From Bacillota bacterium (GTDB taxonomy: Bacteria > Bacillota > Clostridia > Lachnospirales > Bianqueaceae), in NCBI GenBank assembly GCA_017634575.1, contig JAGBND010000151.1, positions 1 to 42,107 of the forward strand: DNA of 42,107 nt, read 5' to 3'. Under the pieces are notes generated by a model that searched no databases, was not told where the DNA came from, and worked only from the letters and a program-made list of their open reading frames with translations. Both the position numbers and the translations under genes were made by a program. Below, one piece after another: positions 1-42,107 of the stretch. Numbering within the stretch: position 1 is the stretch's first letter; each line of letters starts with the position of its first letter.

Positions 1-64
1 AGAAACACAGGGGACGGTTCTGTGTGTTCGCTCGCGAACACACAGAACCGTCCCCTGTGTTTCT
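1..64. repeat. Perfect 30-bp-armed palindrome (REP-like repeat)
   Basis: Positions 1-30 and 35-64 are exact reverse complements around the 4-base loop CTCG. The arms contain GGGGACGGTTCTGTGTG. Palindromes with this GGGGACGGTTCT motif are, from general knowledge, scattered in many Firmicutes genomes and are often linked to REP-associated (IS200-like) tyrosine transposases, but no transposase lies in this window. There is no T-tract directly after either arm, so it does not look like a simple terminator. It lies at the window edge, so flanking context is missing. Confidence 0.8.
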
Positions 65-109
65 TCATGGCCTTGACGATCTGTCAGGCAAAAGCCTTCG
101 TTTAAGGGA

Positions 110-769
110 TTACTCGCCGAAAACAGCCAGGTAATCCTGTTTGAATTTTTCGATGCCCTGATCGGTCAGCGGATGCTTGGTCATCTGCTCCAGCACTCTG
201 TAGGGAACCGTTGCAATATCGGCGCCGGCCAGCGCGCATTCCGTGACATGGACGCCGTTGCGGACGGAAGCTGCAATAATCTGGCAGTCGATATCGTCGT
301 ACTGCGCAAAGATATCGGAGATATCTTCAATCAGCTCAAAGCCGGGAGAGGAAATATCATCCAGTCTTCCCAGGAAGGGAGAGACATAGGTAGCGCCTGC
401 CCTGGCTGCCAGAAGCGCCTGGTTAGCGCTGAAAATCAGGGTGCAGTTGGTGGGAATGCCTTCTTTGGAAAGCTGTTTGATGGCCTTCAGGCCTTCCATG
501 GTCATGGGAATTTTAACCACCATGTGCTTCGGGTCGAGGGCGTAGATCTCGCGGCCTTCTTTCACCATGGTTTCCGCATCGGTGGTGGTAGCCTTAACCT
601 CGCCGGAAATGGGGCCGTCCACAATAGACGCAATCTCAGCCAGTGTTTCCGCATAGTCTCTGCCCTCTTTTGCAATCAGGCTGGGGTTGGTGGTGACGCC
701 GGCAATAATGCCCATATCATTTGCTTTACGGATTTCATCTACATTTGCAGTATCAATAAAAAACTTCAT
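110..769 (-). CDS. fsa: Transaldolase-like fructose-6-phosphate aldolase
   Basis: 219 residues, the usual length of the small (beta/alpha)8 transaldolase-like aldolases (FSA/TalC/MipB group). The N-terminus [13 protein letters not shown] and the [12 protein letters not shown] segment are family hallmarks, and K86 in the VVKIPMT segment is the expected Schiff-base lysine. Family members cleave fructose 6-phosphate to dihydroxyacetone and glyceraldehyde 3-phosphate or act as transaldolases; the exact activity cannot be read from sequence. An AGAAAGGA ribosome site precedes the ATG. It is the last gene of a same-strand run with a sugar isomerase-family gene and a DUF4867 gene, which suggests it consumes or makes a ketose or ketose phosphate of that pathway. 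Cytosolic. Confidence 0.92.
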
Positions 770-817
770 GGAATTGTTTTCCTTTCTGATTCGGCGTTTC
801 TATAAAAATTCATACAA

Positions 818-843
818 GCTCCGGGCGCAATCCGGCCCGGAGC
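818..843 (-). terminator. GC-rich hairpin between isomerase and aldolase genes
   Basis: Inverted repeat GCTCCGGGC / GCCCGGAGC (9 bp, 8-base loop) lies between the isomerase stop and the aldolase start. On the minus strand the 3' side runs into an A/T-rich stretch with only a short interrupted T-run. It could be a weak terminator or an mRNA-processing or stability hairpin that lowers aldolase expression relative to the isomerase. Confidence 0.45.
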
Positions 844-879
844 ATGTTTAAAGATATGTTCTTAAGGCTTAGACTGCCA

Positions 880-2355
880 TCAGGCCCAGGGATTCTCCGT
901 GGGATAAGGCAGGTTCTTCGGCTGATTGTAGGCGATATCCTTTACGCCCAGATATTTGAACACTTCGAACAGGGCTTTGCCGTAATGGCCAAAGGCAACG
1001 GCGCCGTGATGCGGATAGCGTTTCTGAATCAGCACATGGCGGTAGAAGCGATCCATTTCCGGAATCGCGAAGGCGCCGATGGAGCCGAAGCTCTCGCAGT
1101 CCACATCCATGACCTCGCCCTGTGCAATATAGGCTTTGAGCTCGGTTCCGGCTGTGGATTGCAGGCGGTAGAAGGTGATCTCTCCTGCTCCGATGTTGCC
1201 TTCCATGGTGCCGCGGGTGATATCCGGCTCCGGAAGCTCCGGCTCCAGATCACGTTTCATGATCCGCTGATAGCCCATGTGAGGATTCTTCAGCAGGCCG
1301 CAGCTGGTATTGCCGCAGTGGAAGCCCATGAAGGTCTCGGTCAGTCTGAAGTCATATTTGCCCTTGATGGCTTTTTCATAGATGGAAGCCGGGACGGTAT
1401 TGTTGATATCCAGCAGCGTGGTGGGCGCGCCGGAAACGCAGACGCCGATGTACTCGGAGAGGGCTCCGTAAATATCTACCTCGCAGGAAACCGGAATGCC
1501 CATGGCCGCCAGACGGCTGTTGACATAGCAAGGAACAAATTTGAACTCGGTCTGGAAGGCCGGCCAGCACTTGTTGGCAAAGCAGACATACTCTCTGGCG
1601 CCCTTGTGCTCCTCTGCCCAATCCAGCAGGGTCAGCTCATACTGAGCCAGTCTGGGAAGAATGCCGGCATAGGGATTCTTCTCGCCCAGCTCCGCCTGCA
1701 TCTCGGCGATCTTGGCAGGAATCCGCTCGTCGTCGGCATGTTTATTATAAGCAACCAGCAGATCCAGCTCGGAATTTTCTTCCACGGCTACGCCCAGATC
1801 GTACAGGGCTTTGATGGGCGCATTGCAGGCCAGGAAATCATCCGGACGGGGTCCGAAGGCAATGACTTTCAGACCTTTCAGTCCCAGGATGGCGCGGGCG
1901 ATCGGAACGAATTCACCGATCTTCTCGGCAATTTCCTCTGCGGTGCCCACAGGATATTCGGGAATGTAGGCGGTTTTGCCGCGAAGTCCCAGGTTGTAGG
2001 AGCAGTTCAGCATGCCGCAGTAGGCGTCGCCGCGGCCGTCATACAGATCGCCATCACCCTCGGCAGCCGCCACGTACATGATGGGGCCTTCAAACCAGTC
2101 GGCAATCAGGGTCTCGGGGGTTTCAGGACCGAAGTTGCCCAGGAAAACCACCAGGGCGTTGACGCCGGCAGCCTTCACATCTTCCACTGCCTTTTTGGCA
2201 TCCAGTTCGTTCTCGACGGTTACCGGGCACTCGTACAGCGCATCGCCGCAGATGGATTTGATAGCCGCGCGGCGTCTTTCGGACAGCGCCATGGGGAAGC
2301 AGCTGCGGGAGACAGCAATAATTCCAAGTTTGACTACGGGAATGTTGTTGATCAT
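880..2355 (-). CDS. L-fucose/L-arabinose isomerase-family protein
   Basis: 491 residues. The reading frame extends five codons further upstream (to 2370), but the GGAGGAA ribosome site lies inside that extension, 6 bases before the internal ATG, so the start is put at 2355. The protein has the two-part layout of the FucI/AraA-type isomerases: an N-terminal Rossmann-like half with ALVVFLGNFGPET and a C-terminal half containing MGFHCGNTSCGL and EGNIGAGEITFYRLQS. It is therefore likely a cytosolic aldose-ketose isomerase or a relative. The sugar is unknown; true FucI is longer (about 590 residues). DUF4867 lies 33 bp upstream and the aldolase 110 bp downstream on the same strand. Confidence 0.8.
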   Translation of the reverse strand: MINNIPVVKLGIIAVSRSCFPMALSERRRAAIKSICGDALYECPVTVENELDAKKAVEDVKAAGVNALVVFLGNFGPETPETLIADWFEGPIMYVAAAEGDGDLYDGRGDAYCGMLNCSYNLGLRGKTAYIPEYPVGTAEEIAEKIGEFVPIARAILGLKGLKVIAFGPRPDDFLACNAPIKALYDLGVAVEENSELDLLVAYNKHADDERIPAKIAEMQAELGEKNPYAGILPRLAQYELTLLDWAEEHKGAREYVCFANKCWPAFQTEFKFVPCYVNSRLAAMGIPVSCEVDIYGALSEYIGVCVSGAPTTLLDINNTVPASIYEKAIKGKYDFRLTETFMGFHCGNTSCGLLKNPHMGYQRIMKRDLEPELPEPDITRGTMEGNIGAGEITFYRLQSTAGTELKAYIAQGEVMDVDCESFGSIGAFAIPEMDRFYRHVLIQKRYPHHGAVAFGHYGKALFEVFKYLGVKDIAYNQPKNLPYPTENPWA

Positions 2356-2388
2356 GAAAGTTTCCTCCATATTATATGATTTCTTGCA

Positions 2389-3027
2389 TTACAGTGACGA
2401 AGCGATATCAATGTTCTCGCCGGCAAGTCCCACATAGGCGCCTTTGGCGGCTTCCTTGGACTCGGCATGGGCCAGCAGCCATTTGTTCCGGGCCCAGAGC
2501 TTCTGATCTTCCGTGGTTACCGGAACGAAATTCTCAGGCATTTCGGTGTTGGTCTTGGCGGGAAGGGCTACCATGACTCTAAAGCCCTTTGCCGGATCCG
2601 TATGGCAGGGAGCATAGTGCAGGGTGGACGCGAATACTTCTACCAGCACGCCCGCCGGCACCCGGAAGGCTTTCACCTTCGCCGTATCCAGCTGACCGTT
2701 TTCGATCTCGCCTTCCTTGGCCAGCAGCAGGATGAAGTCCTCTGTTCCCAAATTGAATTCGGAATCCCGGTGATATTCCAGGCAGTTCAGCTTCGTGTTG
2801 AAGCCGTTGCACCAGCCCAGCTGTACCGGCATGCCGCCATACAGATGGTCCTCGGCAAATTTCTTTTCCTCCAGCGCCTCAAGAATCGGTTCAGAAGGAA
2901 CATACGCGGTTCCTTCAGCGGGCTGCGTGGTTTTCGCAAGGGCTTCTACCAGATTTTTGGTGTCGAATCCCTCCACCACCTGACCGTAAGGGGCGAACTG
3001 AGGATCGGTTACCTGATAAATATGCAT
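2389..3027 (-). CDS. DUF4867 family protein
   Basis: 212 residues, beginning MHIYQVTDPQFAPYGQVV. The architecture looks cupin-like: a YHRDSEFNLGTEDFILLL segment, then a PAGVLVEVFASTLHYAPCHTD segment whose H, E and D residues could ligate a metal. I recognise it as the DUF4867 family, which from general knowledge recurs next to fucose-isomerase-like genes in gut Clostridia; its reaction is not established. It has an AGGAGG ribosome site 8 bases before the ATG and is the first structural gene after the AraC regulator. A role as sugar mutarotase, lyxose-isomerase-like enzyme or sugar-acid enzyme is speculation based on the cupin look and the neighbours. Confidence 0.78.
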   Translation of the reverse strand: MHIYQVTDPQFAPYGQVVEGFDTKNLVEALAKTTQPAEGTAYVPSEPILEALEEKKFAEDHLYGGMPVQLGWCNGFNTKLNCLEYHRDSEFNLGTEDFILLLAKEGEIENGQLDTAKVKAFRVPAGVLVEVFASTLHYAPCHTDPAKGFRVMVALPAKTNTEMPENFVPVTTEDQKLWARNKWLLAHAESKEAAKGAYVGLAGENIDIASSL

Positions 3028-3076
3028 ATTATAAACCTCCTGTCTGATGGGTGTTCACCATGATCAATTTGATTTC

Positions 3077-3106
3077 AGTATAGCGAAATGACTCCGCAGA
3101 TGTCTA
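3077..3106 (-). promoter_or_regulatory. Probable promoter of the DUF4867-isomerase-aldolase operon
   Basis: On the minus strand TAGACA and TATACT are separated by 18 bp, about 50 bp upstream of the DUF4867 start and directly after the AraC stop. It would allow the three structural genes to be transcribed separately from the two regulators. The -35 is imperfect. Confidence 0.5.
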
Positions 3107-3126
3107 TGATAGATTGGCTTCCGTTA

Positions 3127-4062
3127 TTAGACTAATTGGATATATTCATTCAAATATCTCTCCAAAAGCTCCAGCGACCGGCTCCGGGTATAAAACTGCT
3201 CCAGGGAATGGACGCTTCGATGGATCCGGGTTTCTTCCTGAGCAGGCCCCCTTGGGGTCCTGCGGTATTCCTCGGGCGTCATTCCCAACCGTTTCAGAAA
3301 AATTTTGGAAAAATACCGATAATCAGAAAATCCGCACAGATAACAGATATCCAGCATTCTCAGATCCGGATCGGTTTCGATCATCTTTCTGGCTGCGTTA
3401 AACCGGACCAGGGATACATAGTCCTGAAAGCTCAGCCCCAGCTCCTGCTTGACAAAGTGGGAAAGATATCCCATGGACAGCCCTTCGCTTCTGGCCAGGT
3501 CCGTCAGTCTGATTTTATGCATGTAGTTCTGGTCCACAAAGGTAATGACCGACTCAATCCGTCTGGCCCGCTCTTCCTGCTCGTGCCTTTCCTCCGGGGT
3601 CACCTTCCGCCCCATTCCGGAAGCGATCAGCTGGCCAAAGACCAGCTGCATCAGGCCGCAGCTGATCAGCTCATAGCCGGAAGGCTGATTCAGATAGCTC
3701 CATGCTGCCTTAGCTAGAAAGGATTTGACTTTTTGGCTGTCTTTTAACAGCGGCTCCTCGAACCGGATCAGACCGATTCCCGAGAAGGATGAAAGAAGCT
3801 CGCGGGATATCTGGAAACACAGGAAGGTGCAGGGCTCCTCTGCCAGAAACTCATGAATCCGGCCGGGGTCGAAAAGCACCAGATCCCCTGCCCCTGCTTC
3901 CAGCTGCGGCCGGATGCCGCCGATCATCATTTGACCGTCCAGAATCCATATAAGCTCAAATTCCTCGTGCACATGGGGCGTCCTGTAAGAGACTGTATCC
4001 AGGAAAATACTTAATCCCTTGATCTGCGGATACCGGACAATTTCCACTTCCCGGCTCTTCAT
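3127..4062 (-). CDS. AraC family transcriptional regulator
   Basis: 311 residues from the ATG that overlaps the tetR stop as ATGA; a longer reading frame to 4146 lies inside tetR and is not used. The N-terminal part is a cupin sensor domain (HVHEEFELIWILDG at about 30-43, followed by GAGDLVLFDPGRIHEF). The C-terminal part is a double helix-turn-helix at about 185-268, with the typical second-helix segment CYLCGFSDYRYFSKIFLKRLGMTPEEY in two parts. This type usually binds a sugar and activates nearby catabolic genes. It sits immediately upstream of the DUF4867-isomerase-aldolase set on the same strand. The tight translational coupling to a TetR regulator is unusual. Confidence 0.92.
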   Translation of the reverse strand: MKSREVEIVRYPQIKGLSIFLDTVSYRTPHVHEEFELIWILDGQMMIGGIRPQLEAGAGDLVLFDPGRIHEFLAEEPCTFLCFQISRELLSSFSGIGLIRFEEPLLKDSQKVKSFLAKAAWSYLNQPSGYELISCGLMQLVFGQLIASGMGRKVTPEERHEQEERARRIESVITFVDQNYMHKIRLTDLARSEGLSMGYLSHFVKQELGLSFQDYVSLVRFNAARKMIETDPDLRMLDICYLCGFSDYRYFSKIFLKRLGMTPEEYRRTPRGPAQEETRIHRSVHSLEQFYTRSRSLELLERYLNEYIQLV

Positions 4063-4562
4063 TTCAGCACCGCCTGGATATAACCGGTCAGCTCCGCCGC
4101 CACTTCCTGGGCGCTCCGGCGTTTGGATGCATCTTCTTTCAGCCACCGCTCTAGCACCGCGGCTGTCCCGCCGGCTATAAAATGAAGCTTCTCGTTGTTC
4201 TGGTAAAGCTCGGGCTCCCGCATGCCGTCCATAACCATTTCTACCATCCGTTCATCGATCAGCGCGGCATTCTTATTGCCTGCGCCCTTTTCGACCAGAT
4301 TCTGACAGCTTCTAAGCAGCATCGGATAGAGCTCTACTTCTCCCTCCCGATGCATCTGTTCCAGCATCTCGTCGATCATCTCCCGGTTCATTTCCAGCAG
4401 GACATCCTCAGGCACCGCATAATACTTGTAGAAAGTCGTCCTGTTGATCCCAGCCTTCTTGCAGAGGGCCGAAACGGACATCTCCTCCAGCGGGATCGTC
4501 CGGCTAAGCTCCAGGGCCGCTTTTCGCAGCTTTTCTTTTGTTTTCAGGGTCCTTTTATCCAA
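4059..4562 (-). CDS. TetR family transcriptional regulator
   Basis: Coding potential extends to an ATG at 4622, but a strong AGGAAGGGGG site lies 7 bases before a TTG codon at 4562, so a TTG start giving 167 residues (LDKRTLKTKEKLRKAALEL) is preferred. The N-terminal helix-turn-helix is clear (MSVSALCKKAGINRTTFYKYY); the remainder is the helical ligand-binding and dimer domain. It overlaps the following AraC gene by 4 bp (ATGA). The gene is divergent from the propeller-protein gene at 4672 and the two share overlapping promoters, so repression of both is likely. A GTTGA-N10-TCAAC inverted repeat at 4580-4599, next to the plus-strand -35, is a possible operator. Ligand unknown. Confidence 0.85.
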   Translation of the reverse strand: MDKRTLKTKEKLRKAALELSRTIPLEEMSVSALCKKAGINRTTFYKYYAVPEDVLLEMNREMIDEMLEQMHREGEVELYPMLLRSCQNLVEKGAGNKNAALIDERMVEMVMDGMREPELYQNNEKLHFIAGGTAAVLERWLKEDASKRRSAQEVAAELTGYIQAVLK

Positions 4563-4601
4563 CAAAATTCCCCCTTCCTGTTGAGGAACGAAAATCAACA
4601 A

Positions 4602-4630
4602 TTGTATCTTATCTTTCCTCATTATATAAT
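4602..4630 (+). promoter_or_regulatory. Promoter of the propeller-protein gene
   Basis: TTGTAT (4602-4607), a 17-bp spacer and a consensus TATAAT (4625-4630), 42 bp before the ATG at 4672. Its -10 overlaps the -10 of the opposite promoter in the palindrome ATTATATAAT. Confidence 0.75.
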
Positions 4631-4649
4631 AAAATTAATCACAACGCAA
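4621..4649 (-). promoter_or_regulatory. Divergent promoter of tetR-araC
   Basis: Reading the minus strand: TTGCGT (4649-4644), a 17-bp spacer and TATAAT (4626-4621). The -10 shares bases 4625-4626 with the plus-strand -10, so RNA polymerase could occupy only one direction at a time. Confidence 0.65.
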
Positions 4650-4671
4650 CTTAAACGAAGGAGGTTTTTCC

Positions 4672-6213
4672 ATGCGCACCATTGATTCAAAAGAATTCGG
4701 CAGCATTCAGGTTCGTGACATTCCCATGCCCGAAGGGGTGAATCCCGGTTTTACCACCTATACCCCCAGCGGACGCGTTTCTGTGCAATATCATGTTCCC
4801 GGAGAGGCAGACAATTACTACCACATTATTTCCATGAATGATGACGGAAGCAACGTCCATGAGATCTTTGCCGGCGATATGACGCCGATTTACCGTTCCA
4901 ACGGTTACCGCTATATGCCCTTTAACGACAATAAACGCGCCTATATCGGCGACTGGATTCTGGAATGCGAGCCGGACTGCGACCACGCAGTCTCTGCCAG
5001 GCTGATCCCGATCCACTATCCGGACGAGCTGGTGAACACCCCCGGCCTGTGGATGGTCTGGTCTGAAAACGTTGTCTCTCCCGATGGAAAAACCATCGCC
5101 TGGTCAGCGCTCGGCGCCACCGGCACCGTTTATGCGGCAGAGCTGAGAAGGGAAAAAGACTGCTATGAACTGGATCATGTGCGGAATATCGGCACAACCC
5201 TGGCCTATGAACCCGATCCCCAGCGGGAAGGCTATGTGCTCCAGGGCGTGGTCCGCGGCGGAGAGGTTAAGGAATTCGTCCGCGGCGGTCTGGGACTCAG
5301 CTTTGTAGGCATCGGCCGCGGCCCGGGCAACTCCATGTATCAGGCGCTGGACTCCGAAGAGACCTGCACCTTAACCCTTTCCCCCGGCTATGACGAGACC
5401 TGCATGATCTCACCGGATGAAAAGCTTGGCGCGGTCATGTCCTCCCGTTTCTCTTCCAAAACCAACTGCGCGATCCTGGGGCTTCTTCCCCGCCGGGGCA
5501 ACGAAGAAACCAAATCCTGCCTGACGATGAACGCCTATCTGTATGCGGTTGCCGATGTCCGTTCCTTCCGCGAAGGAAGCATCGGGCCGGCGCTGGTCCA
5601 CATGGACCGCAGCAAGAGGGAGCTTGACTATCAGGGCGTGGATCTGTCCGATCCGGAAAAACGCTTCGTCTTCTGCTCGCCGATGTCCTGGCATCCGGAA
5701 GGCAAAAAGGTGATGTGGAATGAGTGCCTGCGCAAAAGCCTGGGAAATCAGAACCGTGTGATGATCGCCGAGTTGCTGGATTATGTTCCCGGCCCGAAGC
5801 CTCCCATCGTGCCGGTTCCCCAGGATATTCCTTATGCGAAAGAAGGCATTCTGAAACAGGCGCCCTCCAAGCAGTATCCGGTCATGATCGCCGGTCTTCA
5901 CAGCGGCAGGGTGACCACAACGGTGGAAATGAAGGAAGGACAGCCCACCTTCACTACGGTCTATGAGAACTTCTCCGATGACGGCGAGACCTTCCTGTCC
6001 GGATATGAGACGGCCAACAATCCGGGCCTTACCTCCGGAAAGGATGTCCATTACAAAGCCGATCTTACCATGACCGGAGCCCACACCGGGCGCATGGAAG
6101 TGACCCTGGGCATGCAGCGCAAAAGCCTGGCCGGCGGCGTCAGCCTGAGCGAGGACTCCTGCGGCTATGCGACATACGATGATGTAACCATTGATGTAAA
6201 AGATATGAGATAA
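4672..6213 (+). CDS. Orphan PD40/TolB-like beta-propeller protein
   Basis: 513 residues with no signal peptide, so probably cytosolic. WD40-like PD40 blade motifs are visible: SPDGKTIAWSA near residue 135, MISPDEKLGAVMSS near 244 and SWHPEGKKVMWNE near 338. Similar blades occur in TolB and in oligogalacturonate lyases, but no catalytic set can be identified. The C-terminal 130 residues (VTTTVEMKEGQPTFTTVYENF onward) form a beta-rich domain I do not recognise. The ribosome site AAGGAGG precedes the ATG. It is a single-gene unit, divergent from tetR-araC and closed by a terminator. Its function is unknown; the regulator pairing suggests it responds to the same ligand as tetR, perhaps binding or modifying a carbohydrate-like compound. 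Confidence 0.75.
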   Translation: MRTIDSKEFGSIQVRDIPMPEGVNPGFTTYTPSGRVSVQYHVPGEADNYYHIISMNDDGSNVHEIFAGDMTPIYRSNGYRYMPFNDNKRAYIGDWILECEPDCDHAVSARLIPIHYPDELVNTPGLWMVWSENVVSPDGKTIAWSALGATGTVYAAELRREKDCYELDHVRNIGTTLAYEPDPQREGYVLQGVVRGGEVKEFVRGGLGLSFVGIGRGPGNSMYQALDSEETCTLTLSPGYDETCMISPDEKLGAVMSSRFSSKTNCAILGLLPRRGNEETKSCLTMNAYLYAVADVRSFREGSIGPALVHMDRSKRELDYQGVDLSDPEKRFVFCSPMSWHPEGKKVMWNECLRKSLGNQNRVMIAELLDYVPGPKPPIVPVPQDIPYAKEGILKQAPSKQYPVMIAGLHSGRVTTTVEMKEGQPTFTTVYENFSDDGETFLSGYETANNPGLTSGKDVHYKADLTMTGAHTGRMEVTLGMQRKSLAGGVSLSEDSCGYATYDDVTIDVKDMR

Positions 6214-6254
6214 TCGTATCGCCGGGACGCTTTCGCATGAACGCCCAAAAAGCA

Positions 6255-6294
6255 AAAGGCATCTGGAATCGATGTGATCCAGATGCCTTTTTTT
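6255..6294. terminator. Bidirectional terminator
   Basis: AAAGGCATCTGG (6255-6266) pairs with CCAGATGCCTTT (6279-6290), followed by T residues on the plus strand and by an A/T-rich flank on the minus strand. It separates the convergent propeller-protein and sufB genes. Confidence 0.9.
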
Positions 6295-6296
6295 GT

Positions 6297-7229
6297 TCAG
6301 CGCAAAAATCCGTTGATGATCTGCTCTTCGGCTTCCGCCTCAGAAAGGCCCAGGGTCATCAGCTTGATCAGCTGATCCCCGGCAATTTTGCCGATAGCCG
6401 CCTCATGGAAGAGCTCGGCGTCGATATCGTTCGCTTCCAGGCCGGGAACGGCGAGGATGCGGCCATTGTCCATAATAATGGAATCACATTCCGTATGTCC
6501 GTGGCAAGGGGCGTTGCCGATGATCTTGGCGTCAAACTTCTGATAGGAATTATCTCTGGCAACGGAACGGGAAACCACGTCTCCGCTGGCGCCTTCCCCA
6601 TCCAGGTCGATTTTGTAGAGAGAGACCGCCGTCTGATCGCCATGGGTCATCAGGCGTTCTTTGACAACCAGAGAAGCGCCCTTCTTCAGCTTGGCAATGG
6701 TGGAGCGCTCGGTGGAATCCACACCCTTGATCTGCTCCATTTCCATTTCCATAGAAGCGCCCTCTTCCAGGTAGCACTCGGTAACCGGATTCAGAATGCG
6801 TTTTCCGGTGCCATCGCCGGAACCGTAGTGTTTCTCCACATATTTGACCTTCGCGCCCTTCTCCAGGAAGAAGCGGTGCACGCCATCATGCTCGGAGTTC
6901 TGTGAGCCGCAGTTGTCAATGCCGCAGCCGGCCACGATCAGCACATCGGCGTCTTCGCCAATGTAAAAATCGTTGTAGACCGTCTCGTTTATGCCGGTGT
7001 CGCTGATGACAACCGGAATATGAACGCTCTCGTTTTTAGTGCCCGCTTTCACATGAATATCGATACCGCTCTTGTCCTCTTTGGAAGTAATATCGATATT
7101 CGCGGTGGTATTGCGGCCGGCCAGCTTGGAGTTGGCCCGGAAATTGTAAGCGCCCTCCGGAATTTTATGAAGATCGGCAATCTCACGGATCAGGCGGCGC
7201 TGGATTTCGTCTAACTGTACTTTCGGCAT
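6297..7229 (-). CDS. sufB: SufB/SufD-family Fe-S cluster scaffold protein
   Basis: 310 residues, far shorter than SufB of the full SUF operon (about 465-490). It keeps the family's C-terminal core: NAPCHGHTECDSIIMDNGR, then PGLEANDIDAELFHEAAIGK and QLIKLMTLGLSEAEAEEQII. The Cys and His residues in these segments are the probable cluster or sulfur ligands. Its only partner is the SufC ATPase 70 bp upstream; there is no SufD, SufS or SufU here. This matches the minimal two-gene SufBC arrangement known from many archaea and anaerobic Clostridia. It is cytosolic and builds Fe-S clusters with SufC. Confidence 0.92.
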   Translation of the reverse strand: MPKVQLDEIQRRLIREIADLHKIPEGAYNFRANSKLAGRNTTANIDITSKEDKSGIDIHVKAGTKNESVHIPVVISDTGINETVYNDFYIGEDADVLIVAGCGIDNCGSQNSEHDGVHRFFLEKGAKVKYVEKHYGSGDGTGKRILNPVTECYLEEGASMEMEMEQIKGVDSTERSTIAKLKKGASLVVKERLMTHGDQTAVSLYKIDLDGEGASGDVVSRSVARDNSYQKFDAKIIGNAPCHGHTECDSIIMDNGRILAVPGLEANDIDAELFHEAAIGKIAGDQLIKLMTLGLSEAEAEEQIINGFLR

Positions 7230-7299
7230 AATTCAATTTACCCTTCTGCTCTTCTAAAGCACCAAAATCAATTCAAAAACCAGTCAGAAGCCGCTGCGG

Positions 7300-8028
7300 T
7301 TACTGCAGTCTGGCGCAGGCATCGACCGCCGCTTCGGTTCCCAGAAGCTTCGGAAGCACTCTGGCCGGTTCGCCCTGATCGGAAATCTTTCCGTCGGCTA
7401 TGACCACGATCTCGTCGGCAATGTTCAGGATCCGCTCCTGATGGGAAATGATCACGATCGAGCTGTCCTTGATCTCTTCGCGGATGTTTTCAAAAATGCG
7501 GATCAGGTTCTGGAAGCTCCACAGATCGATGCCGGCTTCCGGCTCGTCAAAGACCGCCAGTTTGGTCTTTCTGGCCATGACGGTAGCAATTTCAATGCGT
7601 TTGAGCTCACCACCGGACAGACTGCCGTTGACCTCGCGCTCGATGTAGTCTCTGGCGCACAGACCGACCTCGGACAGATAGTGGCATGCCTGGGAGACGC
7701 TCAGCTGTTTGCCGGCGGCGATCCTCAAAAGGTCCACGACCCGGATGCCTTTGAATTTCACCGGCTGCTGGAACGCATAGCTGATGCCGAGCCTGGCCCT
7801 TTCGGTAATGCTCTTATCGGTAATATCTTCCCCGTCGAGCAGGATCTGCCCGCTCGTGGGCTTGATAACGCCTGCGATCAGCCGGGCGAGCGTGGATTTG
7901 CCGCCGCCGTTCGGACCGGTGATGACCACAAATTTCTTATCTTGGATGACCAGATCAAGGTCCTGGATGATCTCCTTAAAACCGCTCTCATCATCGACTT
8001 CGTATGATATATTCTTAAGTTCCAGCAT
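7300..8028 (-). CDS. sufC: SufC-type Fe-S assembly ATPase
   Basis: 242 residues from the ATG at 8028, preceded by AAAGGAAAG; the frame runs open to 8097 but that extension lies in the leader. It is an ABC-type soluble ATPase: Walker A GPNGGGKST at 38-46, signature LSGGELKR, Walker B LAVFDEPEAGID, and a closing SHQERIL histidine switch. The AGID after Walker B and the SGGE signature are typical of SufC rather than transport ATPases. It powers cluster transfer or assembly on the downstream SufB. A consensus promoter sits just upstream, so sufC-sufB form their own two-gene operon. Confidence 0.93.
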   Translation of the reverse strand: MLELKNISYEVDDESGFKEIIQDLDLVIQDKKFVVITGPNGGGKSTLARLIAGVIKPTSGQILLDGEDITDKSITERARLGISYAFQQPVKFKGIRVVDLLRIAAGKQLSVSQACHYLSEVGLCARDYIEREVNGSLSGGELKRIEIATVMARKTKLAVFDEPEAGIDLWSFQNLIRIFENIREEIKDSSIVIISHQERILNIADEIVVIADGKISDQGEPARVLPKLLGTEAAVDACARLQ

Positions 8029-8113
8029 ATGCTTTCCTTTCCGGATTTCTTGATTATCTTCATCTGCCAGGCAGAGATATATGTATAGATCAGGCACTCG
8101 GCACTGAAAATAT

Positions 8114-8143
8114 ATTATAGTATGAAAGGCCTTTTACTGTCAA
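8114..8143 (-). promoter_or_regulatory. Promoter of sufCB
   Basis: On the minus strand a consensus TTGACA (8143-8138), an 18-bp spacer and a consensus TATAAT (8119-8114). It begins 13 bp after the Nudix gene stop and leaves a leader of about 80 bases before sufC. Confidence 0.85.
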
Positions 8144-8156
8144 TGCCGCGGCTCAG

Positions 8157-8816
8157 TTATCTTTTTTGGTTTTGGATCAGATACCAGGCCAGCAGACTGG
8201 TGGTCTGCTGGAACTGTCCTTTCCCGATCAGGTCCTCCATCTCTTCTTTTGAATACAGCAGCGGTCTCAGACATTCGGTATCATCGAGATCGAGCGCTTC
8301 CTGCAGGCGGCAGTTTTTTGCCTGGAAAAGATAGGCATAATTGTCAGACATGGTCGCATAGGACGGCAGCACCATCAGGAATTTCCATTCGTCGCTGACA
8401 TAGCCGGTTTCCTCTGAAAGCTCGCGTTTCGCGGCGGCAAGCGCCTTTTCAATCTGCTCCGCTCCCGCGGGATCCGGTCTGCGGATCCGATCCAGTCTTC
8501 CGGAACCATCCGTCTGCTGCTTCGGATCTTCTTCGCGGGTGCTGTCTTTGTCTTCAATTCCGCCTGCCGGGAATTCATTTGTCACCTGACGGATTCCCCA
8601 TCTGAACTGACGGACGCATATATAATTTCCCTGTTCATCGGTCGCGGCTATGACCACATAGTCCTGCCGGCTGAAGCTGTAAAAAGGGGAAAATTCCCGT
8701 CCATCCGGATAGTGATAGGTGGTGCTTCGAAAATCGATCCATTCATCCTGAACCAGATGCCTGGTTTCCACCTCCTGCCAGTAAAGATCTTCTTCCCGGA
8801 TTTTACTTTGTTTCAT
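8157..8816 (-). CDS. Nudix hydrolase with an insertion in the Nudix box
   Basis: 219 residues. The fold resembles ADP-ribose-type Nudix pyrophosphatases: beta strands with ICVRQFRWGIRQVTNEFPAGG, then the Nudix helix. The helix half is intact, E123-x7-R131-E132-L-x-E135-E136-x-G138, so metal binding should be preserved. The expected Gx5E spacing is broken: a polar segment of about 30 residues (about 92-121, rich in D, R, P, Q and G) separates G86 from E123. The product likely hydrolyses a nucleoside diphosphate linked to another moiety, such as ADP-ribose; the substrate is unproven. It is cytosolic. It lies downstream of the HD phosphohydrolase gene on the same strand. Confidence 0.85.
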   Translation of the reverse strand: MKQSKIREEDLYWQEVETRHLVQDEWIDFRSTTYHYPDGREFSPFYSFSRQDYVVIAATDEQGNYICVRQFRWGIRQVTNEFPAGGIEDKDSTREEDPKQQTDGSGRLDRIRRPDPAGAEQIEKALAAAKRELSEETGYVSDEWKFLMVLPSYATMSDNYAYLFQAKNCRLQEALDLDDTECLRPLLYSKEEMEDLIGKGQFQQTTSLLAWYLIQNQKR

Positions 8817-8871
8817 CCATCATACTCCTACTAAAAAACGATTGTTGATCACACAGCCTTACAGGACAAGC

Positions 8872-9504
8872 TTACTCGTCCTTCAGCCAGCCCCGGGCTA
8901 CGGCCTCGTCCAGGCAGCGGCTGATCCACTGATACACTTCCGGCATGAACGCTTTGACAATGGCATTTCGTTTTTCCACCATGGACCGGGTAACCATATG
9001 CTCCGGTCCGTTTTCATGCCAGGTATGCCCATCGGTGAGCATGTTGTGAAGCAGCGGCTGGATCCGGTCCAGGCAGGCGGCATATTGAGAGTCCGGCGTT
9101 TCCATGGCATCGAACTCTTCCCAGAAATCCCGGATGATCTGACCCTGTTCCGCAGGCAGCAGGGAAAACAGACGGCCAGCCGCTTCCTGCTCCCGGTCCG
9201 CCTTGCTGAGGTTGCCTGTCTGATCATAGGCAAAGGTGTCTCCGGCGTAAATCTCCACCAGATCATGGACGAGGCACATCTGCACCGCCCGGCCCACATT
9301 CACGGGTTCTTTCGCGTATTCCTGAAAGAGCATGGCCATCACGCCAATGTGCCAGGAATGCTCCGCATCATTCTCGCGGCGGCTCTTGTCCAGCAGCAGG
9401 GTTCGCCGGGCGATGGCAGTCATCTGATCAATCTCCGCCGTAAAGGACAGCTGCCGGTCCAGTCTGAGGGGCGGATTTCCAGGAATCGTAAACTGACCTG
9501 CCAT
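8872..9504 (-). CDS. HD-domain phosphohydrolase (YfbR/HDDC2-like)
   Basis: 210 residues. Metal-binding HD motifs are in order: ENDAEHSWHIG (H49), VHDLVEIYAGD (H80-D81) and ACLDRIQPLLHN (D146). This pattern matches the 5'-deoxynucleotidase YfbR/HDDC2 group, which dephosphorylates deoxynucleoside monophosphates. The ATG lies 3 bases after the stop of a tiny flavodoxin-like frame and has only a weak ribosome site (GGGTGAG), so it may be translated by coupling to that small frame, which has a strong AAGGAGG. Confidence 0.88.
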   Translation of the reverse strand: MAGQFTIPGNPPLRLDRQLSFTAEIDQMTAIARRTLLLDKSRRENDAEHSWHIGVMAMLFQEYAKEPVNVGRAVQMCLVHDLVEIYAGDTFAYDQTGNLSKADREQEAAGRLFSLLPAEQGQIIRDFWEEFDAMETPDSQYAACLDRIQPLLHNMLTDGHTWHENGPEHMVTRSMVEKRNAIVKAFMPEVYQWISRCLDEAVARGWLKDE

Positions 9505-9507
9505 GGC

Positions 9508-9633
9508 TCACCCGACAATCTTTTTTGCGAATTCAGCGGCAGCCTTCATATCTGTCTCATCCGCTTCAGCGATGGCATCCGTCAGGCGTTTCGTGTTACC
9601 GGTTTTGGTATAGTATCTTACCGCAATTTTCAT
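9508..9633 (-). pseudogene. Internally deleted flavodoxin, 41-residue relic
   Basis: A 42-codon frame with a strong AAAAGGAGG ribosome site 8 bases before the ATG. The product starts MKIAVRYYTKTGNTKRL, which is the FMN phosphate-binding strand-loop of flavodoxins (T-x-T-G-N-T), and ends DMKAAAEFAKKIVG, which resembles the last helix of the same family. About 100 central residues of a normal flavodoxin (roughly 140) are missing and the junction is in frame. It therefore looks like a gene shortened by one in-frame deletion, kept as a translated leader immediately upstream of the HD gene (stop 3 bases before the HD ATG). A real micro-protein cannot be excluded. Confidence 0.65.
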
Positions 9634-9714
9634 GGAACGATCCTCCTTTTACTACTATGTACCGTTTTCGTATTTTGTGAGATCCTCCCCCATCTGCAGC
9701 GGAGAAGGCATGTT

Positions 9715-10749
9715 TTACTTACAGTCAAGGTCTATGTCAAGCCCCAGGTCTTTCAGATACGCCCTGATCTGCGGTTCGATCCAATAGCTGAATCCGACCG
9801 GCAGACCCTCTGCCGAATCAAGGCGTTTCTCCTGTCGTTTGATCCTCAGATAATCCTTGGCGCCATCAAACTGGCTTTCCCAGGTATCGGCAAATACGTA
9901 ATCGAATTCCCAGCTGTCTGTTTGGTTTGTTACGCGCTCCAGGCTGCCTGACAATCCGGACTGTTTTTCAGAAGGCCGGTCTTGCCGAGGTTCGGGAAGC
10001 GGTCTTGGCCGGACGCGCCGAAGATAGTCAAAGGCATCTCCCTGCACAATGCGGATTTTCTCCGGATGAGGAAAACAGGGAAGAAGATATGCTGAGAAAA
10101 GGTCGATAATCTGCCGGGAGTATTCCACAATCACGATTTCTTCTACAGCTTTTTCATGAAGCAGCTGAAAAGGAAAATAACCCAGCCCCAGGCCCAGCAC
10201 CAGTATTCTCAGGTCCGAGAACCGTTCCGCCCTTTGTTTCAAAAAGCGTTTAGCATGCTGGATCGGCGCCTTGAGCGAGTTCATCTCCGATGGACAGATG
10301 CTCATCCATGGAATCACATCCTCAAAAACGGAGAGGAATTTCACTTCTTTGTCGAAGCATCCGATCCTGGGAACCATCAGGCTGTTCCCTGCCTCTTCAG
10401 CTGAAAGCTCGCTTCCGGAGGGAACATCACAGGCGAAAAGCTCTCCGGACTGATAGCGCTCCAGACTTAGCGTAAAAGGTCCCGAGCGGATCTTTCCGCC
10501 TTCATACTCCAGCCGGGCCATTAAAGGTTCCATTGCTTTCAAATATGGATCCGCCTGAAAGACTTCCGCCGATAAAACGCTGAATTCCTGCATGAGGCGC
10601 TTTGAAAACAGCGCCGGATGGCTGTCATTCCTGTCCGGCGCTAAAAGTTCCTGAAAATGTTTTTTGAACGGCGGAAGCAGTACCGGCGCCTGCGCGCCGA
10701 TCCATTCCTGAATCCTCGCCGTCCGCTCCATTGATTCGTCTCTATTCAT
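9715..10749 (-). CDS. SAM-dependent methyltransferase-like Rossmann protein
   Basis: 344 residues. The C-terminal half is a class I SAM-binding fold: motif I ILVLGLGLGYFP at 182-193, acidic ribose-binding E209 in IVIVEYSR, RIVQGDAFDYL with D238, and the FDYVFADTWE strand at 282-291. A polar, proline- and arginine-rich linker (about 245-279) is inserted before that last strand. The layout resembles spermidine-synthase-like methyltransferases. The N-terminal 175 residues are not recognised. The substrate cannot be predicted. The ATG has AAGG directly before it with almost no spacing, so the start is less certain; M7 is an alternative. Confidence 0.65.
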   Translation of the reverse strand: MNRDESMERTARIQEWIGAQAPVLLPPFKKHFQELLAPDRNDSHPALFSKRLMQEFSVLSAEVFQADPYLKAMEPLMARLEYEGGKIRSGPFTLSLERYQSGELFACDVPSGSELSAEEAGNSLMVPRIGCFDKEVKFLSVFEDVIPWMSICPSEMNSLKAPIQHAKRFLKQRAERFSDLRILVLGLGLGYFPFQLLHEKAVEEIVIVEYSRQIIDLFSAYLLPCFPHPEKIRIVQGDAFDYLRRVRPRPLPEPRQDRPSEKQSGLSGSLERVTNQTDSWEFDYVFADTWESQFDGAKDYLRIKRQEKRLDSAEGLPVGFSYWIEPQIRAYLKDLGLDIDLDCK

Positions 10750-10761
10750 CCTTACAACAAC

Positions 10762-10824
10762 CTTCGGAGTTTGCCCTCCAAGATGCGAAGGGTCATCAAC
10801 CCTTTCAATCTTCGGAGTTTGCCC
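10762..10824. repeat. 15-bp direct repeat pair
   Basis: CTTCGGAGTTTGCCC occurs at 10762-10776 and again at 10810-10824, 48 bp apart, in the gap between the methyltransferase and map genes. The second copy forms part of a palindrome. Confidence 0.7.
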
Positions 10825-10836
10825 GCGGGCAAACTC
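10815..10836. repeat. 22-bp perfect palindrome downstream of map
   Basis: GAGTTTGCCCG at 10815-10825 is followed at once by its exact reverse complement to 10836. AGGGTCAGT and its complement ACTGACCCT also occur around it (10840-10848 and 10874-10882), the latter overlapping the map stop codon. No T-tract follows, so it is not an obvious terminator. Confidence 0.75.
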
Positions 10837-10878
10837 ACACTGACCCTCGAAGATAAGGATCCTTCTACGTGTGAAGGG

Positions 10879-11748
10879 TCAGTTACAAAGCACCTCGCAA
10901 CCATCCTCGGTGACCGTAACCATAATCTCCCACTGCGCAGAGGGCTGGCCATCCTCCGTGTACACCGTCCAGCCGTTATCCTCGTCGGTATAGATATCCG
11001 GTCCGCCCATGTTGACCATGGGTTCAATGGTGAAGGTAAGACCCGGCACCAGCAGCATGCCTGTTCCGGGCTCCGTTACAAAGCTCACCCAGGGATCCTC
11101 ATGGAACTCCAGACCGATGCCATGTCCGCCGATCTGGCGCACCACGCTGTAACCATGCGCCTTGGCATAGGCATTGACGGCTGCGCCCACGTCTCCCAGA
11201 CGGCCCCAGGGCTTCACGGCCTTCAGTCCCTGCTCCACGCATTCCTTTGTCACCTGAACCAGGCGCTTCTTCTCCTCCGAAACATCGCCAATCAGGAACA
11301 TGCGGGAAGAATCCGAAAAATAACCGTCCAGGATAGTGGACACATCCACATTTATAATATCCCCATCCTGAAGAATAATATGCTCATCCGGTATGCCATG
11401 GCAAACCTCGTCGTTAATGGAGGTGCAGACGCTCTTCGGGAAGCCTTCATAGTCCAGGGGCGCAGGAATGGCGCCTGCTCTGGTGGTCACCTCATAGATG
11501 ATATCATCAATCTCCTGGGTGCTCATTCCGGCCTTGATCACCTCGCCGACCGCGTCGAGACACGCCATGTTGATTTTGGCGGATTCTTTCATTTTCTCGA
11601 TCTGCGCAGGGGTCTTCAAAAGCTTATGCGGCGGCACAGGAATTCCCATGTCCTTGTAGAGTCTGACCTTCTCGTCAAGCGCCATATGACATTTTTTGTA
11701 CTTGCGGCCGCTGCCGCACCAGCAGGGCTGATTGGGACTTAATTTCAT
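10879..11748 (-). CDS. map: Type I methionine aminopeptidase with SEC-C zinc motif
   Basis: 289 residues. An N-terminal SEC-C motif (PCWCGSGRKYKKCH, Cys 9, 11 and 20) precedes a complete MetAP catalytic domain. The five metal ligands are D135 (NVDV), D146 (SDSS), H209 (GGHGIG), E242 (FTIEPM) and E274 (AQWE). The enzyme removes N-terminal methionine from nascent proteins; the SEC-C extension is known in a subset of bacterial MetAPs and probably helps ribosome or partner binding. A GAAAGGCAAATC site precedes the ATG. A TTTACA-17-TATCTT pair upstream is a possible promoter. It is followed by the methyltransferase gene on the same strand. Confidence 0.95.
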   Translation of the reverse strand: MKLSPNQPCWCGSGRKYKKCHMALDEKVRLYKDMGIPVPPHKLLKTPAQIEKMKESAKINMACLDAVGEVIKAGMSTQEIDDIIYEVTTRAGAIPAPLDYEGFPKSVCTSINDEVCHGIPDEHIILQDGDIINVDVSTILDGYFSDSSRMFLIGDVSEEKKRLVQVTKECVEQGLKAVKPWGRLGDVGAAVNAYAKAHGYSVVRQIGGHGIGLEFHEDPWVSFVTEPGTGMLLVPGLTFTIEPMVNMGGPDIYTDEDNGWTVYTEDGQPSAQWEIMVTVTEDGCEVLCN

Positions 11749-12060
11749 GATTTGCCTTTCTGTTTTGAAAAGATATTCATATTTACTAATTCTGTAAAAC
11801 CATAAATATTTAATTGTACAGATACGAACTATTGACTTCCTTTTCTATATCGTTTAGAATCAGAAGTTGCGGTAAATAAGGGCTTTTATGGCCCGGATCC
11901 GACTAAAAAGGACCTTTCCGCCTGCCACTTTCTTCTTCCCTATATTAAATCCTGGAAGATCAAAAATCAATCATTACTTTTCAGCATGTTTTAGATGAAA
12001 CTAACTATTCCTTGGGCGATATGCTGAAATCAATGACAAATCCCCTTTTCATCAATACCT
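11749..12060. other. 312-bp intergenic region with exporter leader
   Basis: Apart from the promoter at 11832-11860 it contains no clear gene. The predicted transcript has a leader of about 190 bases before the exporter ATG, with small inverted repeats (GGGC-N7-GCCC near 11879-11893, AAAGG-ACCTTT near 11909). The exporter ATG has no visible ribosome site. A 39-codon frame starting at the ATG at 12021 overlaps the exporter start in another frame. Confidence 0.5.
11832..11860 (+). promoter_or_regulatory. Promoter of the ABC exporter operon
   Basis: TTGACT (11832-11837), a 17-bp spacer and TAGAAT (11855-11860). Confidence 0.75.
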
Positions 12061-13908
12061 ATGAATCAACAACCTGTGTATACCAAAACATCGATGGTGG
12101 CGCATTTCATGAAGGGATGCACCCGTTTCTTTATACTTAGCATTATCATGTCCTTTGTCAATACCCTGCTGGAAATGCTGATTCCTCAGATTATCCGGCA
12201 GTTTGTGGATGCTGTGATCGGCCAGGCTCCTTTTAATGTTCCGCCCTTCGTGCTTTCCTGGCTGGAATCTCTGGGCGGCGCAGCGTATTTTCGGTCCCAT
12301 ATGTGGCTCGTGGCGCTGCTGATCGGCTCTCTGGCCCTTCTGGTAGGCATCGCTTTTTATGCCACCAACCAGACCAACTCCATTGCCGCCGAGAAGCTGC
12401 ACCAGAACATTCGTGAAGAGCTGTTTGCTCATATCCAGAAGCTTCCCTTCGCCTGGCATATGAAAAACAAAACCGGCGATATTATTCAGCGCTGCACCTC
12501 CGATGCAGAAAGGGTGCGGATCTTCGTCGCCGAGCAGATGGTATCCGTCGTGCGCATCGTCATTATGATGGGGCTGTCTTTATTTTTCATGTTTTCCATG
12601 GACAAGCGCCTTGCCCTGATTGCGGCCTGCTCCATTCCGGTCATTGTGGGATATTCCATGTTCTTCCACAGCCGCATCGGTTCCAGCTTCGAAAAATGCG
12701 ACCAGAACGAAGGCATTCTTTCCACCATCGCCCAGGAGAACCTGACGGGCGTGCGGGTGGTAAGGGCTTTTGGCCGCGAGGAGTTTGAACGCAAGCGTTT
12801 TGAAAAGCAGAATGTGTACTACACCGGCCTGTGGGTATCTCTTATGCGGCTCATGGCGATTTTCTGGGGCATCGGTGATTTTATCAGCGGACTGCAGATC
12901 ATGCTGATTCTCGTGCTAGGATCCATCTATTGTGTGAACGGCAGCTTAAGCGCCGGCGAATTCATCGCCTTTTTATCTTACAACAGTATGCTGATCTGGC
13001 CCGTCCGGCAGCTTGGCCGCGTGATCAGCGAAATGTCCAAGGCTGGAATTTCCATTGACCGTATTATGTATATCATGAACTCTCCTGTGGAAGAGGATAA
13101 AAAAGACGCCGTCAGCGAGGAAGAAACCGATCGGGCTTTTTCCGGAGATATCGTCTTCGACCATGTCAGCTTCGGCTACGATGGTTCCGTGCCCGTGTTG
13201 GAGGATGTCAGCTTTACCATTCCCGCCGGCACCACCTTTGGCATCCTGGGCAGCACCGGTTCCGGCAAATCCACTCTGATGCATCTGCTGGACAGGCTCT
13301 ACGATCTTCCGGAAGAAAACGGAAAAATCACCATCGGCGGCATCGATATACGGGATATGAAGGTTCAGGATCTGAGGCGCCGGATCGGCATGGTGCTGCA
13401 GGAGCCTTTCCTCTTCAGCCGCACCATCAGTGAAAATATCGGTATTACAGACCGGAACATGTCCATGGAGGAAATCCGAAACGCAGCCAAAATCGCCTGT
13501 GTGGATGATGCCATTACCGAATTTAAAAACGGATACGATACGGTGGTCGGCGAGAGAGGCGTAACCCTCTCCGGCGGACAGAAGCAGCGGGCCGCCATTG
13601 CCCGCATGCTGACCCAGAAGGCGCCGGTGATGGTTTTTGATGATTCCCTTTCTGCCGTGGATGCGGAAACCGATGCCAAAATCCGTCATGCGCTTTCCCA
13701 GTCGCTGGGCGATTCAACCGTTATCCTGATTTCCCACCGGGTCACGACCCTCATGCAGGCCAGCTGCATTCTGGTGCTGGACAAGGGCCGGATCGTGGAA
13801 ATGGGATCCCACCAGGATCTATTGGCAAGGATGGCGTATACCGCAAGATTTACGATCTCCAGCAGGGTCTGGAGACGGAAGCCGGTTAAAGAGCTGTTTA
13901 ATATCTGA
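12061..13908 (+). CDS. ABC exporter subunit 1 (degenerate Walker B, frameshifted C-terminus)
   Basis: 615 residues: a six-helix exporter membrane domain (about 1-340), then a nucleotide-binding domain. Walker A GSTGSGKS is at 397-404, signature LSGGQKQR at 503-510, Walker B VMVFDD at 523-528 and the switch histidine at H559. The catalytic glutamate after Walker B is aspartate (D528), the sign of a non-hydrolysing site in heterodimeric multidrug exporters of the BmrCD/TM287-288 type. The last residues after LLAR are unrelated to the family, but the +1 frame continues as DGVYRKIYDLQQGLETEAG and stops at 13887-13889, so one base has been lost near 13827-13830. Likely a plasma-membrane drug or lipid exporter half. 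The ATG lacks a clear ribosome site. Confidence 0.9.
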   Translation: MNQQPVYTKTSMVAHFMKGCTRFFILSIIMSFVNTLLEMLIPQIIRQFVDAVIGQAPFNVPPFVLSWLESLGGAAYFRSHMWLVALLIGSLALLVGIAFYATNQTNSIAAEKLHQNIREELFAHIQKLPFAWHMKNKTGDIIQRCTSDAERVRIFVAEQMVSVVRIVIMMGLSLFFMFSMDKRLALIAACSIPVIVGYSMFFHSRIGSSFEKCDQNEGILSTIAQENLTGVRVVRAFGREEFERKRFEKQNVYYTGLWVSLMRLMAIFWGIGDFISGLQIMLILVLGSIYCVNGSLSAGEFIAFLSYNSMLIWPVRQLGRVISEMSKAGISIDRIMYIMNSPVEEDKKDAVSEEETDRAFSGDIVFDHVSFGYDGSVPVLEDVSFTIPAGTTFGILGSTGSGKSTLMHLLDRLYDLPEENGKITIGGIDIRDMKVQDLRRRIGMVLQEPFLFSRTISENIGITDRNMSMEEIRNAAKIACVDDAITEFKNGYDTVVGERGVTLSGGQKQRAAIARMLTQKAPVMVFDDSLSAVDAETDAKIRHALSQSLGDSTVILISHRVTTLMQASCILVLDKGRIVEMGSHQDLLARMAYTARFTISSRVWRRKPVKELFNI

Positions 13909-13922
13909 TAAGGAATTGATCT

Positions 13923-15755
13923 ATGTCTGAACAAGAAACCAAAAAGGAGCAGCAGCAATACGTCTCCTTAAAATATTTTGGCATACCCAAGCTGGGCCCT
14001 TATGTGAAGCCGCTGAAAAAGGTCATCTTTTGCATGGCCTTTCTGTGCCTGCTGGCCGGGTTTATCGATACCCTGACGCCGCTGTTCCAGCAGTATGCCC
14101 TCAACCACTTTGTTGAACTGAAAACACTGGATACCCTCGTTCCCTTTATTCTGCTGTATCTGGGCATTCTGACCTTCCAGACCATTATCAACATGATCAG
14201 CGCCTCCCAGGCCGGCCGGATTGAAATGAATGTGTCGAAGGATATGCGCCGCGCCAGCTTTAATCATCTGCAGACCCTTTCCTTCTCTTATTACAATCAG
14301 AACAGCGTCGGCTATATCCATTCCCGGGTCATGAGCGACACCGGCCGCATCGGCGCCCTGGTTTCCTGGAGTCTGATGGACGGCGTCTGGAACCTGACCT
14401 ACATGATCGGCGCCATTGTGGTCATGCTGCTATTAAATTGGAAAATGGCGCTGATGGTGCTGGTGATCGTTCCCCTGGCCGCTTTGGCCTCTGTGTATTT
14501 CCAGCGTCATCTGGTCAGGCTGAACCGCCGGGTCCGGGAGATCAACTCCCAGATCTCCTCCGGCTTTAACGAGGGCATCACCGGCGCCAAAACCACCAAA
14601 ACCCTGGTGGCGGAGGAGCGGATGGAGGAGGACTTCGGAAAGACCAGCCGGGGTATGTTCAAAACCGCAACCAGAACCTCCCATTACCGTTCTTTATTTA
14701 TCTCGACCATTACCTTTACTTCCTACATCGCCCTGGCCCTGGTGCTGTGGCGGGGCGGGCACATTACCATTGCAGGTCTGATGGAGCTGGGCACCCTGGC
14801 TGCTTTTTCCAACTACGCCCTGAACCTGATGGAGCCGATCCGCTGGATTGTGCGCGCCGTCTCGGACCTGATCACCGTTCAGGTCAATATCGAGCGTTTT
14901 ACCCGTCTGATGGAAACCAAGTCTGACGTTGCCGATTCTCCGGAAATCATCGAAAAATACGGCGATGCCTTCCACCCCAAAAAGGAAAACTGGGAGCCCC
15001 TTCACGGCGATGTGGAATTTCGTGACGTATCCTTTATGTACCCCGATGGGGACGAATATGTGCTGGAGCACTTCAATCTGAAGGTTCCCCAGGGCACCAA
15101 TGTGGCTATCGTGGGAGAAACCGGCGCAGGAAAATCCACTCTGGTCAACCTGGTATGCCGTTTCTTCGAGCCCACCAGCGGCCAGATTCTCATCGACGGA
15201 AGAGACGCCAGAGAGCGCTCGCAGCTCTGGCTGCACAGCAATATCGGCTATGTGCTGCAGACGCCCCACCTGTTCAGCGGAACAGTTAAGGAAAATCTGC
15301 TTTACGGCAAGCCGGACGCCACCATGGAGCAAATCGAAGCCGCGGTAAAAAGTGTTTCCGCCGAAGGCATTATCGAGCGCATGGAAAAGGGCTACGACTC
15401 GGATGTGGGAGAAGGCGGCGATCTGCTTTCAACCGGCGAAAAACAGCTTTTGTCCTTTGCCAGAGCCATTCTGGCGGATCCCCGGATTTTTGTGCTGGAT
15501 GAAGCCACCTCTTCCATCGATACGGTCACCGAAAAACTGATTCAGGATGCCATCGAGCATCTCATGAAGGGCCGCACCTCCTTTGTGATCGCCCACCGTC
15601 TCTCCACCATCCGTCAGGCTGATGTGATCCTGGTGGTAAAAGACGGCAAGATTATCGAGCAGGGCCGCCACAAGGATCTGATGAAGCAAAAAGGATATTA
15701 CTACAATCTGTATACGAGACAGTTTGCCGAGGAGTCTACCCAGAATGCCTTCTAA
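13923..15755 (+). CDS. ABC exporter subunit 2 (canonical Walker B, altered signature)
   Basis: 610 residues, with the membrane domain at about 30-335 and the nucleotide-binding domain at about 365-600. Walker A GETGAGKS is at 398-405 and Walker B IFVLDEATSSID is normal with catalytic E527, but the signature is LSTGEKQ instead of LSGGQ (502-508). In a heterodimer this signature faces subunit 1's Walker A/B, so the altered signature and D528 of subunit 1 would lie in the same degenerate ATP site, as expected for asymmetric exporters. The start has AAGGA 10 bases upstream and lies 14 bp after the subunit 1 stop. Substrate unknown. Confidence 0.93.
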   Translation: MSEQETKKEQQQYVSLKYFGIPKLGPYVKPLKKVIFCMAFLCLLAGFIDTLTPLFQQYALNHFVELKTLDTLVPFILLYLGILTFQTIINMISASQAGRIEMNVSKDMRRASFNHLQTLSFSYYNQNSVGYIHSRVMSDTGRIGALVSWSLMDGVWNLTYMIGAIVVMLLLNWKMALMVLVIVPLAALASVYFQRHLVRLNRRVREINSQISSGFNEGITGAKTTKTLVAEERMEEDFGKTSRGMFKTATRTSHYRSLFISTITFTSYIALALVLWRGGHITIAGLMELGTLAAFSNYALNLMEPIRWIVRAVSDLITVQVNIERFTRLMETKSDVADSPEIIEKYGDAFHPKKENWEPLHGDVEFRDVSFMYPDGDEYVLEHFNLKVPQGTNVAIVGETGAGKSTLVNLVCRFFEPTSGQILIDGRDARERSQLWLHSNIGYVLQTPHLFSGTVKENLLYGKPDATMEQIEAAVKSVSAEGIIERMEKGYDSDVGEGGDLLSTGEKQLLSFARAILADPRIFVLDEATSSIDTVTEKLIQDAIEHLMKGRTSFVIAHRLSTIRQADVILVVKDGKIIEQGRHKDLMKQKGYYYNLYTRQFAEESTQNAF

Positions 15756-18700
15756 GGATCGCGGATATGGAAGCTTTAATTCCTTCGGGCTTCCGGTCTC
15801 TTCCACCAGTCTGCTCCACCCTTTCAAGCCTGAGAACGATGAAAACCGGTACTACCGGCTCTCTTTGCTGACCAGCAACTTGAAAATCACCGCCGGCGTC
15901 TGGGAACAGGCCAAAAAGCTGATTGCGCAGGGCGCCGTCAAAAACTTAAGTGTTTCTTCCGGTTACTATCCGCTGGACGGAGCCCATCGCCATGTGTCCC
16001 AGGCCCTGTCCGTTACCCTTACCCGCGCAGACAGTCCGTTTACCGCCGAGCTCTTCGCCACCCGCGACCGGCTCTACTCTCTGGTCTGCAGGGACTATGC
16101 CTGCTCCCAAATCAGGGATCACGATGCCCATCCCCGCTTTGGCTCTTATTCCCTGATCCGCCGGATTTGCCCTCACGAAGCAGCGCTGCTGATCCTTCTG
16201 GATGAATTTCTCCAGAAGAACCGGCTCGGCGATGAAACAAGCTATGCCGCCTCTGCGCTTTTGACCGATTTTGTCAAAGACAGTCAATCAGACGCGTCGG
16301 ATTTTTCCGATCAGGGCACCGTTTCCTTAACCCCGCGCTTCGTTAAAGAGAATAACCACCTTCTGTTAGGCTTTAAAACAGGCCTTAGCGATGGCGGAAG
16401 ATCCAGGCAGTTTGTCATCCGCGCTCTCTCCCCGTTCGTGGAAACGGTCCTTAACAAGGGCGTATGGGAAACCGGAAAAAGCGCGCCGGATATTTCCTTT
16501 TCTTCCTGCCGCTTTGATGCCAAATCAAAAGCCTATTTCGATCTGCTGCTTTCAGAGCATCAGTCCTTATCCTGGTACGCCAATCAGCTGGACCGTTCCT
16601 TCAGCTTTCACGCCTCGCGTCAGCTTCCCGGACTTGGATCCTTCTTTGAGCCCCGGGGCGCCCTTCTGGACCGGCTGTTTGAGCTCTTAAAAAATGAGGA
16701 CGCCGCCTTTGCCAACAAGGACAATTCCCTTTCTCCATCCACCATTTCCTTTACAGACGGCACTCTCGATGCTTCCTTGACGCTGGAGCCCCTTACAAAA
16801 AACAAAAAGATCGTGGGCGCTCATCTCTATGGGAATCTCCCCAATCTGATTCAAGGCGAAAAAGCCAGTTATCTTTTGACGGACGATAGCCTTGAACGAA
16901 TCGATTCCGGCAGCACCAGGGCACTGTCCAGGCTCCAGGAATGGACCCGCGCAGGAGAGCTGGATATCACCATCGGCTTGAACCGACTGGGGACCTTTTA
17001 TCACTATATGCTCCCGGAGCTTAAAAAGACCATACAAGTCAACGAAATCGATGCTCCTGCCCTGTCCGCCCTTACGCCGCCTGCCCCTGCCTTTTCCTTT
17101 TACCTGGACCTTGTTTCCTCCCGGCCAGTCCTGGAGGCAAAGGTCGCTTACAATGACCAGATTTTCTCCCTGTCCGCCAATGAACAGGAGACTTCCTCCG
17201 AAATCATTCGGGATGCCTATAAAGAAAGAAATATTCTGCAGGCCATCTCCCGCTATTTTCCTGAAACGGATCCTTCCGGCAAGGTATTTTCCTGTCCCGA
17301 AGATCAGGACAGCATCTATGCGGTCTTCGAGTCCGGCGTTGCCATGCTCCTTTCCCTGGGGGAGGTTCACAGCACAGATCGGTTCGACAGCGTCAGGATA
17401 CGCCGCAAATCTCCCGTTTCCGTCGGCGTTTCCCTCTCGAGCGGAATGCTGGAGCTGAAAGTCGAATCCGAGGATCTAAGCAAAGAAGAACTCATCAGCC
17501 TTTTGAACAGCTATGCCCGAAAGAAGAAATATCATCGTTTAAAGAGCGGTGACTTTATCATGCTGGAGGAAGGACAGGCGCTTTTTAGCGATCTGATGGG
17601 TTCCCTACACCTTAAGCCGGAAGAGCTGGCCGAAGGCTCCTTGCCGCTTCCTGCCTACCGGACCCTGTATCTGGATCAGCTGGCAGAAGAATCCAGGCAG
17701 ATTCATATCCACCGGGATAAGCGCTTCAAACAGCTGGCCAAGGACTTTAAAACCATTAATGAATCCGATTACGATCCGCCCAAAAGTCTGGAATCCATCC
17801 TAAGGCCCTATCAGGTCTATGGCTACCAGTGGCTGCGCACCATCGAAGCCTATGGTTTCGGCGGCATTCTGGCTGACGATATGGGTCTTGGAAAAACCCT
17901 GCAGGTCATCACCCTTTTGCTCTCCCACAAGGAACGGGGCCTTTCAGGTCCTTCTCTGATCGTTTGTCCTGCCTCTTTGGTCTACAACTGGCAGGAAGAA
18001 ATCAAGCGCTTTGCCCCGCGCCTTAAGTCCGTGCTGATTCTCGGAGCCCAAAAGGAGCGGGATGCGCAGCTTTGCCGGATACAGGATCAGGAAACGGATT
18101 CTTTGCCGGATGTTCTGATCACATCGTATGATCTTTTGAAGCGTGATGTCGAACTGTATCAGAATATCACCTTCCATTATGAAATCATCGATGAAGCTCA
18201 ATACATCAAAACCCAGACAACCTCAGCCGCAAGAGCCTGCAAAAAAATAAAGGCCCACACGCGCTTCGCCTTGACCGGAACCCCTATTGAGAACCGCCTC
18301 AGCGAGCTTTGGAGCATTTTCGATTATCTGATGCCGGGATTCTTATATGCCTATCCGTCCTTCAAAGGCGATTTTGAATCTCCCATTGTCAAAAAGGACG
18401 ACGAAAAAGCCAAAAAGCGCCTGAAGCAGATGGTGTCCCCCTTTATTCTGAGACGATTAAAGAAGGATGTGCTGAAGGAACTCCCGGACAAACTGGAAGA
18501 GACCCGGTACGCGCAGATGGATAAGGATCAGCGACTGTTATACGACGCTCAGGTTGCCCACATGCAGCAGATGCTGGCTGCAGCCTCAAAGGAGGACCTG
18601 AATAAAAACCGTTTTCAATATCTGGCCGAGCTTACCAGAATCCGCCAGATCTGCTGCGACCCCTCCCTGCTGTTCGAAAACTACGCAGGCTCCTCTTCCA

Positions 18701-19203
18701 AAAGGGCAGCCTGCCTGGATCTGATTAAAAGCGCCATAGAGGCGGAGCACCGCATCCTGCTGTTTTCTCAGTTTACCTCCATGCTCTCTCTTCTTTCCGA
18801 AGACCTGACCAAAGCAGGAATTCCTTATTACACCATTACCGGCTCCACGCCCAAAAAAGAACGGCTCGAGCTGGTAGAGGCCTTCAACCAGGGGGACGTG
18901 CCGGTATTTCTGATTTCCCTGAAAGCTGGCGGCACCGGCTTAAATCTGACGGGAGCCGATGTGGTTATCCACTACGATCCCTGGTGGAACGTGGCGGCTC
19001 AGAACCAGGCCACCGACCGCGCCCATCGAATCGGGCAGACCCATACCGTCACCGTCTACTCCATGATTGCAGCAGGAACCGTTGAAGAAAAAATTCAAAC
19101 CCTGCAGCAAAGCAAAAAGGAACTGGCAGAGGAAATCCTTTCCGGAGAAATGGGTTCCCTTTCTCAGCTTTCCAAAGAAGATCTGCTGGATCTTTTATCC
19201 TGA
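15745..19203 (+). CDS. SNF2-family DNA helicase/ATPase with SWIM-like motif
   Basis: 1152 residues from the ATG at 15745, which overlaps the exporter stop by 11 bp; an ATG at 15724 in the same frame is an alternative. N-terminal residues about 115-155 carry a SWIM-like Cys/His pattern (CRDYAC, then ICPHEAALLILL). The C-terminal 500 residues are a full SNF2 motor: ILADDMGLGKTLQ (K near 717), IIDEAQYIK, LTGTPIENRLSELWSIFDYL, then helicase C with LFSQFTSML, SLKAGGTGLNLTGADVV and DRAHRIGQ. Bacterial SNF2 proteins of this SWIM-plus-helicase type are thought to remodel protein-DNA or polymerase complexes; the role is unproven. It is probably co-transcribed with the exporter and cysE. Confidence 0.93.
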   Translation: MPSKDRGYGSFNSFGLPVSSTSLLHPFKPENDENRYYRLSLLTSNLKITAGVWEQAKKLIAQGAVKNLSVSSGYYPLDGAHRHVSQALSVTLTRADSPFTAELFATRDRLYSLVCRDYACSQIRDHDAHPRFGSYSLIRRICPHEAALLILLDEFLQKNRLGDETSYAASALLTDFVKDSQSDASDFSDQGTVSLTPRFVKENNHLLLGFKTGLSDGGRSRQFVIRALSPFVETVLNKGVWETGKSAPDISFSSCRFDAKSKAYFDLLLSEHQSLSWYANQLDRSFSFHASRQLPGLGSFFEPRGALLDRLFELLKNEDAAFANKDNSLSPSTISFTDGTLDASLTLEPLTKNKKIVGAHLYGNLPNLIQGEKASYLLTDDSLERIDSGSTRALSRLQEWTRAGELDITIGLNRLGTFYHYMLPELKKTIQVNEIDAPALSALTPPAPAFSFYLDLVSSRPVLEAKVAYNDQIFSLSANEQETSSEIIRDAYKERNILQAISRYFPETDPSGKVFSCPEDQDSIYAVFESGVAMLLSLGEVHSTDRFDSVRIRRKSPVSVGVSLSSGMLELKVESEDLSKEELISLLNSYARKKKYHRLKSGDFIMLEEGQALFSDLMGSLHLKPEELAEGSLPLPAYRTLYLDQLAEESRQIHIHRDKRFKQLAKDFKTINESDYDPPKSLESILRPYQVYGYQWLRTIEAYGFGGILADDMGLGKTLQVITLLLSHKERGLSGPSLIVCPASLVYNWQEEIKRFAPRLKSVLILGAQKERDAQLCRIQDQETDSLPDVLITSYDLLKRDVELYQNITFHYEIIDEAQYIKTQTTSAARACKKIKAHTRFALTGTPIENRLSELWSIFDYLMPGFLYAYPSFKGDFESPIVKKDDEKAKKRLKQMVSPFILRRLKKDVLKELPDKLEETRYAQMDKDQRLLYDAQVAHMQQMLAAASKEDLNKNRFQYLAELTRIRQICCDPSLLFENYAGSSSKRAACLDLIKSAIEAEHRILLFSQFTSMLSLLSEDLTKAGIPYYTITGSTPKKERLELVEAFNQGDVPVFLISLKAGGTGLNLTGADVVIHYDPWWNVAAQNQATDRAHRIGQTHTVTVYSMIAAGTVEEKIQTLQQSKKELAEEILSGEMGSLSQLSKEDLLDLLS

Positions 19204-19224
19204 TCTTTACATAAGGAGGCACGT

Positions 19225-20112
19225 ATGTTTTCAGAATGGCTTCGCAACGAGACCGGCAGCATAGCCGAGCATCTGCTGGGAGAAACCTGTCTCCACGAAA
19301 GCGCCACCGGCGGTTACGCCCTTAAAACCCGCGTTGAAAGACTGATCCATCTGCTTCAGTCAGCTATGTACCCCAATATCTACTATGAAAAAAAGATGAC
19401 AGGGGCGTTCCAGGCCACGCTGGTGACCCAGCTGCTGCAGGAGACTTCGGTGCTGCTGCTGGAAATCTGTGAAGATGTCATCACCGGGCCGGTTTCTGCA
19501 TCCGAAAAACTGACGCAGGATTTTATGGAATCTCTGCCGGATATCGCCCGAATGCTGGACAAAGACATCACGGCCGCCTACGATGGCGATCCGGCTGCCC
19601 GATCCCGGGAAGAAGTAATGCTCTCCTATCCGGCCTTTGAAACCATCACGATCTATCGGTTGGCTCACCGGCTCTTTGAGCTGAACCTGCCCATTGTCCC
19701 CCGCATGATGACCGAATATGCCCACAGCCGGACCGGTATTGATATCCATCCCGGCGCGATCATCGGCGAGTATTTCTTCATTGATCACGGCACAGGGGTG
19801 GTTATTGGCGAAACCTGCGTGATTGGCCGGCATGTGAAGCTCTATCAGGGCGTTACACTGGGCGCCAAGAGCTTTGATATGGATGAAAACGGACATCCTG
19901 TCAAGGGCGGCAAACGTCATCCCGATGTGGAAGACCGGGTGGTCATCTACGCAGGCGCCACCATCCTTGGGGGCGATGTTGTTATTGGGAAAGGGTCAGT
20001 CATCGGCGGCAGTGTCTGGCTGACCAAATCCGTCCCGCCCTACTCGATCATATACAATACCGCCCGTACCATTTCCGTATCCCAGACGATGGAAAATGAC
20101 TGGATCATTTGA
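19225..20112 (+). CDS. cysE: Serine O-acetyltransferase
   Basis: 295 residues. The C-terminal half is a left-handed beta-helix of hexapeptide repeats ([23 protein letters not shown], then [15 protein letters not shown]). It has the catalytic His in IDHGTG and the usual loop [24 protein letters not shown]. The N-terminal helical domain is about 170 residues, longer than in E. coli CysE. The enzyme makes O-acetylserine from serine and acetyl-CoA, the entry step to cysteine. A TAAGGAGG ribosome site lies 7 bases upstream; the gap to the SNF2 gene is 21 bp. No cysK is in the window. Confidence 0.94.
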
Positions 20113-20188
20113 CATATTTTTTACTGCAGCGGCTCCGTTCGGGGCGCCGGCAAGTCAGACTTACAGCTATGTTTAGAAGGAGAATACC

Positions 20189-20788
20189 ATGAACCATATT
20201 ATTCAGGATATCAGCGATTTTATTTTCGTATCAGACTCCCCCAAAGATGCCGATATTATTATGGTGCCCGGCGGTTCCTATCCCGAGCCCTGCGAAATAG
20301 CCGCCCAGCTTTACCATGAAGGCTATGCGTCCCAGATTCTCATCGGCGGCGGCGTTTCCATTGCCACCAGCAAATTCCCCGGACCGAAAACCAAGAAAAA
20401 ACTCTATACAGGGGATTATAAAACCGAATATGAGTTCTATATGGACGTGCTTCAAAAGAACGATGTCCCCGAGGAAGCCATCATTGGCGAGGACGAGTCC
20501 TCTTTCCTGAGAGAAGCCGGCATCTATGCCCGTCAGCTGGTGGATGAAAAACAGGTTTCCGTCCGCTCTGCCCTTCTGGTTTGCAAAGCCTTTCAGGCCC
20601 GCCGGGTGCTGATGGCTTATCAGGCCGCCTTCCCACAGGTGGAGTTTTCTGTCATTCCTGTTCCCAGCTATGACATCACCAAGGACAACTGGTATCAGGA
20701 TGAAGAAGCCACCGGCCGGGTCATGAATGAGTTAAGACGCATCGGCGACCAGTTCACCGTGGCGGATATTAATCAGTTCAGAGAATAA
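20189..20788 (+). CDS. YdcF/DUF218 family protein
   Basis: 199 residues of the DUF218 (YdcF/ElyC) fold: ADIIMVPGGSYPEPCEIAAQLY, a QILIGGGVS turn, EYEFYMDVL, EDESSFLREAG and LLVCKAFQARRVLMAYQ, the usual order of the conserved acidic and basic residues. It lacks the N-terminal membrane helices seen in SanA/ElyC, so it is probably cytosolic, like E. coli YdcF. The biochemical role of this family is not settled (YdcF binds SAM in vitro). AGAAGGAG ribosome site. It is the last gene of the plus-strand run. Confidence 0.85.
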   Translation: MNHIIQDISDFIFVSDSPKDADIIMVPGGSYPEPCEIAAQLYHEGYASQILIGGGVSIATSKFPGPKTKKKLYTGDYKTEYEFYMDVLQKNDVPEEAIIGEDESSFLREAGIYARQLVDEKQVSVRSALLVCKAFQARRVLMAYQAAFPQVEFSVIPVPSYDITKDNWYQDEEATGRVMNELRRIGDQFTVADINQFRE

Positions 20789-20790
20789 AA

Positions 20791-20840
20791 AAAGCCGTCC
20801 CCATGGGAATCGAAATCTCCCATGGGGACGGTTTGTTTTT
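20791..20840. terminator. Strong bidirectional terminator
   Basis: CCGTCCCCATGGGA (20795-20808) pairs with TCCCATGGGGACGG (20818-20831), flanked by an A-run on the left and a T-run on the right, so it works on both strands. It separates the convergent DUF218 and nhaC genes. The CCGTCCCC core resembles the repeat at 1-64, perhaps by chance. Confidence 0.93.
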
Positions 20841-20845
20841 TATCC

Positions 20846-22345
20846 TTATACCTTTTCAGATTGTCTGCCAAGTTTTTTAAACAGCAGCAGAAGGCATGCT
20901 TCCAGAGCCAATCCAAGGATCAGCAGAATCCATGCCTGCTGGGTAACAAAGCCTGCCAGAAGATAAATGCCAAAGCTGATCAGCGCTACCAGAAAACCGT
21001 ATGGAAGCTGGCTTTCCACGTGGCGCAGATGGTCGCATTCTGCGCCGGTTGAGCTTAAAATCGTTGTATCTGAAATGGGGCTCAAATGATCGCCGCAGAC
21101 GCTGCCGCCAAGAACGGCTGCCGTCGTGATGGCAAGCAGGGTGGGAGAATTTTCACCGATAACCGACACCGTGATGGGCAGCATAATGGCAAAGGTTCCC
21201 CAGGAGGTTCCGGTAGAAAAAGAAAGAAGAATCGTAATCAGGAAGAAAATCGCCGGCATCAACTTCAAGCTGATATGATGCTGCTGGACAAATTCAGCCA
21301 CAAAGCCGCCTGCATCCAGATAGTCGCCGCCGCAGACGCCGCCAAGGGTCCAGGCGAAGACCAGAATCAGGGTTGCGGGAACCATATGGATAAAGCCCTT
21401 GACCAGGCCATCCAGAAATACCTTGGGTGTCACGATTTTTCTGGGCAGATAGAGCAAAGCCACCAGAAGCACGGTATAGAAAGAGCCCATGGCCAGCCCG
21501 GTGATCGCATCACAGTCGGCAAAAGCCTGACCCAGCGTGATGCCTCCGTCAAAGAAGCCGCCGGTATAAAGCATGGAAACAATTGAAAAAACAATCAGCC
21601 CGGCAATGGGGAGAATCAGGTCGATAATCTGTCCGCGAGAGGCCGCTTCATCTTCTTCCTGAAGCTTTTCTTCATATTTTTTCAATCGGGCTTCCATTTC
21701 GAACTGATTCATCTTTCCAAAATCAATCAGCGTTATACTGGTCAGCAGGATCAGCATCAGCGTAAATAAAGAATAGAAATTGTAGGGAATCGTCTGAAGA
21801 AAGAGCTGAAAGCCATCGATGGTTGTTCCATCCGGCAGGGAGGAGGTCACGGCCGCCGCCCATGACGAGATCGGCGCGATGATGCAAATCGGCGCTGCCG
21901 TGCAGTCGATAATATAAGCCAGCTTTTCTCTGGAAAGGTGGTTTTTATCAAAAATCGGACCCATGACCGTTCCTACGGTAAGACAGTTGAAATAATCGTC
22001 CACAAAAATCACAACGCCCAGGGCCGCAGCAGAAAGCAGCGAAGCTCTTCTGCCCTTTATGCGCTTAACCGCCCACTGGGCGTATTTTTTTGTTGCTCCG
22101 GACAGATTCATCAGATAGACGATCATACCCAGAAAGATAATAAAAATCAGAACGCCCATATTGCCCTGAACCTTGGACGCCATAATATCAAAAGTGGTAA
22201 TGACCGTCTCGAAGGGATGAAAACCGGTAAAAAGCCCGGCTCCCACCAATATGCCGATAAATAAAGACAGATTAACCTCTTTCGTGATCAGGCTAATCAC
22301 AATTGCCAGCAGCGGCGGCAGCATAGCCCATAAAGTTCCGTTCAT
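20846..22345 (-). CDS. NhaC-family Na+/H+ (or solute/cation) antiporter
   Basis: 499 residues and about 11-12 hydrophobic segments. NhaC hallmarks include VVIFVDDYFNCLTVGTVM, IAPISSWAAAVTSSL, SFSTGTSWGTFAIMLP and SVCGDHLSPISDTTILSSTGAECDHL in the C-terminal half. Members exchange Na+ with H+, or Na+-lactate/malate or amino acids with protons, so the substrate is uncertain. Plasma membrane. A GAGGAGAGG ribosome site precedes the ATG. It lies 82 bp downstream of gatD on the same strand with no visible terminator between, so it may share the murT-gatD transcript. Confidence 0.9.
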   Translation of the reverse strand: MNGTLWAMLPPLLAIVISLITKEVNLSLFIGILVGAGLFTGFHPFETVITTFDIMASKVQGNMGVLIFIIFLGMIVYLMNLSGATKKYAQWAVKRIKGRRASLLSAAALGVVIFVDDYFNCLTVGTVMGPIFDKNHLSREKLAYIIDCTAAPICIIAPISSWAAAVTSSLPDGTTIDGFQLFLQTIPYNFYSLFTLMLILLTSITLIDFGKMNQFEMEARLKKYEEKLQEEDEAASRGQIIDLILPIAGLIVFSIVSMLYTGGFFDGGITLGQAFADCDAITGLAMGSFYTVLLVALLYLPRKIVTPKVFLDGLVKGFIHMVPATLILVFAWTLGGVCGGDYLDAGGFVAEFVQQHHISLKLMPAIFFLITILLSFSTGTSWGTFAIMLPITVSVIGENSPTLLAITTAAVLGGSVCGDHLSPISDTTILSSTGAECDHLRHVESQLPYGFLVALISFGIYLLAGFVTQQAWILLILGLALEACLLLLFKKLGRQSEKV

Positions 22346-22427
22346 TTTTCCTCTCCTCGCTTATGATTCTTTTTTATCAGACCGTTGATTGCATACCCTA
22401 TCTATAAATGAGCCGGATCAGGTTTCC

Positions 22428-23156
22428 TTATTGATCAAAACTTCTTTTTGGATCATGAAACTCTTTCTGTCTCACTTCGTACGCCTCGAAAGCCTCTTTT
22501 TCAAAGGCCAGCTTCGGCTCGGCAACTCCTGCCAGAGAAAGCAGGTATTTGGCAAAATACGGATTCATGATCAGGATCGGTCCGATCAGATATGTCCCGA
22601 AAAAGTTATGCATCCGGATGCCTTCAAATTCGCTGTCCGGATTAATCCCGTAGCCTCTGGTTTTTGCAAACACATAGCCCTTCCGGTTGTCCGTATAGGT
22701 ATGGGTAAACTGGGATTTAAAACCGATAATCTCTCTGCTGTTTTGCCCGGCATCCTTAAATGTACCCAAAAACAGAGAATTGTGCCGGTTCATAAGACGT
22801 CTCACGGCGTAGCCCTCGTAGATCCCAAGGCAATCAATCCGTCTTTTTTCATCCGTCTCTATATAGCTGCCGAATACTTCAAAGGCATTTCCCGTGCACA
22901 GAAAAACCACATCCTGCTCAATCAGTTCGATGATCCTTTCCCGATAAGGCTTTAAACGGGAAATCACCGTTTCCTGATCCCGTTCTGTCATGGGGCCAAG
23001 ATAGATGAAATCAACTTTTTCACCAGCAAAAGCAGGGACATCATTAAAACCGGTATAGATAAACTCAGCCTCGGGAACGGAAGCTGCAAGATAATTCATA
23101 TTGAACAGATCCCCGTACAAATTGCAGGCTTCCGAAAATAAAACTTCAACCTTCAT
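22428..23156 (-). CDS. gatD: Lipid II isoglutaminyl synthase, glutaminase subunit GatD
   Basis: 242 residues from the ATG at 23156, preceded by ATCGGAGGAATAGC; the frame is open to 23180. It is a class I (CobB/CobQ-like) glutamine amidotransferase with probable nucleophile C87 (VVFLCTGNAFEVFG) and histidine H183 (RMHNFFGTYLIGPIL). The nucleophile elbow CTGNAFEVFG differs from the usual CGGxQ type. Together with MurT it amidates the alpha-carboxyl of D-glutamate in lipid II. It lies 34 bp downstream of murT, the standard order. Confidence 0.9.
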   Translation of the reverse strand: MKVEVLFSEACNLYGDLFNMNYLAASVPEAEFIYTGFNDVPAFAGEKVDFIYLGPMTERDQETVISRLKPYRERIIELIEQDVVFLCTGNAFEVFGSYIETDEKRRIDCLGIYEGYAVRRLMNRHNSLFLGTFKDAGQNSREIIGFKSQFTHTYTDNRKGYVFAKTRGYGINPDSEFEGIRMHNFFGTYLIGPILIMNPYFAKYLLSLAGVAEPKLAFEKEAFEAYEVRQKEFHDPKRSFDQ

Positions 23157-23190
23157 GCTATTCCTCCGATATAAGGTCAACCCACATGGA

Positions 23191-24573
23191 TTAACCTTCC
23201 TGCTTGATTTTTTCGATCACCAGATTTCGAATCTGATGGAACGCTTCCATCTGGTGAAGATCGTAGATAATATGAAAGTCCACGCCTTTTTCTACCGTCA
23301 GCGTCCCTGCAATCTCCGGTATTTCCCTGACGCAGCTGATCTTTTCTCTTGGAATGCCTGCAAGCAGCATTCTCAGTAAATAGTCTTTAGCCCGAATGCC
23401 GCATACCGTGATATGCCGGATATCCGGCTTGTTCAGAAATTCAAAATCGGTATCGTAAATATAACAGAGATTCTCTGAAGACTGGATGTTGTCATCCGTA
23501 TCTTCAATCATAACGACAATCTCTTTTTCTCCGGGAAAATTCGCTACGAAATCAAAAGCAACAGAACAGGATGGCGCGATCCATCCTTTTGTCATGGTGG
23601 ATATGATCCGGATTCCTTTAACCTCATCCTGACTGAATCTGGAGCCTACCACAGATACTTTCTTCAGGGCGTCTGCGATCTGTTTGTGTCCAAGGCCAAA
23701 GGATCTCAGGGCCGTAATGGCAGAAATCTCGTTATAAATATTGAAAATACTGTCAAAGACCAAGGGATAGGTTTGCATCTCTCCTTTTTCGGAAACCGTA
23801 ATCTGCTTTGCGGTCTCATCAATGGATGTCACATGAAAATCGGGCTTTGGCGATTCCAGTCCGCAGTTCGGGCAGTGCGCATGGCCGATATGATTGTAGC
23901 GGACATAATCAAAAACCAGTTTTTCCTGGCAGTTCGGACAAATCCGCACATCGTTGATGATATTGAAGGGTTCGGTTTTATCACTTTCCTGTCGGTCAAT
24001 CGCGTAATACACTCTGGCATTTTCTTTTTTCAGCCTGCTGCTGATCAAATCATCGGCATTCAGAATCAGCACAGAACGATCCGGCAGATTTTGATCGATA
24101 AAATCAAAAATATATTGAGGATGGGCATTTCGCTTGCAGGAGTCTCTGCTCAAATTTGAACATACAATAAAATCAGGCTGAACATAAGGATAAATTCTTT
24201 TGGAGCTGCGTTCATCAATCTCTAAGGCTGCCACGTCGTAACGGGACCGGTTCAAAAGATCGACGCCTCTAAGAAGACAGGTAGCGATGCCGGCTGCAAT
24301 GTTTCCGCCGGCCCGGTTTGAAAGCACCTTATATCCGTTCATGGAAAGCACATCGGCAATCATATTGTTGGTGGTTGTCTTGCCATTTGTTCCCGTCACG
24401 GCTATCATCCTGGAAGGCTTGCCGATATACTTTAAAAACTCGGGACAGATTTTCAAAACGATATTTCCAGGCAGGGTTGTCCCTTCTTTTTTTACGAAAC
24501 GTGAAAGTATTTTAATCGCGACCAGACTGAGCTTTCCCATCAGAAACGCAACAAAAAATTTACACTTTTTCAT
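23191..24573 (-). CDS. murT: Lipid II isoglutaminyl synthase, Mur-ligase subunit MurT
   Basis: 460 residues from the ATG at 24573; an upstream ATG at 24606 is also in frame and neither has a strong ribosome site. It has a hydrophobic N-terminus (FFVAFLMGKLSLVAIKILSRF), the ATP loop TGTNGKTTTNN at 60-70, a Mur central domain, and a Cys4 zinc ribbon (C212-P-N-C215, C234-P-N-C237) typical of MurT. A C-terminal DUF1727 domain binds GatD. It activates lipid II glutamate with ATP for amidation by ammonia from GatD. Neighbouring alr supplies D-alanine for the same peptide. Confidence 0.93.
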   Translation of the reverse strand: MKKCKFFVAFLMGKLSLVAIKILSRFVKKEGTTLPGNIVLKICPEFLKYIGKPSRMIAVTGTNGKTTTNNMIADVLSMNGYKVLSNRAGGNIAAGIATCLLRGVDLLNRSRYDVAALEIDERSSKRIYPYVQPDFIVCSNLSRDSCKRNAHPQYIFDFIDQNLPDRSVLILNADDLISSRLKKENARVYYAIDRQESDKTEPFNIINDVRICPNCQEKLVFDYVRYNHIGHAHCPNCGLESPKPDFHVTSIDETAKQITVSEKGEMQTYPLVFDSIFNIYNEISAITALRSFGLGHKQIADALKKVSVVGSRFSQDEVKGIRIISTMTKGWIAPSCSVAFDFVANFPGEKEIVVMIEDTDDNIQSSENLCYIYDTDFEFLNKPDIRHITVCGIRAKDYLLRMLLAGIPREKISCVREIPEIAGTLTVEKGVDFHIIYDLHQMEAFHQIRNLVIEKIKQEG

Positions 24574-24695
24574 GATCACTCTACACTTTTCTGTATATTT
24601 CCGCATGCTTGGATTGTCATGCGAATCTCTTTTTTGTCAAAAGGGCCTTTTCCTTCATACAAAATCAATTGTGTGATTAAAAAAGACGTCTCCTA

Positions 24696-24724
24696 AATAT
24701 ATCTAATTTTATTAGTTCTGTCAA
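24696..24724 (-). promoter_or_regulatory. Promoter of murT-gatD
   Basis: Minus strand: consensus TTGACA (24724-24719), a 17-bp spacer and TATATT (24701-24696). The leader to the murT start is about 80-115 bases and includes an AAAAGGCCCTTTT inverted repeat. Confidence 0.8.
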
Positions 24725-24797
24725 TATATTTAACTGATTTCGCTGTCTATCAGCAGCGCATGACAGAATTCCACGATCCAAAGAGAAAAACAGTTTT

Positions 24798-25916
24798 TTA
24801 ATCCACGTACAGTCTTGGCACCCTCTTGGAAACCATACTGACGATCTCATCCACATTTTGGTCCAGGAGCGTGGACATGGCAAGAATGGACATCTCGCCG
24901 CCCAAAAGGTCCACCACATCGCCTCTTTGCGTATCCGGAATGTCTGAAACGTCCACCATAAACTGATCCATACAGACTCTTCCGATAATCGGAGCCTTTT
25001 TACCCCGGATTGTCACCCAGCCCAAATTGGAAAGCCTGCGGCTATAGCCATCGGCAAATCCAACCGGGATGGTGGCAATCCGGGTTTCTTTTTCTGTCCT
25101 GTATGTGCCGCCGTATCCTACCTCGGTTCCGGCCGGCACCGTTTTTACCATGGCCACATGGGTATGCCAGGTCATGACCTCCCGAAGACCCGTCCCTGGC
25201 CAGATCTCTTCATCCACCGGGCAAAGACCGAACAATACATCACCGGCCCGTACCGCATCCAGCTGGGATTCATCGTGCAGCAAAATAGCCGGCGAATTGG
25301 CCACATGGGCCAGCGGGATCTGAATTCCGGCTTCTCTGACAAGGGCAAGGGTTTCCTGATATTTGCTCAGCTGCTTTCTCATGGAAATGCCATCCGCCTC
25401 GTCCGCCCTTGCAAAGTGGGTAAAGGCGCCGACTATTTTCAGATGCTGCAGTTGGCTGATTTTGCGGATCGGCGCCACCGCCTTTTCCCCGGCCGGAAAC
25501 CCAATCCGGCTCATGCCGGTATCGATTGCAATATCCACGGGATGCACCACCCCGGCCATGGATGCCAGCTCATCGATCCGCTGAGCCGTTTCTACTGAAA
25601 AAACAGCGGGAATCAGACGCCATCTGAAAAGCTCCTCCAGCTGATCGTCCCAGGTATCTCCCAGCAGATAGATATCTTCCTCTTCCGCCCCGGCTTCTCT
25701 CAGCTCTCTGCCCTCTTCCCACACAGCCACCGCATATTTTCGAATGCCGGCAGCTTTCATGGTCGGATAAATACCGCGAATGCCATGCCCGTAAGCATCG
25801 CCTTTAATAACCGCAATCAGATCGCATCCTTTATGAAGCCGTTTTTGAATATTTTCTATATTTGCCGCCAGCGCATCCAGATGAATCACCGCGGCCGTGC
25901 GCATTTTCAGTTCCAT
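24798..25916 (-). CDS. alr: Alanine racemase
   Basis: 372 residues, normal length. The PLP lysine K38 is in VIKGDAYGHG (usually KADAYGHG, so a Gly replaces Ala). The second catalytic base Y268 is in EVGYGGTY, and RVCMDQFMVDVSD is the conserved C-terminal segment. It interconverts L- and D-alanine for peptidoglycan. An AGGTGAG site precedes the ATG. Downstream, murT has its own promoter, so the grouping is functional rather than a strict operon. Confidence 0.95.
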   Translation of the reverse strand: MELKMRTAAVIHLDALAANIENIQKRLHKGCDLIAVIKGDAYGHGIRGIYPTMKAAGIRKYAVAVWEEGRELREAGAEEEDIYLLGDTWDDQLEELFRWRLIPAVFSVETAQRIDELASMAGVVHPVDIAIDTGMSRIGFPAGEKAVAPIRKISQLQHLKIVGAFTHFARADEADGISMRKQLSKYQETLALVREAGIQIPLAHVANSPAILLHDESQLDAVRAGDVLFGLCPVDEEIWPGTGLREVMTWHTHVAMVKTVPAGTEVGYGGTYRTEKETRIATIPVGFADGYSRRLSNLGWVTIRGKKAPIIGRVCMDQFMVDVSDIPDTQRGDVVDLLGGEMSILAMSTLLDQNVDEIVSMVSKRVPRLYVD

Positions 25917-25950
25917 TCTCTATCTCACCTCTGTCGTCTATATATGAAAA

Positions 25951-25978
25951 TGTGGCAGACTTGGCTTAGTCTACCACA
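25951..25978. promoter_or_regulatory. Inverted repeat upstream of alr
   Basis: TGTGGCAGACT (25951-25961) and AGTCTACCACA (25968-25978) are complementary except for one pair. On the minus strand it overlaps a possible -10 (TAGACT) placed 17 bp from a TTGCAA -35 at 25991-25996, so it could be an operator for alr or an early transcript hairpin. Confidence 0.5.
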
Positions 25979-26014
25979 AATCTAATCCTTTTGCAAATTT
26001 ACAGGAAAGGGTCG

Positions 26015-26118
26015 CCCCCGGAAGGTCTCTCTGCATACTCTGCCGCAATCCTATCCAAGAAAAAAATCCTTCAGATGCTGCGGAAGCCGTCTGCAGAGAG
26101 ACCTTCCGGGGGCTCTGC
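26015..26118 (+). repeat. Hairpin element, copy 1
   Basis: A 21-bp perfect inverted repeat (26015-26035 with 26092-26112; outer part CCCCCGGAAGGTCTC, inner TGCA) encloses a conserved core that begins TGCATACTCTGCCGC and ends GCGGAAGCCGTCTGCA. CCGC/GCGG pairs inside an asymmetric internal loop, above which lies an A-rich apical part. CTCTGC follows the right arm, then TTTTT at 26119-26123. The core recurs inverted at 26215-26277 with different arms. Confidence 0.85.
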
Positions 26119-26152
26119 TTTTTGTGTGGCAGGTGTGCTATCTTTCACATGT

Positions 26153-26337
26153 GGCGCAAAAGTAAAAGAAGAGGGATTTCTTTCCCAGAAGGCAGAGCCG
26201 CCAGCAAACTTACCTGCAGACGGCTTCCGCACATCCCCAGGATTTTATTCCTGGGCAGAATGGCGGCAGAGTATGCAGGCAAGTTTGCTGGCGGCGGCGA
26301 CGTGCCTTCTTTACGACAGTTTCTCTACTTTTGCGCC
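26153..26337. repeat. 12-bp inverted repeat enclosing copy 2
   Basis: GGCGCAAAAGTA at 26153-26164 is exactly complementary to TACTTTTGCGCC at 26326-26337. The right arm lies inside the 3' end of the ABC ATPase gene and encodes its GAKV segment, so the left arm is an inverted partial copy of that gene end. Confidence 0.7.
26193..26294 (-). repeat. Hairpin element, copy 2 (inverted)
   Basis: A 21-bp inverted repeat with one mismatch (26198-26218 with 26274-26294; outer part CCGCCAGCAAACTT, inner TGCA) around a core that on the minus strand is nearly the same as copy 1 (TGCATACTCTGCCGC and GCGGAAGCCGTCTGCA). The apical stem here is CCCAGGA-N6-TCCTGGG. CTCTGC again follows the arm (26192-26197 read on minus). 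The outer arms are 17 bp in both copies but unrelated in sequence. Confidence 0.85.
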
Positions 26338-26913
26338 AAGCTTTTCTGCATCTTCCGGATCGTGAGTGATGAGCAGCAGGGCTTTTTGCCGGCAGCGTTC
26401 TTTCACCGTGCGAATGACGATGTCTCTGGTTTTATCGTCCAGTCCCTGGAAGGGTTCATCCATCAGTATCACAGGCGCATCAAACAAGAGGGCTCTGCCG
26501 ACGGCGGCCCTTCGGCGCATGCCTCCGGAGAGGGTGGCTGGTTTTTGTGTCAGAACTGCGGGGGATAGACCGAGGTCCCGGCACAGCGATGCAGCTTCGT
26601 CTTTGCCAAGGGCCGGGGCGGCAATCCGCCAGTTTTCATAGACATTCATGGTGTCGAAGAGACGGTCCTCCTGAAAGACGACACTGATCCGGGTGTCGGA
26701 TGTGAGGCCTTCTATTTTGCCGCTGTCGGGTTTTAAAAAGCCCAGCAGCAGGCGAAGGAGGGTGGTTTTGCCGCTTCCGGAGGGCGCCAGCAGCACCGTA
26801 GGCTGCTGGTCCGAAAAGGAAAAGGAAATGTCCTTCAGCACCTGCTTCGATCCTTGATTTTTTCCGGACTCGGCAGGATAAGAAAAGGAGAGCTGTTCGA
26901 TAGAAATCTTCAT
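26311..26913 (-). CDS. ABC importer ATPase (nitrate/sulfonate/taurine type)
   Basis: 200 residues, short for this family (about 240-260). Walker A is APSGSGKTT, the Q-loop VVFQEDRLFDTMNVYENW, signature LSGGMRRRAAVGRALL, Walker B VILMDEPFQGLD and the switch LLITHDPEDAEKLG. The Q-loop EDRL and the downstream residues match the SsuB/TauB/NrtD group. Its start overlaps the permease stop by 4 bp (ATGA). It energises uptake through the permease at 26910-27803. The gene ends right beside hairpin copy 2. Confidence 0.92.
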   Translation of the reverse strand: MKISIEQLSFSYPAESGKNQGSKQVLKDISFSFSDQQPTVLLAPSGSGKTTLLRLLLGFLKPDSGKIEGLTSDTRISVVFQEDRLFDTMNVYENWRIAAPALGKDEAASLCRDLGLSPAVLTQKPATLSGGMRRRAAVGRALLFDAPVILMDEPFQGLDDKTRDIVIRTVKERCRQKALLLITHDPEDAEKLGAKVEKLS

Positions 26914-27803
26914 GCCTTTGTCTCCTTTTCTTTGAATGGATCCGGGAATGCGTTATTTTCTTGATTGATGAATGAATCATCTTCTTCAGCAAACGCATGC
27001 TCCTCTGGTTCCGTTTCTCTTCCGGCGGCGCCCAAAGCGCTGTATCTTGCTGCAACCCGGTCGATCAGAAGAATCACCAGCTTTTCGATAATGATGGACA
27101 ATACAATGACCACAAAGGTCCAGGTAAAGAGATCTGCCGTTTCCAGATATACCTTTGCGTCATAAAGCTGGCGGCCGATGGTGCCCTGTGGCGCGGCGAT
27201 AACCTCGCCGGCCACGCCGGACTTCCATACAAAGCCGATGGCAACCCGGAGGGTTGAGAGAAGATAAGGCAGAATAGCCGGCACATAGATCGCCCGGATC
27301 CGCTGCCCGATAGACAGATGAAAGACCTTGCCAACCTCCAAAAGCTTGGGATCCACGCTGCGGAAGCCCTGATCCACGCTGGTCCAGATCATGGGAAGCA
27401 CCACCAGAAAACAGATAAAAATGGAAAGATTTCTGCCGGAAAGCCACATCAGGGCCAGAATCACAAAGGAAGCCACAGGGGTGGCCTTGATCATGCTCAT
27501 GGGCAGCCGGATCAGCTGATCCAGCGCCGGGACATGGGACGTAATGGTGCCCAGCAGGGTTCCCGTTAATAGAGCCAGCAAAAAGCCGATCATGATCCGC
27601 GCAAAGGATCTGCCGATAATCAGCCAAAACTCTGCCGTGCCGGCAAGCTGGATAAAGCGCCTTAGAACCGTCATGGGAGAGCTGATCAGCAGGTCGCTGC
27701 CAACCAGGCTGTATGCAATCTGCCAGATGAATAGCCAAAAGGCCAGCACCAGAAAACCGATGCCGACCTTTCGGACAGTAAATAGTTGTTTAGGATTTTT
27801 CAT
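26910..27803 (-). CDS. ABC importer permease (SsuC/TauC type)
   Basis: 297 residues, six predicted membrane segments, and the coupling-loop signature VGKVFHLSIGQRIRAIYVPAILPYLLSTLRVAIGFVWKSGVAGEVIA near residues 160-205, typical of nitrate/sulfonate/taurine permeases. The C-terminal tail of about 40 residues is acidic and cytoplasmic, rich in Glu and Asp. It sits 9 bp downstream of the substrate-binding lipoprotein gene and overlaps the ATPase gene. Confidence 0.92.
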   Translation of the reverse strand: MKNPKQLFTVRKVGIGFLVLAFWLFIWQIAYSLVGSDLLISSPMTVLRRFIQLAGTAEFWLIIGRSFARIMIGFLLALLTGTLLGTITSHVPALDQLIRLPMSMIKATPVASFVILALMWLSGRNLSIFICFLVVLPMIWTSVDQGFRSVDPKLLEVGKVFHLSIGQRIRAIYVPAILPYLLSTLRVAIGFVWKSGVAGEVIAAPQGTIGRQLYDAKVYLETADLFTWTFVVIVLSIIIEKLVILLIDRVAARYSALGAAGRETEPEEHAFAEEDDSFINQENNAFPDPFKEKETKA

Positions 27804-27812
27804 TATTGAGAA

Positions 27813-29030
27813 TTAGTTTGCGCCGTAGTAGAAGTCATCCGCAGGCATGGTGCCGCCAACGGAGGCCGGATTGGCATCAAACAGGATCTGCAGATAACCT
27901 GCGGTCATAGCCTTCATTTCATCACCGCTGATGCACACGATGTTGCAAAGCGGGATAGCCTTGGTGGCGATACCGGCCTTGGTGATATCGAAATGCTCAG
28001 CAAGGGCTCCGGCATCAGCAGGATTTGCATTGACCCAGTCAACAGAATCCTTGTAGGCAGCCATGAACCGCTCCATTACCTCGGGATGAGCCTCGGCAAA
28101 CGCCTTCTGAATCACAATACATCCGGAAATCAGGCCCCTGTCCTGATAGACTTCATTCCAGGCATCGTTCATGGAAAGAGCAACATGCCAGCCTTCGTTC
28201 TGAACCTGAATAGCGGTAGCATAGGGCTGGGGAGCCAGGGCGATTTCGCAGTTGCCGGCAGCAATCTGTGCGCCGATTTCAGCTGCCTCAGACATGTATT
28301 CCACCGTCACGTCCTCGCCAGGAGTCAGGCCGTTTGCATTCAGCACGTAGTTAAGGGTATATTCAGGGGTAGCGCCCTGACCGGTGGTGTAAATGGTCTT
28401 GCCGGCCAGATCTGCGATCGAATGGATGGTATCGCCGGCCTCCAGCAGATAAAGTACACCAAGGGCGTTGTCAGCAGCCAGCTGAACCTTGCCTTCTGTC
28501 TTGTTGTAAAGAACAGCTGCCACATTGATCGGAACAGCAGCGATATCGAAGTTGCCCTGGATAATGTCGCCAAGGATCTCATCTGCTGCGCCGGCCAGTG
28601 TAAACTGGTAATCGTCAGCAGCTTCACCCTTCTCGGCTGCATCCATCATGCGAAGCATACCCAGAGAAGTGGGGCCCTTCAGGGCTGCAATCCGGACTGT
28701 CTCTGTATTCTCAGGGGCGATCGCGGAAGACTCTGCGGCTTCAGCAGTGCTTTCTTCGGTGGAGGACTCTGCAGTTGCGGATTCCTCGGCTGCCGATGAT
28801 TCAGCAGAGCTTTCGGCGGCGCTTTCTGCAGAGGTTTCTGCGGAGGCTTCTGTGGAAGTTTCTGCAGAGGCTTCTGTGGAAGCTTCGGCGGAGGTTTCAG
28901 CAGCAGATTCTTCTGCCTTGGAGCTCTGCTGTGCTGCGCTGGTTTCTGTGCTTTGTGTGCCATTGCTGCATCCGGTCATCAGGCCTAAAGCCATCACCAG
29001 AACCAGCATGATGCTAAGTGCTTTTTTCAT
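27813..29030 (-). CDS. ABC substrate-binding lipoprotein, NrtA/SsuA/TauA-like
   Basis: 405 residues from the ATG at 29030 (AAGGAGACACAA upstream); an in-frame extension to 29147 is rejected. A signal peptide with lipobox LMTGC gives lipidated C21. Residues about 25-105 are a low-complexity Ser/Ala/Glu/Thr linker with repeated SAETS/STEAS units. The binding domain begins TVRIAALKGPTSLGMLRMMD and keeps the NMT1/THI5-like pattern (DIIQGNFDIAAVPINVAAVLYNK, DLAGKTIYTTGQG). The ligand is unknown; sulfonates, nitrate, thiamine precursors and others are possible. It is anchored outside the cell membrane and feeds the downstream permease. Confidence 0.9.
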   Translation of the reverse strand: MKKALSIMLVLVMALGLMTGCSNGTQSTETSAAQQSSKAEESAAETSAEASTEASAETSTEASAETSAESAAESSAESSAAEESATAESSTEESTAEAAESSAIAPENTETVRIAALKGPTSLGMLRMMDAAEKGEAADDYQFTLAGAADEILGDIIQGNFDIAAVPINVAAVLYNKTEGKVQLAADNALGVLYLLEAGDTIHSIADLAGKTIYTTGQGATPEYTLNYVLNANGLTPGEDVTVEYMSEAAEIGAQIAAGNCEIALAPQPYATAIQVQNEGWHVALSMNDAWNEVYQDRGLISGCIVIQKAFAEAHPEVMERFMAAYKDSVDWVNANPADAGALAEHFDITKAGIATKAIPLCNIVCISGDEMKAMTAGYLQILFDANPASVGGTMPADDFYYGAN

Positions 29031-29143
29031 TTGTGTCTCCTTACTATCCTGCAAAATGCTTTTCTGCAGGCAATTCGCTCTGACCGGCGTCCTAACCGCC
29101 GATCCTGCAGGTAAACCTTTTCTTTTGAAAATGCCTGCCGGTA

Positions 29144-29788
29144 TCATTTGCTCACAAGAATGATTTCATTCCCATCTTTTTGGATTCGGTGATCCGCTTC
29201 AAGCTTGGACAGAGCCCGGTACAAGGTCGCCCGGCTCATGGACAGGGTTCTTGCCAATTTGGCAAAACTGGTAATCTGAACCTTCGTACCATCCGCTGCC
29301 TGTTCTTTCAGATAGCTGAATAACGCCTCCTCAGAAGTGGGTGAAGTAAAGCTGTCGATCCGGCGATTCAGAAAACGGATTCTTCCGGAAAGGAACCGGA
29401 TATAATTCATCGCCATCACCGGGTAAAGCCTGAAACATGCTTCCAGATCTTCGTCGGACATGAAAACAACCTGACAGGCTTTATGGGCCACCAGGGTCGT
29501 TACATAGGAAAAGTCCTGATCGCTTTCGTCAAACAAGGCAGCAGCGCCGAAGCACCCGCCCTTTTGAATCACATTCAGCTGTGCTCCGCCAGGCTTGTGT
29601 ACGGAAACCTCGCCTTCTACCACAATCCCCAGGGCCCTTTCAAAGGCCACGGGGGTGTAGATCTGCTCATTTCCCCGAAAGCTTCTGGCTTCAAACCTTT
29701 CCAGTACCCTGGCCGTTTCCTCCATCTCCATTCCTTTGAAGAGGAAGCAGCGCTTCACGGTCTCCTGTTGTGATTTTGTTAGTTTCAT
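29144..29788 (-). CDS. Crp/Fnr family transcriptional regulator
   Basis: 214 residues from the ATG at 29788. The frame continues upstream to 29866 but that part contains a consensus promoter, so the shorter start is chosen. It has an N-terminal cyclic-nucleotide-binding-like beta barrel (GIVVEGEVSVHKPGG, GGCFGAAALF), a dimer helix (NYIRFLSGRIRFLNRRIDSF) and a C-terminal winged HTH (SFAKLARTLSMSRATLYRALSKLE). There is no Fnr-type four-Cys cluster, so an effector other than O2-labile Fe-S is likely. It sits 113 bp upstream of the ABC importer on the same strand and probably regulates it. Confidence 0.9.
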   Translation of the reverse strand: MKLTKSQQETVKRCFLFKGMEMEETARVLERFEARSFRGNEQIYTPVAFERALGIVVEGEVSVHKPGGAQLNVIQKGGCFGAAALFDESDQDFSYVTTLVAHKACQVVFMSDEDLEACFRLYPVMAMNYIRFLSGRIRFLNRRIDSFTSPTSEEALFSYLKEQAADGTKVQITSFAKLARTLSMSRATLYRALSKLEADHRIQKDGNEIILVSK

Positions 29789-29832
29789 CTCAAAACCTGT
29801 CTCAAATGATACAATTTTTGATCCGAGCGGTA

Positions 29833-29861
29833 TATTATCACATTCCGACTGCACTGTCAAC
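29833..29861 (-). promoter_or_regulatory. Promoter of the Crp/Fnr regulator and importer
   Basis: Minus strand: consensus TTGACA (29861-29856), a 17-bp spacer and TAATAT (29838-29833). Confidence 0.85.
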
Positions 29862-29908
29862 ACCAAAAATCAAGTTTTCCGGAAAAAGCCAATGAATCTT
29901 CCGGTAAC

Positions 29909-29955
29909 AAAAAAACACGCCCCACCCGTGGTTTAGATCCCAGGGGCGAGGCGTT
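29909..29955 (-). terminator. Rho-independent terminator of the rpiB-alsE operon
   Basis: On the minus strand CGCCCC (29948-29943) pairs with GGGGCG (29923-29918), with CC(T)GGG/CCACGGG pairing inside, followed by seven T residues (29915-29909). A second hairpin, CCTTTGG-N7-CCAAAGG, lies at 29961-29981. Confidence 0.85.
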
Positions 29956-30001
29956 CCGGGCCTTTGGCTGTAGACCAAAGGCGAGGCTTTCTATCTCTTC
30001 A

Positions 30002-30226
30002 TTATAGGGACGCGTTCTTGCTGTTTTCCATATCCAGATAGTGATAGTCTGGGACTCCCTTTTGCCTTCTGCATTTACATAATAAACCGGGCGGGATCCT
30101 GTATGGGTAGAGGCGACGCCGGCATAGTCCAGCATCACCGGGCTTTTTCCGCCCTCATTCCAGCCGCCTTCAATCTGGGCGGCGCTGACAGAGGTGCACC
30201 CCAAAAAAATTTTCAGGAAAACTCAT
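30002..30226 (-). pseudogene. Decayed GH1 (6-phospho-beta-glucosidase-like) N-terminus
   Basis: On the minus strand an ATG at 30226 begins MSFPENFF. A 2-base loss shifts into another frame continuing GCTSVSAAQIEGGWNEGGK and then THTGSRPVYYVNAEGKR. A further shift gives GVPDYHYLDMENSKNASL before a stop at 30002. The A-Q-x-E-G-G-W-N-E-G-G-K stretch is the conserved N-terminal region of GH1 phospho-glucosidases (normally about 470 residues). Only about 75 residues remain, in at least three frames, so it is non-functional. It lies 80 bp downstream of alsE on the same strand, so it was probably the third gene of that operon. Confidence 0.7.
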
Positions 30227-30305
30227 TGCATTCGATTCTTTCTAAAGTTCATCATTCAGCCATTCAGCCTTGACCGTTGCCTTGCAGGCTGGTTTCTTTT
30301 GTATC

Positions 30306-30974
30306 CTACAAAGCCCGAAGCTCATCCATCAGTTCTTTATAGGGTTTTCCCTTACCAAAAAGGGCACTGGTTCCCAGAACAAAGCCGTCGGCTCCCATGG
30401 CGGAAAGCTCCTGAATCACCTGGGGTGAACAGGCGCCGTCGATCATGATCTTAAATCCGTAGTCCGCCTTCTTCCCGGCTAGCCTGCGGATTTTATCCCT
30501 GGTGGAGGGAATAAATTTCTGTCCGGCAAACCCCGGATTGACCGTCATGACCATCACATAGTCACAGAAGGGAAGCATCTCCTCCACGGTAGAAAGCGAT
30601 GTATCCGGATTGATGGCAAGCCCGGCCTTTGCGCCTCTTTCCCGGATATGACTGAGGGTTCTGGCCACAAACCGTTCCGCTTCCGGATGGATATAGATGA
30701 TATCCGCCCCGGCGTCAATGAACCAGTCCATTTTTGCGGATGGGTTTTCAATCATCAGATGGCAGTCAACAGGTTTGTCTGTGGTGGCTTTTACAGCCTT
30801 CACATCAGAAATGCCCATGGTAATATTGGGGACAAAGGTGCCATCCATAATATCACAATGAAAAATATCCGTCCCCGCCTCATCCAGTACTTTTACATCT
30901 TCCGCCAGGTGACCGAAATCAGCGCACATCAGGCTGGGGCAAAGCAGTTTTCCGGCGCCTGTCTTCTTGCTCAT
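30306..30974 (-). CDS. alsE: D-allulose-6-phosphate 3-epimerase / ribulose-phosphate epimerase family
   Basis: 222 residues from the ATG that overlaps the rpiB stop as ATGA; a longer frame to 31178 lies inside rpiB and is spurious. TIM-barrel epimerase with CPSLMCADF, HCDIMDGTFVPNITMG, KPVDCHLMIENP, IYIHPEAERF, VMVMTVNPGFAGQKFIP and IMIDGACS. The SLMC, HPE and MTVNPGFAGQ variants resemble AlsE more than housekeeping Rpe. It would convert D-allulose 6-phosphate to fructose 6-phosphate. Pairing with rpiB repeats the rpiB-alsE logic of the E. coli allose genes. A role as plain Rpe cannot be excluded. Confidence 0.85.
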   Translation of the reverse strand: MSKKTGAGKLLCPSLMCADFGHLAEDVKVLDEAGTDIFHCDIMDGTFVPNITMGISDVKAVKATTDKPVDCHLMIENPSAKMDWFIDAGADIIYIHPEAERFVARTLSHIRERGAKAGLAINPDTSLSTVEEMLPFCDYVMVMTVNPGFAGQKFIPSTRDKIRRLAGKKADYGFKIMIDGACSPQVIQELSAMGADGFVLGTSALFGKGKPYKELMDELRAL

Positions 30975-31435
30975 TCTGCGGCACCCAGGGATTGGGTTTC
31001 TTCGATCTCGCGGATCATGTCGACTCTTCTCTGATGACGTCCGCCTTCGAATTCGGCTTCCAGCCAGGAATCCACGATCATCTTGGCCAGCTCCACGCCC
31101 ACCACGCGGGCGCCGAAGGCGATAATATTGGTGTTGTTGTGCTGTTTGGACAGCTTGGCGGAATAGGGTTCGGAGCAAACGCAGCAGCGGATGCCCTTCA
31201 CCTTGTTGGCGGAGAGGGAGATGCCCACGCCGGTTCCGCAGATCAGCACGCCGCCATCCACCTCGCCGGCCGCAACCATTTTGGCGACCTTATAACCGGA
31301 AATGGGATAATCAAATCTTCCCTCTTCATCGGTTCCCACGTTGATCACCTCATAGCCCTTTTCCTGAAGATAGGCCATGATTTCTTTTTTCATCTCTACG
31401 GCTACATGATCGTTTCCGATTGCTAATTTCTTCAT
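30971..31435 (-). CDS. rpiB: RpiB/LacAB-family sugar-phosphate isomerase
   Basis: 154 residues with the RpiB N-terminus MKKLAIGNDHVAVEMKK, catalytic C66 in LICGTGVGISLSANK, and GRHQRRVDMI near the C-terminus. It interconverts ribose 5-phosphate and ribulose 5-phosphate, or allose 6-phosphate and allulose 6-phosphate; the latter fits the coupled alsE. AAGGAGATAAC ribosome site. It is divergent from the LacI regulator gene, with operators between. Confidence 0.92.
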   Translation of the reverse strand: MKKLAIGNDHVAVEMKKEIMAYLQEKGYEVINVGTDEEGRFDYPISGYKVAKMVAAGEVDGGVLICGTGVGISLSANKVKGIRCCVCSEPYSAKLSKQHNNTNIIAFGARVVGVELAKMIVDSWLEAEFEGGRHQRRVDMIREIEETQSLGAAE

Positions 31436-31547
31436 TTCAAGTTATCTCCTTATATAGGTTATATGGTTTGGATGTTTTCAGAACATCGGATTGCCTCTTA
31501 TCTTTTTGCCGCGCTTTCCGCCTCCGTTCCTTTTTCAATCTGCCTGT

Positions 31548-31577
31548 ATTGTATCATACGGATGAAATTACCGTCAA
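31548..31577 (-). promoter_or_regulatory. Promoter of rpiB-alsE
   Basis: Minus strand: TTGACG (31577-31572), an 18-bp spacer and TACAAT (31553-31548). Confidence 0.75.
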
Positions 31578-31585
31578 CCGTCCAT

Positions 31586-31619
31586 GCAACAATTTGCGAA
31601 TTTTTACGCAACATGTTGC
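31586..31619. promoter_or_regulatory. Two LacI-type operators
   Basis: GCAACATGTTGC (31608-31619) is a perfect 12-bp palindrome; GCAACAATTTGC (31586-31597) is a closely related imperfect copy. Their centres are 22 bp apart, about two helical turns. The right one overlaps the -35 of the lacI gene, the left one lies 9 bp upstream of the rpiB -35. Likely bound by the LacI regulator at 31682. Confidence 0.75.
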
Positions 31620-31644
31620 ATTTACCGTCTGAATGATGTATAAT
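31616..31644 (+). promoter_or_regulatory. Promoter of the LacI regulator gene
   Basis: TTGCAT (31616-31621), a 17-bp spacer and a consensus TATAAT (31639-31644). The -35 lies partly in the right operator, consistent with autorepression. Confidence 0.8.
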
Positions 31645-31681
31645 CCCTGTATCTACACTGTTTAAAGAGGGGCTTACGCCT

Positions 31682-32668
31682 ATGGCTGCTTCAAAAAAGA
31701 AATCCTTCCGGGAAATTGCCAGGGAGCTTCATCTTTCTCCGGCAACCGTTTCCCGAATCGCTTCCGGAATCGGTCATTTTTCACCGGAGACCACAAAGCA
31801 GGTGACCGACGCACTGAAGGAAGAAGGCTATATTCTGGAAGAACCGTCAGCATCTCTTCCCGTGATTGCTGCCGTTGTCACCGATCTGGCAAATGAACTT
31901 TATAACAATATCCTGACCTGCCTGACCCGGTATTTGTCCCGCAAGGGCATCCTGCTTCAGATCTATCTCGAAAACCAGTCCCAGGAAACCCTGCTGGCTC
32001 AGCTCATCTCGGAAAAACCGGAGGGCATTATTCTGCTGGGCACGCCGCTTTCCAGACTCGTTTTGGATTCTTCTGTTCCTTTGATCCATGTGCTAAGCGG
32101 CTCACAGGCCTCTTATCACGGCAAAAGGTATGCCATTTTTTCCGATGAATATGTGGGCGGCCGGCTGGCGGCCAGACAGTTTATCGAAAACGGCTGTTTT
32201 CTTCCGGTGATCTTGAATAACCGCCACACCTCCCAGGGGGACTCCCTGCGCATCAAGGGTTTTCTGGATGAGTGGGCCGGCGCCGGGAAAAATACCGAAG
32301 ATATCTATATCCACGACGGCGAGCCATTTAAATCCGCCTTTTTTTCCGCCCACGATATCATAGCCTACCTGAAGGCCAAGGGGCAAAGCTTCGATGCCGT
32401 GTTTGCCTGCAGCGACTGGCGGGCCTACGGTGCGCTGGTTGCGCTTCGGGAGATGAACTGCCTGGTTCCGGAGGAGGTAAAGGTCATTGGCTTTGACGGC
32501 GAACGGGTTTCCCGCTACTGTGAAAAGCCTTTTACCACCATCCAGCAAAACCCCGATATGATCGCCACCGCCGCCATGGAAATGCTTCTTGCCCTGATCC
32601 ACCAGACCCCTGTCAAGGATGAGCTTCAGCTGATTCCCGTCCAGGTGCAGCGGGGAATGAGCGTTTGA
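31682..32668 (+). CDS. LacI family transcriptional regulator
   Basis: 328 residues. N-terminal HTH SFREIARELHLSPATVSRIASG, with the hinge helix near 50; the hinge is less canonical than in LacI. The periplasmic-binding-like effector domain has VIAAVVTDLANELYNNILTCL, the EGIILLGTPL strand, a FACSDWRAYGALVAL segment and VKVIGFDGERVSRYCEKPFTTIQQN. It should bind a sugar or sugar phosphate and repress rpiB-alsE and itself through the operators at 31586-31619. An AGAGGGG site lies upstream of the ATG. Confidence 0.92.
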   Translation: MAASKKKSFREIARELHLSPATVSRIASGIGHFSPETTKQVTDALKEEGYILEEPSASLPVIAAVVTDLANELYNNILTCLTRYLSRKGILLQIYLENQSQETLLAQLISEKPEGIILLGTPLSRLVLDSSVPLIHVLSGSQASYHGKRYAIFSDEYVGGRLAARQFIENGCFLPVILNNRHTSQGDSLRIKGFLDEWAGAGKNTEDIYIHDGEPFKSAFFSAHDIIAYLKAKGQSFDAVFACSDWRAYGALVALREMNCLVPEEVKVIGFDGERVSRYCEKPFTTIQQNPDMIATAAMEMLLALIHQTPVKDELQLIPVQVQRGMSV

Positions 32669-32751
32669 TTCAGCCGCTAAAAAATCAATTTACCTTGCCT
32701 TGATGGATTGTATTGCTGCTTTTATTCACAAGACCGAAATGGAGGCCATCG

Positions 32752-33510
32752 ATGATCAGTCTTCTGTTTCTTGTTCTTTACATTCTTTGCAGTCTCGGCG
32801 ACTGCCTTTGGGCAGATAAACGAAGCCGTCTGAAAAACGGCACCCTGGAAGAAGCCTCGGTTAAAAGCTTTTATCTGAAGCTCTATACCCGTCGCTTCAG
32901 GGTTTTGAAATTTACACTGATGCCCTTGCTTCTTTGCTTCTATCTGGCTTCTTCGTACTGGGGCTGGCCTTTTGCCATATCCTTCCTGCCAAAGCCGCCG
33001 CTCATCTATATTGTTTTGGCTTTGCTGTTTGGCTGGCTGGGGGATATTCTGCTGGAGCTGTCTTCCAGGTATTTTGCTCTGGGACTTGCTTCCTTTTTAC
33101 TGGGACATATCTTCTACTGTCTGGCATTCTTTCTATCCGCCGGCGCAGGCTCCATCTTCTCCGCAGACAGCGTCATGCCCTTTATTTTGCTTGGCCTGCT
33201 GGCCGCCTTGTGCGTGCTCTACAGCGTCCTGATGATCCGGCATCTGCTGTTTCTGCCGCAAACCAGCAAGCTTCGTCTGCCCCTGGTGCTTTATCTGTTT
33301 ATGCTGATTCTGCTGGTTTTTTCTTCCGGCATTTTCCTGTTTATGACCCGCAGCGCGGGGGCCCTGATCTGCCTGATCGGCGCTTTGCTGTTTATCACAT
33401 CTGACTCGATTCTTGCCTTCCGCCTGTTTAAGAACGGAAAAGAGCGGTGGATTATGCCCACCTATACCCTCGCCCAGCTGGCTATTATCCTGGGGATGCT
33501 GATCGGCTAA
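32752..33510 (+). CDS. YhhN/TMEM86 family membrane protein
   Basis: 252 residues from the ATG at 32752 (ATGGAGGCCATCG upstream); the frame also reaches 32713. About eight hydrophobic segments. The family's paired acidic motifs are visible: FGWLGDILLEL in the first half and LFITSDSILAF in the second. Animal TMEM86B is a lysoplasmalogenase; bacterial YhhN proteins are mostly uncharacterised, though anaerobic Clostridia do contain plasmalogens, so a role in ether-lipid turnover is plausible. Single gene between lacI and the ileS leader. Confidence 0.82.
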   Translation: MISLLFLVLYILCSLGDCLWADKRSRLKNGTLEEASVKSFYLKLYTRRFRVLKFTLMPLLLCFYLASSYWGWPFAISFLPKPPLIYIVLALLFGWLGDILLELSSRYFALGLASFLLGHIFYCLAFFLSAGAGSIFSADSVMPFILLGLLAALCVLYSVLMIRHLLFLPQTSKLRLPLVLYLFMLILLVFSSGIFLFMTRSAGALICLIGALLFITSDSILAFRLFKNGKERWIMPTYTLAQLAIILGMLIG

Positions 33511-33534
33511 GCCGGAAAGGGCGCGAGTATTTAC

Positions 33535-33564
33535 TTGACACAGAGCCTCATGGCATGGTAAAAT
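33535..33564 (+). promoter_or_regulatory. Promoter of ileS
   Basis: Consensus TTGACA (33535-33540), an 18-bp spacer and TAAAAT (33559-33564), about 25 bp after the YhhN gene stop. Confidence 0.85.
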
Positions 33565-33571
33565 ATCGGAT

Positions 33572-33822
33572 ACTGGCTTTGATGGAGAGTGAAACGGCGC
33601 CTGCTTTTTCAGAGAGTATCCGGTTGGTGAAAGGATATAAAGCCCGCCTTTTCTGATCACTCCTGAGCCTGACTGTGAACAGAACCGCCCGCGGATTCCC
33701 AGTAGCAGATCACGGCACGTCCCGTTACAGACGAAGATCTTGCCTGAGATCGAAAAGAGCGCCAATCAGGGTGGTACCACGTAAACTACGTCCCTGCAGA
33801 TTTATTCTGCAGGGACATTTTT
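33572..33822 (+). promoter_or_regulatory. T-box leader, isoleucine specific
   Basis: T-box sequence AGGGTGGTACCACG at 33768-33781, close to the consensus AGGGTGGNACCGCG. Stem I features are AGAGAG (33611-33616) and GGTTGGTGAAAG (33622-33633). The specifier ATC (Ile) is at 33656-33658, just before ACTCCTGAGC. The terminator is TCCCTGCAGA/TCTGCAGGGA (33791-33800 with 33806-33815) plus T5. Uncharged tRNA-Ile pairs with the specifier and T-box bulge and favours the antiterminator, so ileS is switched on when isoleucine is scarce. Confidence 0.95.
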
Positions 33823-33894
33823 GCTTGTTAAGAATCCGTTCAGAATTAAAGCAGAAGATTCTGAACCGTTACATACTATAAAAGGAGCAGATTT

Positions 33895-36800
33895 ATGTAT
33901 CAGAAAGTCGCAACGGACATGAATTTCACGGAGCGCGAAAACCGCGTGCTGGATTTCTGGAAGGACCAGCACATCTTCGAGCAATCGCTGGCGCTTCGAA
34001 AAGACGCCCCCACCTTTACCTTCTATGACGGTCCCCCAACCGCAAACGGAAAGCCCCACATCGGCCACGTGCTGACCCGCGTCATCAAAGACATGATCCC
34101 CCGCTACCGCACCATGAAGGGATATATGGTGCCCCGCAAGGCAGGCTGGGATACCCACGGACTGCCGGTGGAGCTGGAAATCGAAAAGGCCCTCGGCCTT
34201 TCCGGCAAAGAGCAGATTGAAGCCTACGGCATGGCCCCCTTTATCCAGAAATGCAAGGAAAGCGTTTGGAAATACCAGGGCATGTGGGAAGAGTTTTCCG
34301 GCAAGGTCGGCTTCTGGGCCGATATGGAACACCCCTATGTCACCTATCATGACGACTTCATCGAGTCCGAGTGGTGGGCGCTCAAACAGATTTACGACAA
34401 AGGCCTGCTCTACAAGGGCTTTAAGATCGTGCCCTACTGCCCTCGCTGCGGAACCCCGCTCTCTTCTCACGAGGTCGCTCAGGGCTACAAGAACGTAAAA
34501 GAGCGTTCTGCCGTCGTCCGCTTTAAGGTAAAAGGCGAGGATGCCTATTTCCTGGCCTGGACCACCACCCCCTGGACGCTTCCTTCCAACGTCGGTCTTT
34601 GCGTCAATCCGCAGGAGACCTACTGCAAGGTCAAGGCAGCGGATGGCTATACCTACTATATAGCCGGAGCCCTGCTGGATAAGGTGCTGGGATCCCTTGC
34701 CCGCGAGGGTGAAAAGGCTTATGAAATTCTGGAACAGTACAAAGGCACCGATCTGGAATACAAGGAATACGAGCCTTTATTTGCCTGCGCCGCTGAGGTC
34801 GCTGCCAAACAGCATAAAAAAGGCCACTTCGTAACCTGTGACGACTATGTTACCATGTCCGACGGAACCGGCATCGTCCATATTGCCCCGGCCTTTGGTG
34901 AAGACGACGCCAAGGTGGGCCGCAAATACGATCTTCCTTTCGTCCAGCTGGTGGATGGCCGCGGCAACATGACGGACAACACCCCATATGGCGGTCTGTT
35001 TGTCAAAGACGCCGATCCCAAGATCCTGGTGGATCTGGAAAAACAGGGCCTGCTCTTTGACGCGCCGAAGTTTGAACACGACTATCCCTTCTGCTGGCGC
35101 TGCGATACGCCCCTGCTTTACTATGCCCGGGAATCCTGGTTTATCAAGATGACCGATGTAAAAGAAGACCTGATCCGCAACAACAACCAGATTAACTGGA
35201 TCCCGGAATCCATCGGCAAGGGCCGTTTCGGCGACTGGCTGGAGAACATCCAGGATTGGGGCATCTCCCGCAACCGTTACTGGGGAACCCCATTAAATAT
35301 CTGGGAATGCCCGGACTGCGGAAAGCGCACCGCCATCGGCAGCCGGCAGGAACTGAAGGAGAGGGCCATCAACTGGCCTGACGCCGGCACCGTTTTGGGA
35401 AGCCCCAGCTCCGATCCTTCCAAGGAGGCCTGCAACGTTGAGCTTCACCGTCCTTACATCGATGAGATTCAGGTCCGCTGCGAATGCGGCGGCTGCATGA
35501 AACGTGTTCCGGAGGTCATCGACTGCTGGTTTGACTCCGGCGCCATGCCTTACGCCCAGCATCACTATCCCTTTGAAAACAAAGAGCTCTTCGAGCAGCA
35601 GTTCCCGGCACAGTTCATTTCCGAAGCCGTCGACCAGACAAGAGGCTGGTTCTATTCCCTGCTGGCCGAATCCACGCTGCTGTTCAACAAGCCCGCCTAC
35701 GAGAATGTCATTGTGTTAGGCCTGGTGCTGGATGGCGACGGACAGAAAATGTCCAAGTCCAAGGGCAACGCGGTGGATCCCATGGAAGCCCTCGGCAAAT
35801 ACGGCGCTGACGCGATCCGCTGGTACTTCTACATCAATTCCGCGCCCTGGCTGCCCAACCGTTTCCACGACAAGGCCGTGGTCGAATCCCAGAGAAAGTT
35901 CCTTCGTCCTTTATGGAACACCTATGCCTTCTATGTGCTCTACGCTGAAATCGATCAGTTTGATCCCACCAAATATGCCTTGGAGTACGATAAGCTGTCC
36001 GTTATGGACAAATGGATTCTTTCCAAGCTGAACTCTGTGGTGAAAGCCGTGGATCACGATCTGGAAAACTACATGATTCCCGAGGCCGCCAGAGAGCTGC
36101 AGAGCTTTGTGGATGATCTGTCCAACTGGTATGTGCGCCGCGGCCGCGAGCGTTACTGGGCAAAAGGCATGGAGCAGGACAAGATCAACGCCTATATGAC
36201 CCTGTATCACGCCCTGGTCACCATCTGCAAGGCTGCCGCTCCCATGATTCCCTTTATGACAGAGGATATCTACCGCAACCTGGTGGTGGGCATCGATCCT
36301 TCCGCGCCCTCCAGCATCCATCTTTGCGATTATCCTTCCGTAAACGAGGCCTGGATCGATGAAGCGCTGGAGAAATCCATGGAGGAAGTTCTCTCCGTCA
36401 CCACCCTTGGCCGCGCAGCCCGCAACCTTTCCAATATCAAGAACCGTCAGCCCCTCTCCAAGATGTTCGTCCAGGCGCCGGAAGCCCTGGCCGACTACTT
36501 CTGCGAGATCATCGCTGACGAGCTGAATATTAAAGAAGTTGAATTTACCGCAGATGCCAGCAAATTTGTCAGCTACACCTTCAAGCCTCAGCTTCGCACC
36601 GTAGGTCCAAAATACGGCAAGCTGCTGGGCAAGATCCGCGCGGCCCTGTCCGAAATTTCCGATGGCCAGGCTGCCTACAAGACCCTTACCGGCGGCGGCG
36701 CCCTCACCTTCGACTTTGATGGCCAGAAGGTTGAGCTCTTTGAGGCGGATGTGCTGGCCGAAATGAGTCAGGTCCCGGGCTTTGTCGCCCAGTCCGAGGG

Positions 36801-37101
36801 AGCCATCACCGTTGCTCTGGACACCAACCTGACCAATGCGCTGATTGAAGAAGGCTTTGTCAACGAGCTGACCTCCAAGCTGCAGACCATGCGCAAGGAA
36901 GCCGGTTTCGAGGTCACCGACCATATTCAGATTTATATGGCTGAGAACGATAAGCTTTCCGCCATTTTCAGCGCCAACGCTGCGCAGATCAAGGCAGATA
37001 CCCTCTGCGATGAAATCGTCTCCGCAGCCGATGAAACCTTCTATGTGAAAGATTGGGACATCAACGGCGTAAGCGCTACGCTGGGCGTGAAGAAAATCTA
37101 A
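33895..37101 (+). CDS. ileS: Isoleucyl-tRNA synthetase
   Basis: 1068 residues, longer than E. coli IleS (938) and in line with the eukaryote-like long form found in many Clostridia. It has the class I HIGH motif PHIGHVL near residue 54, an editing domain with FLAWTTTPWTLPSNVGL, zinc-binding CPRCG near 182 and CPDCGKR near 470, and KMSKSKGNAVDP near 618. The anticodon-binding region follows, with a C-terminal DUF5915-like extension. It charges tRNA-Ile and edits valine. Some long-form enzymes are less sensitive to mupirocin, but that cannot be read here. Ribosome site AAAAGGAG. Confidence 0.97.
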   Translation: MYQKVATDMNFTERENRVLDFWKDQHIFEQSLALRKDAPTFTFYDGPPTANGKPHIGHVLTRVIKDMIPRYRTMKGYMVPRKAGWDTHGLPVELEIEKALGLSGKEQIEAYGMAPFIQKCKESVWKYQGMWEEFSGKVGFWADMEHPYVTYHDDFIESEWWALKQIYDKGLLYKGFKIVPYCPRCGTPLSSHEVAQGYKNVKERSAVVRFKVKGEDAYFLAWTTTPWTLPSNVGLCVNPQETYCKVKAADGYTYYIAGALLDKVLGSLAREGEKAYEILEQYKGTDLEYKEYEPLFACAAEVAAKQHKKGHFVTCDDYVTMSDGTGIVHIAPAFGEDDAKVGRKYDLPFVQLVDGRGNMTDNTPYGGLFVKDADPKILVDLEKQGLLFDAPKFEHDYPFCWRCDTPLLYYARESWFIKMTDVKEDLIRNNNQINWIPESIGKGRFGDWLENIQDWGISRNRYWGTPLNIWECPDCGKRTAIGSRQELKERAINWPDAGTVLGSPSSDPSKEACNVELHRPYIDEIQVRCECGGCMKRVPEVIDCWFDSGAMPYAQHHYPFENKELFEQQFPAQFISEAVDQTRGWFYSLLAESTLLFNKPAYENVIVLGLVLDGDGQKMSKSKGNAVDPMEALGKYGADAIRWYFYINSAPWLPNRFHDKAVVESQRKFLRPLWNTYAFYVLYAEIDQFDPTKYALEYDKLSVMDKWILSKLNSVVKAVDHDLENYMIPEAARELQSFVDDLSNWYVRRGRERYWAKGMEQDKINAYMTLYHALVTICKAAAPMIPFMTEDIYRNLVVGIDPSAPSSIHLCDYPSVNEAWIDEALEKSMEEVLSVTTLGRAARNLSNIKNRQPLSKMFVQAPEALADYFCEIIADELNIKEVEFTADASKFVSYTFKPQLRTVGPKYGKLLGKIRAALSEISDGQAAYKTLTGGGALTFDFDGQKVELFEADVLAEMSQVPGFVAQSEGAITVALDTNLTNALIEEGFVNELTSKLQTMRKEAGFEVTDHIQIYMAENDKLSAIFSANAAQIKADTLCDEIVSAADETFYVKDWDINGVSATLGVKKI

Positions 37102-37105
37102 AAAA

Positions 37106-37144
37106 ATTCCCCCGTTTGGGGGATTTTTTTTGCTCAAACGGGGG
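37106..37144. terminator. Terminator with two alternative hairpins
   Basis: TCCCCC-GTTT-GGGGGA followed by seven to eight T residues (37108-37131) ends ileS. A second overlapping pairing is possible: CCCCCGTTTG (37109-37118) with CAAACGGGGG (37135-37144). The latter is usable on the minus strand to terminate the ABM-domain gene. Confidence 0.88.
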
Positions 37145-37152
37145 CTGTCTGT

Positions 37153-37479
37153 TTATTGCCGGATAAATTGGTTTTCCGATTCCGGCGTTTCCGCATCCAC
37201 ATATCTGGCGGCGCTCATGTGCAGATCATATTTATCTCTGAGCGCAGCCAGGGTCTGCATCATGGGGGAGGCGTGATGAATATCAATCGCTTCCTGGTTT
37301 TCCCAGCTGTCGATCAGCAGCACGGTTTCCGGATCTTCCAGGGATTGATAATACTCATACCGAAGATTTCCCGCCTCCGCGCGGATTTTGGAGACGGTTC
37401 CGCTTTCCATCATCTCCCTGGCAAACTTCAGGGCATTGCCATTTTCTCCCGTATATCTTAAATTAACCGTAAGCGCCAT
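37153..37479 (-). CDS. ABM-domain (YgiN-like) small protein
   Basis: 108 residues with the antibiotic-biosynthesis monooxygenase fold pattern: LTVNLRYTGENGNALKFAREMM, then GNLRYEYYQSLEDPETVLLIDSWENQEAIDIHHASPMMQTL. Relatives act as quinol or heme-related monooxygenases, but many have no known role and anaerobes carry several. AGGAGG ribosome site; 12 bp after the metal-exporter gene, so it ends a three-gene operon. Cytosolic. Confidence 0.85.
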   Translation of the reverse strand: MALTVNLRYTGENGNALKFAREMMESGTVSKIRAEAGNLRYEYYQSLEDPETVLLIDSWENQEAIDIHHASPMMQTLAALRDKYDLHMSAARYVDAETPESENQFIRQ

Positions 37480-37491
37480 CTTAACCTCCTA

Positions 37492-38328
37492 TTAAAACAT
37501 CAGCCCCAGCAGCACGCCGGCCACCACACTGCATACATACAAAAGCCCGGTTATTTTAAAATTGCCGAACATGTGCCGGTGCTGCCTGAAGAGCACCACC
37601 AGGCCCACGCCCGCATTGGCCGAGAGACCGGCGATCAGGGCTCCCGCATGAATGACGTCGTTCAGATACAGCTCCGTTAAAAGCACCGAGGCGCTGCAGC
37701 TGGGCACCAGCCCGATCAGAGCGGCAATCAGCTCGGACAGCACCGGGACATCCGGAAGTAGTCTGCTGAAAAAGTCTGCCCCGCCAAGCTCAAAGGCCAG
37801 ATTCAGCAAAAATGTGACAATCAGAATGACGCCCATGACCTTTAAGCAATGAATACCCGCAGAGGCCCAGACATTGTGGCTTTCACAGTCGCAGTGGTCC
37901 TGCTCGCAGATCTCTTCGATATGCATCTCGGTATGTCCGTGAAAGACAAAATCCACCAGGTATCCGAAAACCAGTCCGGCGGCAAATTTCGCCAGCAGCA
38001 GTTTAAAGAGCACCCCGGCCTGGGCGCCTTCGGAGATCATCAGCGGCAGCATCTCGTCCGAGGTAGACATAAACACCGCAATCAGGGTTCCCAGGGTTGC
38101 CACGCCGCCTGCATAAAAGCCGGCAATAGCCCCGGAAAAGCCGCACTGGGGCACCACCCCCAGGGCAGCGCCCAAAAGCGGCCCTGCCTTGCCCACTTTG
38201 GCAATCGCCTGGTTCATCTTCTCCCCTGCATGATGCTCCAGCACCTCCATCAGCAAATAGGCAAGGTACAGAATCGGAGCCATCTTCAGGGCGTCAAGAA
38301 GCGTATCCAGTAAAACATCTAAGACCAT
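37492..38328 (-). CDS. 10-TM heavy-metal exporter family (ArsP_2-like, putative Mn/As transporter)
   Basis: 278 residues, about 8-10 hydrophobic segments in two related halves: GVVPQCGFSGAIAGFYAGG near 57-75 and GLVPSCSASVLLTELYL in the second half, each with a Pro-x-Cys in a membrane segment. Between the halves a loop (130-151) is packed with His, Cys, Glu and Asp, likely a metal-sensing or metal-handling loop. I recognise the family called putative manganese transporter or 10-TM exporter; the metal is not established. Plasma membrane. It lies between the MFS and ABM genes with gaps of 14 and 12 bp. Confidence 0.82.
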   Translation of the reverse strand: MVLDVLLDTLLDALKMAPILYLAYLLMEVLEHHAGEKMNQAIAKVGKAGPLLGAALGVVPQCGFSGAIAGFYAGGVATLGTLIAVFMSTSDEMLPLMISEGAQAGVLFKLLLAKFAAGLVFGYLVDFVFHGHTEMHIEEICEQDHCDCESHNVWASAGIHCLKVMGVILIVTFLLNLAFELGGADFFSRLLPDVPVLSELIAALIGLVPSCSASVLLTELYLNDVIHAGALIAGLSANAGVGLVVLFRQHRHMFGNFKITGLLYVCSVVAGVLLGLMF

Positions 38329-38342
38329 TCACTTTTTCCTTT

Positions 38343-39902
38343 TTACATATCTTCATCCAGCGCCTCAAGACCTTTTTTCGCTTCAGGCCTGGAGTCGCCG
38401 TGTTTCACAAGGAGCATGGTCGGGATCGCCAGAGCTACAAAGATCACCGCGTAGGGGAAGAGAATCCGCATGCCAAAGCGATCCATCAAAAAGCCGGAAA
38501 TAATCGGCGTAATCACCTGAGCCGCCATCGAAGCGGTGTAGTAAAAGCCGGTGTATCGGCCCACGTCCGCGCCGGAGCACATCTCCACCACCATGGGGAA
38601 TGAGTTGACATTGATCGTTGCCCAGGCGATGCCGGCCAGCGCAAACATGCAGTTCATCAGCAGGGTGGGGCTGTCGGAATTCATCAAGGCAGCCGCCAGG
38701 AAGGCCACCGCCAGCATCACTACGCCGGCGATAATCGTTTTCTTGCGTCCGATTTTGCTGGCCACAATACCCACCGGAAGGTAGGCAAGAATCGCTGCGC
38801 CCTGCGCAATAATCAGGGTCATGTTGTAATCTTTATGCAGAATATTGCTGGCATATACGCTGTACTTGGAGGTGACGGCGTTGTAGCCCATAAACCAGAG
38901 CACAATCGAGGCCAGGATAAAGATCAGCGATCTTCTCTGGGCAGCGCCCAGCTTGTTCTTTCCGGCATTCTCGGCAGAGGCCTCTTCCTCGTCCGCAATG
39001 CCGAATTCCCGTTCCTTTTCTTCCCGGTCCTTCACAAACAAGGGTTCCCGGACGGAAAGCATGAAAATGCCCAGCGCCGCCAGCATAATTCCGGCAATCG
39101 TGCAGAAGAATCCGGTATAAGGCATCAGAGAATTCTTAACCGAGCTGGTGGCAAAAACCATGCCCAGCCCCAGCACCAGGATGCCGCCTGCCGACCCCAT
39201 CAGGTTGATGATCGCATTGGCCTTGGAACGAAGCGGCTTCATGGTCACATCCGGCATGAGCGCCACCGCGGGCGAACGGAACGTGGCCATAGCAATCAGG
39301 GTCACCAGCAAAAAGACAACAAACAAAACCAGAGGAAGCACCTGTTCCCGTGTCACGCCGGCGGCAAAGGCCTGGCGGGCCGGAACCACATAGTTCGTGT
39401 AGGCGTGATTGGTAACGGTCTTTCCGTTCTCGCTCTGGATCTGGGAACGGATGGCTGAAAATTCATCTTCCGTATAGATATCCGCCAGAACAAAGCTCTC
39501 TCCTTCCGGCGTAATCAGCTGGACGTCCTTTTCCTGCTGATAAATAACAGAAAGGGCCTGGGCGTCATCAATCTTGGCCACCGCCTGCAAATGGGACAGC
39601 TGCAGGCCGTCCACCAAAGACAAGGCCACGAAGGACAGGGCGGCCGCGATGGTTCCGATTAAAATAAAAGGCGTGCGCCTGCCCAGCTTGCTGGTGCATT
39701 TATCGGAAATGGCGCCAAAGAGCGGCAGCATGAACAGCGCCAGGATATTGTCCAGAGCCATAATCAGGCCGGACCAGGTTTGGCTCATGCCGAACTTATT
39801 GGTCAGGATCAAAGGGATTGTGGTGTCATATGCCTGCCAGAAAGCACAGATCAGGAAAAATGCAAATCCAACACAAATCGTACGGAAATAATTCAGCTTC
39901 AT
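38343..39902 (-). CDS. MFS transporter, sucrose/SLC45-like
   Basis: 519 residues from the ATG at 39902 (GGGAGGA upstream); the frame runs to 39944. Twelve membrane segments, with MFS motif A as FGAISDKCTSKLGRRTPFILIG, close to the GRRTPF form of SLC45/GPH-type sugar transporters. There is an unusually long soluble insert, about 90 residues (roughly 105-190), after the third or fourth helix, and a charged central loop (REEKEREFGIADEEEASAEN). Probably a sugar-cation symporter; substrate unknown. It is the first gene of the operon with the metal-exporter-like and ABM genes. Confidence 0.87.
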   Translation of the reverse strand: MKLNYFRTICVGFAFFLICAFWQAYDTTIPLILTNKFGMSQTWSGLIMALDNILALFMLPLFGAISDKCTSKLGRRTPFILIGTIAAALSFVALSLVDGLQLSHLQAVAKIDDAQALSVIYQQEKDVQLITPEGESFVLADIYTEDEFSAIRSQIQSENGKTVTNHAYTNYVVPARQAFAAGVTREQVLPLVLFVVFLLVTLIAMATFRSPAVALMPDVTMKPLRSKANAIINLMGSAGGILVLGLGMVFATSSVKNSLMPYTGFFCTIAGIMLAALGIFMLSVREPLFVKDREEKEREFGIADEEEASAENAGKNKLGAAQRRSLIFILASIVLWFMGYNAVTSKYSVYASNILHKDYNMTLIIAQGAAILAYLPVGIVASKIGRKKTIIAGVVMLAVAFLAAALMNSDSPTLLMNCMFALAGIAWATINVNSFPMVVEMCSGADVGRYTGFYYTASMAAQVITPIISGFLMDRFGMRILFPYAVIFVALAIPTMLLVKHGDSRPEAKKGLEALDEDM

Positions 39903-40007
39903 TTTGAAAATCCTCCCGCTTCTCATCATTTTATCATGAACCATGGAAAAATGCTATATCATGTGTTAAAATAAGGGACGGACTTTCAGTTCAACAGGAG
40001 GATTGAC

Positions 40008-40826
40008 ATGAGTAATAAATTGTTTGGTTTTATCAGCGGCGCGGGCTCTATGCTGGGCATTGGCGCCTTCCTTTGCGCGCCGGCCAAAGTGGATGAAGAA
40101 GCCTATGCGCCGTTTCAGAACCGGAACTTTGCCCACAGAGGCCTTCACAACCTGGAAAAGGGCATTCCGGAAAACTCTATTGCAGCCTTTAACGCCGCCT
40201 GCGAAGCCGGTTATGGCTCCGAGCTGGATGTGCAGCTGACCAAAGACGGTCAGGTTGTGGTCTTCCACGACGATGATCTAAAACGCGTCTGCGGCGTGGA
40301 TGCCCGGGTGGACTCCAAAACTCTGGAAGAGCTGGAAGAGCTCCGGCTGCTGGGAACCGAGCAGGGAATCCCGCTTTTCACCGAGGTTCTGGCTGCGGTA
40401 AACGGCCGCGCGCCTTTGATTGTTGAGCTTAAAACCGGTCCCCAAAACGATGAGCTTTGCGAGAAAACCTATGAAATCCTGGCCGGTTACGAGGGCGAAT
40501 ACTGTATCGAGAGCTTTGATCCCCGCATCGTCAGCTGGTTCAGAAAAAATGCCCCGGAAATTGTGCGCGGCCAGCTTGCCTGCAGCATCGAAGGCTACGG
40601 AAAATCCGAGAACAAGGTCATGAGTTATCTGATGTCCCGATGCCTGCTGAATTTCCTGGGCAGACCGCAGTTTATTGCCTATGAAATCACAGCCATGCCG
40701 CTTCCGGTTAAAGCTGCCCTGAAGATGGGCGCCAAAAATGTCTGCTGGACCAGCAAGAACGCCTCTAACGAAGAAGGCCGCGATACCGTCATTTTCGAAG
40801 GCTACGAGCCTACAATCTGGTTCTAG
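40008..40826 (+). CDS. Glycerophosphodiester phosphodiesterase family protein
   Basis: 272 residues. One N-terminal hydrophobic segment (LFGFISGAGSMLGIGAFLC) probably anchors it to the membrane. The GDPD catalytic motifs follow: AHRG (H43), PENS, ELDVQLTKDG (E72, D74), FHDDDLKRVC (H87), IVELKTG and ESFDPRIVSWF. It hydrolyses glycerophosphodiesters, giving glycerol 3-phosphate and an alcohol. AGGAGG ribosome site. Divergent from the MFS gene; ends 4 bp from the convergent nuclease gene. Confidence 0.93.
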   Translation: MSNKLFGFISGAGSMLGIGAFLCAPAKVDEEAYAPFQNRNFAHRGLHNLEKGIPENSIAAFNAACEAGYGSELDVQLTKDGQVVVFHDDDLKRVCGVDARVDSKTLEELEELRLLGTEQGIPLFTEVLAAVNGRAPLIVELKTGPQNDELCEKTYEILAGYEGEYCIESFDPRIVSWFRKNAPEIVRGQLACSIEGYGKSENKVMSYLMSRCLLNFLGRPQFIAYEITAMPLPVKAALKMGAKNVCWTSKNASNEEGRDTVIFEGYEPTIWF

Positions 40827-40830
40827 ATTT

Positions 40831-42048
40831 TTACGGATTGCAGTGCGGGCAAGGCCAGTAGCCGGCGTCCAACGCATCTTCTCTGGTTCCGGTGAATTCC
40901 TGTTTGTTCCGCTCGCTCATCTTTTCAACCCCTTCACAGTCGGGATAATGGAAGATGCCGGAACGGGTATTTACAATATAAGTATAAACCTCTCCGCTCT
41001 CCTGCTCGCTCTGGCTGATGCCGCCGCTCATGCCTTCCTGGGCAATTTCCAGCTCGCCCTCATAGGTCCGGCCTGACTTGTAGTCAATCAGCGTATGCTC
41101 CGAAGGGTCAAAAACATTGTAAATAAAGACACAGAACAGGATGTCTTCCCCATCGTCCTCGAGGGAAATGGCCTCCATCAAGGCGCCCCGGCAGACCAGC
41201 TCATCTCCCTGGAAAACCGGGGTTACCCGGTATAGCACCAGGCTCTGGGACTCGCGGACGTAGTCTCCCACCAGTTCTTCAAAGGGCCGCATGCCATCGT
41301 TATTGAAGAAATGCGTGCCGGTGACCAGATTCTGTTCGTTGTCATTTTCTCCGGCCAACTGAAAAGCGATCAGGTGGGACCGTTCATATCCGCTGCTTTT
41401 CTGCCATCCCGAGGGGTGAATCCAGTAAATGTCGCCCCTCGAACCGGAGGGCATCAGCTCGACGCCGATGCTGCCCATGGCCCGGCCGCACCGACCCAGG
41501 TTATCCAGCGGGCTGTAATCCTCATATGCACCCTTCTTGGCCTGGGCAATTTCATCTTCGGTAAAATAGGGCACGTTGTCGTGGATCACCGCATAGGTGT
41601 TTCCCGCGAATGCGGGGATGGTATCGGCGTTAAAGTCTTCATACCGCGTAGGGCTGACATACAGGCCCGGGGCTTCTGTTTCTTCCGACGCCCCGGCTGA
41701 AGCATCAGACGATGAGGCTTCGGACTGATCCTGTCCGGTGCTTTCCTGCTCAAGCTCAGAGGTATCTGAATCTGGTGAGGCTTCCGGATCTGGCGAGGCC
41801 GCTGAATCTGATGAAGCTTTTGAATCCTGAGCGTTTTCCGAAGCTGCACCATTTTCGTTGCTTTGAATGGTCGTCTGCTCACCCATAGAATCAGCAGCAT
41901 TTTCTTGTTCCTGAATCGATACAGAATTCAGAACAGCCTCTTCCACCGGGGGCTCTGCGCTCCCTGAGCAGCCGGCGAGCATCGTCAGGATGATGAATAG
42001 AGAAAGCAAAACGGCCAAATAGCGGGATTTGCATTTAGGTTTACGCAT
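40831..42048 (-). CDS. Nuclease lipoprotein: DNA/RNA non-specific endonuclease plus Ada-like zinc domain
   Basis: 405 residues. Lipobox LTMLAGC gives C27. Residues 28-127 are an acidic Ser/Asp/Glu-rich linker. The nuclease core has GYERSHLIAFQLAGENDNEQ (H225 as general base, N240) followed by LVTGTHFFNN, matching the streptococcal EndA/NS_2 beta-beta-alpha-metal family. The C-terminus (355-405) is a Cys/His zinc-like module, FHYPDCEGVEKM and then PCPHCNP (H367, C371, C400, C403), seen on secreted nucleases and ComEC-like proteins of Clostridia. Role: surface-bound DNA or RNA degradation, for nutrition or DNA uptake. AAGGAG ribosome site; overlaps the preceding gene by 8 bp. Confidence 0.93.
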   Translation of the reverse strand: MRKPKCKSRYLAVLLSLFIILTMLAGCSGSAEPPVEEAVLNSVSIQEQENAADSMGEQTTIQSNENGAASENAQDSKASSDSAASPDPEASPDSDTSELEQESTGQDQSEASSSDASAGASEETEAPGLYVSPTRYEDFNADTIPAFAGNTYAVIHDNVPYFTEDEIAQAKKGAYEDYSPLDNLGRCGRAMGSIGVELMPSGSRGDIYWIHPSGWQKSSGYERSHLIAFQLAGENDNEQNLVTGTHFFNNDGMRPFEELVGDYVRESQSLVLYRVTPVFQGDELVCRGALMEAISLEDDGEDILFCVFIYNVFDPSEHTLIDYKSGRTYEGELEIAQEGMSGGISQSEQESGEVYTYIVNTRSGIFHYPDCEGVEKMSERNKQEFTGTREDALDAGYWPCPHCNP

Positions 42049-42106
42049 GGCTTTTCTCCTTTCTCCGGTAGCGCTCCTTGGTAATCAGGTCATGGGAAAA
42101 GCCGGC
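42041..42106 (-). CDS. C-terminal end of an upstream gene (partial)
   Basis: Minus-strand frame open from the window edge encoding AGFSHDLITKERYRRKEKSHA and a TAA stop inside the nuclease start region (8-bp overlap). The GFSHDLI segment vaguely recalls the C-terminal repeats of RecX, but 21 residues are too few to name it. The coupling suggests it is in one operon with the nuclease gene. Confidence 0.5.
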   Translation of the reverse strand, partial: AGFSHDLITKERYRRKEKSHA

Positions 42107-42107
42107 C

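Follow-up and report, generated by a model that had tools for sequence, protein, structure and literature searches.

The two hairpins facing each other in the window (the whole analysed stretch of 42,107 nucleotides) probably belong to a species-specific, non-autonomous family of REPIN/MITE-like mobile hairpins of about 107 nt, with about 48 copies in the assembly. These paralogous hairpins, diverged by half in their arms and yet almost perfectly paired, represent a natural experiment on how the pairing of a stem is kept up. The question posed by the family is whether compensation proceeds stepwise through mismatches or whether both sides change simultaneously by template switching. Moreover, it would add a REPIN-like family outside the classic host bacteria that comprises no dedicated transposase and strongly prefers the sense strand at gene ends.

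Anatomy of the hairpin and the two copies in the window

The element is composed of a GTC tag, a 22-bp outer stem with a variable middle, a bulged core, an apical part and a TC[T/G]G foot, with about 58 nt between the stem arms. The underlying plan reads GTC-GCC-(14 variable)-CTGCA-TACTCTGCCGC-(~33)-GCGGAAGCCGTC-TGCAG-(complement)-GGC-TC[T/G]G and shows small departures in a few of the 25 copies with an exact core. The limits of the copies were set by the covariance model (CM) together with a reading of the sequence, and the resulting features are summarized in Table 1.

Table 1. Features of the two hairpin copies and their surroundings, in window coordinates.
Feature	Position	Strand	Basis
Copy A, whole element (GTC tag to TCTG)	26011..26117	+	CM match 126.6 bits; fold z -6.9
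Copy A, 5' unpaired tag GTC	26011..26013	+	kept in most copies
Copy A, 5' arm, 22 nt; columns 7-20 variable among copies	26014..26035	+	alignment, pair counts
Copy A, core 5' half TACTCTGCCGC	26036..26046	+	invariant in 21/21 aligned copies
Copy A, semi-variable apical region	26047..26079	+	alignment
Copy A, core 3' half GCGGAAGCCGTC	26080..26091	+	invariant in 21/21 aligned copies
Copy A, 3' arm, complementary to 26014-26035, 22/22 pairs	26092..26113	+	
Copy A, 3' unpaired tail TCTG	26114..26117	+	alignment
T-run 3' of copy A	26119..26123	+	T-run enriched 3' of the element across the family
Copy B, whole element; GTC tag 26301-26299, extra GCC	26193..26301	-	CM match 114.1 bits at 26193-26298; fold z -8.3
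Copy B, 5' arm	26274..26295	-	
Copy B, core 5' half	26263..26273	-	
Copy B, core 3' half	26219..26230	-	
Copy B, 3' arm, 21 Watson-Crick pairs + 1 G-T	26197..26218	-	
ABC transporter ATPase gene, stop just before sense-oriented copy B	26311..26913	-	PF00005; ORF
Alanine racemase gene adjoining the hairpin pair	24798..25916	-	PF01168/PF00842
Conventional terminator beyond the pair	25951..25978	-	similar hairpin in orthologous gap of congeners G005/G006

The preliminary description had reported two hairpins with a common core, unrelated pairing arms, a variable apical part and a common CTCTGC tail, all of which was correct. It had located them in the right place with limits that were off by a few bases, and had given the arms as 17 bp; the outer 17 positions indeed vary, while the stem comprises 22 bp with an inner CTGCA common to both copies. 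All pairs of the copy A stem are of the Watson-Crick type, and copy B carries its additional GCC at the 5' foot. Compared to dinucleotide-shuffled sequences, the fold energy of both copies was far lower, none of 200 shuffles being as good.

Pairing of the arms among the copies

The base pairing of the arms is a feature maintained in the family, as had been proposed from the two copies of the window. Among 21 aligned copies, 18 of 30 pairs changed on both sides, and the changes comprised 104 two-sided, 3 one-sided and 5 unpaired cells, with 99.2% of all cells paired. None of 500 shuffles was as good as the observed pairing. The covariation test suggested by the preliminary description gave a score of 0.487, compared to 0.124 after shuffling and no more than 0.099 when the partners were slid. 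All 11 pairs without any variation are located in the core or at the inner end of the stem. In a set of 42 copies with 924 arm cells, 873 cells were Watson-Crick pairs, 25 G-T pairs and 26 other combinations. The arms differed between copies by 50% on average, and the closest copies (3-4 differences) showed 124 two-sided compared to 25 one-sided changes. The few pairing defects look like damage acquired after insertion. Since G-T (25) is in mild excess over A-C (12), selection may to some extent have favoured pairing after insertion. The distances between arms correlated weakly with those between apical regions (Mantel r 0.24, p 0.01).

The arms are part of the element and not captured palindromes. 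An insertion of the core into pre-existing palindromes, corresponding to the palindrome-targeting element suggested in the preliminary description, was rejected, since the arms have a fixed length, carry feet borne by the element itself (GTCGCC/GGCTC) and recur at unrelated sites in several copies. A palindromic extension into the flanks was found for a few copies only.

A concerted alteration of both arms could be explained by template switching or by selection during mobility. Template switching, a mutation mechanism that has been studied, has been proposed for the origin and upkeep of RNA hairpins (PMC8794818) and involves compensatory changes without visible intermediates, as seen here. 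While that work concerns RNA genes across species, the present comparison comprises paralogous copies in one genome, from which template switching is inferred. Mutations in one arm would be copied into the other one by replication template switching within the hairpin; alternatively, only well-paired copies might be mobilised further. Either process would let the arm sequence drift while the pairing persists.

In the surroundings of copy B, a 13-nt stretch from the 3' end of the ABC transporter gene (26326-26338) is repeated in inverted orientation in the spacer between the hairpins (26152-26164), so that copy B lies within a longer quasi-palindrome. This inverted recurrence is a possible template-switch footprint.

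Distribution in the genome and beyond

The genome search for further core copies, proposed in the preliminary description, revealed 25 occurrences of the exact core pattern in the window's own genome, and the covariance model, built on 21 copies, detected 48 copies at E<=1e-9; many further rows of the model output represent the same 48 copies seen on the opposite strand. Thus, neither the hairpin nor the pairing of its arms is confined to the two copies of the window. Since the genome is represented by one draft assembly of 2.64 Mb that is 78% complete, the real copy number is probably higher. Nearly all of the 48 copies fall between predicted genes. Only three close inverted pairs were found among them and most copies are single, so that the facing arrangement in the window does not reflect an inverted pair as the unit of the family.

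As far as sampled, the family is restricted to one species. In the family sample of 19 genomes, the covariance model detected no copy in six congeners and 12 other members, and with stricter filters it gave none in a further 390 genomes from the same class. That the taxonomic family is represented by just 19 genomes here argues against the label 'Lachnospiraceae'. The exact patterns were absent from GTDB contigs and IMG/VR, and blastn against phages and plasmids gave no match, where in both cases the own genome may be hidden from the collections; a phage or plasmid origin was rejected due to the lack of a match in either. A looser pattern gave eight single matches in unrelated taxa, which were rejected as copies in other species since the covariance model gives no support for them. 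At orthologous sites readable in the congeners G003, G005 and G006 the element is absent. Because the congeners are too diverged between genes, none of them offers a clean empty site that would fix the element ends or the target site. The absence from congeners makes the family look mobile, and its range of a single species fits a recent expansion rather than an old conserved RNA gene.

Further repeats were noticed during this comparison. In G006 and G005 (L166/L167) another long hairpin, AAGGACCTCAG...CTGAGGTCCTT, occupies the site of a copy found here and is perhaps another such family. Degenerate hairpin pieces form a tandem array of units of about 60 nt at L117 910-1118, and 84-bp tandem repeats, seemingly inside a coding region, occur at L024 935-1435.

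Relation to known mobile hairpins and position at gene ends

The REPINs of Pseudomonas are mobile hairpins showing compensatory changes (Bertels and Rainey 2011, PMC3116915), and the present element resembles them in its dispersed extragenic location, similar size, compensatory changes and many copies per genome. In REPINs, two invariant 16-mers at the ends hold the REP units and the spacer varies; in the element described here, the bulged centre is invariant, the arms between it and the short feet vary, and no RAYT is linked to it. Of the REPIN-like character suggested in the preliminary description, the size, the hairpin form and the mobile appearance hold. The copies are many, dispersed and extragenic, as in REP and REPIN families, but a GTAG-type foot, a RAYT flanked by the hairpin (with 22% of the genome missing) and inverted doublets as the main unit were not found. 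The element is therefore REPIN-like rather than an established REP or REPIN. Like GTAG and CGTC REPs, the element is a tagged palindrome located mostly 3' of genes, and as for CGTC REPs a dedicated transposase is missing (Di Nocera 2013, PMC3733652). In contrast to these REPs of 20-40 bp with stems of 5-13 bp, it carries a GTC tag without a fixed preceding base (C in only 38% of copies) and no CCA tail, and compared to the CGTC tag, 8-9 bp stem, 4-5 nt loop and CCA tail of CGTC REPs, its stem is 22 bp and its interior about 58 nt long. E. coli TnpA-REP depends on a bulge together with a 5' tag (PMC8266576), and the imperfect hairpin with a conserved bulge, the tag at the 5' foot and the CT near the 3' foot are shared with the E. 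coli BIME/REP that goes with TnpA-REP group 2, from which the element differs in length, tag sequence and the lack of a cognate gene alongside. As a short non-coding element with many copies, whose arms form 22-bp inverted repeats, it also resembles a MITE.

For movement, a putative enzyme of the HUH/Y1 kind (IS200/IS605, RAYT) might recognise the bulged core and the 5' tag in the folded single strand; its gene may lie in the 22% of the genome that is missing, or it may be given in trans. The associated transposase or recombinase sought by the preliminary description was not found: within the 78%-complete genome no mobilising gene could be linked to the 107-nt hairpin, and distant inverted copies enclose ordinary metabolic genes. 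Neither a full-length transposon with matching inverted repeats near the copies nor a target duplication in their listed flanks was seen. Among the candidates tried, a divergent Y1-like protein with a C-terminal HTH (C51, L058 1432-2202) was rejected, as it shows no visible HUH motif and lies next to an ftsY-like ORF; it is possibly domesticated. The C125 fragment was rejected as well, since it resembles the tail of an IS200/IS605 TnpA.

One RAYT gene is present in the genome (C122, NF047646, 84.2 bits compared to a cut-off of 80), and the hairpin could thus be an ordinary REP/REPIN of this RAYT and a member of a REPtron. The bulged hairpin, the 5'-foot tag, the CT at the 3' foot and the occurrence of inverted pairs would agree with such an origin; however, another repeat with the core GGGGACGGTTC (131 exact cores in the own genome, near-absent from congeners; arms AACACA/TGTGTT or ACTTT/AAAGT) lies on either side of the RAYT gene, the tag is GTC(G) instead of GTAG, and the length is 107 nt instead of 20-50 nt, which makes this origin improbable. 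Three composite units, 97.7-99.4% identical, hold the hairpin inside a GGGGACGGTTC inverted pair (L021 813-998, L027 56-227 and L103 958-1143), the one at L027 having outer arms GGTCACTTT/AAAGTGACC in place of AACACA/TGTGTT. These units show a recent spread of a block containing the hairpin, and accordingly the hairpin can be carried by the GGGGACGGTTC repeat, which a few further copies abut. That it possesses no mobility of its own and spread solely inside this RAYT repeat is nevertheless very improbable, because most copies lack such a flank. An inverted GGGGACGGTTC pair is also present at the start of the window (10-55), and several contigs start or end in this repeat.

With gene calls from a simple codon-usage ORF caller, which are approximate, and p-values treating the copies as independent, the gene upstream of 32 of 43 copies is read in the same sense and has its stop codon at a median distance of 22 nt, a stop within 50 nt was found on the sense side in 28 compared to 11 copies on the antisense side (p 0.009), and in convergent gaps the sense stop was the nearer one in 15 of 16 cases (p 0.0005). 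Directly 3' of the element, TTTT was present in 16 of 27 sense copies and in 2 of the 19 others (p 0.0017), the background being 7%; the T-run begins about 5 nt past the stem, and many copies have none. Sense copies therefore occupy the position of intrinsic terminators of the upstream genes, and a terminator function is plausible for them. Such a position, together with the long GC-rich hairpin, could also mean that the element is primarily a functional RNA element of 3' UTRs, acting as an intrinsic terminator or 3'-end stabiliser, with its pairing under RNA selection and its spread incidental. At three checked sites, no conventional terminator was found in the element-bearing gap, while at least one relative has a conventional terminator (some of them weak) inside the orthologous gap or close to it; beyond the hairpin pair in the window, however, the old conventional terminator persists. 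Recognisable terminators are, however, missing from control genes too, and since the finder scored almost none even at control gene ends, the test of the terminator slot is uninformative. In addition, the element occurs in one species only, about one quarter of the copies with gene context have no sense stop upstream, and G-T(U) pairs are about as frequent as other mismatches in the arms, unlike in an RNA stem kept by selection. Altogether, an origin as a functional RNA element is considered unlikely. Likewise, a conserved structured RNA gene family, the other possibility named in the preliminary description, is unlikely, as the hairpin gave no Rfam match and is found in one species only.

For the mobile hairpin family favoured here, an inserted copy would lie in the 3' UTR and may serve the upstream gene as a terminator or 3'-end block. 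A more specific scenario is put forward tentatively, in which both arms of the mobile hairpin are rewritten jointly, for example by copying from arm to arm at replication or movement, and the hairpin inserts in sense orientation at gene ends and becomes their terminator. If true, joint rewriting of the arms would allow the stem sequence to diversify fast while structure and core stay fixed.

The sole Rfam match in the window lies apart from the hairpins and represents a T-box leader (33570-33798), located 5' of a class I aminoacyl-tRNA synthetase gene (33895-37101).
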